A stretch of DNA of 64,000 nt from an uncultured Metabacillus sp. (GTDB taxonomy: Bacteria > Bacillota > Bacilli > Bacillales > Bacillaceae): contig NZ_CANNCR010000010.1 of assembly GCF_947503125.1 (NCBI RefSeq), positions 62,001 to 126,000 on the forward strand. Direction: 5' to 3'. Shown here piece after piece: positions 1-64,000 of the stretch (position 1 is its first letter; each line of letters begins with the position of its first letter). The position numbers were made by a program, and so were the translations under genes. The notes beneath the pieces are model-generated. The model saw only the letters and a program-made list of their open reading frames with translations. It was not told where the DNA came from and made no database searches.

Positions 1-867
1 GCTTGTGAATCGTTCCTTATCTAGTAAGCAAAGGCTGTCTAGCTCAAAAACGCTTGCACCGCGTGCCCTCATATACTCGATTTGTTCAAATGTTTGCGGC
101 ATCAAGCTTCCTGCAGCACAAAATAATCCTTTTCCCTGATGGTATTCAGGGACGTTTTTTGGAAGCGTTTGTTCGGGCTTTTTTCCAATTACAGCTGGAA
201 GTTCCTCCGCTAATGCTGAGCTGCCAGCTAATATCTTGAAGTCATATACGGCATTTGCGATTGTTTTCAAATCCGCTTGGTCTGTCACATCCATAATGAC
301 ATATTGATAGTCTTTTTTTAGAGCATAAATGATCTCTCTAAGTATTTCTGAACCTTGTTTAATAATTCCTTCTTTTATGTTTGTTACTTTTCTATTAGTC
401 TGTGATTTTAGTATATCGACTAAGTTAGAGCATGTCATAGGGTGAACAGGATCATGGCGGAACTCTGAATCTTCTAAAGGCTGACCGTGTACATAATGGA
501 TGCCCTGTATGGTTTTTCTCCCGTTCTTAGGGAATCCAAGCACAACAATCGCAAAATCTTCATCAAGTGCATCGAGCATAGCATCAAATTCAGCCCCGAT
601 ATTCCCCCTAAACACAGAGCAGGTTTTATTGAAAAACTGTGTGACTCCTCGTTTGTGTAATTCCTTCGTTGCTTGAAAAACCTTCTGATAGGCGGTTTTT
701 GCCTCATCAAATCTGGAATTTGTATCAAGTATAAGGACATCTGTGCCGTTTAGTTGTTTGTCTTCGGACTGGATGGACGAATAGACGTCAACGGTATAAT
801 TTGATTTTGCAAACATAATTCCTATATCATTTGCACCTGTTATATCATCTGCTACAACACCGATCAT
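1..867 (-). CDS. Four-carbon acid sugar kinase (DUF1537/OtnK family), 3' end beyond window
   Basis: This is the N-terminal 289 codons of a minus-strand gene that continues past the left edge. The start ATG (865-867) overlaps the TGA of the upstream aldolase in an ATGA arrangement, so the two are translationally coupled. Residues 6-14 read ADDITGAND, the hallmark N-terminal motif of the DUF1537 kinases, followed by an alternating beta/alpha pattern and a segment FNKTCSVFRGN. Family members phosphorylate four-carbon acid sugars such as 3-oxo-tetronate so that a neighbouring class II aldolase/decarboxylase can act, and such an aldolase lies directly upstream. The frame has no internal stop. Family assignment is firm; the actual substrate is not visible. 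Confidence 0.85.
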   Translation of the reverse strand, partial: MIGVVADDITGANDIGIMFAKSNYTVDVYSSIQSEDKQLNGTDVLILDTNSRFDEAKTAYQKVFQATKELHKRGVTQFFNKTCSVFRGNIGAEFDAMLDALDEDFAIVVLGFPKNGRKTIQGIHYVHGQPLEDSEFRHDPVHPMTCSNLVDILKSQTNRKVTNIKEGIIKQGSEILREIIYALKKDYQYVIMDVTDQADLKTIANAVYDFKILAGSSALAEELPAVIGKKPEQTLPKNVPEYHQGKGLFCAAGSLMPQTFEQIEYMRARGASVFELDSLCLLDKERFTS

Positions 868-1526
868 TGCATTTGCCACTTCCTTTTAGGTTTATAGCCA
901 GAGTAGTGAAGAAAATCCTCTGCTGTGTCAAAAGATAAAGGCTTGAATTCTGTCCCACACGCCTTTGCGGTGATTATCATTCGGGACACCATTTCCAACG
1001 TTTCAAGCGCCATTCGTGCTTCTTTGATACTCGTATCATATACGAGTACACCATGATTTTCCAGCAAGAGGATGTTAGCTTTAATCGCTTTCTTTCTGAC
1101 GGCTTCTCCGAGCTCGTTAGAACCAGGGTGATAATAGGGAATTCGTTCAACTCGTTCGAGATAATACATGGATTCAACAAAGAGATTTGATGGCAGTTCG
1201 ATCCCGGTGCAAGCCGCCATCGTGCTATAAAATGGTGAAGCATGGAGAACAGCTTGGATTTCAGGTCTTTCTTGATAAACAGCACGATGCATCGGCATTT
1301 CCTTAGATGGCTTTCTCTTATAATCGGAGAGGCAGGCATTAAATTGGCACTCAATGAGATCATTATCTGCTAATTCTCCAAGATATGTACCGCTAGCGGT
1401 AATAAAGCAGCTTTCTTCTCCGTGTCGTGCACTGATATTGCCGGCATTCCCCCATGCAAGCTGTTTATTGATCATATAACGTCCTAATTGTTTTAATTCT
1501 TGAACAAGTGGAATCAAAAGAAGCAC
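864..1526 (-). CDS. Class II aldolase/decarboxylase (AraD/FucA/OtnC-like), 220 aa
   Basis: The protein has the AraD/FucA fold motifs: GNAGNISAR (residues 26-34), KPSKEMPMH with the catalytic-type Glu76, and ENHG with the zinc-type His158. These zinc enzymes split or decarboxylate phosphorylated sugars; beside a DUF1537 kinase the best parallel is OtnC. The usual HxH zinc pair is odd here: the segment reads LHASPFYS, so His95 is kept but the second His is replaced by Ser or lost by a one-residue gap. The start is GTG at 1526, or TTG at 1517, which is better spaced behind GAGG. It couples to the kinase gene by a 4-nt overlap. Family sure, activity uncertain. Confidence 0.85.
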   Translation of the reverse strand: MLLLIPLVQELKQLGRYMINKQLAWGNAGNISARHGEESCFITASGTYLGELADNDLIECQFNACLSDYKRKPSKEMPMHRAVYQERPEIQAVLHASPFYSTMAACTGIELPSNLFVESMYYLERVERIPYYHPGSNELGEAVRKKAIKANILLLENHGVLVYDTSIKEARMALETLEMVSRMIITAKACGTEFKPLSFDTAEDFLHYSGYKPKRKWQMQ

Positions 1527-1542
1527 CTCACTTCCTATTATA

Positions 1543-1559
1543 GAGGGGAGATCCCCCTC
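1543..1559 (-). other. Short GC-rich hairpin in the 108-nt gap before the class II aldolase
   Basis: GAGGGG and CCCCTC pair around a 5-nt loop. No U-tract follows, so it is not a standard terminator. It lies just upstream of the aldolase start and may be an mRNA stability or processing element. This is inference from the base pairing only. Confidence 0.4.
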
Positions 1560-1634
1560 CGAAGAACAAACACAAGTAAATTGGCTTTGAATTACTATAG
1601 GTCTGAATATTTTAAATTTAGCGACAGTCCGCTA

Positions 1635-4103
1635 TTATTCCCATTCAAGTAGATTCGTTTCTGTTACTGGTTCTGATTCATTTGCGGGAATACGGAATGT
1701 CTTAATTTCAGATGGATGAAACTGTGCTTTAATTTGTCTGTTCCATTTAGGCAGCGTGATAATCGCTGTTGTAGCATCATTTGCTGTTTTGTAGGCACGA
1801 ACGATGAGATCATCATTGTCTTCCGCTTTCTTTACAACACTTACAATCACATTGTCGACATCAACAGATAAAAAGGAATCTTTCTGCGGCAAATCTCCTT
1901 TATGATAGGTTTCAATGATCGTGACCGGCTTCTGATTTAATTCCGCTGCTCGTTTGACAGTTCCGGCTGTTTCCCAGTTCCCTTTATGTGGAAGGATGGA
2001 ATAGGTGAAAGTTTGGATTCCTTGATCAATAAAAGAATAATGGCCATCTTCACCAGGAACTAATGGATCATGATGAGCGTAAATCGGGCTGCGCAGAACC
2101 GTCATGCTCATTTCCTTGTTATGAATATCAAAGCTATACTTTCCATCATTCAGAATGCTTAATCCATACATTTCTCCTGTCTTTTGATGTGTGCCTGATA
2201 CATCAATCCAATTCTGGCCAGGCTCTTCTTCTCCATTACACTCCCTTACAATCGTTCCATAAGGGATCTCATAGGTCGCTTTTCTAAATACGAGGTCTAC
2301 TGGGAATTTTAGCTTTAGAAGCTTGAATTGCTCCTGCCAGTTTAACGTGCAATGAACATCAATTTGATCTAATTCTTTATAGATCGTAAAGTCTTGTACG
2401 AGAGTGGATTTGCCGTATTCACTAATGACGCGAATTACCGACTTAACTGGTCCATGCTCAACGCGTTTTACGCTTTTCGCCTTAAATGAGCCTGCTTCTT
2501 CTTTAAACTGGAGAACATTATGTGACCAAGTATCACTCGTGTCATGGATGACAATTGGTCTTGCTGCTGGGCCATCCAGTAATTCGAGCTCCTTTGTTTT
2601 ATCAAACAAGCTTGTAATAAAACCAGTCTCTGCATCAATTTCAACCCGGAATGTATCGTTTTCTAGAATGGTATCAATTGAAGGTAAGCAAGGAAACTCT
2701 TTTGAAGCTTCAGCGCGCAGCAATTTATAGACGCGGTATCCCATAGATGGAAGCTCTGCGATAAAGCTCACTCGATAGCGTCCGCCTGCTGTTGCATGTG
2801 ATTGAACAGTTTGCAATGGAATTTGCTTACCTTCTTCATCTACTAAAATATCGCCTTCTTTTAAGCCGCCGACTTCAAGTTCGACGTTCACCCTGCTATT
2901 CCATGAGTGCGGATTAAAGACAACAATTGGCTTCATTCCCTCTACTTCCTCAATATCAATTCTCCATGACAAGGATTGAACCGCATAATTTAATCCTCTG
3001 CTGCCGATTGACATTGCTTCACCATGCATATTCCTTGCATCCTCGTACGCTTCCTCTAAGCTCGTTCCTGCTAAAATATCATGGAATTGATTGAATAAAA
3101 CATTTTTCCAAGCTCGGTCATACTCATGGATTGGATAGATTTGGTCCGTTACCCAATTAGCGATAGCAGAGAATTTTTCTGCTTTAATTAACATGTTTTC
3201 TGCTTCCCGATTCCATTTTTTAATGCCTGAATGAACAGCATAACAACCGCTGGCATGATGCTGTAAGTCATCGTGTACAGATGGAAATGGAAGATTCTTT
3301 TTTATTAATTCCTCAAAGAACTTATTCGGTGTGCTAAAGACTAATGAAGGGAATGTTGGATCTTCGTTTAAACGTTTGATACTTTCAATATTTTCCTTCG
3401 TTGGACCGCCGCCATGGTTACCGACACCGTAAAAGCACATTAAATCATCAAATGGTGCTTTTAATTCTCCGGCATTACGGCGGATATGCTTATCTAAATC
3501 TTTGCCCCAGGTACAATATTCAAAAGGGATTCTAAATGCTAATACCCGGGAGCCGTCATCTGATTCCCACCAGAACAGCCTGCTTGGGAGCCCTTTTTCT
3601 TGTGGACTTGGACGCATGAAGATGTAATAATCCATGCCGCTTTTTTTTAAGATCTGCGGCAGCATGCCATGATGCCCAAAGCTGTCAACATTGTAGCCGA
3701 CCTTCGCCGTCACCCCGAATTTTTCTTGAAAATAGCGTTGTCCATAGAGTCCTTGACGAACAAAGGATTCTCCGCCCGGTAAATTGCAGTCGGGCTGCAC
3801 CCACCAGCCGCCGACGATTTCCCAACGACCTTCTTTAATTCGTTGTTTGATTTCTTCAAACATTTCAGGTTCATTATTTTCGATCCACTCATAATTTGCA
3901 GCAGAGCTATTTGTAAACACAAAATCAGGGTATTCCTTCATCCGGTCAAGTGCTGAACGAAACGTAGCTTTTGTTTCCTGAAAGCCTTCTTGCCACTGCC
4001 ATAACCAAACAGGGTCTAGGTGGGCATTTCCTATCATATGCAATGTTTGCTCCTTCGTTTTGGATCGTTGTTTTTCCTGTACAACGGTTGTTTTTTCAGT
4101 CAT
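1635..4103 (-). CDS. Alpha-mannosidase, glycoside hydrolase family 38
   Basis: About 822 residues, cytoplasmic (no signal peptide). It shows the GH38 zinc motif NAHLDPVW (His28, Asp30) and the nucleophile motif NVDSFGHHG (Asp140), then a long C-terminal beta-rich half typical of the family. GH38 enzymes remove alpha-1,2/1,3/1,6-linked mannose and would finish imported mannosides. I chose ATG 4103 because GGAGGG sits 7 nt upstream; an in-frame ATG 15 nt earlier overlaps that ribosome binding site. With this start the gene overlaps the 3' end of the metallo-beta-lactamase gene by 8 nt, so they form one operon. Together with GH76 and GH125 near 36-38 kb it fits alpha-mannan breakdown. Confidence 0.93.
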   Translation of the reverse strand: MTEKTTVVQEKQRSKTKEQTLHMIGNAHLDPVWLWQWQEGFQETKATFRSALDRMKEYPDFVFTNSSAANYEWIENNEPEMFEEIKQRIKEGRWEIVGGWWVQPDCNLPGGESFVRQGLYGQRYFQEKFGVTAKVGYNVDSFGHHGMLPQILKKSGMDYYIFMRPSPQEKGLPSRLFWWESDDGSRVLAFRIPFEYCTWGKDLDKHIRRNAGELKAPFDDLMCFYGVGNHGGGPTKENIESIKRLNEDPTFPSLVFSTPNKFFEELIKKNLPFPSVHDDLQHHASGCYAVHSGIKKWNREAENMLIKAEKFSAIANWVTDQIYPIHEYDRAWKNVLFNQFHDILAGTSLEEAYEDARNMHGEAMSIGSRGLNYAVQSLSWRIDIEEVEGMKPIVVFNPHSWNSRVNVELEVGGLKEGDILVDEEGKQIPLQTVQSHATAGGRYRVSFIAELPSMGYRVYKLLRAEASKEFPCLPSIDTILENDTFRVEIDAETGFITSLFDKTKELELLDGPAARPIVIHDTSDTWSHNVLQFKEEAGSFKAKSVKRVEHGPVKSVIRVISEYGKSTLVQDFTIYKELDQIDVHCTLNWQEQFKLLKLKFPVDLVFRKATYEIPYGTIVRECNGEEEPGQNWIDVSGTHQKTGEMYGLSILNDGKYSFDIHNKEMSMTVLRSPIYAHHDPLVPGEDGHYSFIDQGIQTFTYSILPHKGNWETAGTVKRAAELNQKPVTIIETYHKGDLPQKDSFLSVDVDNVIVSVVKKAEDNDDLIVRAYKTANDATTAIITLPKWNRQIKAQFHPSEIKTFRIPANESEPVTETNLLEWE

Positions 4104-5961
4104 CTTTTTTCCCTCCAAATGTCATGTTAAAGCTTGGTTCCATCGCTGTTGAACAAATTAATGGTTGTTGAATCGAAATTAATGCTTCGGCCTGCTGACC
4201 AAAGCGCTGCTCCCCAACGGTTATATCAACAGCGATTCGTTCTCGATAGCCAACGGCTTCTTTTGGTACAGATACCGTTGTTGAAAATTGGCTTGTTTCT
4301 TTACTAGGTACAATTGCATTAAATTCACTCATCTCTATTACCCAGCCATGAGGTGCTTGTATTTTCGCTGTAATTTCTTTTTCCACGTTAAATGGATTTT
4401 TTATTTCAATCGTCATCGTAAATGTTTCACCTTGATTGACCGTCTGCTGGTATGGTTGAATAACTGCCCCAAATCCCTCTGCGCCAAAGTCGATTTCCTC
4501 TAAAGGCAATAGCTCATGATGAATTTTTTCTAGTAATCTTCCGTTTTTTTCGATTTGTTCAAGGTAATCGTCCGTTACGAAAATCGGATCCCAATGTCCT
4601 GAAAGAAGGAGATCTGGTTTAAGAGTTTTGTAGAGTAAGGCGCTATCAACATAATCCCAAATACGAAATTTGTTATGGTAAACGTAGTTAGCATCTTCAT
4701 TTCCTTGATATTGGTCACCAATGGCGATCACACGTTTTCCATCTACTTCAAACTCGATTGCCGCCGCAAAAAGTGTATGTCCTGCTTGTGGATACAAGGT
4801 GAACTCATACTCTTCCCATCTCACTTTTTGTTTTAGCGGTAAAATGCGGTCAACGTTTATTGGGTCATACCATAAACATGGCAGATCATACGTTTTAGGA
4901 TGTTCCAAAATATCAGCAAAGTTTTCAGGGCACCATATTTCTGTGCCTTCCACATCCCTTAGTAGATTCATACCGGCAACATGGTCATCATGGTAATGTG
5001 TAGGAATGACAACATCTATCTTATCGATTCCAAATTGTTTCTTAAGTGTTGAAATGGTATATAACCATGGACGACGTGAAGCTCTATCAGAACCTGCAGG
5101 AATTCCGCCAATAAAATCATAGCCAAAATCAAGGAATAACGCTTTACCGCTTTTCGAGATAAGCACATAAGAGTTTGCCATACTAGTTCGATTCATTAAT
5201 AGGTTCTCAGTGATCCGTTCATACGGATTCTCTCTTAGTTGGAACAGTCTTGGATTTTGCTTGCGCTGTTCCATAAGCTTTGTAAAGCGGTCTATTAAAA
5301 GATTGATCGCCTCTTTTGGGTGATTCATCACTTCCCCATGTGAAGGCAGGAGAACATCAGGATTTCTGTCTTTTAGATCCAAGAGCGAAAGGATACTTAA
5401 AGCAATCCCTTCGCCTCCATTATAGGACCATTGTGTTGCAGATAAGGACCATACCTTACCCGGTGCATATATCAAATCACCTGTAAAGGCTGTTTGTTTG
5501 CCATCAATTTCTCCAATAATCGCAATGGAGCCAATGGTGTGGCCTGGTGTTGGTACAATCGTAAAAAATCTTCCATTCAGCATGAGTGTTTCGTAGTCTT
5601 TTAACGTTGAATAAACAGGCACTGATCGGAGGAGGGAAAAGCGATCCTGCCTCATGTTATAGTTATTGTCGATTACTCTTGCCTTCCAATGCTCATCAAC
5701 TTGTTGAAATAAATCCTGTTCTGTATGAGGGACCCGGATTCGGATTCCTTTCCTAGCTGCAAGTTCAAGTCCTTGAGCTTGATCACGATGGTGATGGGTC
5801 ATGAAAATGTCTGTTACTTCTGCGATCCCGATTGATGGCAGTTGTACGAGGACATCTCCGCTGCCAAAATCGATAAGTATTGCTTTTTTCCCTGATTTTA
5901 TGACGTAAACGTTACAAGTATCTTTATAGATATAAAGATTAGTAGAGATTTGCCTCATCAT
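4096..5961 (-). CDS. Tandem metallo-beta-lactamase-fold protein with C-terminal beta-sandwich domain
   Basis: The 621 residues hold two complete MBL domains. Domain 1 has THHHRD (55-60), His141, Asp162 and His208; domain 2 has THYHDDH (321-327), GHT (His394), GDQ (Asp416) and SGH (His456). Each can therefore build a metal site, although the first has Arg in the usual HxHxD spacer and so looks altered. From about residue 500 the protein becomes an Ig-like beta-sandwich resembling NEW3/CARDB modules. No signal peptide is seen. The gene sits between a sugar aldolase gene and GH38 in one operon, so a hydrolase acting on a sugar ester, lactone or phosphate is an inference. Biochemical function unknown. 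Confidence 0.8.
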   Translation of the reverse strand: MMRQISTNLYIYKDTCNVYVIKSGKKAILIDFGSGDVLVQLPSIGIAEVTDIFMTHHHRDQAQGLELAARKGIRIRVPHTEQDLFQQVDEHWKARVIDNNYNMRQDRFSLLRSVPVYSTLKDYETLMLNGRFFTIVPTPGHTIGSIAIIGEIDGKQTAFTGDLIYAPGKVWSLSATQWSYNGGEGIALSILSLLDLKDRNPDVLLPSHGEVMNHPKEAINLLIDRFTKLMEQRKQNPRLFQLRENPYERITENLLMNRTSMANSYVLISKSGKALFLDFGYDFIGGIPAGSDRASRRPWLYTISTLKKQFGIDKIDVVIPTHYHDDHVAGMNLLRDVEGTEIWCPENFADILEHPKTYDLPCLWYDPINVDRILPLKQKVRWEEYEFTLYPQAGHTLFAAAIEFEVDGKRVIAIGDQYQGNEDANYVYHNKFRIWDYVDSALLYKTLKPDLLLSGHWDPIFVTDDYLEQIEKNGRLLEKIHHELLPLEEIDFGAEGFGAVIQPYQQTVNQGETFTMTIEIKNPFNVEKEITAKIQAPHGWVIEMSEFNAIVPSKETSQFSTTVSVPKEAVGYRERIAVDITVGEQRFGQQAEALISIQQPLICSTAMEPSFNMTFGGKKDD

Positions 5962-6002
5962 GTGTATTCACGACCTTTATTTCTGTTGATTTAAAACTTC
6001 GT

Positions 6003-6926
6003 TTATGTAAGTTGAAATGATTTCGCTTTGTTTGAACTGCCTAAGAAATGTTCAATTTTTTCAATAACTGTATTTTCTACTGCATTTCTTCCTATTACTA
6101 ACTGCTCCTGATGAAGGGCTTTACATTCCTGATTTGTCATCCTATTCTTCCGCCCTATAGCCTCTAGCAAAGAAAGCTCTAAATCAGTAGCAATATTTAC
6201 TTTACTGATTCCTCCATTGCGAATCATGATGGCCTCTCTCATCATTTCCGCAGGTACCCCAGAACCGCCATGAAGAACTAAATGTACGGGTGTTAAATTA
6301 CGTATAGCTTTTAATCGGTTCAGGTCTATTTTTGGTTTTCGGACATGATAAACACCGTGTGCGGTTCCAACCGATACGGCTAAAGCATCACATCGGGTTT
6401 CGTTGACAAATTGCCATGCCTCCTGAGGATCTGTGTAAAGCTCTTCATCTGTGTCTGTCTCGACAAAGTCCGTTGTCCCGATCTTCCCAAGCTCTGCTTC
6501 AACAGAAACTCCTCTTGCATGAGCAAAATCAACGACTTCTTTACTTATTTTGATATTTTCATCCAGCTCTTTTTCTGAAGCGTCAATCATGATCGACGTG
6601 AAACCAGCTTCAATGGCAGCTTCAATAATGGAAAGCTGCTTTGTATGATCAAGATGAAGGACGACCGGAACGGTGATGTTCTCTTCTTCTACCGCCTGAT
6701 AAAATTCTTCCGCAATTTCGCATGGGGTAATCCCATAGCGTATGAGCTCTTTTTCTGAAATTTGAACGATGACAGGTGATTGCGTTTTTTGGCCCGCGCG
6801 CAAAATTGGACGAACCATCGGTGTCTACCTTGGGGAGAAGGAGCCGATGGCATATCTGTTTTTTTCGGCAATTACTAATGCTTCTTTTAATGTAAGGACA
6901 TTTTTCGGCTTCGTCTTTTTTGCCAT
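6003..6926 (-). pseudogene. Class II ketose-bisphosphate aldolase (Fba/GatY type) interrupted by in-frame TAG
   Basis: The full frame runs from ATG 6926 (behind GGAGTTTACAATA) for 307 codons, but codon 34 is TAG (6825-6827), right after GSFSPR. The downstream frame restarts at ATG 6818 and carries the rest of the enzyme: the catalytic Asp in LHLDHT, EAELG, the zinc histidines in GTAHG and LHGGSG, and NIATD. These enzymes cleave fructose- or tagatose-type bisphosphates in the cytoplasm. A restart at 6818 is possible (AAGG lies 9 nt upstream) but the product would lack the first beta strand of the barrel. The neighbours are an FGGY kinase upstream and the MBL protein downstream. Nonsense mutation, base error, or suppressed amber codon are the options. 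Confidence 0.85.
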
Positions 6927-6948
6927 TATTGTAAACTCCTTTAATGAT

Positions 6949-8457
6949 TTATTTGGTAACGAACTCTGTCATGCTGTGATAGTAATCTCTTAATGGATGC
7001 TGCAGCTTCATATATCCTATTTCATAGATTTTGCGATAGTCACGATGCGCTTTTTCGTTTGGGGTAATGCGTTTTTTTTGGTTACGTAAGCTTGAAATGG
7101 CTTCTTCTACGTTTTGATAGACCTTGCTGCCAATTCCCGCCGTCATTGCAGCTCCGAGTAAAGTTGCTTCTGAAAGACTTGGAATGGTTAATTGGCAGTT
7201 GGTAATATCCGCTTTTATTTTCAGCCAAGCTTTGTTTTTGGCTCCTCCGCCAACGACAATTACGTGGTTGATTGGATGTTCTGTGATCCTTTCTGCTGAT
7301 CTTCGAATCGCTTCCATTTCATAACAAGTCCCTTCCATTATTGCCTTTAACAAATCCTGACGCTCATGTGAGGCAGCAACACCGATAAAAGCAGCTTTTG
7401 CATCGGGATCATGGTTTGGTGCACCACTGCCAGATAAATATGGATAGTAGAGAATCCCTGTCGGTCCTTCTTTAGCAAGTAACGATAAGCGGATGATTTC
7501 TTCATAGGACAATGTTTGGTCTGATAATTGATCTCTGAACCATTCAATTGAACCACCAGAGGAGGAAATTCCCCCCATCCAAAAAAAACGGTTGGCTACG
7601 ATATGGCATCCAAATGACAGCCTTGATTCATAATCATTTTTGGATAAATCTCTTTTTTCCAGTGTTCCTACTAACGTTTCAGCTGTGCCTATTGAATCGA
7701 ATACAATACCAGGTTTAACTGCTCCAACAGCGAGGGAAGCACATACGTGATCATGGCCGGCGATGGCAACAGGAGTTCCTTTTCCAATCCCGATCCTTTG
7801 AAGATCTGACATGGTGGTTTCCCCCATGATCGTTCCGCTTGGCAAAGCTTGAGGAAACAACTGCTTTGGCAGCTCAAAATGGTTTATCCACTCTAAATCC
7901 CAGTCTTTTTGATCGATTCGAAAGGCATACGTTCTTGCAGCCAAGGTATAATCGGTTGCCAGCTTACCTGTCAGTTTATAGGCAATAAAGTCGGAAGCAG
8001 ATAACCAAACAGCATGTTTTAATATCCCTTTATCTTTCCCTTTTAAGGAAAGAATTTTGGCTAGACCATATTTATAGCTAGTATGCAAACCAGTTTTTTG
8101 AAAGCGGCGAAAAGGATCATCTTCCTTTCCAATTTGATTCGCTTCATTTAATGCACACCTGCTGAACCATGGTATAAAAGCTGTTTTTGCTCTCCCTGTC
8201 TCCCTATCAAGCAACAAGCCTGTTTCAGCCATGCTTGATATTCCGATAACGGAAACCTTTACACTTCGGTTTGACATGATTTCAGACAGACATTCGTATA
8301 TCTTGTTCCATATTTCCTCCGGGTGATAAAATGGATTCCCTTCGCAATCGTGAAGGATAATCATTTGCCGTATTGCAATCTGAATAACATCACCGTTTTC
8401 ATGAAAAAGTCCTGCTTTGCAATGTGTTGTGCCGAGATCAATCCCTATTAACGCCAT
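6949..8457 (-). CDS. FGGY-family carbohydrate kinase
   Basis: 502 residues, normal length for the family. Residues 4-10 read IGIDLGTT, the N-terminal phosphate-binding motif of the actin-like ATPase fold; a second ATP motif reads VVGGGAKNKAW, and AGHDHV supplies the usual catalytic Asp. The closest general resemblance is to xylulokinase/gluconokinase-type enzymes, which phosphorylate an open-chain sugar or sugar acid in the cytoplasm. It starts 4 nt after the racemase-like gene stops and precedes the ketose-bisphosphate aldolase, so a kinase-then-aldolase sequence is plausible. The exact substrate cannot be read from the sequence. Confidence 0.9.
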   Translation of the reverse strand: MALIGIDLGTTHCKAGLFHENGDVIQIAIRQMIILHDCEGNPFYHPEEIWNKIYECLSEIMSNRSVKVSVIGISSMAETGLLLDRETGRAKTAFIPWFSRCALNEANQIGKEDDPFRRFQKTGLHTSYKYGLAKILSLKGKDKGILKHAVWLSASDFIAYKLTGKLATDYTLAARTYAFRIDQKDWDLEWINHFELPKQLFPQALPSGTIMGETTMSDLQRIGIGKGTPVAIAGHDHVCASLAVGAVKPGIVFDSIGTAETLVGTLEKRDLSKNDYESRLSFGCHIVANRFFWMGGISSSGGSIEWFRDQLSDQTLSYEEIIRLSLLAKEGPTGILYYPYLSGSGAPNHDPDAKAAFIGVAASHERQDLLKAIMEGTCYEMEAIRRSAERITEHPINHVIVVGGGAKNKAWLKIKADITNCQLTIPSLSEATLLGAAMTAGIGSKVYQNVEEAISSLRNQKKRITPNEKAHRDYRKIYEIGYMKLQHPLRDYYHSMTEFVTK

Positions 8458-8461
8458 TGTG

Positions 8462-9127
8462 TCACTTACTTTCTTCGAGTGCTTGTTTAACTTGCGCTAT
8501 TCCAAGCTCAGGGCTCGTTAAAAATTTCGATTGCATTGGTTTTGGAAGCTTTTCAAGCACTCTTGCCATCGATACTTGTGCTAAAACAACAAGTTCTGAT
8601 CGGTCAGCAAGATTTGTCAGCACATTGGCAAGTAGTTCATCATGACCCGTTTTGTCCCCATTGATTAAGCGCTTATATGCTTCCTCTATAAGAACAGGTT
8701 CAAAGATAGCATTTGTTGAGAACTGCTTCGCTTTTTCTTTAAGAAGTCTAATAGTTGGATTTAAAGTTGTTGCAAGTGTTGCAGCCACTCCGATTCGTTT
8801 CGCGCGGATAATCGCTGCTTCTGCCATTGCTTCATCGATTCGGATAATCGGGATCGATACTTCCTCCCTTGCGATAGGAACAATTTCTCCAACTGATGAG
8901 CATGCGTTTAAAATGATATCAGCTCCTAGTGCTTCAGCATTTTTTACGTATTGAATCAGTCTTCCTTGCACTTCTTCAAGTTTTCCGCCATTTTGGCCTA
9001 GCTGTGGCAAAATCGAATCATCAACAAAATTGATGACATGAAGATTTGGTAAGGATTTAGCAGCTAAATCTTTTAGTGGCCCGACTGTAACATGTGTGGT
9101 ATGAATGATCGCTAATGTTTCGCCCAC
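8462..9127 (-). CDS. Aspartate/glutamate racemase-superfamily protein
   Basis: 221 residues with the superfamily's first cysteine motif, NACSSVGE (Cys76), and a C-terminal segment VVLAQVSM where the second catalytic cysteine would be expected. The second Cys is replaced, so ordinary two-base amino acid racemisation is doubtful; one-cysteine members include decarboxylases, isomerases and proteins of unknown role. The start is GTG 9127 with GGGAGGGA 7 nt upstream. It is embedded between the ABC importer and an FGGY kinase, which suggests a role with sugar acids or related compounds rather than amino acids. That last point is inference. Confidence 0.8.
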   Translation of the reverse strand: MGETLAIIHTTHVTVGPLKDLAAKSLPNLHVINFVDDSILPQLGQNGGKLEEVQGRLIQYVKNAEALGADIILNACSSVGEIVPIAREEVSIPIIRIDEAMAEAAIIRAKRIGVAATLATTLNPTIRLLKEKAKQFSTNAIFEPVLIEEAYKRLINGDKTGHDELLANVLTNLADRSELVVLAQVSMARVLEKLPKPMQSKFLTSPELGIAQVKQALEESK

Positions 9128-9168
9128 CTGAGTTCCCTCCCTTTCCTATTTTTAGGTAGTCTGTATTA

Positions 9169-10041
9169 TTAGCCTTTAGAACCTGCAGTTAAGTTCATAC
9201 CTTCAATAAAGTATCGTTGAAAGATAAAGAACAAGATGATAACTGGCAGTAAAACCAATAGTGATCCGGCCATTAAATAGTTCCATTGTGTTGCCAGCTG
9301 TCCTTTAAATACTTGTAGCCCTATTTGCAACGTGTAAAGTGATTCTTCGTTCACATAAAGTAATGGTCCTAAAAAATCATTCCATGCACCGTTAAACGAG
9401 AAAATGGCAACAGTGGCAATCGCAGGCTTTGCGAGGGGAATCATAATTTTTGCCCATATATAGAAATGATTGGCCCCATCAATTTTTGCTGCTTCAACTA
9501 ACTCGTTCGGAATTGTTAAATAAAATTGCCGGATCAGGAAGATATTGAAGGCGCTTCCGAAGAATGCCGGGATGATCAATGGTAAATACGTATTTAACCA
9601 ACCTAATTTCGAAAATAAAACATAATGCGGAATCATGGTGACAAATCCTGGAATCATCATGGTCGCTAAAACGACGGCAAACAAGAAATTGCGCCCTTTA
9701 AAGCGGATTTTCGCAAAGCCGTACGCAATAAACGAATTTGCTAATACATTGCCTAAGACGACAAAGACAGTAATTAGTAATGTGTTAAATAAATAGCGGG
9801 TAAAGGGCGCAGCTTTCCACGTTTCAAGATAATTTTCCCAATGCCATTCTTTTGGAATAAAGGTAGGAGGATATTGCATGATTTCTCCCATATGTTTAAT
9901 TGATGTAGCAAACATCCACCAAACAGGCAACAAAATTAGCAAGCTTCCTCCTAGGAGAATCATGGTGACAATAGTCTGGGATATTCGTTTTTTCACCTTG
10001 ACACTTTGGAAATAGGCTTCCTTTTGTACAGATACACTCAT
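9169..10041 (-). CDS. Carbohydrate ABC transporter permease, MalG type
   Basis: 290 residues with about six hydrophobic membrane segments and the EAA loop ELVEAAKIDGANHFYIWAKI, which contacts the ATPase subunit. The C-terminus GMNLTAGSKG is typical of MalG-like subunits. It overlaps the upstream MalF-type gene by 4 nt and would assemble with it and the lipoprotein at 11060-12400 into a CUT1 sugar importer in the cell membrane. No ATPase gene is present nearby; in Bacilli such importers usually share a general ATPase (MsmX-like) encoded elsewhere. Substrate unknown, probably an oligosaccharide. Confidence 0.93.
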   Translation of the reverse strand: MSVSVQKEAYFQSVKVKKRISQTIVTMILLGGSLLILLPVWWMFATSIKHMGEIMQYPPTFIPKEWHWENYLETWKAAPFTRYLFNTLLITVFVVLGNVLANSFIAYGFAKIRFKGRNFLFAVVLATMMIPGFVTMIPHYVLFSKLGWLNTYLPLIIPAFFGSAFNIFLIRQFYLTIPNELVEAAKIDGANHFYIWAKIMIPLAKPAIATVAIFSFNGAWNDFLGPLLYVNEESLYTLQIGLQVFKGQLATQWNYLMAGSLLVLLPVIILFFIFQRYFIEGMNLTAGSKG

Positions 10042-10991
10042 TTATGATCATCTCCTTCATAGTGCACCCATCTTGGAGCAAGTTTTAAATTTATCACTGT
10101 TAAAATCAAAATGATGATAAATAAAATCCATGACAGCGCCATAGCATATCCCATATCAAACACTTCAAAGGCTTTATTCCACATATGTAAATTAAAGAAA
10201 ACCAAAGAGTTTGCGGGTCCGCCATTACCGCTTTCACTCATGACATAGGCTTCTTGGAAAACTTGAAACCCGCCGATTAAACTTGTGACAACATCAAAGA
10301 AAATGACCGGGGTAATCATTGGTAAGGTGATATGTCTGAAGCGTTTAAATGCAGAAGCACCATCTATTTCTGCAGCCTCATAAAGCGATTTTGAAACACC
10401 TTGCAAGCTGGCAAGATATAAGAGCATTCCTCCACCAAGACTCCATAGCTTCATAAAGATCAAGGATGGTTTTGTCCAATTAGGGTCAAATAACCATGCA
10501 GGACCGGTAATGCCAACCCAAGACAGTACGGTATTAATAAGACCGGTGTTCGGGCTTAATAATTGCATCCAAAGCAAATACACACCGACACCTGATAGGA
10601 CAGCAGGTAAATAGAAAATCGTTCGATAAAATCTCATGCCAGGCACTCCTTGATTTAGCAAGACAGCTAAAAGAACGGCACCTGCTGTGGTAATGGGAAC
10701 GGATATCAAGACATAGTAGAGGGTATTTCCTAATGAAATCCAAAACAGATCGTCATTGGTGAACATTCTGATATAGTTACTTATACCGATGAAATCCATT
10801 CTGGAGGTAACATCATAGTTTGTAAAACTTGCATATAAGGAAAACAGCATTGGTCCAGCTGTCAGGATTAAAAAGCCTATTAACCAAGGGGCAACAAAGA
10901 TATATCCTTGTAAGCTTTCCTTTTTTTCCAGTGTCATGATTTTTCTATTTTTGATTTTTACTCTATTTTCAGTCGAAGCCTGGGTTTGCAT
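10038..10991 (-). CDS. Carbohydrate ABC transporter permease, MalF type
   Basis: 317 residues beginning with a charged cytoplasmic segment, then about six membrane helices; the EAA motif reads YEAAEIDGASAFKRFRHITL. This is the UgpA/MalF-like partner of the next gene. It follows the binding-protein gene after 68 nt and overlaps the next permease gene by 4 nt, so the three are transcribed together. Membrane component of the same CUT1 importer. Confidence 0.93.
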   Translation of the reverse strand: MQTQASTENRVKIKNRKIMTLEKKESLQGYIFVAPWLIGFLILTAGPMLFSLYASFTNYDVTSRMDFIGISNYIRMFTNDDLFWISLGNTLYYVLISVPITTAGAVLLAVLLNQGVPGMRFYRTIFYLPAVLSGVGVYLLWMQLLSPNTGLINTVLSWVGITGPAWLFDPNWTKPSLIFMKLWSLGGGMLLYLASLQGVSKSLYEAAEIDGASAFKRFRHITLPMITPVIFFDVVTSLIGGFQVFQEAYVMSESGNGGPANSLVFFNLHMWNKAFEVFDMGYAMALSWILFIIILILTVINLKLAPRWVHYEGDDHK

Positions 10992-11059
10992 GTTTAGAGT
11001 CCCCCTTTTCCTATGATGAAGTAATCAGGGAGCGAAACATACACTCCCATGAACTTCAA

Positions 11060-12400
11060 TTATTTTGTGCTTCCAACTAACTGCTCCACTGCTTTCTGGG
11101 CATCCTCTAAAGCTTCTTTTGGTGTTTTTTCACCTAATAATGCTTTATCCAGCTCAGGATTAATTAGATTAAGATAATCTGGAGCCTCGAGCGGTGTTGG
11201 GGTTAAAATCGTATGTTCCATATTGTCAATGGCAGCCCGGTAAACTCTCTTACCGTCTTCTTTAAGCTCAGAGCTTTTTGCGGCATTTTCGGATGCTTGA
11301 ATGTTTGCAACATTATCAAAGTTTTTAACAGCCCAATATTCCTGTGCTTCAGGTCCTGTCAAGTATTTAATAAATTCCCAAGAAGCTTCAGGATTTTTGG
11401 CTCCATATGGTACTTCGGCAACAAAGCCACCGCCCCATACTGTGTGGCCATTTCCAGGTTCCATTTCTGGCATTGGTGCAACACCGAAATTCATCCCATT
11501 GCCAAAGTCGCGAATTTTAGTATAGGCATCTGTTGGCGTTGTTACGACCATGCCGATTTTTCCTGAAATAAATGGATCTGCTTGGTTTTCACCAAATTCA
11601 GCTTTAAATCCGTTAATGACGTCCTCTCCATATATTTGTTCGAAATCATACACCCACTGCAAAGCATCAACCGCTTTTTCATCATTCACGACCGGTTTTC
11701 CAGCTTCATAGTCCCAGTAGCCGTGACCTGTTGCATTAAGCATCCAAATATCCGGTCCGATTTTATGTCTTGGTAAAAACCCGATTCGCGTATAACGTTT
11801 TCCGGTTTTTTGATCAATTTTTTTTGCAAACTCTTTTACTTCTTCCCACGTTTTAGGAGGTTGTTCAGGATCTAACCCTACTTCTTTAAACAGGTCTTTG
11901 TTCCAAAATAGTAATCTAGTATCTGTATTGAAAGGCAAGGCATATGGTACGCCATCATGTGTAACAGCATTCCATAGCTCCGGATAGTATTGATCTTTTA
12001 TGCTTGGATCTTGTTCAAAGAATGTACCTAAGCTTTCATTTTGCTTTTTTTCTGCACGTTGTCTTACCGTGTTAATATCATTGATGATGACATCTGGAGG
12101 ATTCCCCGCTGCAACCGCTGCTAATTCTTTTGTCCAGATATCTCCCCAAGGCAGATATGTATGTTTAACGTGGATTTTATCCTGTGAGTTATTAAAATCT
12201 TCAATGATTTTTTCAATAATTGGTCTGCGTGTTTCAGAGCCCCAGAAGGTCCAAAAATCAAGTTCAATCTTCCCTTTGCTGCCAGATTCGTTCGTTTCTT
12301 CTTTTGAGGTCTCTTTGTTTCCTGAACATCCTGATAGGAACGTTCCCAAACTCATTATAAAAATCATGAGCAAGGTTAAAGATTTTCTGTAACTAATCAT
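11060..12400 (-). CDS. Sugar ABC transporter substrate-binding lipoprotein
   Basis: 446 residues with a lipoprotein signal peptide: a basic start, a hydrophobic stretch and the lipobox FLSGC, after which the mature protein would be lipid-anchored at Cys25. The body is a type 1 extracellular solute-binding protein (segments LDFWTFWGS and MVVTTPTDAY are typical). It captures the sugar outside the membrane and hands it to the two permeases encoded directly downstream. It is the first gene of the operon; a strong promoter lies about 190 nt upstream. GGGGGAAAATGT precedes the ATG. Confidence 0.93.
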   Translation of the reverse strand: MISYRKSLTLLMIFIMSLGTFLSGCSGNKETSKEETNESGSKGKIELDFWTFWGSETRRPIIEKIIEDFNNSQDKIHVKHTYLPWGDIWTKELAAVAAGNPPDVIINDINTVRQRAEKKQNESLGTFFEQDPSIKDQYYPELWNAVTHDGVPYALPFNTDTRLLFWNKDLFKEVGLDPEQPPKTWEEVKEFAKKIDQKTGKRYTRIGFLPRHKIGPDIWMLNATGHGYWDYEAGKPVVNDEKAVDALQWVYDFEQIYGEDVINGFKAEFGENQADPFISGKIGMVVTTPTDAYTKIRDFGNGMNFGVAPMPEMEPGNGHTVWGGGFVAEVPYGAKNPEASWEFIKYLTGPEAQEYWAVKNFDNVANIQASENAAKSSELKEDGKRVYRAAIDNMEHTILTPTPLEAPDYLNLINPELDKALLGEKTPKEALEDAQKAVEQLVGSTK

Positions 12401-12591
12401 ACATTTTCCCCCTTGTTAAAGTAAGAATTTACATCATTCAAAAACCCACAATATCGGTAAAGGTCTAATTAAGTATCAGGATCGGCAATTACTTGGATTT
12501 TTGCGGTGTTGCAGGATTTGATTTCACTTAACAGCAGCATGTTTTGTGTTATTTGTTTACTGATTATGTGAGGTTTTGTTGACTTGTCTTT

Positions 12592-12620
12592 ATTATCGTT
12601 GTATACGCTTACAATGTCAA
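12592..12620 (-). promoter_or_regulatory. SigA promoter with cre-like operator in its spacer, for the 12400-ward ABC operon
   Basis: Reading the minus strand, TTGACA (12615-12620) and GATAAT (12592-12597) are 17 nt apart. The spacer holds TTGTAAGCGTATACAA, a near-consensus CcpA (cre) or LacI-family site with one mismatch to the cre consensus (12599-12614). CcpA bound there would block the promoter, giving glucose repression of the operon. The leader to the first gene is about 185 nt and no further element was recognised in it. Confidence 0.75.
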
Positions 12621-12635
12621 TAATATTTTGAATCT

Positions 12636-12650
12636 TTTTATCTGATAAAA
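12636..12650. promoter_or_regulatory. Perfect dyad upstream of the ABC promoter
   Basis: TTTTATC-T-GATAAAA is a perfect 7+7 inverted repeat ending 16 bp upstream of the -35 box. Its position suits an activator or second repressor site. The rest of the 12401-12801 gap shows no gene. Confidence 0.4.
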
Positions 12651-12801
12651 TACGATAAATTTCTATGTTGTTTTCTACTGCTAGTTAGGTTGATGATTTG
12701 ATCAAGATAAATATGAACCTATTAAATATACTCTAAAATCAACAAAAATCCTTATTTTCATAACGATGACTATGTCCCTTATCCTGGTTCTCGTACATAT
12801 G

Positions 12802-14934
12802 CTAGTCAATAAAAATCTCAATTTGCACATCTGTATCTTCTTCACTGCAATCAATCTTATAAAATCGTTCATCAACTGCATGAATTCGTGCTTCCTTTTT
12901 GTTCACAAATGCAGCAATCGGCTTTTTGTCAGATACGAATCCAAAAATACCGCCTTCTGCCAAATCGATTATGACCGACTTTTCTCCTTTGTAGGATTTT
13001 AATATAGCCGCTGGTGATAAATATTTGTTTATAAGCCCGACTGGAGTAAATCCATCAAACGGCATAATAAGGTATAATTCTGCTGTGTCCTTTTCTAACG
13101 TTAATGGCATGGCTTCATCCTTTGTTAAAATCGTGGCTGTTTGCTTTAGAAAATCAAATACAGCAAAGTGATCTCCTGTTAAATGCGGAATGTCAGCTGA
13201 ACTTAAAGCACCATGTACCTGCTCTCCATTTAAGTGAATGTTAAACACACCGATAACACCAGTGTTCTGAACAGTATTCCATACTTTTAACGGTACTTGT
13301 TCTTCATTCGGGTTTAGAAATAAGCAGTCTTCTGTTGGCAGTCCTGGCTGATCTGCGCGCAAAATTTTCCCGTCATTAAAAATAAGCGGCCAAATTTTTT
13401 CTGAATCAGTTAGCCCTACTTGATCACTAAAATAAACGGGACCTCCGCTTACCGCCCTTAAAATCGCATTTTGCACACCTTCTTCATGAATTGTCCAAAA
13501 CATGTCCCAATCGCCCCAATAAAACTCGCCATGGTAATAGGAGTTATAAGCATTTTGCAGAGCGTGCTCTTTAAAGCTAATTTCTTCACCTGGAACAAAG
13601 TCATCACTATTGCGGGAAATCGCTGATATTGGCCGATGAAAGATATTTTCTGAAGCCATCCCCATGCAGTTAATCATACAATGATCGAAATGAAGCCCTA
13701 CAGATGCTTCTAAGCCTGCATGGATGCCATGTGCTGCTTCACCAACTGATTTTTGGTGCATCATAAAGTTCTTAACAGCACTCTGACTATCAACTTTCAC
13801 AAAATCAATTCCTTGTTTTTTTAAGCTTGAATGGAATTGATTCCAAAACTTTAATCCTTTATCAAGCTCTGGATGAGGGATATATTTTTGGCTGTTTGTT
13901 GGATAGACACAGTCATTTAGACTTCTGGCTAACTTTTTGTGGATTCCTCCCCAATAGCCGGCAATCGTATGCCATACTCCAACCCATGATACCCCGTATT
14001 GCTGCTTTAATTTTTTTGAAATGGAGGGAAGTCCGTTAGGGAATTTCTGGCGATTTGCTTCAAATGATTGCAGACGATGATCTTCAACATCCAGCCAGCC
14101 ATCATCGATCATCACCCATTTTACGGGCAGCTGCTTTTCCTTTAGTTCATCCATTTTTGCTAGGATTCCGTCTTCGCTTACTTCATGATAAAAGGCATCC
14201 CAGCTGCACCAGCCTAAATAGTCCAATACGTGCGGATAACGCTTTTTCTGGCGCGGTAAGGTAGGGTATTCTAGTACTTCTAATGTACTTCCGATTGTTT
14301 TAGTGGATAGTTTAAACGGCTGTTCTCCAATTCCAATTGCAAAGGCTAATGTTTGACAATGGTCAAATCCTCCTGTATAGGAAGAAAGCTTTATATCCAT
14401 TCCTTGTGTACTGCCTGACAGGTCTGTGCGAAAAATCTTTTCGACGACAGGTAAGAGATAAATATAGCTCTTTTCATTCTTCCATAATAATGACTGCGTT
14501 CGTTCAGGCAAGGACTTTAGATCATGCGAAAAATGCGGGCGTGTCCACCAATCTTTGTGCTGGTAGTTAGCCATTAGCCCTGAGGCTTGACCTATACTTC
14601 CCACATGAAGTGTAATGGCAGCTTCAGGGGCAAAACAAGTGTGCCTGCTTTGCATCCGTTCGTTTTTAATCTCAGCATCAATGAATGCTAATAACAGGTT
14701 TTGATAGAGATGAAGGCGTAATTCTACTGAAACAAGCTGTTTATTGTCAGTAAAGGTATGGATCGTTTCCGTGTATTCCTCCCCTCCTTTTGATGTTGGC
14801 CTTGTCATCGTATTGATGAGCCTTAATTCAATGTTTGTAAGGTTATCAAGCGTAACGGATAGCTGAATATCCTGTAAGACTTTTTTGTCTTTTATTTGCA
14901 AGCTTATGAGATTTGTATTGTTTGCTAGTTTCAT
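12802..14934 (-). CDS. GH36 glycosidase, raffinose synthase/Sip1-like (alpha-galactosidase family)
   Basis: 710 residues without signal peptide. Motifs LGWCSWDAFY, VMIDDGW, FVKVDSQ (nucleophile Asp) and GDWDMFW match the raffinose synthase/seed-imbibition branch of GH36. Bacterial members act on alpha-galactosides in the cytoplasm; transferase activity is also known in the plant branch. It starts 22 nt after the LacI-type regulator with AAAAGGAGG ahead of the ATG, so regulator and enzyme form one autoregulated operon. The importer encoded next downstream could bring in the substrate. Exact specificity is unresolved. Confidence 0.88.
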   Translation of the reverse strand: MKLANNTNLISLQIKDKKVLQDIQLSVTLDNLTNIELRLINTMTRPTSKGGEEYTETIHTFTDNKQLVSVELRLHLYQNLLLAFIDAEIKNERMQSRHTCFAPEAAITLHVGSIGQASGLMANYQHKDWWTRPHFSHDLKSLPERTQSLLWKNEKSYIYLLPVVEKIFRTDLSGSTQGMDIKLSSYTGGFDHCQTLAFAIGIGEQPFKLSTKTIGSTLEVLEYPTLPRQKKRYPHVLDYLGWCSWDAFYHEVSEDGILAKMDELKEKQLPVKWVMIDDGWLDVEDHRLQSFEANRQKFPNGLPSISKKLKQQYGVSWVGVWHTIAGYWGGIHKKLARSLNDCVYPTNSQKYIPHPELDKGLKFWNQFHSSLKKQGIDFVKVDSQSAVKNFMMHQKSVGEAAHGIHAGLEASVGLHFDHCMINCMGMASENIFHRPISAISRNSDDFVPGEEISFKEHALQNAYNSYYHGEFYWGDWDMFWTIHEEGVQNAILRAVSGGPVYFSDQVGLTDSEKIWPLIFNDGKILRADQPGLPTEDCLFLNPNEEQVPLKVWNTVQNTGVIGVFNIHLNGEQVHGALSSADIPHLTGDHFAVFDFLKQTATILTKDEAMPLTLEKDTAELYLIMPFDGFTPVGLINKYLSPAAILKSYKGEKSVIIDLAEGGIFGFVSDKKPIAAFVNKKEARIHAVDERFYKIDCSEEDTDVQIEIFID

Positions 14935-14956
14935 TAATGGCCCTCCTTTTCATTAA

Positions 14957-15946
14957 TCATATTTTTCTACATGAATCTCGTAAGATTAACTTTGGCTTTA
15001 ATAAATGGCGTTTGCTTGAAAGTTGTTTCTTTTCGATTTTGTTAAATAAAATCTCTGCCGCTTTTATTCCCATGGCCTCAAAAGGCTGCCTTAGTGTTGT
15101 AAGAGAAGGGTATGTCCAACTTGAAATAGCGATATCATCGAAGCCTGTTAACGAAAAATCAATTGGCACTTGATAGCCGCGTTCTTGAATTGCTTTGAGC
15201 GCACCAATTGCTGTCTCATCATTTGATGAGATAATGGCTGTAAAGTCTCCCATTTCAAACAATTGATTCATCGCTAAATAGCCGCCTTGATTGGACCAAT
15301 CCGAATGGGTAACCATGACATCGAGTTTAAACTCTGCCATCGTTTGTTCATAACCATCGAGCCGGTCTTTCGTTGCTGATAGATGATCAGGACCTGAAAT
15401 GTAAGCAATTTGCCGATGCCCTAAACGGTGAAGGTATTTGACCATTTCAGTAATGCCATATACATTATCTACATCGACTGAATCTATTACTTCCAGTGAT
15501 CCGGCATGACCAACTAACACAATTGGATAGCCTGATTCTGCCATCTTTTGCAGGTCTTCATCTTTTCTTTTTAGGAAGCTGACAAAAATAAGACCGTCAA
15601 CTTGTCCCTCGTATAAAAATTCTAATGAGGAGATCTCTTCGGAAATATTAGAGGTTAAACTATAAAAGACACAATGAAATCCTTTTTCTTTTGCGATTCG
15701 CTCAATCCCTTTAAAAACAGGGGTATAGAAATAATTTGAAATGTCATCAACAACAATTCCAATCGTTTGCGTTTTGTTCATAACTAAACGCCTTGCATTG
15801 ACATTGCGATGATAATTTAATTCTTTTATGGCTTTCTTAAGTGCCTGTTCTGTTTCTTTTTTGACTGGTTGACCATTTAAAAATCTGGAAACTGTGCTTT
15901 TTGATGTGTTGGCAAGCCTAGCCACGTCGTGGATTGTTGGGTTCAA
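14957..15946 (-). CDS. LacI-family transcriptional regulator
   Basis: 329 residues: an N-terminal helix-turn-helix (TIHDVARLANTSKSTVSRFL, with hinge helix around NVNARRLV) and a periplasmic-binding-protein-like sugar sensor domain. The start is TTG 15946 with AGGAGG 8 nt upstream. Two palindromes with the central CG typical of LacI-family operators lie in its own upstream region, so it probably represses itself and GH36. The inducer should be a sugar related to the GH36 substrate; this is inferred from position only. Confidence 0.92.
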   Translation of the reverse strand: MNPTIHDVARLANTSKSTVSRFLNGQPVKKETEQALKKAIKELNYHRNVNARRLVMNKTQTIGIVVDDISNYFYTPVFKGIERIAKEKGFHCVFYSLTSNISEEISSLEFLYEGQVDGLIFVSFLKRKDEDLQKMAESGYPIVLVGHAGSLEVIDSVDVDNVYGITEMVKYLHRLGHRQIAYISGPDHLSATKDRLDGYEQTMAEFKLDVMVTHSDWSNQGGYLAMNQLFEMGDFTAIISSNDETAIGALKAIQERGYQVPIDFSLTGFDDIAISSWTYPSLTTLRQPFEAMGIKAAEILFNKIEKKQLSSKRHLLKPKLILRDSCRKI

Positions 15947-15970
15947 TCCAGCTCCCTCCTAAACTGAATT

Positions 15971-15984
15971 TGGGAACGCTCCCA
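15971..15984. promoter_or_regulatory. LacI-family operator 1
   Basis: TGGGAACGCTCCCA matches the TGnnAnCGnTnnCA operator pattern and is palindromic apart from the two central steps. It lies 25 nt before the regulator's start codon, close to its ribosome binding site. Confidence 0.7.
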
Positions 15985-16031
15985 TTTTTAGTTTTTATAA
16001 AAACAGTCATTCTTCCCTTTGATCGAATAAG

Positions 16032-16045
16032 TGGGAACGTTCCTA
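16032..16045. promoter_or_regulatory. LacI-family operator 2
   Basis: TGGGAACGTTCCTA is a second copy of the operator, its centre 61 bp from operator 1, just downstream of the predicted -10 box. The paired spacing suggests repression by looping or road-block. Confidence 0.7.
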
Positions 16046-16060
16046 TCACGTTATGATTTT

Positions 16061-16089
16061 AGCTTAGTCTACTTACGAAAAGCTGTCAA
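16061..16089 (-). promoter_or_regulatory. Candidate promoter of the lacI-GH36 operon
   Basis: On the minus strand TTGACA (16084-16089) is followed after 17 nt by TAAGCT (16061-16066). The -10 box is weak, but operator 2 lies immediately downstream of it, as expected for a controlled promoter. Confidence 0.5.
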
Positions 16090-16297
16090 GATGGTTATGG
16101 AAATTGATTGATGGGAAAATTAGAATTTTTGTTCTATTTTAATAAGTTTTCATTTAGACATTATGACCTTAGTAATAACTACTTTTTTCTGTCAGCTTCG
16201 GTTTATTTGCCCTCCATTTCGCCTAAATCCTTTGCAAAAAGTTTGTATAGGATAAGCATAGATCGGGGAAGGCTGAATATAAGGAGGCGATGGATAA

Positions 16298-16390
16298 ATG
16301 AGTACATTTGAAGTTTTGTCTCTCATGATTAGCTTTGGGATGTTTGTAGTCGCCATTCTGGAAACGAAAGATAATGATAAGGATTCTTGA
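16298..16390 (+). CDS. Holin-like small membrane peptide, probable type I toxin (30 aa)
   Basis: ATG 16298 follows AAGGAGGCGATGGATAA and encodes a 30-residue peptide: MSTFEVLSLM start, a hydrophobic run to about residue 21 and a charged tail KDNDKDS. The start and size resemble the 'putative holin-like toxin' peptides of Bacilli (TxpA/BsrG/Hol_Tox relatives), which insert in the membrane and are kept silent by an antisense RNA. A strong terminator follows at once and a long imperfect inverted repeat lies just beyond. It is the only plus-strand gene in this part. Family assignment is by eye from the N-terminal pattern. Confidence 0.6.
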   Translation: MSTFEVLSLMISFGMFVVAILETKDNDKDS

Positions 16391-16416
16391 ACACGCGAAC
16401 TGCGTGTTATTTTTTT
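16391..16416 (+). terminator. Rho-independent terminator of the holin-like peptide gene
   Basis: ACACGC and GCGTGT pair around a 5-nt loop directly after the stop codon, followed by TATTTTTTT. Confidence 0.8.
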
Positions 16417-16429
16417 GTTAAACAAAACC

Positions 16430-16510
16430 AAAGGTCAGAACCGCTTAGAACACACAATATATAGGGACATTTAGTAATCCTACATATTGGTGTTAGTGGG
16501 ACTGACCTTT
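16430..16510. ncRNA. Long imperfect inverted repeat; possible antitoxin RNA hairpin
   Basis: AAAGGTCAG at 16430-16438 pairs with CTGACCTTT at 16502-16510, and the pairing continues imperfectly inward (AATAT/ATATT and TAGG/CCTA steps), giving arms of roughly 35 nt. It sits 40-120 nt beyond the toxin stop. In holin-like toxin loci a convergent antisense RNA commonly covers this area. I found no convincing promoter for it, so the RNA call is tentative. Confidence 0.35.
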
Positions 16511-16590
16511 CCTTACTTATTAATGGTTATCTCTTCAATAAATTTATGCATTCATATATTCTCGTCTTACGAACTTTCCAGAGTTGCGTT

Positions 16591-16728
16591 TTATTGCTTC
16601 ACATATTTTTCTTTCGCTTGCAGCTGATTATCATAATATTCATTGAACAAATACGTAAGGTAAGAGTTTAGTTCAAATCGATCCTTATTTACAAAATCAG
16701 ATAATGTTAATTTACATTCTTTCGCCAT
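16591..16728 (-). CDS. Small hypothetical protein, 45 aa
   Basis: ATG 16728 has AAGGAGGT 6 nt upstream, one of the strongest ribosome binding sites in the window. The product is acidic/basic mixed, Tyr-rich (SYLTYLFNEYYDN) and probably helical, with no membrane segment or signal. I do not recognise the family. A strong SigA promoter carrying a cre-like site lies 168 nt upstream, so it is probably expressed under CcpA control. The long leader could also act as a small RNA. Confidence 0.6.
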   Translation of the reverse strand: MAKECKLTLSDFVNKDRFELNSYLTYLFNEYYDNQLQAKEKYVKQ

Positions 16729-16895
16729 GATCATACCTCCTTCACTATATTTCCATTCTCAGGCGACCTTCTTATATCATCGTAAAGTTATGTTTTAATA
16801 AACCTTAAAGTCCAGTTCCTGTTCAGCTAACGATTGTATCGGCCCCACCTACGCCAAATACTTTGACAGCCACACATGCCATCCAACCCACTTTT

Positions 16896-16924
16896 ATTAT
16901 AATAGAAAACGCTTACATTTTCAA
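16896..16924 (-). promoter_or_regulatory. SigA promoter with cre-like site, driving the 45-aa gene
   Basis: Minus strand: TTGAAA (16919-16924), 17 nt, TATAAT (16896-16901). The spacer contains TGTAAGCGTTTTCT, matching the CcpA site consensus except one end base (16904-16917). Rest of the 16729-17243 gap holds only the repeat described next. Confidence 0.7.
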
Positions 16925-17002
16925 AGATTAATTGAAAACAAGTTTCGACAGTATTTTATCTCCATCTTAACAGGCAACATTATAGGTGCTTAGAATTTTG
17001 TT

Positions 17003-17175
17003 GAAAAAAGCGCAAGGCGCTAAGCATTCGGCGACAAGCATAAGGCGAACAGGAATTGAAGGTGTTCTTTACCTTCAATTCCTGTTTGACTAGACCCTAG
17101 AGGCAGTCAAAAACGCGACGTCCTTATCTCTTGACTGCACTTGCACGTCCTGTGCTTCGCCTATGGCGCCTGAAG
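17003..17175. repeat. Cloverleaf-like intergenic repeat element
   Basis: Nested inverted repeats: AGGCGC (17015-17020) with GCGCCT (17166-17171); CATAAGGCGAA (17039-17049) with TTCGCCTATG (17156-17165); a perfect 16-bp hairpin at 17048-17063/17071-17086; and GCAGTCAA (17103-17110) with TTGACTGC (17131-17138). No coding frame. It resembles the GC-rich folded repeats seen between genes in many Bacillaceae, which usually occur in multiple copies; only one copy is in this window. Confidence 0.6.
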
Positions 17176-17228
17176 CTAGATTCAGAAACGCAAGCTATGT
17201 TAAGAAAATATATAAATTCTGATATTAA

Positions 17229-17260
17229 AAAAAGGGTCGAATCTTAAATATCCACCCTTT
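17229..17260 (-). terminator. Terminator overlapping the 3' end of the ComB-family gene
   Basis: Minus strand: AAAGGGT (17254-17260) pairs with ACCCTTT (17231-17237), followed by more T residues. The upstream arm lies inside the coding end. Confidence 0.7.
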
Positions 17261-17945
17261 CGATCGTCGGTATTTCCCGCGATTTATTAATCCTCATAAT
17301 AAACGGACTATCCAGTTCCTTTGTGCAGTACTCAATATCTACTGGATTAAACTCCTTTTGCTTTGGATCATAAAATTTATCTGTCACACATGAGTTTTGA
17401 ATCCTGTTTATGACTTCTTCCTTTGTGAGACAAGCATCCCTTTCCTCCATTATGTTTTTTATATATTCAGCACAGGCCAAATCATCCTCACCGAGCGGAT
17501 GTGAAGCAACAATATTGACTTCGGTTTGATTCCCTGCATTTGTCCATTTCTTTTTTATATAGTGCGCCGTCGTTTTTGCATTGGAAAACCCGGTAACATA
17601 AATTTCTTTTCCGTTTAAGGCGTTGAGAGCAGCCTTCACACCATTTGTTGTTTTCTGTACTAGTACTTTCCCCTTTAAACCATAATGATGAGCAATAGTA
17701 AATGGAGAATTATCTAGATCAAAACCGGCAATTGGTAAGCCTTTCACCTCACCTGCTAAAAGGACTTCTGGAAAGTGTTCCTTTATTTTTAAAGCAGATT
17801 GGACGGATCCAACAAGCAAAATTTCTTTTACACCTTGAAGAAATGCGTAGTGGGCAACTGTAAATGCCCGGATCACATCAATCACAATGTTGACATCAGA
17901 TGGTCTCAAATGGTGATCGTTTCCTTGATAAATGGTAATTTGCAT
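17244..17945 (-). CDS. 2-phosphosulfolactate phosphatase (ComB) family protein
   Basis: 233 residues matching the ComB family: IDVIRAFT near the N-terminus, GEVKGLPIAGFDLDNSP, and TTNGVKA. The archaeal enzyme removes phosphate from 2-phosphosulfolactate on the way to coenzyme M or sulfolactate; in Bacillus relatives the role is less certain, with sulfolactate in spores a known possibility. Soluble and monocistronic, with its own terminator. GAGGGAATATA precedes the ATG. Its position close to spore coat genes is consistent with, but does not prove, a spore role. Confidence 0.82.
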   Translation of the reverse strand: MQITIYQGNDHHLRPSDVNIVIDVIRAFTVAHYAFLQGVKEILLVGSVQSALKIKEHFPEVLLAGEVKGLPIAGFDLDNSPFTIAHHYGLKGKVLVQKTTNGVKAALNALNGKEIYVTGFSNAKTTAHYIKKKWTNAGNQTEVNIVASHPLGEDDLACAEYIKNIMEERDACLTKEEVINRIQNSCVTDKFYDPKQKEFNPVDIEYCTKELDSPFIMRINKSREIPTIERVDI

Positions 17946-18042
17946 TATATTCCCTCGTTTTTACATGATAATAAAGTATATTCAGCTTTAACATGATTTT
18001 TGCTAGGATTGTTGTTTTTACGTGTTAAGGAGTTTTCCTTAT

Positions 18043-18084
18043 CAAAAAAAATAGCCCTTTTATCAGTAAATGAAGAAAGGGCTA
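18043..18084 (-). terminator. Terminator of the cotF-like operon
   Basis: TAGCCCTTT (minus strand, 18076-18084) pairs with AAAGGGCTA (18052-18060) and is followed by eight T residues. Confidence 0.85.
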
Positions 18085-18100
18085 GATCGTAAGGATCTGA

Positions 18101-18394
18101 TTAAAATTGATCATCAGGGTGTAAGTTATTTTGCATTAATTCTTGAACTTTACCAATCTGTTCAATCGATGCAAGCTCTGTTTTGTACCAGCCTTTTTGA
18201 TTCATGATCTCAAAAAGCTTATATTGGCTTTGGGTTGCATTTTCAAAACAATGCTGATAAACATCGCGTAATTCGTTATGAGTTGTTTCCAACATCGTCC
18301 CTGCTATGCTTCGGCATCTTCCTTTTTCTATTTCGAGACATAACTGAAGCATTTCACGTTCCGTTAATCCTCGTCCTGCCATATTGTTAGGCAT
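18101..18394 (-). CDS. Spore coat protein, CotF-like
   Basis: 97 residues: MAGRGLTEREMLQLCLEIEK followed by a ferritin-like helical pattern and FEIMNQKGWYKTE, the signature of CotF/YhcQ-type coat proteins. These are made in the mother cell and deposited on the spore coat. The gene lies 12 nt after another small helical gene with which it shares a terminator. Much shorter than the processed CotF precursor, but normal for the single-domain relatives. Confidence 0.85.
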   Translation of the reverse strand: MPNNMAGRGLTEREMLQLCLEIEKGRCRSIAGTMLETTHNELRDVYQHCFENATQSQYKLFEIMNQKGWYKTELASIEQIGKVQELMQNNLHPDDQF

Positions 18395-18406
18395 GTTCCG
18401 ACCTCC

Positions 18407-18610
18407 TTATTGGATCATTCCTGACTTGTTAAAATATTGCGCAAGCTCTGCTATTTTTAATTGGTGATTTTCTGCGATCTGTTCTAGCGTATTTCGAAGC
18501 TCTTCATCTTTACATAATGAAGCACACCAATTGATTGTTTTTGCAGCAATTTCCTCAGCTCTAATTTCATCCTCAATAAATGCAAGCTCTTTCGTTGTAA
18601 GTCTTGTCAT
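18407..18610 (-). CDS. Small coat-associated-like protein upstream of cotF-like gene
   Basis: I place the start at ATG 18610, 6 nt after GGTG, giving 67 residues (MTRLTTKELAFIEDEI...); the frame is open further upstream but without a ribosome binding site. The sequence is helical, with EEIAAKTINWCASLC and a C-terminal NHQLKIAELAQYF, like the other half of a CotF/CotF-partner ferritin-like fold. It is the first gene of a two-gene sporulation operon with the CotF-like gene. Confidence 0.7.
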   Translation of the reverse strand: MTRLTTKELAFIEDEIRAEEIAAKTINWCASLCKDEELRNTLEQIAENHQLKIAELAQYFNKSGMIQ

Positions 18611-18646
18611 TTTCATCACCGCCAAAAAATTTCTATTAGTACAATG

Positions 18647-18654
18647 ATAGTATG
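18647..18654 (-). promoter_or_regulatory. Possible mother-cell (SigE/SigK) -10 element
   Basis: Minus-strand CATACTAT resembles the -10 of SigE (CATACAnT) or SigK (CATAnnnTA), each with one mismatch, and lies 37 nt before the first gene of the coat operon. No clear -35 was identified. Confidence 0.3.
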
Positions 18655-18780
18655 AATCGCACCTTATTTTTTTATCCGGTTTAAAATTCATCCTTCTTGA
18701 ATGAATCCTCGGTTCGAGAGTCAGAATAAAAAAGGAAGAATCTATTCTATCCTATATTCTCTTTAGAAAGTGGTGAAATG

Positions 18781-18903
18781 ATGGCGAAAAAAGGAATTCA
18801 AAATTCAAGCCTTGAACAATTAAAAAATGATCATGAAACAGAGTCGGCTTTTAAGGCAGATGATCCTAAAAAACACAATACGGGTACAAAAAGAAACAAA
18901 TAA
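18781..18903 (+). CDS. Small hydrophilic hypothetical protein, 40 aa
   Basis: A 40-codon frame from ATG 18781 (or ATG 18778) behind AGAAAGTGGTGAA. The product is Lys/Asp/Asn-rich, with no cysteine or membrane segment, ending KHNTGTKRNK. Composition resembles minor small spore proteins, but no family is recognised. It faces the chemotaxis gene and shares the hairpin at 18935-18961. Plausible gene on ribosome binding site, composition and terminator. Confidence 0.5.
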   Translation: MAKKGIQNSSLEQLKNDHETESAFKADDPKKHNTGTKRNK

Positions 18904-18934
18904 GCTGGTGCCAATCGGTTTAGTAGATAGGAAA

Positions 18935-18961
18935 AGACCCACCAATTACCTGAGTGGGTCT
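18935..18961. terminator. Bidirectional terminator
   Basis: AGACCCAC pairs with GTGGGTCT around a 11-nt loop between the convergent 40-aa gene and the chemotaxis gene. On the minus strand it is followed by TTTT. Confidence 0.75.
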
Positions 18962-18974
18962 CTAAGAAAAAAGT

Positions 18975-20666
18975 TTACACTTTAAATTTCCCAATTAACT
19001 CCTGAAGTTCTTCCGCCATTTTTGATAAGGCAGCAGAAGATGCGGTGATTTCTTCCATCGATGCAAGCTGCTTTTCGACTGCTCCTGACATACTATCTGT
19101 GCTTGTGGCTGTCAAATTTGACGTCTCGTCAATCACCTTTATTGCTTGAACAATTTGTTCTGTGCCTATATACATTTCCTGAACGGCAGAGGTTACCTCT
19201 TGAATTTGTGAAGAGACTTCAACAACTCCTTGTTGGATTTGATCAAAGGAGCTTCCTGCATGATGAACAAGGCTAATACCGGCAGCAACTTTATTTGTCG
19301 TATCATCCATTGATTGAACGGTCTGATTTGTATCCTTCAAAATGGATGATATTACTGTTGAGATTTGTTCAGCAGATGAGGCGGATTGCTCAGCAAGTTT
19401 GCGTACTTCATCTGCTACTACCGCAAATCCGCGGCCGTGTTCTCCTGCTCTTGCCGCTTCAATTGCTGCATTTAATGCTAATAGGTTTGTTTGTTCGGCG
19501 ATGCCAGTTATGACTTCAACGATTTTGTTTATATGGGTTGAGCGCTCTCCAAGGAGTTTTACCTCTTGTGAAAGAGACGTAACAGAATCATTGATCTCAT
19601 TCATTTGTCTCACAACTGTTTCAACCGCTTTGTTGCCTTCAAGTGCCTTTTCAGATGCCTGTAAAGCTGTAGTATTAACAACTTGTGAATTAGCTGCAAT
19701 GATCCCTACAGAAGTTGATAAATCGTTTATTGTCATAGCTGTTTCTTTTACACTTTGGTTTTGCTTGTCTATTCCTACTGCAACCTGTTGAACGGTTGCT
19801 GAAATTTGCTCACTGGCACCGGTGGATTCTTGTACACTGGCAGTTAATTGCACTGAGGCGGCAGCTACTTGCCCAGCATGTTCCCCTACTTGTTTAATTA
19901 ACTCTCTAAGCTTGCCAATCATTTGGTTATATGAACGGGCTATATCCCCTAATTCATCACTGGATGTTAATTTGATGTTTTGCGTAAGGTCTCCTTCTCC
20001 TTCGGCAATTTCTCTTAGGCGAATATGTACGATTTTTAAAGGTTTAATAATCGATCTTACAATAACTAAAGAGAAAATAATGCCACTCATGATAGATAAG
20101 ATGATAACGGAATATAAAATGATTATTGCCATTTGTTGTTTTTCATTTAAAAGCGTTTTTTCGCTCTCGATTTTGTTTGTCAGATCATCAATAAATTTAT
20201 TAATGCTAGGATCTACAAGCTCTTTGCGGATCCCTCTTTGTTCCTCCATATGAATGGTTTTGGCTTTTTCGTGATCTCCGTTTAAATATGTTTCAACCAT
20301 TTCTTTATTCGCTTCACCATAGACTGAGAGGTTTTCTTTCATCTGATTGATTGCTTTTATTTCTGAACCATTAAGATTTGGATTTCCCTCAAGTTCATCA
20401 AAATGGGTTTTTATTTCCTTTGTTTTTTCCTCAATCCCGGCAACTAGCTCCATATCCCCGGTAAGGAGAAATGCTCTTTCATCATTAGAAATCCCTGTGA
20501 ATCGATATTGCAATGACTTTAAAATCAACTGGATTTCTTGCTTTTCTTGAATCTCGTGATTTGCTTCTTCGGTTTTTTTAAGTTCAAAGGATGCGAGAAC
20601 GCCCGTAATAAGCAACCCGGCTATTAAGAGCGAAACCAAAAGAATAAGCTTTCCTTTTATTTTCAA
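18975..20666 (-). CDS. Methyl-accepting chemotaxis protein
   Basis: 563 residues: membrane helix at about 7-27, an extracellular four-helix-bundle-type sensor (to about 180), second membrane helix around 183-205, HAMP linker, then the cytoplasmic signalling domain with the conserved hairpin tip region [55 protein letters not shown] (positions about 378-430, quoted in parts). It senses an unknown ligand and controls CheA. The start is TTG 20666 with GGGAGG 8 nt upstream. Monocistronic; terminator at its end. Confidence 0.95.
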
Positions 20667-20750
20667 AACAATTGCCTCCCTATGTTTTACTTGCTGTAAT
20701 TATTATCGGCAGGAAGAGATTTCGTTTTAAGGGCATAACAGCTTATAAAT

Positions 20751-20774
20751 GAAAAAACCACCAAAAAGGTGGTT
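20751..20774 (-). terminator. Terminator of the glutamate-synthase-like gene
   Basis: AACCACC and GGTGGTT pair around TTTTT; six T residues follow on the minus strand. Confidence 0.85.
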
Positions 20775-20780
20775 ATAAAA

Positions 20781-22397
20781 TTAACTTTTTGTAAGCTGTA
20801 ATCGTTTTTCTGTTTCAACGATCGATTCATAAATCTCCTCCAATGAATAAACCCTGCCTTTTTCATCTTTATAGACAACATGTTCTGGTTTAAAATGTAC
20901 TGGGGAGTCTAACCCTGCTGCTGCTGCAACACGAAAGAGACCTTTGCGCATAGAGATTAAATAATTTGCTGTCCGATATTTCTTTTCATCAATGACAAGT
21001 GCTTTTTGTAATTCAGGGTCTGTTGTTGCCACTCCGACGGGACATGCATTGGATTCACATTTTTGTGCCTGAATGCAGCCGACCGTTATCATAAAGCCTC
21101 GCGCTATATTAACTAGGTCTGCCCCCATCGCAAGTGCAATGGCAACTCGATCTGGGGAAAACAGCTTACCCGATGCAATAATTTTTACTTTATCACGTAC
21201 TCCATATTTTTTTAGGGCATGATCCATTAATGGTAAGGCAGATTTGATCGGCAAGCCGACACTATCAGCCAGTTCTTGGTAGGAAGCACCCGTTCCACCT
21301 TCTCCGCCGTCTACTGTAATAAAATCCGGACCTTTTCCTGTTTCTTTTATACTTCTCGCTAATTTATCTGCTTCTTCCTTGCTTCCGATAACTACCTTCA
21401 TTCCGACAGGTTTGCCAGTATGCTCACGGATCCGCTCGATAAAATGAAAGAGTGATGGAAAGTCGCTAAATTCCCGGAAACGATTTGGACTATCAATTGA
21501 TTTAAATGGTTCGACCATTCGTATTCTGGCAATTTCCTCGGTTACCTTTTCCGCATCAATATGCCCTCCTCGTGTTTTTGCGCCTTGAGCTAACTTGATT
21601 TCAAATGCCTTCACTTGAGGAATTTGACTTTTTTCCGTTAAAGCCTCCCAGCTAAAATTCCCTTCTTTATCCCTAACACCAAATAGCCCCGGACCAATTT
21701 GCATGATCAGGTCAACGCCGCCCTTTAAATGGTAATCAGAAATGCCGCCTTCACCTGTATTCATCCAGGTGCCTTTTGCGATGGCCAACCCTTCTGAAAG
21801 TGCTGTAATGGCGCGATCACCTAAAGAACCGTAACTCATGGCCGACATGCCAATCTGGCCTTTAACGATAAACGGGCTTCTGCAATTTTGCCCAATCACA
21901 ATGGCATCCTCTTCATCGAGCAAATATACAAGTGATTCTTCTTTCTCTAGGTACTCCTTTTTCTGTGTAAATAAAGGTTCTTTTACTAGTAAATAGCGTT
22001 CTGTTGTTTGTTTTGTTTTTCGATCCATTTTGATCTCTTCATTCAATTTTGGAAACATCGAGTTTCGAATATAAAATCCTGCCTCTTCAAAATCTCTTTG
22101 TGAACCAAACCCTAACACATCACGTTTATATTTTGCTTTTCTTACAATATGCTGGTATTCATTTCTAGAAAAAGGCTTGCCCTCTAGATCATTGTTGAAT
22201 AAATATTGACGCAGCTCAGGGCCAATCGTTTCTAAGAAATATCTTACACGTCCTATCACAGGATAATTACGAAGAATCGGATGCTGCTTCTGCGTTCTGT
22301 CTTTGATATACAAATAAATGGAAATGATTATGAGGACAAGCAGGATCACCGTACAAAAAATAAAACCAATAATTGTTAAGACGTTCGCTATATTCAA
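20781..22397 (-). CDS. FMN-binding glutamate synthase-like protein (YerD type)
   Basis: 538 residues: an N-terminal membrane helix (about 5-27), then the GltS FMN-binding barrel (GQIGMSAMSYGSLGDRAI, GEGGISDYH, TVDGGEGGTG, ASGKLFSPDRVAIALAMGAD) with a Cys cluster CIQAQKCESNACPVG that matches the 3Fe-4S ligands. It resembles Bacillus YerD and archaeal GltB-like proteins rather than the large GltA subunit: the glutaminase and C-terminal domains are absent. It could make glutamate with another nitrogen donor or be a different FMN oxidoreductase. TTG start with GGGAGGAAG upstream. Confidence 0.9.
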   Translation of the reverse strand: MNIANVLTIIGFIFCTVILLVLIIISIYLYIKDRTQKQHPILRNYPVIGRVRYFLETIGPELRQYLFNNDLEGKPFSRNEYQHIVRKAKYKRDVLGFGSQRDFEEAGFYIRNSMFPKLNEEIKMDRKTKQTTERYLLVKEPLFTQKKEYLEKEESLVYLLDEEDAIVIGQNCRSPFIVKGQIGMSAMSYGSLGDRAITALSEGLAIAKGTWMNTGEGGISDYHLKGGVDLIMQIGPGLFGVRDKEGNFSWEALTEKSQIPQVKAFEIKLAQGAKTRGGHIDAEKVTEEIARIRMVEPFKSIDSPNRFREFSDFPSLFHFIERIREHTGKPVGMKVVIGSKEEADKLARSIKETGKGPDFITVDGGEGGTGASYQELADSVGLPIKSALPLMDHALKKYGVRDKVKIIASGKLFSPDRVAIALAMGADLVNIARGFMITVGCIQAQKCESNACPVGVATTDPELQKALVIDEKKYRTANYLISMRKGLFRVAAAAGLDSPVHFKPEHVVYKDEKGRVYSLEEIYESIVETEKRLQLTKS

Positions 22398-22521
22398 TAT
22401 ACTTCCTCCCTTTCAGCAATGTATTTAATGCCCTCTTGCATTTTTAGCAGGCTAGTAGTTAGGATTCGCAACTAGGGAATAAATATCCATTCATAATAGA
22501 GATGATGTTTATTAAATCCAT

Positions 22522-22556
22522 AAAAAAATGCAGGTCCGAATCATCATCGGTCCTGT
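22522..22556 (-). terminator. Terminator of the Suv3-like helicase gene
   Basis: ACAGGACCGA (22547-22556, minus) pairs with TCGGACCTGC (22530-22539), followed by ATTTTTTT. Confidence 0.85.
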
Positions 22557-22575
22557 ATTTCAAATGTATCATTGT

Positions 22576-25071
22576 TTAGAAGTGATTTTTTCTTTCCCTT
22601 CGTATGTAATGACACTCATCACATACCTGGAATTTAAAATGCTGAGAAAGATTTTTTCCGCAATGCTTACATATTTTTTTTAGTTGTACACCCTTTTTTA
22701 GTTGGTCATTGATCTTATCACTAATGTCGATTCGAATTCTTTCCCAATAGTGAGCTTCTGTATTTTTTCCGAGCTTATATAAAAATAAGAGATGGAGACC
22801 AACTGATTTATAGGATAATTCAAGCTCTTCAAGTCCAGATTCCTTCACCACCGGCTCTGGTAATTCTTCCCCATCTACAATTGCTTGCAGCTTTTGCTTC
22901 CACTGAACTCTCAAGGATGGCTCATTTGCCGAAAAAGGTAAATGCAAAAAACTATATAAATCAGGTACAGAGAGCTTGGCCTCAATCATTGAATCCTCAA
23001 TCATCTCGTATAAAAGCTTTTCATCGTATAATGATGCTTTTTTTGTCCCTTTTGGACTATGAAATTGATCCCATAAGGAAAAGAACAGGCCAAGCTTACG
23101 TGAGTATTTTTGGAATCTCTCAAGTACAGCTGAAGTTGGTGCAATGGCAAAGCCATGAAGCGGTTCATCCTCTTCTTCAAGAAGACGGACCATTGTTTTT
23201 ACATTGCTTGTAAAAGCCACTTTCCCGATATCGTAAATACCTCTGCGCCCTGCCCGGCCGGCGATTTGCTTAACTTCCTGAGAAGTAAGCCATCTTCTTC
23301 GTGTACCGTCGAATTTATCATTTTCTAGAAAAACAATCCGTCTAATCGGTAAGTTTAATCCCATTCCAATTGCATCAGTCGCGACGATGATGTTAGTTTC
23401 CCCTTTGATGAACCGCTGCATCTGCTTTTTTCTCGTTTCCGGGGGCATGCTGCCATAGATCATACTCACCTTGCGCCCTTTTCTTTGCAACTCGGAAGCT
23501 GTTTCAAGTACACGTTTTCTGGAAAAGCAAACAAGTGCGTCTCCTTTACGGGCTTGGCCAATCTTGAAAACCTGTGATTCCACTTCAAGGGGAATATCGC
23601 GAACATATTCATAAACCTCAACATTGGATTCACCGAGAAGCTGCAGGATCATTGGTTTAGCGTTAAAGCTGCAAATTATATGGATCTCTTTTGCATTTGC
23701 TTTTGTGATGGCTTTATACCAAGAAAAGCCGCGATCTTTATCCGCAATCATTTGCGCTTCATCGATAACAACCACTTCATAAAAATCTTTTTCATGAAAG
23801 ATTTCAACCGTACATGCAAGATGATTGGCATCCATCACCAGCTTCTCCTCCTCACCCGTTTTCAAAGAGCAAGGAACCCCTTCTTCATTTAATGTATCAT
23901 AAATCTCGAGTGCTAAAAGGCGAAGCGGTGCTAAATAAATTCCGCTGCTCGCTTCCTTCATTCGTTTAATCGCCTGAAAGGTTTTCCCGGTGTTAGTTTC
24001 TCCAACATGTAGAACATATTGAATATTACGGCCAGCAGGAGGATTGTATTCTCTTCCGAAAATATCCTCAATCATCCTTGCCTCTTCTTCTTTCCGCCGT
24101 CTGATTGCCTCTAGCTCCTGAACAGCTTTTCGTTCTCTTTCAGAAAGATCTTTCTCATATTGCTTTTGATGTGTGACAAGGTCAAAGGGAATGTCAAGTA
24201 ATCTTGTCAGATCTGATATGTACTCCTCTAACAAATCTTCAAAAAATTCTTGCCCGAGCTCTACAAATGGTTGAAAGGCTGATTCTTTTATAAGGGAATC
24301 AGGAAAAGCTTCATGGTAGATGTTCCTATATTCCTCAAAAAGGTGGACGGGAAGATGGTCTTTTAGCCAATTGGTTCCAAAGTCAAACAAATAGCCTGAA
24401 ATTAGACGTTCATATTTTTCCGTTAGATCATTTGAATATCGATTTCTATTAGAGGCTTGCTCAAGTTCATGCTCTATATAATTAGAAAAAAGGATGTCCT
24501 CAGAGGAAAGTATACTCCCTCTTTGTTCAATTTCGATGGCCAGATGAGAGCCAAGTAAATAACGAACATAGAGATAGAGATCTTCATAATGCTCATTAAG
24601 CAGTTTATCAATATAATATTCAAGCTTATGAAGATATTTTCTCCTTTCCTCCCGTTGCAGCTGAAGCTTCATTCGACTTTGGAAGGCTTCCCTAGCCTGA
24701 ATATATTGTTGCTCCCACTTGTCCACTTGATTTAAAAAGGTGTCGTCTAGCCAGCCAAATAGATCAAATGGTTTTATCTCTCTTATTTCATTACGAAACA
24801 TTTGATTGATTTGTTTTTTGCTTAACCCCTCAAGGTCATAGCCATTTTCAGCAAGATATGCTTTCTTTTCAGAATAAGAGGCATGGCTTGTCGCAGAATT
24901 AAGCCAGGCATTTAACCAGATTTGATCAAGATATTGGCCTCTTTCTCTTACGTATTGTTCATAGGTGGGCAGGCTTTCTTTTGTTTCAAGATATTTATAT
25001 AGATCGTTAAATGCCATCTCCTGTGTACGCTCGACAGCTTTTTGGTAGTGTTTTGATAGAAAATCGTCCAT
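22576..25071 (-). CDS. Suv3-like DExH RNA helicase with C-terminal zinc ribbon
   Basis: 831 residues. The first 350 or so are charged and helical, partly coiled coil. From about 360 the helicase core shows Walker A GETNTGKT, motif LAPLRLLALE, DEAQM (motif II), ATDAIGMGLNLP and QIAGRAGRRG (motif VI). The exact wording of motifs I-II matches Suv3, the mitochondrial/bacterial RNA helicase, more than RecQ or Ski2 groups. The C-terminus holds CKHCGKNLSQHFKFQVCDEC, a four-cysteine zinc ribbon. RNA unwinding or turnover in the cytoplasm is likely. Single gene, AAGGAG before ATG. Confidence 0.88.
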   Translation of the reverse strand: MDDFLSKHYQKAVERTQEMAFNDLYKYLETKESLPTYEQYVRERGQYLDQIWLNAWLNSATSHASYSEKKAYLAENGYDLEGLSKKQINQMFRNEIREIKPFDLFGWLDDTFLNQVDKWEQQYIQAREAFQSRMKLQLQREERRKYLHKLEYYIDKLLNEHYEDLYLYVRYLLGSHLAIEIEQRGSILSSEDILFSNYIEHELEQASNRNRYSNDLTEKYERLISGYLFDFGTNWLKDHLPVHLFEEYRNIYHEAFPDSLIKESAFQPFVELGQEFFEDLLEEYISDLTRLLDIPFDLVTHQKQYEKDLSERERKAVQELEAIRRRKEEEARMIEDIFGREYNPPAGRNIQYVLHVGETNTGKTFQAIKRMKEASSGIYLAPLRLLALEIYDTLNEEGVPCSLKTGEEEKLVMDANHLACTVEIFHEKDFYEVVVIDEAQMIADKDRGFSWYKAITKANAKEIHIICSFNAKPMILQLLGESNVEVYEYVRDIPLEVESQVFKIGQARKGDALVCFSRKRVLETASELQRKGRKVSMIYGSMPPETRKKQMQRFIKGETNIIVATDAIGMGLNLPIRRIVFLENDKFDGTRRRWLTSQEVKQIAGRAGRRGIYDIGKVAFTSNVKTMVRLLEEEDEPLHGFAIAPTSAVLERFQKYSRKLGLFFSLWDQFHSPKGTKKASLYDEKLLYEMIEDSMIEAKLSVPDLYSFLHLPFSANEPSLRVQWKQKLQAIVDGEELPEPVVKESGLEELELSYKSVGLHLLFLYKLGKNTEAHYWERIRIDISDKINDQLKKGVQLKKICKHCGKNLSQHFKFQVCDECHYIRRERKNHF

Positions 25072-25458
25072 AAAAAACTCCTTATTAGGCTTTATATCTT
25101 ATTTTTTACGATATATGGAATGTCATACAGCATACATTATCGAAATCTTTATTTTATTTATATATTATATCGTTATTTGCAAGGAGATTCTTTTAAAAAA
25201 TATAGTTAGAAGGTATTTTTATACAGAATAAACATTTTAATCGTATCGATGGGGAGACAAACGACTGTGGATATTATAAAAAGGAAGCAAAAAACAGGTA
25301 ATAACTTAAAAATAAAAGAAAAGCCTCAATGCCATAAAAGGTATCTGAGACTTTTGTTGATCATTTTTCACTTTAAGCGTAATTTTATTTAATCTTGTTA
25401 GCGGGAAGCTTTTACCATTTTTTGAAAGTATGGATCCATAGCTGAGTTCCCGATCTTC
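25072..25458. other. 387-nt AT-rich intergenic stretch
   Basis: Contains only the terminator below. A 41-codon GTG frame on the plus strand from 25267 is read through the terminator hairpin and is not believed. No operator or RNA element recognised. Confidence 0.5.
25310..25355 (-). terminator. Terminator of the GH127 operon
   Basis: Minus strand AAAAGTCTCAGATACC pairs (with two irregular positions) with GGCATTGAGGCTTTT, followed by CTTTTATTTTT. It ends the long operon starting near 35100. Confidence 0.7.
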
Positions 25459-27327
25459 CTATTTTTCTAAATCAATATAAGGAACTTCTGTCATTCTTAA
25501 GTTTGTACAACCATATGGCAACAGTGTTACCTCTTTTATTAATTGGCTAATGGGTTTTCTATCTACTGGCACTTTTGTTACAACGCCATTTGTTTTAGGC
25601 CAATCTATTTCAACTACTTTTGCTTTCGCCTTTATTGGGGCTTCTTTTGTACTAAATGGAATATCGCTTACACCATTAAATGTGTATTCTATCTTTTTGT
25701 CAGCATACCCATAATTCCACTGTGATTTAGGGAAGAGTTCATAATCACAGTGAGGGAATACCCGCAACTTTTCTTTATTTCCATAATTAACCATCTTCCA
25801 TTCTTCCTCAATAGCAATGCTATATAATAGCGGACCTCTTCTAACTGCAACCATATTTTCCGGTCTTTCGATAAATTCTGTTTCAAACTGCAGGACGACT
25901 TCAATGGTTTCTTCATTATTCCAAGTCTTTGAAATCGTATAAAATTCTCCACTTTTCGTATCTGCACCATTTACTGTTGCACTTGAACTAAAGCCCGGAA
26001 TCCTTATATCAAATGCAAACTCAACTGGCTCACTTACGTTCACACAGAAAATCAATTTATTATGAAATGGATAGTCAGTAGATAAGCTTATTTTTACATC
26101 AACATCGTTAATAGCCGTTTCCACTGTTGAAGGTGCTAGTGTAACACAGGCAATCCCTTTGTCTGTCGTCATAAATGCAGATAACGCAAATTTTGGCCAT
26201 GCTTGATTAAAATTTGAGGTGCAACATCCGTAATGGGGCTCGAGTCCATATAAATGAGCTTCACCATTATTTGTGTTGAACGGTTGGGAGCCTTCTTCGA
26301 TTCTACTGCATTCAACCTGATTGACGAGTTGATCATATTGATGTGTCCACATATCAGGACTGATCGTTGCAGGCAGAGCGTTATAAGCGATATATTCCAG
26401 CTTGTCTGCCCATTTCGTTTCACCTGTTATTTGAATAAGATGCTCTAATGAATACATAAACTCAGCTACAGAGCATAATTCAGTTCCTTGGATTGGACTG
26501 TTGCCTGAAAGACACTCATCTCCAGTAAAAATGCCTGTTGCTGTGCCGTGATATTCAAATAATTTTTCTATCATCAATTCTGCAAATGTCTTATCTTCCT
26601 CTTGCTTGCTGATTCTGCTAAATAGAGCTAAAGATTTTATTGCCATCGCTTGGTTTACGACATGATTCATTTGACTCCAGTGGCCAAATGCTTGTGGTTT
26701 TTCATAAGGCCAATTTTCATATAGAGCTTGATAATCAAAACCTTGAGCTTTCATCTTTATGGCCAGGTTTAGTAACCAGTCTTCGTTTCTTCTTTCGTAT
26801 AACCAATAGATTGGGATGAGCATTTCAAACCATCTTGTGGACGCCCAATTGAAGATTGTGAACCTATCAATATGCCGATCCAAATTTTTCGTAGCCTTAT
26901 AGATAACCTCTTCTATCCTTCCATCCTTACTGCACTCATAATAGACGACTAACACTTTTAATAGGAGAAATAATGCCCACATGTCATATCGTTCTCTCTC
27001 TACTTTAGAGCATGGGCATATCCAGCCATCATCCTCTTGCCCATGAATGATCGCATCTATATACTTTTTAGCTCGTTTTTTCATATCGTCATCATTTAAT
27101 AGATACGCTAATGGGATAAAACCATCTAACCAGTAAGGTACACGTTCCCATCCTTCTTTATCACCGCCAATCCACTTACTTTCTTTAATATCCGGCCAAA
27201 ATTTATCAAGGTTCCCGCTTAGACCTTCTGCTTGTATTTGTATTTGACGCAAAAGCCATCCTTTTGGTTTAATTTCATTTGTCGTTAATGGTTTTAATAT
27301 TAATTCAGATATAGTATCTACAACCAT
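25459..27327 (-). CDS. GH127-family glycoside hydrolase (beta-L-arabinofuranosidase type, DUF1680)
   Basis: 622 residues, no signal peptide. The alpha-barrel N-terminal half carries QVECSRI (zinc Glu and Cys) and HYGCCTSNF (paired zinc/nucleophile cysteines), the Cys-based active site of GH127. Known members release beta-L-arabinofuranose; others in this broad family have different targets. GGAGGT lies 7 nt before ATG. It is the last gene of an operon with sugar dehydrogenase- and isomerase-like genes and an ABC importer. The cytoplasmic location implies action on imported oligosaccharides. Confidence 0.9.
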   Translation of the reverse strand: MVVDTISELILKPLTTNEIKPKGWLLRQIQIQAEGLSGNLDKFWPDIKESKWIGGDKEGWERVPYWLDGFIPLAYLLNDDDMKKRAKKYIDAIIHGQEDDGWICPCSKVERERYDMWALFLLLKVLVVYYECSKDGRIEEVIYKATKNLDRHIDRFTIFNWASTRWFEMLIPIYWLYERRNEDWLLNLAIKMKAQGFDYQALYENWPYEKPQAFGHWSQMNHVVNQAMAIKSLALFSRISKQEEDKTFAELMIEKLFEYHGTATGIFTGDECLSGNSPIQGTELCSVAEFMYSLEHLIQITGETKWADKLEYIAYNALPATISPDMWTHQYDQLVNQVECSRIEEGSQPFNTNNGEAHLYGLEPHYGCCTSNFNQAWPKFALSAFMTTDKGIACVTLAPSTVETAINDVDVKISLSTDYPFHNKLIFCVNVSEPVEFAFDIRIPGFSSSATVNGADTKSGEFYTISKTWNNEETIEVVLQFETEFIERPENMVAVRRGPLLYSIAIEEEWKMVNYGNKEKLRVFPHCDYELFPKSQWNYGYADKKIEYTFNGVSDIPFSTKEAPIKAKAKVVEIDWPKTNGVVTKVPVDRKPISQLIKEVTLLPYGCTNLRMTEVPYIDLEK

Positions 27328-27352
27328 TCGTCATACCTCCATTACATTTCAA

Positions 27353-28183
27353 TCAATCTTCTAAAATGTAAGCTTGTTTAATCTTTTCTATACCTTTGGA
27401 TGCAACCTCTAATGGAGATTGATGATCGAAGTTTTCACAAAATAATTCCAAGGATAAAAAGCCATTGTAGCCTATTTGATTTAAAAGTGATGCCAGTTTT
27501 TTGTTTGGTGCGATGCCATCTCCTGGAAATACGCGATCACGGTCACTGATATGTTCTCTCTTTGGAGTAGAGGGATAATCGTTGACATGGACGATCCCGA
27601 TATTATTTGCACGTAAATAATCCAAATTCTCTATCTTGCTTCCACCCGTATACATATGAAAAGGGTCTAGTAAAACTTTAACGTCTGGTACTCCGCTTTC
27701 CATAGCTATGAAGAGTGCTTCACTCAATTTGGAGAGCCTTTTTGATTTTCCCCAGAATTCTAGATATGGCTCAACACCTATTCTGCGTGCAAGATTCGCT
27801 AATTGACCAAAATGAAGTGCAATAGTCTCTAATGAAACCCCTTCAACGTGACCGCTGGGGGGAGCGGCAACTGCCTTGCAGCCTAATTTCTTTAACAACG
27901 TGATTTCTCGTTCTGCTTGGTCCAGACCTTTTTTACGAATTTCTTCATTAACATCTGTCCACTTAAAAAAAGTAATGGCGTTAACAACTGAAATACCGCT
28001 ATCTTCTATCAAGCCTCTGAGTTCTTTAATGGATCCGCCATTATCGAGATATTCTTCAATATCTTTGACCCAAAGTTCAATCCCATCATAACCTGCTTCA
28101 GCAGCAATATTTACTTGTTCTTTTACATCTAATTTAAAAGGAATCAACGTAGATGTGTTCAAGGCCAGCTTAAAATGGAACAA
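27353..28183 (-). CDS. Sugar phosphate isomerase/epimerase-like TIM barrel (AP endonuclease family 2)
   Basis: 276 residues with GYDGIELWVKDIEEY near the start, LLDPFHMYTGG and IVHVNDYPS, and GFLSLELF at the C-terminal end, the metal-binding pattern of the xylose-isomerase-like barrel. Such proteins isomerise or epimerise sugars, inosose or keto-sugars. TTG start at 28183 with AAGGAGG 8 nt upstream. It lies between an oxidoreductase gene and GH127; a pathway in which a Gfo/Idh/MocA enzyme oxidises a sugar and this enzyme rearranges it is plausible but unproven. Confidence 0.87.
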   Translation of the reverse strand: MFHFKLALNTSTLIPFKLDVKEQVNIAAEAGYDGIELWVKDIEEYLDNGGSIKELRGLIEDSGISVVNAITFFKWTDVNEEIRKKGLDQAEREITLLKKLGCKAVAAPPSGHVEGVSLETIALHFGQLANLARRIGVEPYLEFWGKSKRLSKLSEALFIAMESGVPDVKVLLDPFHMYTGGSKIENLDYLRANNIGIVHVNDYPSTPKREHISDRDRVFPGDGIAPNKKLASLLNQIGYNGFLSLELFCENFDHQSPLEVASKGIEKIKQAYILED

Positions 28184-28227
28184 AAATTTTCCCTCCTTAT
28201 TAAGAAATGAAATATTTTCTTTTCCGG

Positions 28228-29277
28228 TTAGTTCACTTCCAATGTTCTTTTTTCTAAGTGACTCTGTTTCGCCATCTCAATCAACAAGATCGCTAATCGA
28301 GCTTGTTCCGGCTTAACGACAAGTTCCTCACGTCCCATAATATGTTCGTAAATATTTTGGTAGTATGATTGGTAAGAACCTGGAATGGTTTCAACACGCC
28401 CAATAACATGTAGATTGTTAATGTCTGTGTTCAATGTTCCCCACCACTCTTTTGATTCTCTTCCCCAAGCCGGTGAATGAGGAGTCAATCCTTGTTTTAA
28501 TGCTTCCTCCTGGGGATCGATTCCGTATTTAACAAAAGATCCACTTGTTCCATGAAGTTTATAGCGAGGACCTTGTTCTCGTGCAACCAATGAAGAAATC
28601 AATCTTACATGTAATCCATTTTGATAACCTAACTTTACATCGAAATAATCGTCTGCTTGGGTATTTGGCCGCAACGTACGAAGATTTGCCTGAATCGTTT
28701 TCGGCTTGCCAAAAAGACATAGGGCTTGATCAAGAAAATGGACACCTAAATCATAAAGCTGGCCAGCACCGATGGACGTGCTGTCTCTCCAATTTGTACC
28801 TGCTATTGGGCTGAATCTGTCCCAGCGAAATTCAACTTCAGTCATTCTCCCCAGCAAGTTTTCCTTCACAATGTTTTGGATGGTCAGAAAATCTCCATCC
28901 CATCTGCGGTTATGAAATACACTAAGCACCCTATTCCTTTTTTTCGCTAAAGAAATTAGCATATCCGCTTCAGCTGTGGTTGTCGTAAAAGGCTTTTCAA
29001 CGACCACGTGCTTTCCTGCTAACAATGCGTCCCGTACAAACGTGACATGGTCAGTGCTTGGAGTTGTAACAACAATAAGATCGATTTCTTCATCTTGATA
29101 TAAGTTTTCAACATGCTGAACGTATTCCACAGATGGATAGCGTTCCTTATCACTCTTTCCACTCCGACTAACGATTTTCTGTATGTTCAATTGAGGGATC
29201 GATGATATAACTGGAGCGTGAAAGGTGCGAGCTGCAAAACCAAAGCCAATAATACCTACTCGGACGGTTTCGTTCAT
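28228..29277 (-). CDS. Gfo/Idh/MocA-family oxidoreductase
   Basis: 349 residues from ATG 29277 (AGGA 7 nt upstream; an in-frame start 51 nt earlier has none). Rossmann motif GIIGFGFAARTFHAPV at the N-terminus, EKPF (catalytic Lys region), and DLGVHFLDQAL, the HxxD-type catalytic motif. NAD(P)-dependent oxidation or reduction of a sugar or inositol-like substrate. Operon partner of the two epimerase-like genes. Confidence 0.92.
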   Translation of the reverse strand: MNETVRVGIIGFGFAARTFHAPVISSIPQLNIQKIVSRSGKSDKERYPSVEYVQHVENLYQDEEIDLIVVTTPSTDHVTFVRDALLAGKHVVVEKPFTTTTAEADMLISLAKKRNRVLSVFHNRRWDGDFLTIQNIVKENLLGRMTEVEFRWDRFSPIAGTNWRDSTSIGAGQLYDLGVHFLDQALCLFGKPKTIQANLRTLRPNTQADDYFDVKLGYQNGLHVRLISSLVAREQGPRYKLHGTSGSFVKYGIDPQEEALKQGLTPHSPAWGRESKEWWGTLNTDINNLHVIGRVETIPGSYQSYYQNIYEHIMGREELVVKPEQARLAILLIEMAKQSHLEKRTLEVN

Positions 29278-29380
29278 ATCATTTTCCTTTCTCATATACT
29301 TTTTGCCGATCCCCCAATCTTCCAGCAAAGGCAGAAAATCGATGGATCGGCATCATGGATTCTATAAAAATAGGTTTTTA

Positions 29381-30250
29381 TTATTTAAAGTACTGTCTTA
29401 AATGGTGAAACGCTTTTTCAATCCCTTTTCGTTCCGCTTCGATCGAGCCCCAATAACTATGATCTTCTAATTCGATACTAATTGCCCCCTGATAACCGAG
29501 AAGGTCTAATCGAACAGCCACTTTCCCCCAGTCTACCTCGCCGCGTCCAGGAATGGTATAGCGCCATGAGCCTTCTGAAAAACTATACTTTTCACCAAAC
29601 GTAGCGTGAATTACACCACATTCATAAAGCTCATCTTGCAAAATTTCGGTGTCCTTTCCGTGACAGTGATTAATTCTTTCACCGAATTCAGTTAATACTC
29701 TTACATAATCAATTCCTAAACGGACAAGATGAGAGGGGTCATAGGTCATCCCGAAATGTTTTGATGGTACCGTTTCAAACATGGCTCTCAACATTTCAGG
29801 AGTACAACCTAATGTTGGATAATGGGGCGCTGGTCCCGGCCAGCCTTCAATAGCGATGTAGATCCCCATCTGTTCTGCATGCCTGATAATTTCCGGAAAC
29901 GTTTCTTTCCAGATCGCAAATCCTTCCTTGCGTGGCATTGTATGATCCTCAGGAACCAGACACATGAATAACACGCGCCCTCCTAATTGTGCAATGTCTG
30001 TCATCTGCTTTTTCAGATCTTCTACCGCATTTATACGTCTGTTTTCATCCTAACTTAATAGACTGGCCCCATTCCTTGCATCGACAGAACCGATGCCTAT
30101 ACCAGCTTTTTGACATGCTTCTTTTGTTTCTGGTGTTAAACGCGGAACATCAAGGGTATCCAATCCAACCTGTGCAGCCCATGCAGCAGCACTTTCGATT
30201 CCTTCTGCCCCAATCTTAGGTGGAATGCGCATCCCAATTTGACATTTCAT
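29381..30250 (-). pseudogene. Sugar phosphate isomerase/epimerase-like gene interrupted by in-frame TAG
   Basis: A single frame of 290 codons from ATG 30250 (GGAGGA 10 nt upstream) to 29381, with TAG at codon 67 (30050-30052). Before it the protein reads GLDTLDVPRLTPET...; after it, in the same frame, LKKQMTDIAQLGGRVLF and the metal-site segments IAIEGWPGP, MTYDPSHLV, HCHGKD and ISIELEDH. All key barrel residues are present, so only the stop breaks it. Restart at ATG 30004 would lose the first third of the barrel. Second amber codon of this kind in the window. Confidence 0.88.
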
Positions 30251-30266
30251 GGCTTTAGTTCCTCCT

Positions 30267-31256
30267 CTAATGATTCGCTTTCATTGTTGTGTACGGGTTA
30301 TAGCCTGCTGCTTCATAAACCATTTCCGAAAACTTGACAACTTTTAATGCGAACTCTCCTGGAACCTTTACTTCGTGCCGTCCCAGAATGGCATCGATAA
30401 AGCTTTTGTCTTGATTGGTTGTTTGTTCTGGTAATTCAGGAACAATCGGCTCATGACCTGAACGATGCAGTGTGATCTTGCCATTATCATAAAAAATGCC
30501 GCCATTTTCACCGCAAAATACATAGGTTTCATGCCAGGTAGGTGCGCGTCCAATTAGGTTTAGACCTGCCACAACCCCTTCTTCGAAACGAATAGAGGTA
30601 AACGTATCGATTTCGACCGGTGCACCTTGGTTCGATAACTGCGAATAAACTTCTATCGGTGTTAAACCTGTTGTCCAAAGCAGGACATCAATGATATGGC
30701 TGCCTGAGTCCATCAGAAACCCGCCTCCTGATAAATTCGGTACTTGCCGCCATGAAATATTCTGTCCCTGACCTCTCCACCATTGTTGGTATAATGAAGC
30801 AGTAATCGAAGTGAGCTTCCCGATTTCCCCTTTTGCGATCACATCACGAATATAAATGAATTCAGGTTGGAAATGACGCTGATACGATACTTGCATCACT
30901 TTGCCCGATTGTTCGGCAGTTTCGATTAGTTGCTTTGCCTCTGTTGATGAACACGTCATCGGCTTTTCAATTAAGACATGAAGTCCTTCGTTCAAGACAT
31001 CTGTTGCTTGTTGAAAATGCAAAGTATGTGGAGAGCAGATGACGACAGCATCGAGAGTAGCATCTTCAAGCATGTCGCGGTATTCGGAAAATTGCTGGAT
31101 ATCTTGCAGCCCAAATTTCGTAACAAATCGTTCCCTAGCTTGAACATTTACATCTGTAATCGCCTTTATTTCCACCTCTTCTAATTCCAATAACTGCCCA
31201 GCATGAAGGTGGGCAATCCCGCCAGTACCAATAAATCCTACGCGAATTTTGCTCAT
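30267..31256 (-). CDS. Gfo/Idh/MocA-family oxidoreductase
   Basis: 329 residues from ATG 31256 (MSKIRVGFIGTGGIAHLHAG). N-terminal Rossmann glycine motif, IEKPMTCS with the conserved EKP, and DSGSHIIDVLLW, the catalytic His/Asp region. It is not closely similar to the other oxidoreductase of the operon, so the two probably act on different intermediates or in opposite directions. Located between the binding-protein gene and the broken epimerase gene. Confidence 0.92.
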   Translation of the reverse strand: MSKIRVGFIGTGGIAHLHAGQLLELEEVEIKAITDVNVQARERFVTKFGLQDIQQFSEYRDMLEDATLDAVVICSPHTLHFQQATDVLNEGLHVLIEKPMTCSSTEAKQLIETAEQSGKVMQVSYQRHFQPEFIYIRDVIAKGEIGKLTSITASLYQQWWRGQGQNISWRQVPNLSGGGFLMDSGSHIIDVLLWTTGLTPIEVYSQLSNQGAPVEIDTFTSIRFEEGVVAGLNLIGRAPTWHETYVFCGENGGIFYDNGKITLHRSGHEPIVPELPEQTTNQDKSFIDAILGRHEVKVPGEFALKVVKFSEMVYEAAGYNPYTTMKANH

Positions 31257-31295
31257 ATCCGATTCCACTCCTCTATAAAATTTGTCGTTTATTAA

Positions 31296-32896
31296 TCAAT
31301 TTTTCTGATGACGTTCATATGCCTGCTTGTAGATATCAATTAGCTTGTCTAAATCCATGTCTTCGATGGTTTTGACATATTTATCCCATTCAGACAATGA
31401 GGATTCACCAGTAATGAATTTTGCTCTCATTTGTGTGACGTACGTATTTAAATCCCGTTCAATACGGGTGATCGTTTTTAATTCATCATCTTTAAAATAA
31501 ACGCTTGGATAAACCGGTGTCTCATAAGGAATCAATTTTTTCTTATCTTCCTCACGCACCCATTCGCCAAATTTGTCATTACCCCATTTCCAGCCTAACT
31601 GATCTTGTGCAAATCTTCGAATCGGTACGCCAATTCCCCAGTCTGGAGAAATGGATGATCGAAAATCCTCAGGGCTGTCAAAGCCTGAAGGAGCATCTTT
31701 TATTAACCTTTCCTGCTTCGTATTTGCATCTTTCCACTCCCAATAGGTACCTTCTACCCCATTATGAAGAAGATCCGCCCCTTCTATTGAATAGGAGTAA
31801 TCCACCCATCTGATCGTAGCTTCTGGATGTTCATTTTCCTTTGTAATTGCGAATGTACCATGGCCAATTCCAGTAGATTCCGGTACAATTGGCTGATCGA
31901 TGAATTCACTAGTCAATGGGTGAAATACCGGGTTGTCAGTTCGATCGGTGGATCCTCCTAAAACAAACGCCGGATGAGCATCAGCAAAGACCCCGATTAA
32001 ATTTTCGTGTCCTTTCGCCTTTTTTGTGGATTTGTTTGAGAAAATGATTCATGATCAAATAAGTCTTCTTCCCAAAGTTTATTCATGTATTCTAAATAAG
32101 CTTTATACTCTTCCCGAACAGGACTATATACAACTTCACCATCTTTTAGTGATATCCCGCTGCCTGTTAGACCAAAGGCTGCAAGCAAATAGGAATCAAA
32201 TTCACCTACACCGTTATGATTGCTTAAAGGAAGTTCATCAGCTTTTCCATTTTTGTTGGGATCTTCAGTTTTAAAGCGTTTAAGCAGATTGTAAAATTCG
32301 TCAGTTGTTTTTGGTAATTCTGTTACACCAAGATTTTTCAACCATTCACCGTTGTACCACATATGCCAATAGGAAGGTTGATCATCAACTGAAGGCAAAG
32401 CATATATATGACCATCAGGTGCTGTAATCGCTTTTTTTACTTCTGGGCTTTCTTCCAGCATCTTTTTAATATTTGGAGCGTACTTGTCAATCAAATCTTC
32501 AAGAGGAATTAAAATTCCGTTGCCGCCATATTTAATTTGTTCCTGGTGATTGATATCAGATGCGTAGAAGATATCAGGCAGATCTCCGCTGGCTAATAAT
32601 AATTGCTTCTTCGTTAGGAAATCATCTCGTGGAGGTGTTTCGAACTTGAAGTTAATATTTGTAAGTTTCTCCATTTCCTTAAAATACTCTCTATCTTTCC
32701 ATTCCCCTTTTCCAACGTGAGGACCGACCATTGTTAAAGTGATTTTTTCATCAACGATTGGAAAACCGCTCTCGTTAATGGCTGCTTTAGGTTCATTTTT
32801 TGAAGTTTCATTGCTAGCCTCATTGGATTTACAGCCAAACAACACGCTTGACATTAACACTGTTGTCATCAAGAAAACAGGTATCTTTTTTCTTAT
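31296..32896 (-). pseudogene. Extracellular sugar-binding lipoprotein (LplA type), lost start and frameshift
   Basis: Corrected length 533 residues. At 32894-32896, exactly 8 nt after the GGGAG ribosome binding site, stands ATA where ATG is expected; the codons following give RKKIPVFLM...SVLFGC, a perfect lipoprotein signal with lipobox. A TTG/ATG 24 nt downstream opens the frame but would drop the positive N-region. A second lesion is in an A6 run (32020-32025): adding one A joins FSQTNPQKK to AKGHENLIGVFADAHP. The body matches LplA/YtcQ-type binding proteins and partners the two permeases upstream. Confidence 0.85.
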
Positions 32897-33026
32897 GTAA
32901 AAAACTCCCTTCTAACGTCTTGAAAAAGACTTTACTAACTTCCTGGGTACTACTTGCCTAAATACAACCCTTATGGATATCCCCTCCCTTCATAGTGTGT
33001 AACAGACCTCATCATGGGGTGCCAAC

Positions 33027-33935
33027 TTAACCCTTAATCGAACCGATCATGACACCTTTAACAAAATATCTTTGCAGGAACGGGTACGCGATAAGCATCG
33101 GCAAAGTTGAAACAATAATGACTGCATATTTTAAGACCGCTGAGAGGTCTGCTTTCTGATTCATAACCTCTGCATTAGCTATAGCCATAGCAGGGTCCAT
33201 TGTCTCTGTGGATATTTCTTGGAGGACAAGAATTTTTCTTAATACCATTTGCAATGGATACTTCGCCTCATCATTCAGGTAAATTAAAGCACTAAAGTAT
33301 TCATTCCAATGCCCCACACCGTAAAACAGAGCCATTACCGCGACAATAGGCATTGACAATGGGAGAACGATTTTAAAAAACAGTTTTGTATTTGTGCAAC
33401 CATCGATACTTGCTGCATCTTCTAATTCTTTCGGAATGGTTACTTGAAAAAATGTTCGACATAAAATGATATTCCAAATGGAGGCTGCATTAGGAATGAC
33501 GAGTGCCCAAACGGTATTAATCATTCCTAAATTTTTAACGAGTAAATAAGATGGAATCAGGCCGCCGCTGAAAAACATCGTAAACACAAACATCATCATA
33601 AAAAAATTCCGGCCGACTAATTTTTTTCGAGATAAAGCATAAGCTGCCGGTAAAGTGACAAATAAGTTTATTGATACACCTAATAACGTATAAAAAATTG
33701 TATTTCGATAACCGATCCAGATCTCATCATATTGAAAAAGCAATTCATACCCTACAAAGGTGATGCCCTTAGGCAATAGCCACATTTTTCCTTGGTTGAC
33801 CAAAGTTGGATCACTTATCGAAGCGCTTACAATATAGATCAGCGGATATAAAATCATCACCAAGATGACAAATAGAAAGCAATGAACAAAAAACTTAAAA
33901 ATTAGATCTGATCGACTTTCTCTAATCGCGGACAT
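33027..33935 (-). CDS. ABC transporter permease, LplC type
   Basis: 302 residues, about six membrane helices, EAA loop ELEDAASIDGCTNTKLFFKI, C-terminal KGVMIGSIKG. Intact, with AGAAAGGAGAGG before the ATG. It would pair with the LplB-type permease and the LplA-type lipoprotein to import an oligosaccharide, using a shared ATPase from elsewhere. Both partners are broken here, so the importer may be inactive. Confidence 0.92.
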   Translation of the reverse strand: MSAIRESRSDLIFKFFVHCFLFVILVMILYPLIYIVSASISDPTLVNQGKMWLLPKGITFVGYELLFQYDEIWIGYRNTIFYTLLGVSINLFVTLPAAYALSRKKLVGRNFFMMMFVFTMFFSGGLIPSYLLVKNLGMINTVWALVIPNAASIWNIILCRTFFQVTIPKELEDAASIDGCTNTKLFFKIVLPLSMPIVAVMALFYGVGHWNEYFSALIYLNDEAKYPLQMVLRKILVLQEISTETMDPAMAIANAEVMNQKADLSAVLKYAVIIVSTLPMLIAYPFLQRYFVKGVMIGSIKG

Positions 33936-33953
33936 TTTACCTCTCCTTTCTGC

Positions 33954-34948
33954 CTACCAAAGACTTGTCTCACTCCGTTTTCTAGCAATCTGATTAACGA
34001 TGACGAGAATCGTTGCATTTATGACAGCATCAAACAAACCAACTGCAGTAGAATAGCTATATTGGGCATCTAAAATACCTGTTCGATAGACAAAGGTTGC
34101 AATAACATCTGAAGACTCCATATTTAAATCATTTTGCATGAGTAAAATCTTTTGAAACCCAACCGACAACAAACTACCCATATCTAAGATAAACAAAATA
34201 ATAATGGTTGGAAGCAGTGCCGGAATGTTAATATGCCAAATCCGTTGCAATCTTGAAGCACCGTCAACTTTGGCAGATTCATGCAGCTGGGGATCAACAC
34301 CAGACAATGCAGCGATATAGATAATGGCTCCCCATCCCATCCCATCCCTTGCCATACGCCAGATAATACAAAAACGGTTTTAAACCATCCTGGATCCTGC
34401 ATAAAATCGATCGGTTCAACTCCAAATAAACCTAGAATATGATTAATCAGGCCAGTTTGAGGTGAAAGAAATGCAATGATCATACCGACCATAACAACGA
34501 GTGAAATAAAATGAGGTGCATATGTAATCGTTTGTAATCCCCGTTTATACATCCCATCCTTTACTTCGTTAAAAGCCAATGCTAAAATGATCGGCATTGG
34601 AAACCCTATAACAAGCGAATAAAGACTGATACCAATCGTATTCTTTATCAAATCCCAAAAATAGTAAGAGCTAAAAAAATCTTCAAACCACATAAATCCA
34701 ACCCAAGGACTGTCCCAAACTCCCAAAGCGGGATTAAAGTCTTTAAAAGCAATAAGAACACCGTATAAAGGAACATAATGAAAGATTAAAAAATATAGAA
34801 ATGCTGGTAATAGAAATACATATAATTCCCAACTTCTAGCGATGTCTTTTAATGTTTTCTTTCGATTTTCTATTTTTAATTCTTTCTTCCTTTTCGTTGA
34901 TAAATGTGGAATCTTATTAGATGTGGCTTGATTCAATTCAGAAGCCAT
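33954..34948 (-). pseudogene. ABC transporter permease, LplB type, frameshifted by a 5-bp repeat expansion
   Basis: Start ATG 34948 behind GGAGGGG. The first 200 codons read normally up to VLSGVWQGMGW, then shift; the continuation GAIIYIAALSGVDPQLHESAKVDGAS is in another frame. At the break the sequence holds three tandem GGGAT units (34334-34348); with two units the frame is perfect and gives 329 residues, the usual LplB length. First gene of the operon that ends with GH127. Confidence 0.9.
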
Positions 34949-35086
34949 CAAAAACCCCTCCCCTCCAATATCTCAATAAAACGTTACATCCCAAATATTA
35001 CTTTCTCATTAATAGAATCATTGAAGACGATAACTCATAGAAAATGGTTTCATTTCCCCTCCTCTTAATCTATCATTTAAAAAAAA

Positions 35087-35100
35087 TGATAGCGTTTTCA
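35087..35100. promoter_or_regulatory. cre site (CcpA operator) at the start of the lpl-type operon
   Basis: TGATAGCGTTTTCA fits the CcpA consensus with one mismatch. It lies directly downstream of the -10 box, so CcpA would block transcription. Confidence 0.75.
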
Positions 35101-35128
35101 TTATAATTGATATAATAACTAATATTAA
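35100..35128 (-). promoter_or_regulatory. SigA promoter of the lplBC-GH127 operon
   Basis: Minus strand: TTAATA (35123-35128), 17 nt, TATAAT (35100-35105). The weak -35 suggests activation or the overlap with the operator at 35125-35140. Confidence 0.6.
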
Positions 35129-35140
35129 TATGTGTATCAA
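35125..35140. promoter_or_regulatory. Candidate operator TTAATATGTGTATCAA
   Basis: Shares the TAnTATG(Y)(R)TAT core with sites at 38017-38030 and 39374-39386. It overlaps the -35 box of the operon. Possibly bound by the GntR/LacI-hybrid regulator encoded at 38116-39219; inference from three sites only. The 34949-35346 gap contains no gene. Confidence 0.35.
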
Positions 35141-35270
35141 TATAAGTTTATATAAAATTATTTAATTAATATAAGATATGGTTTCGAGGAAATATTAGAA
35201 CTATAATATTTGCTGAGATATTTTTATTATTCGGTCAACAAATCATTTTTTAATACCTCATGGCATACCA

Positions 35271-35298
35271 AAAAGGGTATACGAATCTCGCATACCCT
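35271..35298 (-). terminator. Terminator of the GH76 gene
   Basis: AGGGTAT and ATACCCT pair, followed on the minus strand by TTTTT. Confidence 0.8.
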
Positions 35299-35346
35299 CT
35301 ATTATTTGGCTTATAAAAGTTATATCATCAATTTGTTTGTCGCAAA

Positions 35347-36501
35347 TCACTTCTTATCAATGTTCAAGATTGATTCTTTAGTAGCAAGATTAGCGTAAAT
35401 CTCCACCATTGCTGACTGTTCTAAAAGTGAGACTGATCTGTTCGGGTCTAATTTGAATAAACCGGTTTCTGGATCACGAACGGTTTTCCACATTTCATCA
35501 GCATATGCTTGCATAAATTTACGATAGGTCTGATTATTGTTTACAGACTCTAACAGTTGCAGATTCTTAAAGAATATGGCGTTAAAATATGGCGGATCTG
35601 AAAATAGACGGGAGCCGCCATAATATTCGAGCGCCTTATCCGCGATATCTTCGGCACGTTTCAAATACGTAAGGTCGCCTGTAGCCTTATAAAATAAAAC
35701 ACTGGCTCCTATCATAACACCTTGATTATAGGTCCATTGTCTTTTGTTAATATTACCTTCAAGATCAATATGATCCCAGTACAGTCCATTCGGTGCAAGC
35801 ATGCAGCTGTTTACCCAATCATACATTTTCTTAGACCAATCTAAATAATACTGCTCTCCTGTGATGTCATATAACAACAGACCTATTTCAGCTGCCGGGG
35901 CATTCGAAATAGTATTTCGGTCATTACTCCATGGTGCCTGAGTCCAGAATACACCGCCTGCACAAGGGTGAGAAGGATCGTTATCCCAGCCGTAAACAGC
36001 CAGATCGAAAAGTTGTTTCGCTCGGTTTAATGCGGCTTCATCACCTGTTGTATCATATATTTTGATAAAGTTGAGCGCAAGCCAATGATTGTCATCATAA
36101 AACTTATCTCCACCGTTGCCAAGAGGAGGACGGACGTAGGAATCATAGCCTGGCGGGTCTGTTTCATTGTTCCAGTACAATTCAACCCCTTGCAAGCGAT
36201 CCTGTACATCATCCTTGTAAGTATCTCCTACCTTGTCAAGTTGTGACATATCAATTGTCGTTGCCATGGCACGCGAGAATGGCCATACATAAGAATATGG
36301 ATTACCGCCGTTATGCGGATATTCCTCAAGGTAAAGCTTAGAGTCCGGCAGATAGAAGTATTTTTGCAGAGCCTGATAAGAATCGATGGCACGCTCCAAA
36401 TTTTTCTGTTTGAGTGGTGCAGCTTCAGCGTTTAGACCAGGAAATGCAATGGAAACTAACAAGAGTGATAAGACGGTCAATATAAATAACGGTTTAGGCA
36501 T
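35347..36501 (-). CDS. Secreted GH76 endo-alpha-1,6-mannanase
   Basis: 384 residues with a Sec signal peptide (hydrophobic 5-21, likely cleavage after NAEA near 27). The catalytic pair Asp136-Asp137 is in KFYDDNHW, the GH76 signature, preceded by WPFSRAMA and followed by an alpha-barrel repeat pattern (TGDEAALNRAKQLFD and similar). GH76 cuts the alpha-1,6 backbone of yeast or fungal mannan outside the cell. GAGGAGGAG precedes the ATG. It has its own terminator, and the GH125 gene lies just upstream on the same strand. Confidence 0.9.
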   Translation of the reverse strand: MPKPLFILTVLSLLLVSIAFPGLNAEAAPLKQKNLERAIDSYQALQKYFYLPDSKLYLEEYPHNGGNPYSYVWPFSRAMATTIDMSQLDKVGDTYKDDVQDRLQGVELYWNNETDPPGYDSYVRPPLGNGGDKFYDDNHWLALNFIKIYDTTGDEAALNRAKQLFDLAVYGWDNDPSHPCAGGVFWTQAPWSNDRNTISNAPAAEIGLLLYDITGEQYYLDWSKKMYDWVNSCMLAPNGLYWDHIDLEGNINKRQWTYNQGVMIGASVLFYKATGDLTYLKRAEDIADKALEYYGGSRLFSDPPYFNAIFFKNLQLLESVNNNQTYRKFMQAYADEMWKTVRDPETGLFKLDPNRSVSLLEQSAMVEIYANLATKESILNIDKK

Positions 36502-36683
36502 TTCATCTCCTCCTCAAAGTAATATAAACTTGCTTCTGGACAAAAGATGGTTATATATAGCATCATGTAAGTTTAAAGGTATTGAATTCTCTCAATTTAT
36601 TATTCTCCTACAAACATATCGTTATATAATCATCTGCATGAAAGATGCTAACCTTTTGCTTTGTCTTTTAATCTACTATTATT

Positions 36684-37985
36684 TTATTTTTCTACACTCA
36701 TAAAAGCGCTCTCACAATAATCGATGACAAATTCGCAATACATAGCGTTAGCCCATGAAAACCAAGGGCGAGTGAATAGTGTCGGATCATCAGCGTGGAA
36801 CCCTTCATGCATGAGTCCCGTATCTCCATCAGTCTGTTCGAATAAACGTAATATTTTTTCCTTCTCATCAAGCGTGGTAGCAGTCAAGCCTTGGATTGCC
36901 AATGCGATGTGCCAAATATATCTATGGGGGGTGTGAGGACTTCCGATGCCTGAAGCGGCTTCCCCCTCATAATAATAAGGGTTTTCTTTACTAAGGAGAA
37001 AAGCTCGAGTGTTTTGATAGATTTCATCCTCTGCCTTGCAGTAACCGAGAAATGGCATAGATAAAAGGCTTGGAACATTTGCATCATCCATCAAGTTGTA
37101 GTTACCCATCCCATCAGTTTCATAAGCGTAAATTTTCCCATATACCGGGTGCTGGTATATTCCGTAGTTTTGAATGCCCTGTTTAATCTCCTCTTTTAGA
37201 AGAAAAGCCTTTTTAGCTAAATGGGAATTATTGTAAATGGTGTCCGCGATTTCTGCTATATAACCAAGTACTACGGTTGCGAACATATTAGAAGGAATTA
37301 AGTATCCATATTTACATGCATCATCACTTGGCCGAAAACCTGACCATGTCATTCCAGTTGGTATTACTTCTGCTCCTTTTCCATCACGTGGAAGAGTATC
37401 GGACTCAGGACAATTCCGTCTTTCAAAACGGTAAGGTGATCGATTTTCATGATCTTGTTCCGTGGTCCAAACTTCGATGATCATATAAAGTGCTTTTAAA
37501 AATGCTTGATCGAACGGTTCTTTGTTATCGGTTTGCTTCCAATAGAGAAAAGCAAGCTGGATCGGATAGCATAATGAGTCAATTTCATATTTTCGTTCCC
37601 ATACTATGGGCGACATGTCAGTTAGATCATTTTGGTGCCCATTGCCATTCTCTGTCTCATTAAATGCATTAGCGTAGGGATCATGTAAAATGTATGTAAT
37701 CTGTTGCTTGATCACCCCTTTAATTAAAGATGATAATTGCAAATCTTGTTTGGCTATTCTTAAATAGGGTCTTAACTGAGCGGATGAATCCCGAAGCCAC
37801 ATCGCAGGAATATCACCGGTTACCATAAAGACTGTGCCATTATCCAAGCGTTTCATAGTTCGATCAAGTGTATCTTTAAAACAATTTTTGAATAACTGAA
37901 CCGCTTTAGGGTGTGCGTTCATTTTCTCTTCAATTTTGCGTGAAAACGACTCAACTGCTGATTTATCAAATAGTTGGTTGATCAT
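36684..37985 (-). CDS. GH125 exo-alpha-1,6-mannosidase
   Basis: 433 residues, no signal peptide, therefore cytoplasmic. MVTGDIPAMWLRDSSAQ near residue 55-71 and the later MTWSGFRPSDDACKYGY and GIGSPHTPHRYIWHIALA are GH125 hallmarks. The enzyme removes terminal alpha-1,6-mannose from mannobiose or short mannans, complementing GH76 (backbone cutting outside) and GH38 (branches). AATGGAGG precedes the ATG. A palindrome at 38017-38030 is placed where an operator would be. Confidence 0.93.
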   Translation of the reverse strand: MINQLFDKSAVESFSRKIEEKMNAHPKAVQLFKNCFKDTLDRTMKRLDNGTVFMVTGDIPAMWLRDSSAQLRPYLRIAKQDLQLSSLIKGVIKQQITYILHDPYANAFNETENGNGHQNDLTDMSPIVWERKYEIDSLCYPIQLAFLYWKQTDNKEPFDQAFLKALYMIIEVWTTEQDHENRSPYRFERRNCPESDTLPRDGKGAEVIPTGMTWSGFRPSDDACKYGYLIPSNMFATVVLGYIAEIADTIYNNSHLAKKAFLLKEEIKQGIQNYGIYQHPVYGKIYAYETDGMGNYNLMDDANVPSLLSMPFLGYCKAEDEIYQNTRAFLLSKENPYYYEGEAASGIGSPHTPHRYIWHIALAIQGLTATTLDEKEKILRLFEQTDGDTGLMHEGFHADDPTLFTRPWFSWANAMYCEFVIDYCESAFMSVEK

Positions 37986-38016
37986 GACTTTCCTCCATTG
38001 TTAGAATTACTTATAA

Positions 38017-38030
38017 TAATATGCATATTA
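38017..38030. promoter_or_regulatory. Palindromic candidate operator upstream of GH125
   Basis: TAATATGCATATTA is a perfect 14-bp palindrome 32 nt before the GH125 start. Related sequences occur before the lpl-type operon and before the GntR-type regulator gene. Confidence 0.45.
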
Positions 38031-38067
38031 CTTATATAGGTCAATATATTTTATATGTTTTTTAATG

Positions 38068-38101
38068 TGAAAAAGCATAGGTTTTTTCAAACCTATGCTT
38101 T
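38068..38101 (-). terminator. Terminator of the GntR/LacI-hybrid regulator gene
   Basis: AAAGCATAGGTTT and AAACCTATGCTTT form a 13-bp stem followed by TTTT on the minus strand. Confidence 0.85.
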
Positions 38102-38115
38102 CATTTATACCTCTT

Positions 38116-39219
38116 TTATTTTTTTGTAGTAGATTGGCCTTCGATTAATTTGGTGTCAAGCAGCGTCGTTTGCAAACTTTTGGCATTATTAATTACTCCT
38201 AGTAATTGTTCTACTGCTATCCGTCCCATTTTCTCTTGATTTTGGAGTAAATGGGTAAATGTAAAAGCGCCTGGTTTACATGGAGGACTATCAAAACAAA
38301 GTATGGAAATATCCTTTGGTACTGATAGTCCAAGTTCTTCTACGGCTTGTTTAGCTAAAAGAGCAATATTGTACTCAAGCGCAAATAAAGCCGAAATATT
38401 CTTGTTTTTTTGCAAGTGATCCTTAATCTTTTTTAAATCATTAGAAATATTAGGCTCCTTAAAGGAATCAGGCAAGGTTGAAATAAGTTCAGTCAGCATT
38501 AGAGGTTTTTTTGTCATTCCTTTTTCTATGTGTGCTCGAACAAAACCTTCAATGCGATCTTCAATGGCAGTAGCGCTTACAGGGGGAGGACTTAATAATG
38601 TAATTGTTTTATGTCCAAGACCAAACAAATAGTCTGTTCCTTTCTTTGCTGCTCCAATATTATCTGTACTTACCGCAGATGCTGCAACTCCTTTTAAATA
38701 ACGATCGAGGAGGACGAAAGGAAACTGGTCAACGATAAGCTTTAAAATTTCGGAATTAAAAAAAGTTGCCTGTGATGGAAGAATAATTAATCCATCTATT
38801 CCCAGCTCCATCAAATCGCGAATAGCGGCTTGTTCTTTCTCAACGCTTCCAAATGTGCGGCGCAAAACGATAAATGCTCTCTCTTCTGCAGCATGCTCGA
38901 TTCCATTTAACAATCCTATTCCATAACTTTCGTCAAAGTCCGTCATGATCACACCAATAACCGGTTTAACTCGGACTGAGGAATCAACTTTCGTTTCATT
39001 AATGGCCAGTTCCTTAACGAAAGAACCTCTACCTACCTGTCGGAAGATTAAGCCCTCGGATGCTAACATTTCTAATGATTTTCTAGGAGTGATAACACTC
39101 ACATTCCAAGTATCAGCCAGTTCTTTTTCAGAAGGAATACGTTCACCTTCCTTATATTTACCTTCAACAATCGCTGTTTTAATGGTTTCATATATTTGTT
39201 CGTAGATCGGTTTAGCCAA
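38116..39219 (-). CDS. GntR-type DNA-binding / LacI-type sensor transcriptional regulator (AraR-like)
   Basis: 367 residues from TTG 39219 (AAGG 8 nt upstream; a GTG 9 nt earlier is too close). N-terminal winged helix (EGERIPSEKELADTWNVSV, GLIFRQVGRGSFV) of the GntR class fused to a periplasmic-binding-like sugar domain (PVIGVIMTDFDESYG..., LLDRYLKG). The same architecture is found in AraR. It should repress the mannan genes in the absence of a sugar. It lies directly upstream of GH125 and GH76 on the same strand. Confidence 0.92.
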   Translation of the reverse strand: MAKPIYEQIYETIKTAIVEGKYKEGERIPSEKELADTWNVSVITPRKSLEMLASEGLIFRQVGRGSFVKELAINETKVDSSVRVKPVIGVIMTDFDESYGIGLLNGIEHAAEERAFIVLRRTFGSVEKEQAAIRDLMELGIDGLIILPSQATFFNSEILKLIVDQFPFVLLDRYLKGVAASAVSTDNIGAAKKGTDYLFGLGHKTITLLSPPPVSATAIEDRIEGFVRAHIEKGMTKKPLMLTELISTLPDSFKEPNISNDLKKIKDHLQKNKNISALFALEYNIALLAKQAVEELGLSVPKDISILCFDSPPCKPGAFTFTHLLQNQEKMGRIAVEQLLGVINNAKSLQTTLLDTKLIEGQSTTKK

Positions 39220-39289
39220 TTTAAACACCTTCTTCCACTTCGATAGTCACATACTTTGTATAATGCATAAATAGCAGTAACCGGATAGA

Positions 39290-39386
39290 ATATATAATAT
39301 TATATAATTAAAGCAAAATCTACATTTTACTGAATTAGCAGCAAGTATCAATTTCTATGTGATGAAATTTATATTAGTATGTATAT
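39290..39386. promoter_or_regulatory. AT-rich palindrome and operator-like site upstream of the regulator
   Basis: TATATAATATTATATA (39290-39305) is a perfect palindrome, and TTAGTATGTATAT (39374-39386) resembles the sites at 35125 and 38017. Probably autoregulation, but both are AT-rich, so chance is not excluded. Confidence 0.3.
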
Positions 39387-39460
39387 TTTATTAATATAAT
39401 TAAAACTTTCACAACAGTAAACAAGATTTTTCTTTATCTACTGCTCGTATTTCTGAAAAA

Positions 39461-39491
39461 ATAATAAAATGAGCTGCCAAAACAGCTCATC
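39461..39491 (-). terminator. Terminator of the AraC/GyrI-like regulator gene
   Basis: ATGAGCTG and CAGCTCAT pair; the minus strand continues TTTATTATTTTTTC. Confidence 0.85.
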
Positions 39492-39509
39492 ATATCCTTG
39501 TTAACTATT

Positions 39510-40381
39510 TTATTTTTTCAAAACCGGTATCCATATTTCACTTTTAAACGTTGGTGAAGTAACGTCTTTATTTTCATTCCATAAGATTTCTGGACCCTCA
39601 TTAATTTCATAGTTTGATGATGGAAACCATTCGGAATAAATCCGTCCCCAAATATTTTGAAGGGTATCTGGGAATGGCCCGACCACTTCAAATACAGCCC
39701 AGGTTGAGGCAGAGACTTCAAGCTTCGCTAGGTTTGTTGGACATTCCTTCGTTGTCGCAACACCAATATAATGATCTAGCGCCCCTTTTTCCTCCATGCG
39801 ACCTTCAGAAAAGTTTGCGGATGCACTAAGCAGTCCCACAGGTTTGACATTTGATAGGCTTTTAAGTTGACTAATCATTTCCTCATCTAAACTTTCCCAC
39901 ATCTCTGCGATCTCAGGATTTACTCCGTTAAAAATGATCGGAACACGTTTCTTTAGCCCAACGATGTTAAATCCTTCTTTTTCTTCAATACGATAGTTCA
40001 TAGAACTTCCTCCTTTAATGGATAATTGGAAGGTCATCCTAGGATACGCTTTAAGCGGGTGGCTGCTGTTTCTTACTTCTGATGGGGTTAGCCATGAAGG
40101 TTTTGAAAAGCTCTTGCAAACGAATCTGGTGAGTTGTATCCGTATTTCACTGCAACATCAATCACTTTTATGCTGCTATCTCTAAGCTCAAATGCTGCAA
40201 GAGTAAGTCGTTTGCGGCGGATGTATTCTGATAATGTTATTCCAGCAAGGAAGGAAAACATTCTTTTAAAATGATATTCGGAACAAAGAGCCAGCCTTGC
40301 AACCTCTTTATAGTCAATGTCATTTGTCAGACTTTCTTCTACATACGACATTGCGTTATTAAAATGTTTCAGCATATCCAT
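39510..40381 (-). pseudogene. AraC-family regulator with GyrI-like effector domain, split by a 1-nt frameshift
   Basis: The first part (40088-40381, 97 aa) is an AraC helix-turn-helix pair ending [12 protein letters not shown] then TAA. The continuation, [19 protein letters not shown], is in another frame and leads into a GyrI-like effector-binding domain ([10 protein letters not shown]...). Restoring one base near 40088-40091 gives 290 residues, the usual size of YdeE-type regulators. Within the joined frame, the codons AAAGGAGGAAGTTCT form a fine ribosome binding site for ATG 40001, so the effector domain may still be made alone. Confidence 0.85.
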
Positions 40382-40545
40382 TTATGTGACCTCCGTTATC
40401 AATAGAATAGCAGGAGTGAAAAAAGTTCATCCGACATTTCATGCACGGTTTTGCAGGGTACTTCTTTATCTGAAACTTTTTTCCTTATTATTTTTTAGAA
40501 AAAAGATGAAGTTTTGCCGGTTGTTTACCTTACTAAAAGTATAAA

Positions 40546-40577
40546 CCATTTGTTCATATTGTAAGCTAAACAAATGG
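40546..40577 (-). terminator. Probable terminator after the truncated permease
   Basis: CCATTTGTT and AACAAATGG form a 9-bp stem; TTTATACTTTT follows on the minus strand. Weak U-tract. Confidence 0.5.
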
Positions 40578-40593
40578 CTTAAAAAATAGAAAT

Positions 40594-41613
40594 CTATCCT
40601 GTGATATCACGTTTTTTGTAGCCGATGAACCCTATTAGCATAAGAATGGCTGCAATACAGGTTAACATACTTACTTTTAAACCATTCATCTCTTCAGCCG
40701 GCAATTGAGGAATCTGTCCAAATGGCGAGAGTTTTTCCATCCATTCAGGGAGCTTCAGCAAACCTCCTAAATAAACAACAAAGAAGGAATAACCTAAATA
40801 CAACCAGATCATCCCGGTTAAGTGTGGGAATAAGCCGATAAGCAGGACAGCCAAGTCAATCATGATCGAGATAGCTGGTAAGTAAACCATTGCTGCTTCA
40901 AACATCATTTCAAAGGAAATCGGATCCTCCATCGCCGGAGAGGCTGCAGACCATAAACCAATTAACGCTAGGAATAACATAACAAATCCGAATACGATTG
41001 AAAGGAAAAGGTAGCTTCCCATTACTTTTGTATGGGAAACTGCGCGAGATAATAAATGCTCTGTCCGGTTCCTTTTTTCTTCAGCCTTCAGCTTAAGCAT
41101 GATCATCAACGTAGGAATCGTACACATCATTGAAAGAACAGACATAAGCATGGATAAAAATTGTTCGGTTAACGATAACCCGTCACCTGATTTTAATAGA
41201 TTTGTCATCATTTCAATATTCGAAAAAAACGTCTCTAAATCACCAAACACAGATCCGTATGAAGCTCCCAATACGAAGGAAATCTCAACTGTCAAAGCGA
41301 TAGGCCACCAAATATTGTTAACATACACTTCCGTCCCTAAAATCCAGCCAAACGGTGATAACCACGAGAGAATTTCATTACTGACATCCCCGATTGCACG
41401 CAGTAAATATGCTGCCACAAGGAATGTAAAGGGTTGGCCAATGGTCCCTCGGGCATTTTCTGAAAGCTGGGCGAATAATAAAGTGCAAGCAGTGAAAAAT
41501 ATTCCAGTTGCTCCCAAAGCTGCTCCATATAGCAAGGAGCCTAATGTTTTCTTCTTAAAGATATTTAAACTTAGCAAAATGAAATATCGAAGGTGACATT
41601 TACATATTGACAT
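40594..41613 (-). pseudogene. ABC-2-type permease (tetronasin-resistance-like), 5' end missing
   Basis: The frame encodes the last 320 or so residues of a polyketide-exporter-type permease: LGSLLYGAALGATG, AAYLLRAIGDVSNEILSWLSPFGW, further hydrophobic helices and a C-terminal GYKKRD. Family members are about 530 residues, so roughly the first 190 are absent. The first 20 codons (MSICKCHLRYFILL) do not look like permease sequence and no ribosome binding site precedes them. The cut lies 18 nt from the 3' end of jetD, and the partner ATPase gene is missing. Probably a remnant left by the arrival of the Jet locus. Confidence 0.75.
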
Positions 41614-41631
41614 TAGTCTATTGTGTGTTAA

Positions 41632-42918
41632 TCATTTTATAAATTCTTCTTTAATATCATGAATGAGCTTACTTACTATCCCTTCTTGGTAAGCTGCTTT
41701 TTTTCTTACTTTTATTGACCTTACTACTTCTTTAAGTTCTGGCGATGTTACTGAATCAATTTTTGTGAGTCTAGTAGATATGTCTTCTTCAGATAGCATG
41801 TTTTCATAAGAATCTTTATCCATTCTCCAAAAAGTCACACGATCTTGATAACGGTCTTTAAGTCTTTGTGCCATTGTAAGTCCCTCAGGATCTATATCTC
41901 CTGAATAGTAAATGGAACAGCCAGTTTGAATAAGGTGATCTAACAATACCCAGCTGGCTGTTCTAAATTGACCATGGGTACAAATAATCGGAGCTGCAGG
42001 TACTTCGTCGACAATTGTAGAACATACACTTGAATTTTCAATGACCCAGACTTTATCACCTTTAACTGGCGATACTTTTTTCACTTTTAATAGTTCCTTA
42101 ATAGGTACGTTTAAAACCGTATCTTTGTTAGCTGCGGCTTTCCAAACTGGATGAACTCCGTATTCATCTTCTGCTAAAAGTCCCCGACATGTTACAAAGC
42201 TCCATAAGTCGTCTCGCATTAATCCATATTGACCAAGTAAATCATTTAATTCTTCTGTTGTTTTTGGCATACCCGATTCACGAAATCCCTTTATAGCTTG
42301 ATCAACATGTAAACAGTGTATCAGCAATTTTCCTGTCACTTGGTCATAATCAAAAAAATGAGGATTCCCTGTAGTTCTTTGGGCAAATAAAGGAAGCCGT
42401 TCAAATTCACCATTGGTAGGAAGTTGTTGAAATGCTTTAAATACAGCTGTTAATTTTTCAAGTAAGCGATTAGGATCCTGTTTATAAAGTGACCAAATCC
42501 ATCTAGTATCTGAGGATTTAGACTGGATCCAGTCCCACCACCACTTTCCATCTTGAAACATTGAACATAGTGATTGAAAGAAAGACCTTTCCCTCTCTTT
42601 GTCAAATGCTTGTTCTTCATTTTTTGTGAGGATCGATTCTTGCAGCACTTCCTCAAGTAACTGAGTGAGTGAATAATTAGCAAAAGGAGTACGTGCTATT
42701 GCCTTTTCAAAGGAAAGTAAAGAAATTTTCCCCTTATCCCGCAGTGTATCAACAGACTGACCGATAAATCCTGCGATCGATTCTACTTCCTCATTAGAAA
42801 AATCAATGATACTTACCGCTCCCCCGACACGACCGAGGGAACGATACTTTTCCTTAAATAAAGTAAATAGCTTGAGAAATCCAGGTTCCTCCCTGAAGAC
42901 TTGTACATTGTCATTCAT
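41632..42918 (-). CDS. jetD: Wadjet system nuclease subunit JetD (TIGR02679/DUF2399, TOPRIM)
   Basis: 428 residues from ATG 42918 (AGGAG 10 nt upstream; an upstream in-frame TTG lies inside jetC). The C-terminal TOPRIM domain is visible: acidic KVWVIENSSV, THGQFRTASW, then YYSGDIDPEGL with the paired Asp residues. In Wadjet, JetD cuts plasmid DNA after the JetABC SMC complex has extruded a loop and stalled on a small circle. The gene overlaps jetC by 8 nt, and it is the last gene of the operon. Confidence 0.88.
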   Translation of the reverse strand: MNDNVQVFREEPGFLKLFTLFKEKYRSLGRVGGAVSIIDFSNEEVESIAGFIGQSVDTLRDKGKISLLSFEKAIARTPFANYSLTQLLEEVLQESILTKNEEQAFDKERERSFFQSLCSMFQDGKWWWDWIQSKSSDTRWIWSLYKQDPNRLLEKLTAVFKAFQQLPTNGEFERLPLFAQRTTGNPHFFDYDQVTGKLLIHCLHVDQAIKGFRESGMPKTTEELNDLLGQYGLMRDDLWSFVTCRGLLAEDEYGVHPVWKAAANKDTVLNVPIKELLKVKKVSPVKGDKVWVIENSSVCSTIVDEVPAAPIICTHGQFRTASWVLLDHLIQTGCSIYYSGDIDPEGLTMAQRLKDRYQDRVTFWRMDKDSYENMLSEEDISTRLTKIDSVTSPELKEVVRSIKVRKKAAYQEGIVSKLIHDIKEEFIK

Positions 42919-45900
42919 TCGTAACCAACTCCTGTACAGGCTCCTTGTCAAAAACTAATGTTCGTTTTTTCCCATCCCACTGATAGCGGATGACGGTGAC
43001 AAAGTCAGCGTTTTTAGGTCGTACAAGTTCACATATTGATAAATTTGATATGGTATCATAATCCCCCCACAATGCTTGAGAATTCATAATATAACTAAAT
43101 CCGAGCTGTTCAACGACTTCAAACATATCACGAATATTGTTTTCATCTACACCTGCAAAAGCTTCATCAAGAGAAATGATAAACGGAGCCATATCTCCTG
43201 CTTCCTTGTAACGTGAATAAGCGGCTGTAAAGAGAGGAATATACATGGCCATCGCCTTTTCTCCTCCGCTAAATTTAAAGAAGGCATTGTTTGTTAGTTC
43301 TCGTTTTGGTTCATTGACACGCTTAAAAGATAGGACAAATGTGAACCATTTTCGATAATCTAACACTTCTTTTAATACTTGATGTAATGTTGATCCTTCA
43401 TTTCGCAGCTGGATTAATTCTTTTGCCTTCTCGATCCTAGATTGGAAGTGCTTTGTAATTCGATTTAAATCCTCTTCGTTTAAAAATTTACTGTTCCGTT
43501 GTAAAAGTTCTACAAGGTCTTTCGTATCTAGTTCTTGTTCAGATTCTGCTGTTAAGGGCTTCCATGCTATTGAGAATGTTAATCCTGAAGAGTTGTCTCG
43601 ACTTTCCATAATTTTGTTCATTTCACGGACCCATTTTTCCGCCCGATGGATTCGGTTGCGGAGGATGATTCCAACTGTATTTACAATAATATCTTCATAT
43701 AGCTGGCGATCCTGCTCATCTAGCCATCCTTTTTGATCTTCTAATTCTTTTTCTAATGATTTTAATACATAATAAGGACTTACCCGTTGACCATGGTATT
43801 CCATTTGGATAATTCGTCGTCCACGCAACTGATTCCACTCATTTTTAAAAGGTTCGTAGTAATCTCCTCTTTCGATAGAAAACCAGTCAGGTCTTTCAGC
43901 TTCTTCTGTGTATTCAAACATTCGATACTCTGTTAGATGTAACTGTTCATTAAAGAAAACTTTTGTAAGTTGTTCATTTAGCTTTGAACGATCATATTTT
44001 GCAACAATTGCTTCAAGCTGTGTGAGAATGGCAGAAGGGTTAATCTTATCGATTTCAATAAAGCCGCGGGCTACCTCACCTTTTACGATTTTTCCCCATT
44101 CTGCAGCCATATTCGACCAGAATTCAGCACTTGTTTTTGCTCCTTCTAGCTCTTTTTCACATGTGTCTCGATTCACTCTTTTCTGTGGAAGAGTTTCTTG
44201 GATATGTTCCATTCTTTTCTCGGCATCTGCAAGTAGCAGCTGTACCTCTTGAATACGTGCTCTAACCTCATCAATTCCTTTTAATTTCAATTGTTGTTCA
44301 ATCGAATTAATTTCAGCCTTTGTTTGAAAAAGTTGAGAATTTTTTACATTTTGCTCCCCTTTAATTTCATCCATTTCCTCTTCTTTTTCTTGAATTCTAC
44401 TATGAAGATCTTCAATACGTTGACGAGAAAATAAGCATTTTTGAAATGCTCCGCGAAGCTCATGAACATGATCTCGATAACGATTTGCCGCCTGTAATGC
44501 TTGTCCAATCGATTCTCTTGTTAAGGTGAGATTAAGCTGACTTCCTTGCTGGTGGAGCTTAAGTTTAATCATTTGGATTTGTTGATGAACCTTTTTCCAC
44601 TGATTATCCACCTCGAGCAGAGTCTTTTGCTGTTGTTTCAGACGATGATCATTCGTTTCAATATCAACATTTAGCTCACTTAAAACTTTGTCCGATGGTA
44701 TCTTCCTTTTCCACTCATCAGCATTCTGAAGCTCATCTTCAACTTGCAACAACTGATGCTTTATTGTTTCTAGTTCGACATGTAGTTCCCTTAGCTGCTG
44801 CTCGCATTCATGAATTTTTTCTTGCTGATATCGTTTGCGGGAAGATCGGCCAATATACTTTGATGGCCCTTGATTTGGGGCATGTCCTACTAAACATCCG
44901 ATAGAATACGTTCCATCGACATCAACGTGAAACCTTGTACCTTCTTGTTTAAGTGGAATGCTTCTTAATACTTCATCGACATGATGGTTAGAAATTAGAC
45001 TATCTTCGTCTAGATCCGGACGCAAATAATCCGCTAATGTAGGCTTGAGTATCAATGGCTCTTTTTGAATTACCCGATCATGGGTCGGTAAAATTTGTTG
45101 ATCGGTAATCAAACTATCTAACAATCCAATATGATTTAACGCAGACTCTAATCTTTCTTTTTGCTCATCTGTCACATGGTCTTGAAACTCGACCGCTGCA
45201 TAAAAGGGAACATATGATTGATTTTTGTCATGTAGCTTCTTTCGAAACTCCTCTGTATCTTTGGCACGCTCTGGATTAGCTATCTTCATTGTCTTCCATT
45301 GGTGGAGCTCATCTTTTACAATTTCAATCTCCTGTTCTTTTGTAACTTTTCGTTTTTCGGTAAGGTTTTTCTCTGTTTTCATCTCGGCTACATAATCATT
45401 AATAGCAGTAAATAATTGTTCGCGTACATCATCATAGCGATTCACTTCATATAAACCTTGTAAAGAACGTGCGATTTCCTGAAGCCTCTCATTAGAAAAT
45501 AAAAGCTTTGGATGATGTTCAATCCAGCTAAATACTTCATGCTCTAACTGTTGCTTCTGTTCGGTAAACCACTGCTCTAAATGATCTTGTTCCTTCCGCA
45601 ACTCATCTATCTCCTGCTTTTTCTCAGAAGATAGTCGCCCTAGTCGTAGGTGTTCTTCTGATAGGCGAGCCTCTTCTTCTGCAAGTTGTTTCAAGGAAGT
45701 TAGTAATCTGTCATGATTTCCCGCTTCCTGAATCCAAACCGTAAAGTCAAATTCATCTTCCTTTTGACGTTCAAAATCATTTACATTTACCTCGTGCAGC
45801 GGAAATGCCGCTTCTTCCGCATCCAAATGCAATTCCTCTAGCACGTCTTTTACAACGGTTTCCTGCTTTCTTAATTCTTCTTGAATTTGCTCTCTTTCTC

Positions 45901-47020
45901 GCCAATCACGACTATGTAGCTTCTTTTTAGAATCCCATTTAACGTTAAGTGCTTGAAGATCTTCATTTAACGTAACAAATTCTTTTTTCTTTTCGGTCAA
46001 ATCCTTTTCAAGTTTCCACACCTCATGACCTTGTAATCGATCTTTTTCATTTTCTGCAATAAGCTTTTGCTGCTGAACTTGTTCTTTTTCTTTCTCAAGT
46101 TGATTGATTTCATTTTCTAGTTCTTGATCTTGTTTTACCAAAGCTTTGACTTGATCGTCTGCATCTTTATGTCTCTTTTGTGCAGCATGCCACTGAGCAG
46201 CTCGCTCTGCTAAAATATACTGATTATAAAGATGGTATTGATTGACTAGCTTGCGACTTGATTCGTATTCTCTCTCTAATTGTTCAAGCTGTTGCTGGGT
46301 TTGATCCATGCTTTCAATCGTATCAGATAAATGCCTGAGCTCGTCATCCGTTAGGGGCGGTAGAGCAGACTCTAATATTTCATAAATAACCGTTGGTTTA
46401 AAGTCTTTAGACAATTTAGGACTTCTGAGTTGAATAAGCAGTTTAATGAGATCCTCATAAGCTTCGATTGATTCGAAGCCGAAAATGTATTTATTAACTA
46501 GCTCCATATATTCCCTTTGCGTATGGACAACATTCCCACCTTGGCCAATGCGATTTTCTAACTCTTTAGCCGAAAATGGTACCCGATCTCCTAGATGAGT
46601 TTGCGCAAGCTGAAAATCATGCCCAATTCGTCGATTGTCTGTTAAGAGAAAATACCACGATTTTATCCCTTTATGTCTTTTAGCCTGCATGCCTATTCCG
46701 GTTGTAACATACTGTTCCGTACCTTGTTTTTTATATTCAATAAATAAATAGCCTGTACGCTCATCACGATTGACAACTTCCTTTTCACCAAGCAAATAAT
46801 CTTCCATTCTTCGTGCCTTCGATCCAAACGGATCTAAACGGTCAGGTGTCTTTTTCCCATCTAATAACACAGGTAAAAAACTTTGCATCGTAACCGATTT
46901 TCCTGATCCATTTGTGCCGCGAAGGAGAAGTTTTCCATCCGAAAACGTAAAAATTTCATCATCATAATACCAAAAGTTTAATAACCCTGCCCGGTTCATT
47001 ACCCATTTTGAATTTGTCAT
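42911..47020 (-). CDS. jetC: Wadjet SMC-like ATPase JetC (TIGR02680)
   Basis: 1369 residues. Walker A LRGTNGSGKSV (33-43), very long coiled coils in the middle, then the ABC signature FKFSGGEKAMAM and Walker B PFIISLDEAF followed by GVDE near the C-terminus. This is the SMC motor subunit, larger than typical SMC, consistent with the TIGR02680 group. With JetA (kleisin-like) and JetB (winged-helix partner) it forms the loop-extruding complex. GGCGGAGA precedes the ATG; spacing to jetB is 15 nt. Cytoplasmic. Confidence 0.93.
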   Translation of the reverse strand: MTNSKWVMNRAGLLNFWYYDDEIFTFSDGKLLLRGTNGSGKSVTMQSFLPVLLDGKKTPDRLDPFGSKARRMEDYLLGEKEVVNRDERTGYLFIEYKKQGTEQYVTTGIGMQAKRHKGIKSWYFLLTDNRRIGHDFQLAQTHLGDRVPFSAKELENRIGQGGNVVHTQREYMELVNKYIFGFESIEAYEDLIKLLIQLRSPKLSKDFKPTVIYEILESALPPLTDDELRHLSDTIESMDQTQQQLEQLEREYESSRKLVNQYHLYNQYILAERAAQWHAAQKRHKDADDQVKALVKQDQELENEINQLEKEKEQVQQQKLIAENEKDRLQGHEVWKLEKDLTEKKKEFVTLNEDLQALNVKWDSKKKLHSRDWREREQIQEELRKQETVVKDVLEELHLDAEEAAFPLHEVNVNDFERQKEDEFDFTVWIQEAGNHDRLLTSLKQLAEEEARLSEEHLRLGRLSSEKKQEIDELRKEQDHLEQWFTEQKQQLEHEVFSWIEHHPKLLFSNERLQEIARSLQGLYEVNRYDDVREQLFTAINDYVAEMKTEKNLTEKRKVTKEQEIEIVKDELHQWKTMKIANPERAKDTEEFRKKLHDKNQSYVPFYAAVEFQDHVTDEQKERLESALNHIGLLDSLITDQQILPTHDRVIQKEPLILKPTLADYLRPDLDEDSLISNHHVDEVLRSIPLKQEGTRFHVDVDGTYSIGCLVGHAPNQGPSKYIGRSSRKRYQQEKIHECEQQLRELHVELETIKHQLLQVEDELQNADEWKRKIPSDKVLSELNVDIETNDHRLKQQQKTLLEVDNQWKKVHQQIQMIKLKLHQQGSQLNLTLTRESIGQALQAANRYRDHVHELRGAFQKCLFSRQRIEDLHSRIQEKEEEMDEIKGEQNVKNSQLFQTKAEINSIEQQLKLKGIDEVRARIQEVQLLLADAEKRMEHIQETLPQKRVNRDTCEKELEGAKTSAEFWSNMAAEWGKIVKGEVARGFIEIDKINPSAILTQLEAIVAKYDRSKLNEQLTKVFFNEQLHLTEYRMFEYTEEAERPDWFSIERGDYYEPFKNEWNQLRGRRIIQMEYHGQRVSPYYVLKSLEKELEDQKGWLDEQDRQLYEDIIVNTVGIILRNRIHRAEKWVREMNKIMESRDNSSGLTFSIAWKPLTAESEQELDTKDLVELLQRNSKFLNEEDLNRITKHFQSRIEKAKELIQLRNEGSTLHQVLKEVLDYRKWFTFVLSFKRVNEPKRELTNNAFFKFSGGEKAMAMYIPLFTAAYSRYKEAGDMAPFIISLDEAFAGVDENNIRDMFEVVEQLGFSYIMNSQALWGDYDTISNLSICELVRPKNADFVTVIRYQWDGKKRTLVFDKEPVQELVTNE

Positions 47021-47035
47021 TTTTCTCCGCCTTTC

Positions 47036-48178
47036 TTAAAAATCAGCTGGGTACTCACCAGTGATTACGCCTAACAGTGGTCTTATTCGAATAAGCGAGG
47101 TGTCCTCGTCTACATCTGCCATCATCCAGTCTTTCATTGCAGCAACTAGCTCTGTACGAATTGCACTCGTGCTTTTTTCACGAAAATACTTCGACCAACC
47201 CGAGCCATAGCTTTCACGTAAAGTATCTATTATTTGCTCAAACTCTCCTTCTGTCACAAGGATTTCACCGTTTTCATTAGGGACGAACCGTTCGGGCTGT
47301 CCGTGAATCTCCTTTGCTAGCTGTAAAAGGATATCCGTAGATGCCTTCGTATTAGGATAAAGCTGATGATATTGTCTAGGTTCAGAGATTGATAGAAATG
47401 CCGTATTCTTATAAACATGAAGCTGATAATCACTATGCTTTTCAATGTCCTCTGCGAGCCGATTCCGGAAATTTCGAATATAGAGGAAGTCTGGGTCTTG
47501 CTGGTCTTTACGGTGCAAGCCTGGAGAAAAGAATAGTTTACGATACACCCGTTTACGACGCTCATCCTCTTGGTTTAGCTTCCAATCATCTTGCAGGAGC
47601 TCATTCCAATGAGAATAAGTCGAAAAATCTTCTGGATATGTTCTCATGAAATACCGACTATATATCGTTGCTTCATATAAAACTTCTTGCTCTTCGTTAT
47701 GATCAAAACGCCCAATATCACCATCAATTGTATGAATCAACTGAAAATCGATTAAAATGTTGACAGCCCTAATCAAAGATTTTCTATGAGTAAAAAGGGT
47801 CCAATCAAGTGGATAATCCCCAGGGTAATCACTTTGTATCTCTTGACATAACTCTGACAGAAGAAATTGCTCATCAACCTCCTTTCCTTCTAAAAAGGAA
47901 AGAGCACAACAGAAAATAGCATAATCCATAGGCTCTTGGAAATGCTGAATCCCCATCCAACGTTCCGGCTCTACAGGGATTTTTTCTAATTTAATAAAAT
48001 ATTGGTGAACAATAAGCCGTAACCCGAATTTTTCATTAATATAGCGGCGCAATACCTTTTCCCGCTCACGAATAAGCTGATACCATTCTGGATGTTTCGC
48101 ACGTAAAATCCAATAATGATGGAACAACAAATCCATTCCTTGTCTTGCTTTTTCATCAAAAACATCGAATTGCTCCAT
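47036..48178 (-). CDS. jetB: Wadjet subunit JetB (TIGR02678/DUF2398)
   Basis: 380 residues from ATG 48178 (AGGGG 8 nt upstream; GTG 9 nt earlier is too close). Helical and charged, with two winged-helix-like stretches, matching the DUF2398 partner of TIGR02680 proteins. In type I Wadjet the corresponding JetB is a small KITE-like protein; here it is larger. It starts 5 nt after the jetA stop codon. Role: structural partner of the SMC complex. Assignment rests on order and sequence character. Confidence 0.85.
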   Translation of the reverse strand: MEQFDVFDEKARQGMDLLFHHYWILRAKHPEWYQLIREREKVLRRYINEKFGLRLIVHQYFIKLEKIPVEPERWMGIQHFQEPMDYAIFCCALSFLEGKEVDEQFLLSELCQEIQSDYPGDYPLDWTLFTHRKSLIRAVNILIDFQLIHTIDGDIGRFDHNEEQEVLYEATIYSRYFMRTYPEDFSTYSHWNELLQDDWKLNQEDERRKRVYRKLFFSPGLHRKDQQDPDFLYIRNFRNRLAEDIEKHSDYQLHVYKNTAFLSISEPRQYHQLYPNTKASTDILLQLAKEIHGQPERFVPNENGEILVTEGEFEQIIDTLRESYGSGWSKYFREKSTSAIRTELVAAMKDWMMADVDEDTSLIRIRPLLGVITGEYPADF

Positions 48179-48183
48179 TCTTA

Positions 48184-49671
48184 TCACCCCTGCTGTTCAA
48201 ACTGAAATGTTGCATCAGGCATTAGGAGATTTCCATCTTCAGCTTGCAAAGTAATGGTACGTTCTTGATCAAGCTTTACCTTAACTAATAAACCATAATC
48301 CGTTTTGACAACTCGATCCTTAGAAGTCATAGATTTTCCGATCCAGCTTAATAAAACCTTTCTGATGAACGGTTCAACTGTAGAAAGGGATGAAAGTTTA
48401 ATAACCCCTTGCTCCATATATTTTTCTATTAATTTCTTTTCCTGTTCACGTTCCCTTAAATATTGTTCTCTCTGTTGTTTTTTCTTTTCTTCATTTGATT
48501 TCATTGAGCCAGGCTTTGTTTTTTTACGATATCGATTAGTCCTCGGTTTAATCGTAAGGAGCGTAGGAACCTCATCCCATGGATCGACATGAAGATTTTC
48601 TGTTGTTCCATCTTCAAGCTGAAGATGTTGAATCGTCATCGCCCCAAATACGACAGATGAAATTTTATGAGCTTCTTCTAAATTCTGGCTTTCTGCAAAC
48701 CATTTTGCTAAATGTAAGTAGTCTTTCTTTCGACTGCGAAAATGTTGTTGTCTTTCACCAATACGTTGTACGTATCTTGTCATCCTCCGTATCATTTCAT
48801 TTGTTTGCCACTGAAGTACCTCAAGCTCACTTTGCTGGGTACCTGATCCTAAAAACCAGCTTCGAAGCGAATCCCAATATTCCTCATATTCAACCAGCCA
48901 CTCCGCTGATGAAGACGATATGTCCTCAAGACGAGGAATCGACCTCCGATGTTCGATTAACTTTTGAAAATAAGACTGTAGTTTCGCCAAAGACAGTTCC
49001 CCTAACCTCTGCTGTATTTGCAGAGATGTTTTTTGAAGGGACACAATAAAATCGCGTAAATATGTTGTAAATTGATTTTTATATACAAGAAATGCCTCGG
49101 TTTGCATTCGTTGATCCGTTTGTTCACTGTTAATATAGGCAATATAATCTGCTGTACTTGTTCGAATTGATTGAAAATATCGAAATACATCCTCCCAAAT
49201 CCGCATGTATTCTTCTGCTGGTTTAATTAATTCTAAATTCAGTTCATTTTGAAGGGTTATAAGAGCTTGGAGGAGCCTGTCAAACTGAGAACGTTCCAAA
49301 GAGCCTTGAAACGTATCGCCTATTGTCTCCAATTGCACAAGCATTCTCTCAATTTCAACAGTATATGGTGTGCATTGATATCGAAACCTTTTTTTCTTAT
49401 ACTCTTCAATTGTTTTGGCATTCGCCATATCTTGGCGAGCGATTAAATTATTCCATTTTACCAATTGAGCTAATTGTTGATGAAGTTGCTCCTCTTCATA
49501 ATCAAAAAATGCTGGAATTGAGCGCATATGATCTAGTATTTCTTCAGGAGCAATGAAATCTCTCATTCTTTCATGCTGATGATAAAAATATCTTAAGATC
49601 GTTCGATAGTGTGCCGCAGAATCTGCTGTTAAATAGCTAGCCTCGATAATCTTTTTCATAGTTGGATCCAA
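48184..49671 (-). CDS. jetA: Wadjet subunit JetA (TIGR02677/DUF2397), kleisin-like
   Basis: 495 residues, helix-rich with Gln/Arg-rich stretches (HYRTILRYFYHQHERM near the start; RYVQRIGERQQHFRSRKKDYLHLAKWF around 315). This matches DUF2397, the first protein of the four-gene set. Expected role is the kleisin-type bridge of the complex. TTG start at 49671 with AAGGA 9-10 nt upstream; the ATG 12 nt further is much worse placed. First gene of the operon, all four genes tightly packed. Confidence 0.87.
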   Translation of the reverse strand: MDPTMKKIIEASYLTADSAAHYRTILRYFYHQHERMRDFIAPEEILDHMRSIPAFFDYEEEQLHQQLAQLVKWNNLIARQDMANAKTIEEYKKKRFRYQCTPYTVEIERMLVQLETIGDTFQGSLERSQFDRLLQALITLQNELNLELIKPAEEYMRIWEDVFRYFQSIRTSTADYIAYINSEQTDQRMQTEAFLVYKNQFTTYLRDFIVSLQKTSLQIQQRLGELSLAKLQSYFQKLIEHRRSIPRLEDISSSSAEWLVEYEEYWDSLRSWFLGSGTQQSELEVLQWQTNEMIRRMTRYVQRIGERQQHFRSRKKDYLHLAKWFAESQNLEEAHKISSVVFGAMTIQHLQLEDGTTENLHVDPWDEVPTLLTIKPRTNRYRKKTKPGSMKSNEEKKKQQREQYLREREQEKKLIEKYMEQGVIKLSSLSTVEPFIRKVLLSWIGKSMTSKDRVVKTDYGLLVKVKLDQERTITLQAEDGNLLMPDATFQFEQQG

Positions 49672-49712
49672 ACGTCATCATCCTTATTTAATTTCTATAA
49701 GTACTATTTTAA

Positions 49713-49740
49713 ATGATAGACTTATTGATTTAAATGTAAA
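49713..49740 (-). promoter_or_regulatory. Candidate promoter of the jet operon
   Basis: Minus strand TTTACA (49735-49740), 16 nt, TATCAT (49713-49718), about 35 nt before the jetA ribosome binding site. The rest of 49741-49954 shows nothing else recognised. Confidence 0.45.
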
Positions 49741-49954
49741 AGAGTTCCTTTCTGATTTTCATTAAAGCACATAAAATTGGGTGTCTATCTCCGACAAGTA
49801 CTAGGAAATATGACTACTGGTAGAACTTTTTTGTTTCACTATCTATTATTCTAAAGTGGTCAATATGGACTTCTTAACATAAAATCCTTGTAAGAGAAGG
49901 AAGTTCATGATATATTACCAATAATTAAATTTTTCTTATTTCAATACTTTTTGA

Positions 49955-50135
49955 AGTGAGGATAGAGGTGCAAAGTTCATGAGTACACATTCTGAGGAGA
50001 ATGAGATCCTGTGATGATTGTGGAAAGGGGAATTTGCCGAAGCAGAAAGAATCTCATGTTCTTGAAGCTGGTTCTGTTATTGAATAAATACAGAACTGTC
50101 ATATAGGTCACTATATGGAGGGCTATCTTACGCAC
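49955..50135 (+). promoter_or_regulatory. Lysine riboswitch (L-box)
   Basis: The conserved L-box blocks are present in order: GTGAGGATAGAGGTGCAAAG, AGTA, GGGGAATTTGCCGAAGCAG, GAAGCTGG, a paired arm ACAGAACTGTCATATAGG, and the invariant TATGGAGGGCTATC near 50114-50127. It is followed by a terminator and dapA. Lysine binding should stop transcription before dapA. Confidence 0.93.
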
Positions 50136-50166
50136 GGAAACGATATTTCTTGATATTGTCTCTACT

Positions 50167-50198
50167 GCAGCAGCGATTCCCCTCGTTGCTGCTTTTTT
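50167..50198 (+). terminator. Expression-platform terminator of the lysine riboswitch
   Basis: GCAGCAGCGA pairs with TCGTTGCTGC, followed by TTTTTT. It lies between the aptamer and dapA. Confidence 0.9.
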
Positions 50199-50262
50199 GC
50201 GTTTCTTTTTGAATGGCTCTAAACACCTATCCTTATGAAAATACGATAAAGGGTGTGAAGCT

Positions 50263-51153
50263 ATGAATTTCGGGCAAGTACTAACAGCAATGGTTACCCC
50301 GTTTGATCAAAATGGCGAGGTAGATTTTAACGCAACAGAACAATTAGTTAATTATTTAATTGAAAATGGAACTGATGGACTTGTGATAACAGGTACAACT
50401 GGTGAGTCCCCTACGTTAACAACCGAGGAAAAAGTCGAGTTTTTTAAGTTTGTTGTAAAGGTCGTAAATAAAAAAGTGCCGGTAATCGCAGGAACTGGAT
50501 CTAATAATACGAAGGCATCGATCAGCTTAACGAGACTTGCGGAGGAAGCAGGAGTCGATGGGATTATGCTTGTGACTCCTTATTATAACAAGCCATCACA
50601 GGAAGGATTGTACCAACATTTCAAAGCAATTGCTGAAGCAACATCCTTGCCGGTCATGCTTTATAATATTCCTGGACGAAGTGTAGTGAATCTGTCTGTT
50701 GATACCATTGTTCATCTTTCTAACATTGATAATATTGTCTCAATAAAGGAAGCGAGCGGTGATTTAGATGCGATGGCAGAGATCATTAGCAAAACTCCTG
50801 AAAATTTTACGCTGTATAGTGGAGATGACGGCTTAACGCTTCCTGTTTTATCCATCGGCGGAACTGGTATTGTCTCGGTTGCTTCCCACATCATCGGCAA
50901 TGAGATGCAGGAAATGATCAATCATTTTAAAAATGGCGATGTTCAGCAAGCGGCATCCTTGCATCGCAAGCTGCTCCCGGTTATGAACGCATTATTTGCA
51001 GCGCCAAACCCAACGCCGGTCAAAGAGGCATTAAATATGATTGGTGTCAATGTTGGCGGGGTTCGCTTACCCATGATTCCTTTGAACAATGGTGAAAAAG
51101 CAGTGCTGAAAGAGACATTAGAAGCTAGTAAATTGGTGACGATTGTAAAGTAG
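50263..51153 (+). CDS. dapA: 4-hydroxy-tetrahydrodipicolinate synthase
   Basis: 296 residues, full length. GTTGESPTL (substrate-binding Thr pair), YNIPGRS (Tyr133 type) and IVSIKEASGD with the Schiff-base Lys are all present. It condenses pyruvate with aspartate semialdehyde, the first committed step to lysine and diaminopimelate, and to dipicolinate in spores. It stands alone and is controlled by the riboswitch upstream. AAAGGGTGTGAAGCT precedes the ATG. The L-box makes it a lysine-repressed copy. Confidence 0.95.
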   Translation: MNFGQVLTAMVTPFDQNGEVDFNATEQLVNYLIENGTDGLVITGTTGESPTLTTEEKVEFFKFVVKVVNKKVPVIAGTGSNNTKASISLTRLAEEAGVDGIMLVTPYYNKPSQEGLYQHFKAIAEATSLPVMLYNIPGRSVVNLSVDTIVHLSNIDNIVSIKEASGDLDAMAEIISKTPENFTLYSGDDGLTLPVLSIGGTGIVSVASHIIGNEMQEMINHFKNGDVQQAASLHRKLLPVMNALFAAPNPTPVKEALNMIGVNVGGVRLPMIPLNNGEKAVLKETLEASKLVTIVK

Positions 51154-51157
51154 GATG

Positions 51158-51183
51158 TAGAGGGTGAAATAATTCACCCTCTA
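51158..51183. terminator. Hairpin between convergent dapA and 5'-nucleotidase genes
   Basis: TAGAGGGTGAA and TTCACCCTCTA form a perfect 11-bp stem with loop ATAA. Short U-tract on either side, so bidirectional terminator is likely but weak. Confidence 0.65.
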
Positions 51184-52953
51184 TTAGTTAATTTGTTGAA
51201 TTCTCCCCTCGATTTGTGCAGCAAACGGATGTTTCATTGATTTGATATAATCAACAAGTGCATCTACATCAACTGGTCCAGTTTTTCGATTTTTCCCTTT
51301 ACGGAAGCCTGTAAAGTTGTCCCCTCCCTCTGCTAAGAAAGCATTGGCAACAACTGTGTAGCTTTTGTTGGGATCCATATCTGATCTATCAGGCAGCTGC
51401 ATGGAAATGATTTTAGCTCCTGCAGGCTGGTTCGCATCCCAAGTATACGTGAACCCAGAGATTTGGAGCATTTTCGTCCTGCTTGCTTGCCATTGTTGAT
51501 TCAATATCTTTTGAATTTGTTGCCCAGTTAAACTCATTTTAATTAAATTGTTTTTAAAGGGTTGGACAACATATAATTGCCTCCATGTCACTTCTCCAGC
51601 ATCCAAGTCTGCCCTGATTCCTCCTGGGTTCATTAATGCAATATCCGCCTTCATTGCCTCGCGCTGGGCATCTGCAATCAAATTGCCCAATGCAGATTCG
51701 CCGTTTTCATTTTGCGCAGCTGTGATCGAAGTTTCAGCTGTCCCGATGACACGACTTACAATCGGTTCTATTTTCTCTTCATATTTCTCAATCATCTGCT
51801 TTGTCTCAGGATGTGGCGAGATCCCTTCTTGGTAAACCGTAACAATTTCAGATCGCTTCCCAACAATGTCACCTGTTTGCGGATCTATTTCAATATCAAC
51901 ATCAGAAAAAGCTGTACCATATGAATAAGATTGAACCAATAGTTTTCCATCAACAAAAGCATTTAAATAGGCATGATTATGACCGCCAAAAATAATATCG
52001 ACTTCATCATCAACCGCTTTTGCTATATTAACGATTTCTCCTGTTGCTTGCTCGCCATTATCCTTTGATGTTCCAGGGTTATGTGCAAGGACGATAATTG
52101 CTTTAACACCTTGTTCTTTTAACTCTGCAGCAGCCTTGTTTATGGATTCTGCTTCATCAAGAAACGTAATTCCTTCCACACCGCTTGGTACAACTAAGCT
52201 TGGCGTGTCTGTTGTTACAACTCCGATAAATCCAAGCTTCATCCCATTGTTTTTTAAAATTTTATATGGAGGGAGAATGGTTTTACCTGTTTTTTTATCA
52301 ATCACATTTGCCGCAACCCACGGAAATTGAGAACCAGCAAAATCCCCTGTTGCTTCATGTTTTCCTCCATTTATCAACAGCAGCAGCTCTGCTATTCCTT
52401 TATCAAATTCATGATTTCCAACTGTTCCAATTGTAATGTTTATTGTATTTAAAAATTCAATTGTTGGCTCATCCTGCAGTAATGAGGAAATCGGCGGACT
52501 GGCTCCAATCATATCACCAACATGTACGAATAATGTGTTTTTATTTTCGTGAGTACGCTGCAATAAATATGCTGCAAGATAATCCGCACGTCCTGCAGGC
52601 TTGCCATTGACTTGTCTGGTGACATTTAATTGACCGTGCAAATCATTAATCCCAAGTAGCTGGATTTGCTTGTATTGCGGGTTTTCTTTCTCTTTATTGC
52701 GATTGAGTGGCAACTCGGGACGTCGTTCGATATGGCCATGATAATTTTTTGAAAGGCCCTGTTCATTGTCGTTATAAGTTTTTGAGGCTTGATATTGTTG
52801 ATTGACTTGTTGGGAGGATTGGCTAGTTTTTAAATCAATATTTACTAGGTTTTTATTTTTTTGTTGATTGTCTATTGTATGGTTAAAAGCATTGAAGCCA
52901 AATAAAGTGAATAATGAGAGGGTTAGTAATATAGTGTATAGATATTTTTTCAT
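51184..52953 (-). CDS. Secreted 5'-nucleotidase / metallophosphatase
   Basis: 589 residues from ATG 52953 (GGAGG 5 nt upstream). Signal peptide MKKYLYTILLTLSLFTL, then a low-complexity Gln/Asn stretch, then the metallophosphoesterase domain: NDLHGQ, VGDMIGASP, GNHEFDKG, LAHNPG and GGHNHAYLN. The C-terminal 5'-nucleotidase domain follows (ALGNLIADA, NPGGIRADL). It dephosphorylates external nucleotides or related compounds. No sortase motif at the end, so it is probably released or loosely wall-bound. Confidence 0.93.
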   Translation of the reverse strand: MKKYLYTILLTLSLFTLFGFNAFNHTIDNQQKNKNLVNIDLKTSQSSQQVNQQYQASKTYNDNEQGLSKNYHGHIERRPELPLNRNKEKENPQYKQIQLLGINDLHGQLNVTRQVNGKPAGRADYLAAYLLQRTHENKNTLFVHVGDMIGASPPISSLLQDEPTIEFLNTINITIGTVGNHEFDKGIAELLLLINGGKHEATGDFAGSQFPWVAANVIDKKTGKTILPPYKILKNNGMKLGFIGVVTTDTPSLVVPSGVEGITFLDEAESINKAAAELKEQGVKAIIVLAHNPGTSKDNGEQATGEIVNIAKAVDDEVDIIFGGHNHAYLNAFVDGKLLVQSYSYGTAFSDVDIEIDPQTGDIVGKRSEIVTVYQEGISPHPETKQMIEKYEEKIEPIVSRVIGTAETSITAAQNENGESALGNLIADAQREAMKADIALMNPGGIRADLDAGEVTWRQLYVVQPFKNNLIKMSLTGQQIQKILNQQWQASRTKMLQISGFTYTWDANQPAGAKIISMQLPDRSDMDPNKSYTVVANAFLAEGGDNFTGFRKGKNRKTGPVDVDALVDYIKSMKHPFAAQIEGRIQQIN

Positions 52954-53165
52954 CGGGTCCTCCGTGTATGATTGAAGCTCGTACAATATTTAATTTCTAT
53001 TGTTATTTTTTGAATTTTGGTTGATTTCATACTTGAATTTTCAGGTCGGTTAATAGCTTATCAAGGTGATAAGCGAGTTGACACTTAGTAGCAATGTCCT
53101 ATTTCCATTCATTTTTTCACCATACGTTTTATGATTAGTATTATTATCCGAACGGAAAATAAAAG

Positions 53166-53194
53166 GGAAATCCATTGCTATGATATGGATTTCC
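53166..53194 (-). terminator. Terminator of the 43-aa gene
   Basis: GGAAATCCAT and ATGGATTTCC form a 10-bp stem; CTTTTATTTT follows on the minus strand. Confidence 0.8.
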
Positions 53195-53233
53195 ATTATG
53201 GGTCACATGTAATATTAATCACAAGTTACCAGC

Positions 53234-53365
53234 TTATCGATTTTGCTGCTTCTGATCAGTTTGTTTCTTTTGAGCATGTTGCTTCGTATTCATCGTTTCG
53301 TCAAGAGCTTGACCCACATTACCTGTAAAGTTGATTTGCTGCTCTGGAATTCCTTGTTTTTTCAT
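53234..53365 (-). CDS. Small hydrophilic hypothetical protein, 43 aa
   Basis: ATG 53365 has GGAAGGGAGGG some 8-10 nt upstream. The product (MKKQGIPEQQINFTGN... ending DQKQQNR) is Gln/Lys-rich, without membrane segment or cysteines, and the frame closes with TAA before a good terminator. Size and composition recall minor spore proteins, but I do not recognise the family. Real gene on ribosome binding site plus terminator. Confidence 0.6.
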   Translation of the reverse strand: MKKQGIPEQQINFTGNVGQALDETMNTKQHAQKKQTDQKQQNR

Positions 53366-53393
53366 TCGAATAATCCCTCCCTTCCTTCCATTA

Positions 53394-53417
53394 GTATCCT
53401 CGTGCTAGTGAGGATAC
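53394..53417. other. 8-bp inverted repeat upstream of the 43-aa gene
   Basis: GTATCCTC and GAGGATAC pair around GTGCTAGT, 29 nt before the start codon. No U-tract; could be an operator or mRNA stem. Confidence 0.35.
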
Positions 53418-53450
53418 ATGTATTGCACTTTTTAAGAGTAGTATTGAGCT

Positions 53451-53478
53451 AAAAAGGGGAATCATGTATCGATTCCCC
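53451..53478 (-). terminator. Terminator of the ABC-F gene
   Basis: GGGGAATC and GATTCCCC pair; TTTTT follows on the minus strand. Confidence 0.85.
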
Positions 53479-53493
53479 ATTCATTTTAGAAAG

Positions 53494-55224
53494 TCATAAC
53501 AAGCTCTGCAAATTTCGCTTTCTATCCATATACGTCACTAGTTCTTTATCTATTCGGTCATATTCTTCAGTACCCGCTGACAGATAACCGATTTTTCCTA
53601 GTAGCTCTGTGATTTTTGTTTCAATGAGTGCCAATTCTTCGTGTACATTTTGTTCTTTTCGTGTATACTTGTTCTTTTTTCGTTCTTCATACTCCTTTAA
53701 TCCCATTTCAATTTGTTGAATTTTACAATTGTCAATTACTAATAATTTCGTACACAGTTTTTCAATCAAGTACCTGTCATGTGAAACGATCAAAAGTGTG
53801 CCAGTATACGTACTGAGGGTTCTTTCCAGCTCTTTCCTGCTTGGCAAATCTAAATGGTTTGTGGGTTCATCTAAAATTAGTAGGTCATATTCCATCAGAA
53901 TCATATAGATAAGCTTGATTCGTGTCCGTTCACCAAGACTCAATTGAGAAATCGTTTTTTCAAGGATTTCTTGCTGAATACCCATATTGGCAAAAAGCGT
54001 TCTGGCTTTCGTTTCCTGCTGTCGACCTTTAAGATCAAGGTATTGTAATGGTGTTTTTTCACTAGGGAGGTCACTTACATCCTGCGAAAGATACGCCACT
54101 TTCGTCGATTCACTTATCCAAAGCGTGCCTTTCGTTAGGGTTTCTTCCTCAAGCAGGATTTTGATAAACGTCGTTTTCCCTGCTCCATTAGATCCTAGCA
54201 AGCCGATCCTTTCGCCATGCTTTACATAAAAGTGGCTTTTATCAAACAGCACTCGATCACCAAACTGTTTTTTGATTCCTTTTGCTTCAAGAATCCTTTT
54301 TCCGTGTTTATGAGCTGATTCAAATTGAAAAGAGACGGATTTCTCTTCTTTTGGCTTTGTCACCTCATGTTTTGACAACTCTAGATTTAAGCGCTTCAGC
54401 TTTGATTTTATTTGATTATCTTTTTTCTTTGCCTTCGCTCGTTCGAATTCCCGTAATCCCATCTGACGATTTTCAGCATTTGACCTCCCTTTTCCCGCTT
54501 GACGATGGGCTTTTGCTGACCAGTCTTTTAAGGTGGTAAGCTGCTTTTCAATCATCTCAACTTTACGTTGTTGTTTTTCATATTCACGTTTTTCTTGTTC
54601 ATACCTTCTTTGCTTTTCGTTTCGATAGGACGTATAATTTCCGTCATATACCGTTAACTTTCCTGCTTCTAGTTCATATATTTTTGACACTGTTTCGTCT
54701 AAAAAGTAACGATCATGCGAAATAATGATGGCAGCACCTGAATAGTCTCTTACTTCTTCAATCAGCCAGTTTGCCCCTTGCATATCCAAGTGATTTGTCG
54801 GTTCATCTAAGATTAAAAACTCTGGGGAATTTGCCCAAATTTTTGCTAAGGACAATTTAAGCTTTTCTCCCCCGCTTAAATGGTGCAGATCTTCTTTGTC
54901 CCATCGATCTTTCGGCAAACCAAGCTGCTTGCTTGTTTCCATCAGTTTCTCTCCATTATTGAATAGTTCAGAATCAATCGACAAAGAATAATCTGTAGAT
55001 TGAGGCAAATAGCCAATTTTTAAATCGGATGGCCACATTGTGACAGTACCTTTGTCAGGCTCAATCATGTGCATAAGAATTTTTACAAATGTTGATTTCC
55101 CCGCACCATTACAGCCGACGAGACCAATTTTTTCACCTTTTCGTATATCAAAGCTAACTTCCTTTAGGATTTCCCGTTCTCCAAAACTTTTCTGCAGGCT
55201 TTTACCTTGTATAACAGGAGTCAT
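53494..55224 (-). CDS. ABC-F family ATPase (antibiotic-resistance/ribosome-protection type)
   Basis: 576 residues from ATG 55224 (GAGGTG 6 nt upstream). Two ABC domains: GCNGAGKS / LSGGEKLKLSLA / LILDEPTNHLD, and GSNGAGKT / LSLGERTRIKL / LILDEPTNHLD. The linker between them (about 190-300) is long and charged, and there are no membrane helices. ABC-F proteins bind the ribosome E site; several dislodge antibiotics. The long leader with a terminator (55270-55300) is typical of inducible resistance members such as VmlR-type genes. Whether it protects from a drug, and which, is unknown. Confidence 0.9.
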   Translation of the reverse strand: MTPVIQGKSLQKSFGEREILKEVSFDIRKGEKIGLVGCNGAGKSTFVKILMHMIEPDKGTVTMWPSDLKIGYLPQSTDYSLSIDSELFNNGEKLMETSKQLGLPKDRWDKEDLHHLSGGEKLKLSLAKIWANSPEFLILDEPTNHLDMQGANWLIEEVRDYSGAAIIISHDRYFLDETVSKIYELEAGKLTVYDGNYTSYRNEKQRRYEQEKREYEKQQRKVEMIEKQLTTLKDWSAKAHRQAGKGRSNAENRQMGLREFERAKAKKKDNQIKSKLKRLNLELSKHEVTKPKEEKSVSFQFESAHKHGKRILEAKGIKKQFGDRVLFDKSHFYVKHGERIGLLGSNGAGKTTFIKILLEEETLTKGTLWISESTKVAYLSQDVSDLPSEKTPLQYLDLKGRQQETKARTLFANMGIQQEILEKTISQLSLGERTRIKLIYMILMEYDLLILDEPTNHLDLPSRKELERTLSTYTGTLLIVSHDRYLIEKLCTKLLVIDNCKIQQIEMGLKEYEERKKNKYTRKEQNVHEELALIETKITELLGKIGYLSAGTEEYDRIDKELVTYMDRKRNLQSLL

Positions 55225-55269
55225 GCAGATCACCTCTTTTTGTTTTTCATTGAGAGGTTTTTAGAAATT

Positions 55270-55300
55270 AAAAAAGCCTCTCCAGAAATCCTGGAGAGGC
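55270..55300 (-). terminator. Leader terminator (attenuator) upstream of the ABC-F gene
   Basis: Minus strand GCCTCTCCAG pairs perfectly with CTGGAGAGGC, followed by TTTTTT; this is in the 5' leader, 45 nt before the start codon. CCTCTC at 55252-55257 can pair alternatively with the second arm or with the ribosome binding site. Confidence 0.85.
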
Positions 55301-55349
55301 TAGTATCTAATCCCATATCAAATAAAATGCAAACGCTTAAAGAGTACAG

Positions 55350-55460
55350 TTATAGACACAAAGACAGAATTTGTGTTAACTTGTATTTTAAACGGCACGT
55401 CATGATAGCTTCTATGGACAGACTAATCCTATTTCTCCAGGTTCTCATTTTCAAAATCAT
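55350..55460 (-). CDS. Possible leader peptide of the ABC-F gene, 36 aa
   Basis: ATG 55460 follows AAAAGGGATAACACTCAT and gives 36 codons (MILKMRTWRNRISL...) ending TAA, before the leader terminator. In attenuated ABC-F genes a stalled ribosome on such a peptide changes the RNA fold. The spacing is somewhat long, so this is a candidate only. Confidence 0.35.
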   Translation of the reverse strand: MILKMRTWRNRISLSIEAIMTCRLKYKLTQILSLCL

Positions 55461-55540
55461 ATGAGTGTTATCCCTTTTAAATAAGATTAAATCCACATCC
55501 GCTTAGTACCGTTCCTTTCCACTTTTATACTTACACATTC

Positions 55541-55569
55541 AGTATATTTATCAAGGTAAGTATTGTCAA
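55541..55569 (-). promoter_or_regulatory. SigA promoter of the ABC-F gene
   Basis: Minus strand TTGACA (55564-55569), exactly 17 nt, TATACT (55541-55546). Predicted start near 55534 gives a leader of about 310 nt. The interval 55570-55754 has nothing else recognised. Confidence 0.8.
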
Positions 55570-55754
55570 CAGGAATCCATCTAAATTGGCATGGTTCTAT
55601 TACTATGGCAACAAAAATGAGAAATTTCTAGAATGTTTCACAATCTTCGTTGAAAGCGATTTCCATTTGCTGTAAAAGTGAAATGATAACTGGTTCCTAA
55701 GATGAATGATTTTTTTTTGAACAAAATGACCAACTAATGTATATCAGCTTATTT

Positions 55755-56408
55755 TTAGTTTGCTTTTTTTCTTCTCATCCATTGGGTAGCAGCCCATTTA
55801 TCTCCTATGATAACGGGGGCACCGCCATGTAAGGTTAGCTCGTTTAAAGCAGGATCGTTGTAAAAATATTCAAAGTAGACGGCCATTCCTTTTTGCGGAG
55901 AGATTGAAAAATTAAGCTTTGGAAAAAATGTTTCCCCACCGTGTTCTACATCATTTAAGTACATGATGAGTGTGCTTATTCTCGGATTGTTAACAACATG
56001 ATTTGCGGATGAAAAATAATCAAAATGAGCTTTATATTCTTGTCCTTTTTGATAATGAAGAACTTGAAGACCTTCACCGTGTTCAACGGGTATATTCATG
56101 ATCGCTGAGATTCTTTTTTCAACCCTCAACACAATGTCATTTTCTTCTTGAAGAAATGTACTGCTGCTTGTTCTAAGATCATTGACTTTACGCGAACTCC
56201 CAATTTTTGACCGCTGAAGGTTATCCTTTGATAATTTAATTAGCTCATCACATTCATCATCACTTAATACATTCCCTAAAATAACGATTAGTGGTTCTTC
56301 AACTTTAGCAATGATGTTAATGACTCTGTCTTCTGTTACTATTTTATTTCCAATGTGATTAAAAATCGTTGGTTCTTTCATCGTTAATTCTTTCGCATCC
56401 ATTGTCAA
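55755..56408 (-). CDS. 2-oxoglutarate/Fe(II) oxygenase, prolyl-4-hydroxylase-like
   Basis: 217 residues. The Fe(II) ligands are visible as HFDYF (HxD) and LHGGAP (distal His), with Lys in GDKWAATQW binding 2-oxoglutarate, and RTSSST upstream, as in bacterial prolyl 4-hydroxylases. Substrate may be a collagen-like repeat protein or a peptide, or a different target. Start is TTG 56408 (AAAGG 10 nt upstream) or ATG 56402. Stands alone. Confidence 0.85.
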   Translation of the reverse strand: MTMDAKELTMKEPTIFNHIGNKIVTEDRVINIIAKVEEPLIVILGNVLSDDECDELIKLSKDNLQRSKIGSSRKVNDLRTSSSTFLQEENDIVLRVEKRISAIMNIPVEHGEGLQVLHYQKGQEYKAHFDYFSSANHVVNNPRISTLIMYLNDVEHGGETFFPKLNFSISPQKGMAVYFEYFYNDPALNELTLHGGAPVIIGDKWAATQWMRRKKAN

Positions 56409-56742
56409 CTTTCATCAACCTTTACAATTATTTTTCATAAATAATTAAATGGGTTTGTTTTAGAAAGCGGTCATTCCATCTGTTTTATTAATGCATTCAT
56501 CTAGAGGAAATCGGTAACAGTTGTGTTTCTCTATTAAGTTTTCATTCCTCCTGCCTTTTCATAGGATGTTACTGATTTCAGTAAATAAATTTTACACCTT
56601 GCATCGGTGTTTTTCTACTACTTTATGATTCTATTTTTAATAAAAATTTTTACTCTCTGAAGTTAAAAATACAACTCTTGAATAAAAAATCTGATGAAAC
56701 AAACAATATAAATAATTTAGCTGTAAAATGAGGAGTGATCAC
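56409..56742. other. 334-nt intergenic stretch between divergent genes
   Basis: AT-rich. A small hairpin ACACC...GGTGT with TTTTT at 56594-56615 on the plus strand has no gene before it. No convincing promoter found for either neighbour. Confidence 0.4.
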
Positions 56743-57246
56743 ATGGTAAATGTATGGGAAACAGTGATGGATGCCATGAAATCCACGACAGTTCAAGATA
56801 AAGATCAACCACTTCATGTCGGAGAAGTGATGTCATGCTGGATGTATTTAGCAGGCCTTGAATTATCAAAAGTTTCTGTTCAAGCAGGTATTAATACTAC
56901 GACAGATAATGAACTAAAAGCAATCCTTGAAGAAGATATGAAACTTGGAGCGAGTCAAAGGGAAAGGCTCCATGATTTTATGATTAAAGAAGGAATTTCA
57001 TTACCTCCTGCCCCTGAAGATATGCCGGTATCAGACCCTAACAGTGTGCCTCTCGGTGTTAAATTAACCGATGATGTCATTGCAAATGAATTATCGTTAA
57101 AAATTATTAGCTTAATTATGCGTGCTGCTGGTGCTTCTTCAGAATCGATTCGTACAGATGTAGGTTTATTGTTTGTTCAGTTTCAAGCAGAAAAATTAGC
57201 TTTCGCGACGATTAAAACATTTAATGCGCAAACGCGGATGGATTAA
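56743..57246 (+). CDS. DUF3231 family protein (single-domain, spore-coat-like)
   Basis: 167 residues from ATG 56743 (GAGGAG 7 nt upstream; the ATG at 56728 overlaps this site). HVGEVMSCWMYLAGLELSKVSVQAGINTTTDNEL is typical of DUF3231, a helical ferritin-like fold; most family members are double length (about 340), so this is a half-size version. Related proteins are linked to spores in Bacilli. Terminated at 57391. Role unknown. Confidence 0.8.
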   Translation: MVNVWETVMDAMKSTTVQDKDQPLHVGEVMSCWMYLAGLELSKVSVQAGINTTTDNELKAILEEDMKLGASQRERLHDFMIKEGISLPPAPEDMPVSDPNSVPLGVKLTDDVIANELSLKIISLIMRAAGASSESIRTDVGLLFVQFQAEKLAFATIKTFNAQTRMD

Positions 57247-57390
57247 AGTGCCGCCATTTTACATTCAACCTGGTTCGAAACAACCTTAAGCTCAAAATTC
57301 TATAATGGAATGTATGTAATAAAGGTAAAAATAAGCATATCAAAAACAGTAAGAAGCTATTTTAGGATTACATAGACATTACTGAATAGT

Positions 57391-57430
57391 ATACGCCAAC
57401 CCCCATACCTAGGGATTGGCGTATGTTTAT
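57391..57430 (+). terminator. Terminator of the DUF3231 gene
   Basis: ATACGCCAA pairs with TTGGCGTAT, inner CCC/GGG also pair; GTTTATTTT follows. Confidence 0.8.
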
Positions 57431-57526
57431 TTTCATTATTTATTCGGAACTTTATATATCGTTTATACATATTTCTTGCTAAGTTGGGAATTTTATTTGT
57501 AACTATAATCTTAGGAGATAATCTTT

Positions 57527-58060
57527 ATGAACAATAAAGTATTTAATTTAATCAATTATTATTCTGGACGTTGTTCTCCAATTGATTTGCTAATGATCTT
57601 GATTTCAAATAAGATTCGTTATGTGTTTATTTTTGTGTTGATTTTTATGTGGTTTAGAAATGATTTTTATAAAAAAGTGACTTGTAATGCTGTTAAATCT
57701 ACGGGTATTACAATGGTTATTCACACATTGATTAAATTGTGTTATTTTAAACCACGTCCCTTTGTGAAACATCGTGTCGGCATTCTTATTCCTTCAAAAA
57801 TGGATTCTAGCTTTCCGAGTAAACATACTCTGCTTGCGTTTGCAATTTCTACTTCTATTTTTCTTTATGACCGTGTCCTTGGTTCCATCATGTGGGTATT
57901 ATCGGTATTGACAGGCTTCTCCCGTATTTGGGTAGGACATCATTATCCATCTGATATAATCGGTAGTGCATGTATTGGTACGATGGCCAGCATCCTATTA
58001 GATAAAACAGATGGTGAATGTTCATCTGATACTGGAATGGAAGAAAATCCCCTTGATTGA
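57527..58060 (+). CDS. PAP2 phosphatase (undecaprenyl-diphosphatase-like)
   Basis: 177 residues with four to five membrane helices. The three PAP2 motifs are seen: KLCYFKPRP, SFPSKH (PSxH with Lys) and SRIWVGHHYPSD. BcrC/YwoA-like enzymes recycle undecaprenyl diphosphate for cell-wall synthesis and give bacitracin resistance. TAGGAG before the ATG. The C-terminus is a short hydrophilic tail. Not known whether it acts on lipid carrier or other phospholipids. Confidence 0.87.
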   Translation: MNNKVFNLINYYSGRCSPIDLLMILISNKIRYVFIFVLIFMWFRNDFYKKVTCNAVKSTGITMVIHTLIKLCYFKPRPFVKHRVGILIPSKMDSSFPSKHTLLAFAISTSIFLYDRVLGSIMWVLSVLTGFSRIWVGHHYPSDIIGSACIGTMASILLDKTDGECSSDTGMEENPLD

Positions 58061-58073
58061 AAAGACACTTTGT

Positions 58074-58466
58074 TTACTTGGATGATAAGTATTTCACATA
58101 AATAGCTTGTGAAGAAGTTTCTGTCTTGCAGCCTTCTAAATCTTCTTCATGCAGCAATCCCAGTTGGATGGCTGATTTTATTTTCCCTTCGTCTGGCCTT
58201 TTTTGAATAAGATCAAGCAGATTTAGTTCTTCAAGTCTTTTAACAGTTGGTTCCTGTTTATATTTAACTGTTTTTCTAATTTGTCTTTGTAATTTGTAAT
58301 CTTTAAATACCATTTCCCCCTTGGCATTTTGGCCCACTGATACATCAAAATAGTCATTAAAAACGTTCTTCAGTTCTTCAAGTTCTGTTTCCACTTCTTT
58401 TTTCTTATGATTGAGTTCAAGGTAATGAGCAAGCATTTCTCTGGTGATGACCGGTTCATTCGCCAA
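58074..58466 (-). CDS. Hypothetical protein, 130 aa, helical
   Basis: TTG 58466 follows AGGGGATAAGG. The product begins with a coiled-coil stretch (HYLELNHKKKEVETELEELKNVF), then a basic middle and a short hydrophobic LLDLIQKRPDEGKIKSAIQ. No signal or membrane helix. I do not recognise the family; it is reminiscent of phage- or plasmid-type accessory proteins only in size. It converges with the PAP2 gene, 13 nt between stops. Confidence 0.65.
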   Translation of the reverse strand: MANEPVITREMLAHYLELNHKKKEVETELEELKNVFNDYFDVSVGQNAKGEMVFKDYKLQRQIRKTVKYKQEPTVKRLEELNLLDLIQKRPDEGKIKSAIQLGLLHEEDLEGCKTETSSQAIYVKYLSSK

Positions 58467-58559
58467 CCTTATCCCCTCATTTCACAGTTGATAGTTCATC
58501 ATATTGTCTTCATAAGAAAGATATTCATCAAACAGAACGAATGTTCCTGGAAAAGTTAT

Positions 58560-60062
58560 TTAAGAGGATTGTTGTAATGATGGATCTTTATCTAATTTAT
58601 GATTTGTTTTTACTTGTTCTAAATCACTTTGTTCTATAGGTAATGAAATTTTTACTGTTGTTCCTTTCTTTTGGATACTATGAATTTCAAATTTACCATT
58701 ATGGTTTTGAATAATTTTTTTGCTGACCATTAACCCCAATCCTGTACCTTCTGTTTTGGTGGTATAAAAGGGCTTACCTAATAAATGAATATTTTCTTCT
58801 GGTATCCCTTCCCCATTATCTATTACCGAGATGACTAAATAGGAGTCTTTTTGTTCTAATTTAATATAAATCTTTCCGCCTGCCGACATTGCTTCAATTG
58901 AATTCTTTATTACGTTAGCTAATACTTGCTTTATTTGATTTTCTTCACACTTTATTAAAAAAGAATCTCCAACAAATTCTGGGAAAATCTCAATGTTTTT
59001 CATTATCGCTTGAATATTTAGGAGGGTAATGACATTTTTAATAATAAGTGATAGATCAGTTACCGAAATATTGACAATATGCGGCTTAGAGAGCACCATG
59101 AATTCACTAACGATAAAATTGATCCGGTTTATTTCATCAATCATAATTTTTAAATAATTTTTATTTGAATGATCGTTTGTTTGTTCGTAAATGAATTGAG
59201 TAAATCCCTTTAATGATGTTAGTGGATTTCGAATTTCATGAGCAACACCAGCAGCCAATTCTCCAACCAGAGATAGTTTCTCAGACTCTCTTAGCTTTCT
59301 TTCACTTTCATTAAGTTCTTCCATTTGTGATAGAAGTTTTTTATCAAGAAAGGCATTTGATAATAACATGATTAACACTACTATTAAAGCTGGTACACTA
59401 ATAAAAGAACTCAAGCTGTTAGAGCTGACTGTATAATAAGTATTAATTGGTGGAGGATTTGTCATTATAGTAAAATCTGTTCCCCACATGCCGATATAAT
59501 GCATTCCTGAAATTCCCATACCCATTAATATACAACTTAATATCCTCCATTTTAAATTCATAGAGTGGCGATGATTAAAGAAAAAAAGTAGCCATAACGA
59601 GGCAAAGGCCGCTACAACAGCAAATATAAAAGACAGACTGACAATAAGGTGGTTAAAAGTAAGCAGCACATTTGGATACATTGCCCAAACACCTAGGTAG
59701 TGCATACAAACAATTCCACCTCCCATAAATAGACTAGATAATAGGAGTCTAAAGGGATTTAATTTCATAAGTAAGAAAGCTATACCTGTTCCTATAATAG
59801 AGATAATCAATGAAAGAAAAACAATTCTAATATCATAAATGACATGACTTGACATTTTCATAGCAACCATGCCAACAAAATGCATTGTCCAAATACCAAT
59901 ACCCATTGCAACCGCACAACTTAATAGCCATACATTGTACTTGAAATCTTTAAATACGATCATCTTCCAACGAAGGTCTAAAGCAATGTATGAAAAAAGA
60001 ATACCTAGAAGAATTGAAAAAACTAACCAGTAATAATTATAGGTATCATTTAAATGATCCAT
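58560..60062 (-). CDS. Sensor histidine kinase with MHYT domain
   Basis: 500 residues. Seven or so membrane helices carry three MHYT-type motifs (TMHFVGM, CMHYLGV, GMHYIGM), proposed to bind metal and sense oxygen, CO or NO. The kinase part has the H-box GVAHEIRNPLTSLKGF and ATP-binding N, G1 and G2 boxes (NVIKNSIEAM, DNGEGIP, GTGLGLMV). No response regulator gene is adjacent, so it is an orphan, like sporulation kinases. Confidence 0.92.
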   Translation of the reverse strand: MDHLNDTYNYYWLVFSILLGILFSYIALDLRWKMIVFKDFKYNVWLLSCAVAMGIGIWTMHFVGMVAMKMSSHVIYDIRIVFLSLIISIIGTGIAFLLMKLNPFRLLLSSLFMGGGIVCMHYLGVWAMYPNVLLTFNHLIVSLSFIFAVVAAFASLWLLFFFNHRHSMNLKWRILSCILMGMGISGMHYIGMWGTDFTIMTNPPPINTYYTVSSNSLSSFISVPALIVVLIMLLSNAFLDKKLLSQMEELNESERKLRESEKLSLVGELAAGVAHEIRNPLTSLKGFTQFIYEQTNDHSNKNYLKIMIDEINRINFIVSEFMVLSKPHIVNISVTDLSLIIKNVITLLNIQAIMKNIEIFPEFVGDSFLIKCEENQIKQVLANVIKNSIEAMSAGGKIYIKLEQKDSYLVISVIDNGEGIPEENIHLLGKPFYTTKTEGTGLGLMVSKKIIQNHNGKFEIHSIQKKGTTVKISLPIEQSDLEQVKTNHKLDKDPSLQQSS

Positions 60063-60371
60063 ACGACACCACTTCCATTGTCTATTTAAGTTCTATTATC
60101 ATGATTAACTAGCAAACATTTTTTTAAAAGGGAAAAGGATAATATTGAACAAATATAAAAATATAGGATAACAAAACCTCAAAAATGTCCAACCTCGTAT
60201 TCCCTATCTAATTAAATATGTACTCTCAAAATACTATCCTTTCTCCAATTATTTTCGATAAAAGTACTAAAAATCCTGCTCATGTCCATTTCTAGCAGTC
60301 ATGAAAAATAAAAATGGCACATCACATTCTCTTCGTGATGTACCATTTTATGGGTTTCATGTAAACTAAAT
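60063..60371. other. 309-nt intergenic stretch
   Basis: Holds only the terminator at 60303-60348; no other element recognised in the rest. Confidence 0.5.
60303..60348 (-). terminator. Terminator of the DRE-TIM aldolase gene
   Basis: AAATGGTACATCAC pairs with GTGATGTGCCATTT with one G-U/mismatch step; the minus strand continues TTATTTTT. Confidence 0.85.
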
Positions 60372-61334
60372 TTATTTTGAAGCAGGCGCTAGTGAAGCTT
60401 CTGGTGATGTAACCTTGTCGTAGAAATCAACAAATTTGTCACGGTCCTCGCTGTCACGGTAAGCCATCGCCACACGCGGATGCTCATTTAATGCACCTGA
60501 GATCATGTAAGGAATAATATACCCCCACTCCCATTTTTCACGCATTTCAAGCATGTGGTTTTCAATAACGCCTAGAACAGGCTTCATTTCATAGCTTGGT
60601 TTTTGGATGTATGTAACAAGAAGCTCTGTGTGGCAGTTTCCAGCCGCACGGCCCATGCCATAAACAGATGAATCCAGGAATGTTACGCCATTTCGCATCG
60701 CTGTTAATGTATTAGCGAAAGCAAGCTGCATGTTGTTATGGGTATGGATTCCTAACTGCTTATTTGGCAGCATCTCTTTAAACTTTTTCACCTGATGCTC
60801 AATATCTGTTGGTGCTAGGCTTCCAAACGAGTCAACGATATAAACAACATCAACGGGACTTTTCTTTACCATTTCAAAGGCTTCGATAAGCTGATGCTCA
60901 GGTACACTTGATAAAGCCATAATATTAAGCGATGTTTCATAGCCTAAATCATGGAACATTTGAACAAGCTCCAAGCCTTTGTCCACCTCACGGATATAAC
61001 AGGCAACACGGATCATATCTAATACACTTTGCTCACGCGGCAAAATATCATCAGGGTCGACACGACCAATGTCTACTAATGCGGATAGCTTTGTGAATTT
61101 TTTCTCCGTGATGACCTCTTCTTTCAAAAACTGATCATCTAAAAATCTCCACGGATTTGGTTCTTTTGCATTAAGAAGCCTTGGTGAATTTTTGTAGCCA
61201 ATTTCCATATATTCAACACCAGCTTCACTTAAACCGTTATATAAATCTTGAACAAATTTTACACTAAAATCCCAATTGTTTACCAATCCGCCATCGCGAA
61301 TCGTACAGTCAATAATATTCGTGCGATTTTCCAT
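60372..61334 (-). CDS. DRE-TIM metallolyase family aldolase
   Basis: 320 residues from ATG 61334 (GGAGGAAGTAATAAGT upstream). IDCTIRDGG gives the DRE-like metal motif, GIHTHNN the two metal histidines, and VYGMGRAAGNCHTELL the C-terminal loop, as in HMG-CoA lyase / 4-hydroxy-2-oxovalerate aldolase / isopropylmalate synthase relatives. The length matches the lyase branch. It stands alone, with its own terminator, so pathway and substrate are unknown. Confidence 0.85.
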   Translation of the reverse strand: MENRTNIIDCTIRDGGLVNNWDFSVKFVQDLYNGLSEAGVEYMEIGYKNSPRLLNAKEPNPWRFLDDQFLKEEVITEKKFTKLSALVDIGRVDPDDILPREQSVLDMIRVACYIREVDKGLELVQMFHDLGYETSLNIMALSSVPEHQLIEAFEMVKKSPVDVVYIVDSFGSLAPTDIEHQVKKFKEMLPNKQLGIHTHNNMQLAFANTLTAMRNGVTFLDSSVYGMGRAAGNCHTELLVTYIQKPSYEMKPVLGVIENHMLEMREKWEWGYIIPYMISGALNEHPRVAMAYRDSEDRDKFVDFYDKVTSPEASLAPASK

Positions 61335-61563
61335 ACTTATTACTTCCTCCTGATGTATGTACATATATCTTATAAATTTGACATAAAGGTTAGTACGTGT
61401 CAACAGTTTTGCAAAATAATTAGGAATTGTGCGAAAATAGGATTTAAAAACCTATTATATATAATCCCTAAAGTTTAATATTCTATTCTAGTTAAGGTTT
61501 TGCGGAATTCCTATTTTGATTGTAAAAAGCTTGTCCTGTAACATTATTATGGTGAATAAAAAC

Positions 61564-61902
61564 CTATCTTAAAGTTGACTTTAACTCTTCATTTCTTACC
61601 TCTAAAAAATACATTTTATACACAAAATCTCTACCGCCATTTTTTTCATACCATTTATTTATTCGATTGATATGCTCTTTGTCATCTCTTACTTTGGCTT
61701 CAATTTCTTGATACTTCTCATACCTATCGTACTCCCAAATGGCGAATATCTCAGTGGTTGTTTCATCATTAGGTATCATCCATCTACCAATTAATCGTGC
61801 ACCGTATTTTAGTTGATTAGGTAAATTTGTTTCATTAAAATGGGCATTAAAAATTTCAATAAATTCATTTTTTACAATGTAAAACTTTCTCCTGTAAAAC
61901 AA
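61564..61902 (-). CDS. NIPSNAP-like protein
   Basis: 112 residues: MFYRRKFYIVKNEFIEIFNAHF...LPNQLKYGARLIGRW and EIFAIWEYDRYEKYQEIE match the small ferredoxin-like NIPSNAP fold. The frame after position about 1 is short; function unknown. The gene lies next to a remnant of another gene. Confidence 0.8.
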   Translation of the reverse strand: MFYRRKFYIVKNEFIEIFNAHFNETNLPNQLKYGARLIGRWMIPNDETTTEIFAIWEYDRYEKYQEIEAKVRDDKEHINRINKWYEKNGGRDFVYKMYFLEVRNEELKSTLR

Positions 61903-61926
61903 ATTTCTCGCTCTCCCCTATTTTAA

Positions 61927-62121
61927 TTAATAACTACGTATAGTATTATCAAAGATTTCGACAGTGAAGGTCTTTATTTTGTAAAAGTATCTGCTAGTCA
62001 GAATGGTTCAATGATTATGCCTCAAAAACAGTTTATCGTAGGTGAACTTTCTAAAAGTGAATTAGAATACTTACAAAAAGGTGCACAAAAACAAAATGCC
62101 CCTCATGAACATCACCATTAA
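61927..62121 (+). pseudogene. C-terminal remnant of a YtkA/FixH-like protein
   Basis: An open frame without any start codon from the preceding stop at 61924, ending TAA 62119-62121. It reads GLYFVKVSASQNGSMIMPQKQFIVGELS and a His-rich end EHHH, the C-terminal half of YtkA-like (copper-related, Ig-like) domains. The N-terminal half, signal peptide and ribosome binding site are gone. Probably a deletion scar. Confidence 0.7.
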
Positions 62122-62130
62122 ATGATAGAA

Positions 62131-62160
62131 ATCCGGTTTTCATTTGAAGACCGGATGTTT
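62131..62160 (+). terminator. Terminator-like hairpin after the YtkA remnant
   Basis: ATCCGGT and ACCGGAT form a 7-bp stem followed by GTTTG; the U-tract is weak. Confidence 0.5.
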
Positions 62161-62208
62161 GCTAAGTGATACGCTTTATTACCCTTTTTTTGCACCTCAA
62201 TGCTTTAA

Positions 62209-63189
62209 CTAAGACGAACAACCTCCGCCACAGCTTGAGCAGGAGGAACCGCATCCACTATTTCCGCCGCCATCGCCTGAACCATCGCCATGGTTATCCC
62301 CGGAACGATCAGAGGAAGCTGTACCGCAGAAAACGGCGTTGGAGCAACCGCTGGTATATTTTGCTACTTGAGTAAATGCATATACTTTCGCGTATTCCCA
62401 ATAGTCATTAAAATAATAAAACGAGAAGAATACCATAACAAGTGACAAGGAAGTCATATCACCATATGTCTGTTGCTTTGTAAATGAGCCTTTTTTATCA
62501 ACCTGATAGATCTTTTCCGCTTCATTTATTTGCTTCTTCATGCGATCGACTAAATATTCAGCCAGTCCTTTATTAACTTCGCTTTGACGAAAATACTTTT
62601 CCAACAAAGCTTCCTTACTATTTTCCTTAAATTCTTTTAAAATCTCGTTAGATAACGGGTGATTGAAAAAACTCCCCCAAGTCTTCCAGCTAAATTCGGT
62701 AATTTGAAACAGCTGTGAGAAAACCCAGTCGAAAAATGCGCGATCCTGTGGTGCTGGATCGGGATTTGTGTTTGGAATATGATGAAGCATTTCCCCTAAA
62801 AATTGCTCTGAAAATGACTGATACTCTTTCGTAAAAAGGATCATTTCATGCCAGATTTCATCGACATCTTCACTAAACATAGGGGCTTTCTTTAGAATGT
62901 TAGCGACTAGGAAATACCTTTTTAATTCAAACAAAAGCCACTCAAACTCATCCTCGCTCCGTTGGGGATGCTCCTTAAGGAATCGCTGCTTAACTTGTTG
63001 AATATACTCATCGTCTAAAGCCATATTTAATTGATTAAGTAAAGGCTGGATTGGGACATGGTTTAATACACCTAGATTTTCCGGTATATTCTCCTTAATT
63101 AATTTTGGCTGACCTTTTTTGATTGAAGCAATGATCCCAACTGTAATACCGGCTAACAGCAGGCCTCCAAAAATAACACCAATAATCAT
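62209..63189 (-). CDS. Glycine-rich-domain (GRDP/DUF1399-like) membrane protein with Cys/Gly/Ser tail
   Basis: 326 residues. N-terminal membrane helix (about 2-22), a helical cytoplasmic body with DVDEIWHEMILFTKEYQSF and LHHIPN, matching the 'WHxHxL...Y' core of glycine-rich-domain-like proteins, and a C-terminal tail of alternating Gly, Ser and Cys (DGGGNSGCGSSCSSCGGGCSS, last 21 residues, seven of them not shown in one run here because of its length). Plant relatives carry similar tails. No function known for the bacterial ones. Confidence 0.75.
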   Translation of the reverse strand: MIIGVIFGGLLLAGITVGIIASIKKGQPKLIKENIPENLGVLNHVPIQPLLNQLNMALDDEYIQQVKQRFLKEHPQRSEDEFEWLLFELKRYFLVANILKKAPMFSEDVDEIWHEMILFTKEYQSFSEQFLGEMLHHIPNTNPDPAPQDRAFFDWVFSQLFQITEFSWKTWGSFFNHPLSNEILKEFKENSKEALLEKYFRQSEVNKGLAEYLVDRMKKQINEAEKIYQVDKKGSFTKQQTYGDMTSLSLVMVFFSFYYFNDYWEYAKVYAFTQVAKYTSGCSNAVFCGTASSDRSGDNHGDGSGDGGGNSGCGSSCSSCGGGCSS

Positions 63190-63412
63190 TTCACTCCCCC
63201 TCCCCCTTTTTGAAAAATATATATGTTTTGGTAAAATTATACTACACTTTCAGTGTTATTTTAAGAGTTTTAGAGCTTTAGGCTAGTTTTAGATTGGGAA
63301 TTTTTTAAAACTGGATTTTTGATAAATTAATTGGTTTCCTTTTATTTGAGAAACTTGAAACCTCACTATAGGTTCAATTACATTTTGCCAACCAAATGAT
63401 GTTTGTAAAATT

Positions 63413-63730
63413 TCATAAAACCGAAAAATATTTAATGGAACCGATGATGTTGTAGGCTACACGGAAGCCGTGAACAACTAGGAACTTTTGGGCGGTTTGT
63501 TTTAAAGATTCAATCGAATGAACCGCTGTGCCTTCTAGAAACATTATTTCGTTACGTGGCCATTCAAAAATGATCGATGTAGCTCCTTCTAAAACAAGCA
63601 TTAACATACTGAAAAAAATCCAATAACGTGCAGGCTTTACTTTCCATGCCAAAATGAATGCTGCTACCCCTGTCAAAATGCTAGCGGCTCCTAATGGTGC
63701 CGTTAAAGAGACGAATCTTCTATTTAAATA
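63413..63730 (-). pseudogene. C-terminal remnant of a DUF1772-like membrane protein
   Basis: The frame is open from the stop at 63731-63733, with no start codon or ribosome binding site near its true beginning, and starts within the 3' end of thrS. It encodes about 105 residues of an integral membrane protein (VSLTAPLGAAS, two further helices) ending KYFSVL. Full proteins of this type are about 150 residues. Possibly translated from TTG 63676, but more likely a truncated leftover. Confidence 0.55.
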
Positions 63731-64000
63731 CTACGTTCTTTTATTTGCTGTTCTATTTTCTTTTTAAAATGTTCAAGTGGAACACTTTCCGATTGTTGTT
63801 CTCCGTATTTTCTAACATTTACTTCATGTTCTTTCACTTCATTGTCCCCCAGCACCAGCATATAAGGGATTTTTTGCATTTGTGCTTCTCTTATTTTATA
63901 CCCTAGCTTTTCGTTACTATTGTCAATTTTCACCCTTACTCCCAGTTGTTTCAGTTCGGATTGAATCTGTAAACAATAGTCCAAGTGAACCTGTGAGATC
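63724..64000 (-). CDS. thrS: Threonyl-tRNA synthetase, C-terminal anticodon-binding end (partial)
   Basis: The frame enters from the right edge and ends TAA at 63724. [50 protein letters not shown] is the anticodon-binding domain of class II ThrRS. The remaining 5' part lies beyond the window. It charges tRNA-Thr with threonine. Which paralogue (thrS or thrZ) cannot be told. Confidence 0.9.

Follow-up and report, generated by a model that had tools for sequence, protein, structure and literature searches.

A complete set of four jet genes occupies positions 41632-49671 of the window, by which we mean the whole 64,000-nucleotide stretch of DNA from an uncultured Metabacillus sp. that was analyzed here. 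We conclude that the locus is almost certainly an intact, chromosomal type II Wadjet system, in which a JetABC motor would be combined with plasmid cutting by JetD. Judged from its sequence, it represents a new operon of an already known type, and a close relative of the studied and structurally solved system of Neobacillus vireti. The same comparisons suggest an explanation for the large JetB subunit of type II systems, which is probably composed of two KITE units fused in one chain.

Operon layout, family assignment and catalytic motifs

An earlier note on this DNA had described four genes between 41632 and 49671 in the order jetA-jetB-jetC-jetD. Both the coordinates and the order were correct, the genes being minus-strand open frames:

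48184..49671, minus strand: jetA (DUF2397, TIGR02677), kleisin subunit; 495 aa, TTG start at 49671
47036..48187, minus strand: jetB (DUF2398, TIGR02678), KITE subunit; 383 aa, GTG start
42911..47020, minus strand: jetC (TIGR02680), SMC-like ATPase; 1369 aa
41632..42918, minus strand: jetD (DUF3323 + DUF2399, TIGR02679), TOPRIM nuclease; 428 aa from the preferred ATG

As that note had also observed, the genes are tightly packed, with a 4-base overlap between jetA and jetB, a 15-base gap between jetB and jetC, and a further overlap between jetC and jetD. The longest open frame for jetD spans 41632-42951 on the minus strand and encodes 439 aa from a TTG at 42951. Since the sequence at the jetC/jetD junction is ATGAATGA, in which the ATG at 42918 overlaps the jetC stop, this ATG (428 aa) is the more likely start. 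The window copy contains no split gene, and each of its four frames is open and of full length. Promoter-like and terminator-like sites were at about the level of shuffled sequence (25 compared to 28.7 in shuffles, and 7 compared to 6.2, respectively).

When compared with the four TIGR models, as the earlier note had proposed, all four proteins scored above the curated NCBIfam cut-offs: JetA reached 409.2 bits against TIGR02677 (cut-off 165.85), JetB 248.1 bits against TIGR02678 (cut-off 124.65), JetC 1002.1 bits against TIGR02680 (cut-off 462.85) and JetD 221.5 bits against TIGR02679 (cut-off 196). The Pfam assignments were DUF2397 for JetA, DUF2398 for JetB, SbcC_Walker_B for JetC and DUF3323 plus DUF2399 for JetD, which additionally matched JetD_C at a weaker score that was still above its cut-off. 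The best PADLOC models were JetA2 (686.4 bits), JetB2 (520.9 bits), JetC2 (1677.6 bits) and JetD2 (539.3 bits). The call of a TIGR02677-02680-class Wadjet operon, complete in its four genes, was therefore upheld, and corresponds to the PADLOC JetA2-JetD2 set, or type II. JetC and JetD also gave weak matches to the JetC1, JetD1, JetD3 and LmuB models, as might be expected were the locus instead a Wadjet of type I or III, or an SMC system resembling Lamassu. However, the best JetC1 and JetD1 models scored only 64.5 and 38.9 bits, compared to the 1677.6 and 539.3 bits of JetC2 and JetD2, and DUF4194, the family of type I JetB, had no Pfam match in the window JetB or elsewhere in this genome. Because the type II models score far higher, we regard this assignment as refuted, with practically no chance of being right.

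We next aligned each subunit with its relatives. The alignments were drawn from 86 loci with matches, from which the window's own entries (L001 and L090) and rows with less than 90% query coverage were dropped; counting the window, 75 JetA, 83 JetB, 80 JetC and 80 JetD rows were kept. The following stretches carry the catalytic motifs:

46895..46918, minus strand: jetC Walker A, GTNGSGKS, codons 35-42; conservation measured in 80 rows
43247..43273, minus strand: jetC ABC signature, FSGGEKAMA, codons 1250-1258; S-G-G-E-K-A invariant in 80 rows
43142..43183, minus strand: jetC Walker B, FIISLDEAFAGVDE, codons 1280-1293; L-D-E-A-F-A-G-V-D invariant in 80 rows, Pfam SbcC_Walker_B
41890..42039, minus strand: jetD stretch with the TOPRIM acidic residues E294, D341 and D343; these are invariant in 80 rows

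The claim that the ABC motifs (Walker A, signature and Walker B) and the TOPRIM acidic residues of JetD are intact was borne out. Within Walker A, every position was invariant in the 80 JetC rows except the second (0.31) and the fifth (0.99). JetD possessed 23 invariant residues in its 80 rows, among them E294, D341, D343, E345 and G346, numbered from the ATG at 42918; in line with established knowledge of JetD, we take E294, D341 and D343 to be the TOPRIM acidic residues. Taken together, these features of the sequence indicate a complete and apparently functional operon.

Comparison with the Neobacillus vireti and type I systems

In the N. vireti DSM 15602 locus (L054), identity to the window proteins was 413/493 (83.8%) for JetA, 312/383 (81.5%) for JetB, 995/1369 (72.7%) for JetC and 288/426 (67.6%) for JetD, which is thus the least N. 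vireti-like of the four subunits. JetB and JetC aligned without gaps. We take N. vireti LMG 21834 and DSM 15602 to be one strain, and the gene order and families of its Wadjet-II system (nvJET) are identical to those of the window operon. Their neighbors differ: in N. vireti a chorismate-binding enzyme lies upstream and two PmbA/TldD-family genes lie downstream, while the window operon lies between a dapA-like gene and a permease-like gene that is broken. The JetA, JetB and JetC chains of PDB entries 9qe0 and 9qe1, the former titled as the Neobacillus vireti Wadjet-II JetABC dimer, matched the window proteins almost end to end (JetA residues 1-493 to 9qe0_E, JetB residues 4-383 to 9qe0_D, and JetC residues 1-1368 to 9qe0_A at 2233 bits). 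For JetD, the only row returned by a search of PDB sequences at E values up to 1 was an unrelated one (E 0.081).

According to the portion of the N. vireti study on which we draw (PMC12647877), the type II complex cleaves naked circular DNA, its hinge is without the channel found in type I, and it was unable to bypass the obstacle tested. By analogy, the hinge of the window JetC would presumably be without a channel as well. The same portion gives the reconstituted stoichiometry as (JetC2JetB1JetA1)2 for N. vireti and (JetC2JetB2JetA1)2 for type I, i.e., two JetB per JetA in type I (PMC12647877).

Type I systems provided a second point of comparison, the examples being E. coli GF4-3 ecJET, P. 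aeruginosa PA14 JetABCD and C. glutamicum MksBEFG. Based on the part of the type I literature used here (PMC10586767), type I and the window operon have in common an SMC protein, a kleisin, a KITE protein and a TOPRIM nuclease, and the first half of the window JetB matches type I JetB by profile. The earlier note had remarked that the subunits are larger than in type I, and that the DUF2398 subunit is much larger than the small type I JetB. The size difference itself was correct: JetC is 1369 aa compared to 1097-1140 positions in three JetC1 models, and JetB, which belongs to DUF2398 and is 383 aa rather than a DUF4194 protein of ~200 aa, is about twice the type I length and carries a second KITE-like unit. 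Neither size is unusual for the type, however, as long JetB and JetC subunits are the type II norm (389 and 1371 residues, respectively, in N. vireti), and the large DUF2398 JetB is a trait of type II and not of the window locus. Consistent with this view, at least 90% of the window JetB length is covered in 82 JetB rows that come from other loci.

The two halves of JetB and its N-terminal peptide

We examined JetB as two halves, together with a short motif near its N-terminus:

47639..48157, minus strand: jetB first KITE unit, codons 11-183; type I JetB profile match
47039..47581, minus strand: jetB second KITE-like unit, codons 203-383; fold of the half 188-383, modelled alone
48152..48160, minus strand: jetB N-terminal F-D-E motif, codons 10-12; aligned JetB rows

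The alignments used for JetB (A1 and A2) contained the window sequence and 56 rows from L010-L089 chosen for spread. Using hhalign, the first half (residues ~11-183) matched 20 type I JetB/DUF4194 sequences with a probability of 87-92%, while the second half matched type I JetB with a probability of only 3%. A separate model of the second half (188-383), built from the 57 rows, had a mean pLDDT of 90.2 and a pTM of 0.80. Its top structural match was N. vireti 9qe0_D (Z 19.0), with an rmsd of 8.5 over 191 residues, indicating that the relative placing of the model's parts differs from that in the solved chain. The model also resembled MukE 3euh_D (Z 11.1, rmsd 3.6, 163 aligned) and type I JetB 8as8_C (Z 10.7, rmsd 4.3, 168 aligned) and 8dk1_F (Z 10.0, rmsd 4.2, 161 aligned). 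MukE and JetB rows covering most of the model ranged from Z 9.3 to 11.1, compared to Z 6.9 for the best match outside MukBEF/JetABC. Foldseek likewise returned type I JetB (E 1.3e-4 to 2.2e-4) and MukE (E from 3.5e-4) for this half.

The full-length JetB model (pLDDT 84.6) displayed a helix and strand order that was similar, albeit not identical, between the halves. Its best MukE match, 3euh_D over residues 3-196, had a Z of 8.1 amid unrelated rows of similar Z. More generally, MukE and type I JetB rows in this search (Z 7.3-8.1) fell on either half, one MukE row (7v8p) spanned parts of both, and unrelated cullin winged-helix domains were interspersed with Z up to 9.0. Because the MukE and JetB rows were mixed with unrelated ones, the full-length search is insufficient by itself to reveal KITE halves. 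Compared by profile with each other, the two halves gave no match (probability 0.5%); thus, the case for a duplication rests on fold and on secondary-structure order, not on sequence.

These comparisons and models argue that type II JetB probably consists of two fused KITE units in one chain, a conclusion that was probably already reached in the 2025 N. vireti structure paper. Such a fusion agrees with the stoichiometry, in which JetA is paired with a single JetB in type II and with two in type I, and the double-length JetB would presumably stand in for the type I JetB pair.

JetB begins with a variable stretch followed by F-D-E. D11 was invariant in the 57 aligned JetB rows, and F10 was present in 90% or more of them. 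Among 80 distinct JetB rows, F-D preceded an aromatic-W anchor in 78, and F-D-E did so in 67; the spacing from F-D to the aromatic-W was 15 residues in 72 rows, and in the other 6 the script took a later F-D. In type I, as reported in the portion of PMC10586767 relied on here, the N-terminus of JetB carries an IFDR motif with which JetD makes contact. A role for the F-D-E peptide in JetD docking is a guess prompted by this likeness. The literal IFDR was absent from the first 70 open-frame residues of 20 type I JetB loci (L125-L144; 58 of the 398 genomes of the phylum had a match, and the loci were taken from these), several of which show F-S-R or F-T-R. A global profile alignment spoke against a simple equivalence of F-D-E and IFDR, as it placed F-D-E beside a D-D / K-E stretch of type I rather than on F-S-R or F-T-R. 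A fuller scenario would have a small ancestral JetB undergo doubling and fusion, its halves then diverge past profile recognition, and F-D-E, confined to the beginning of the first half, make JetD docking asymmetric. As a whole this scenario is conceivable but rather doubtful, the alignment speaking against its docking part.

Genomic site, relatives and proposed function

A congeneric genome (G016, locus L120) shares the DNA on both sides of the operon: homology ends at window position 41541 and resumes at 49862. In two further genomes (L121 and L122), homology is likewise lost at 41542. The features next to these junctions are:

40594..41613, minus strand: permease-like gene in the flank, at the jetD-side junction near 41542; from the comparison with L120
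49955..50133, plus strand: lysine riboswitch RF00168 in the jetA-side flank; 128 bits

Between the shared flanks, the window has 8.3 kb containing jetABCD, while L120 has ~7.3 kb of other DNA, in which the permease-like gene continues and which also holds genes for an ABC ATPase and a TetR-like regulator, a run of masked bases, and genes for an AHSA1-domain protein and a luciferase-like monooxygenase. We assigned the permease, ATPase, TetR and dapA labels ourselves from the sequence. G016 had no TIGR02680 match, and these flanks are most simply explained if older DNA gave way to a segment carrying the jet genes. Compared to its 534 aa relative in L120, the permease-like gene at 40594-41613 has lost its beginning and ~160-170 bases of its interior; it is probably dead, and had no match in Pfam or NCBIfam. 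On the jetA side, the riboswitch precedes a dapA-like gene (50263-51153). A riboswitch-dapA unit divergently adjoins jetA in at least 2 of 80 other loci (N. soli L011 and N. bataviensis L027), a count that is a lower bound given the little flank available at some loci. The junction may therefore have travelled with the operon or may be a favored site. We rejected a mobile-element origin of the junctions, as no repeat linked them among those listed for 41300-50100 (20 of 36 direct families and 25 of 26 inverted pairs) and the window contained no tRNA gene.

Several other features of this region were noted. The AraC-type regulator at 39510-40381 occupies two open frames (an HTH part of 97 aa and a GyrI-like part of 175 aa), and its L120 counterpart is a single gene of 290 aa. 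The 5'-nucleotidase at 51184-52986 is 600 aa in the window, and a 111 aa remnant in L120. The genome carries another dapA-like gene (G000:C1) that is 69% identical to that of the window. Finally, an ABC-F ribosomal-protection-like protein (53494-55233) scored above the NF000355 cut-off and below those for Vga, Msr, Lsa and CplR.

We also surveyed relatives of the operon. Among the best 80 of 288 loci with JetC, 78 had the order A-B-C-D on one strand, the two exceptions (L037 and L087) being cut by contig ends. In 8 of these 80 loci (L015, L023, L027, L034, L035, L047, L049 and L051), a gene occupied at least two frames instead of one, possibly through decay or sequencing error; in N. bataviensis LMG 21833 (L027, 7998-11767), for example, jetC is split over three open frames. 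The present genome had one TIGR02680 match and one JetD_C match, and was the only 1 of 21 genomes of the genus to pass the TIGR02680 cut-off. A second genome of the genus (G002) gave a marginal TIGR02680 match to positions 810-969, and a third (G009, locus L124, 2877-7352) holds a shortened relic of a type II Wadjet with a 501 aa jetA, a shortened jetB (191 aa), only the C-terminal part of jetC (417 aa) and a shortened jetD (294 aa). Across the family, 4 of 80 genomes passed the cut-off, a number that includes the genus and this genome. JetC relatives were found in 22 of 72,556 plasmid records; since each was below 60% identity, no plasmid source is indicated.

Our preferred reading of the locus as a type II Wadjet system implies the following course of events, which is taken from the literature, mainly on type I, and includes the extrusion-collision model as presented in the part of PMC10586767 drawn on here. 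JetA (kleisin), JetB (KITE) and JetC (SMC ATPase) would assemble into a dimeric motor that uses ATP to extrude DNA loops. When the DNA is a small circle, both motors would reel it in entirely and then collide, and their collision would activate the JetD TOPRIM nuclease, leading to plasmid cutting. The chromosome and linear DNA would escape cutting. We infer that the window copy would be expressed and would restrict plasmids in its own host.

The fold of the second half of JetB resembles that of MukE (Z 11.1, modelled alone), and MukE rows were also found for the first half, as expected if the operon were instead a housekeeping SMC system like MksBEF or MukBEF that organizes the chromosome rather than defending it. 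MukBEF is not known to have a nuclease subunit; in contrast, a gene for a TOPRIM-type nuclease with intact acidic residues belongs to the window operon. Occurrence of the operon is moreover patchy at the TIGR02680 cut-off (1 of 21 genus genomes, 4 of 80 family genomes), and the jet operon appears to replace other DNA at its site, so that we consider a housekeeping role very improbable. We likewise questioned whether the operon, albeit intact in sequence, is silent or inactive in this strain, as a relic being lost. Its permease-like neighbor is truncated, the nearby AraC-type gene is split, and interrupted or shortened jet relatives are known; the presence of the operon alone is therefore no proof of its use. 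On the other hand, all four jet frames remain open and full length, and the catalytic residues and tight spacing have been retained, making a silent relic unlikely. An intact type II Wadjet system remains our favored interpretation.

With 68-84% identity to the N. vireti proteins, the window operon represents a natural variant for probing type II contacts. If JetB is indeed composed of two fused KITE units, this would provide a simple reason for the differing JetB:JetA ratio of type I and type II Wadjet systems.
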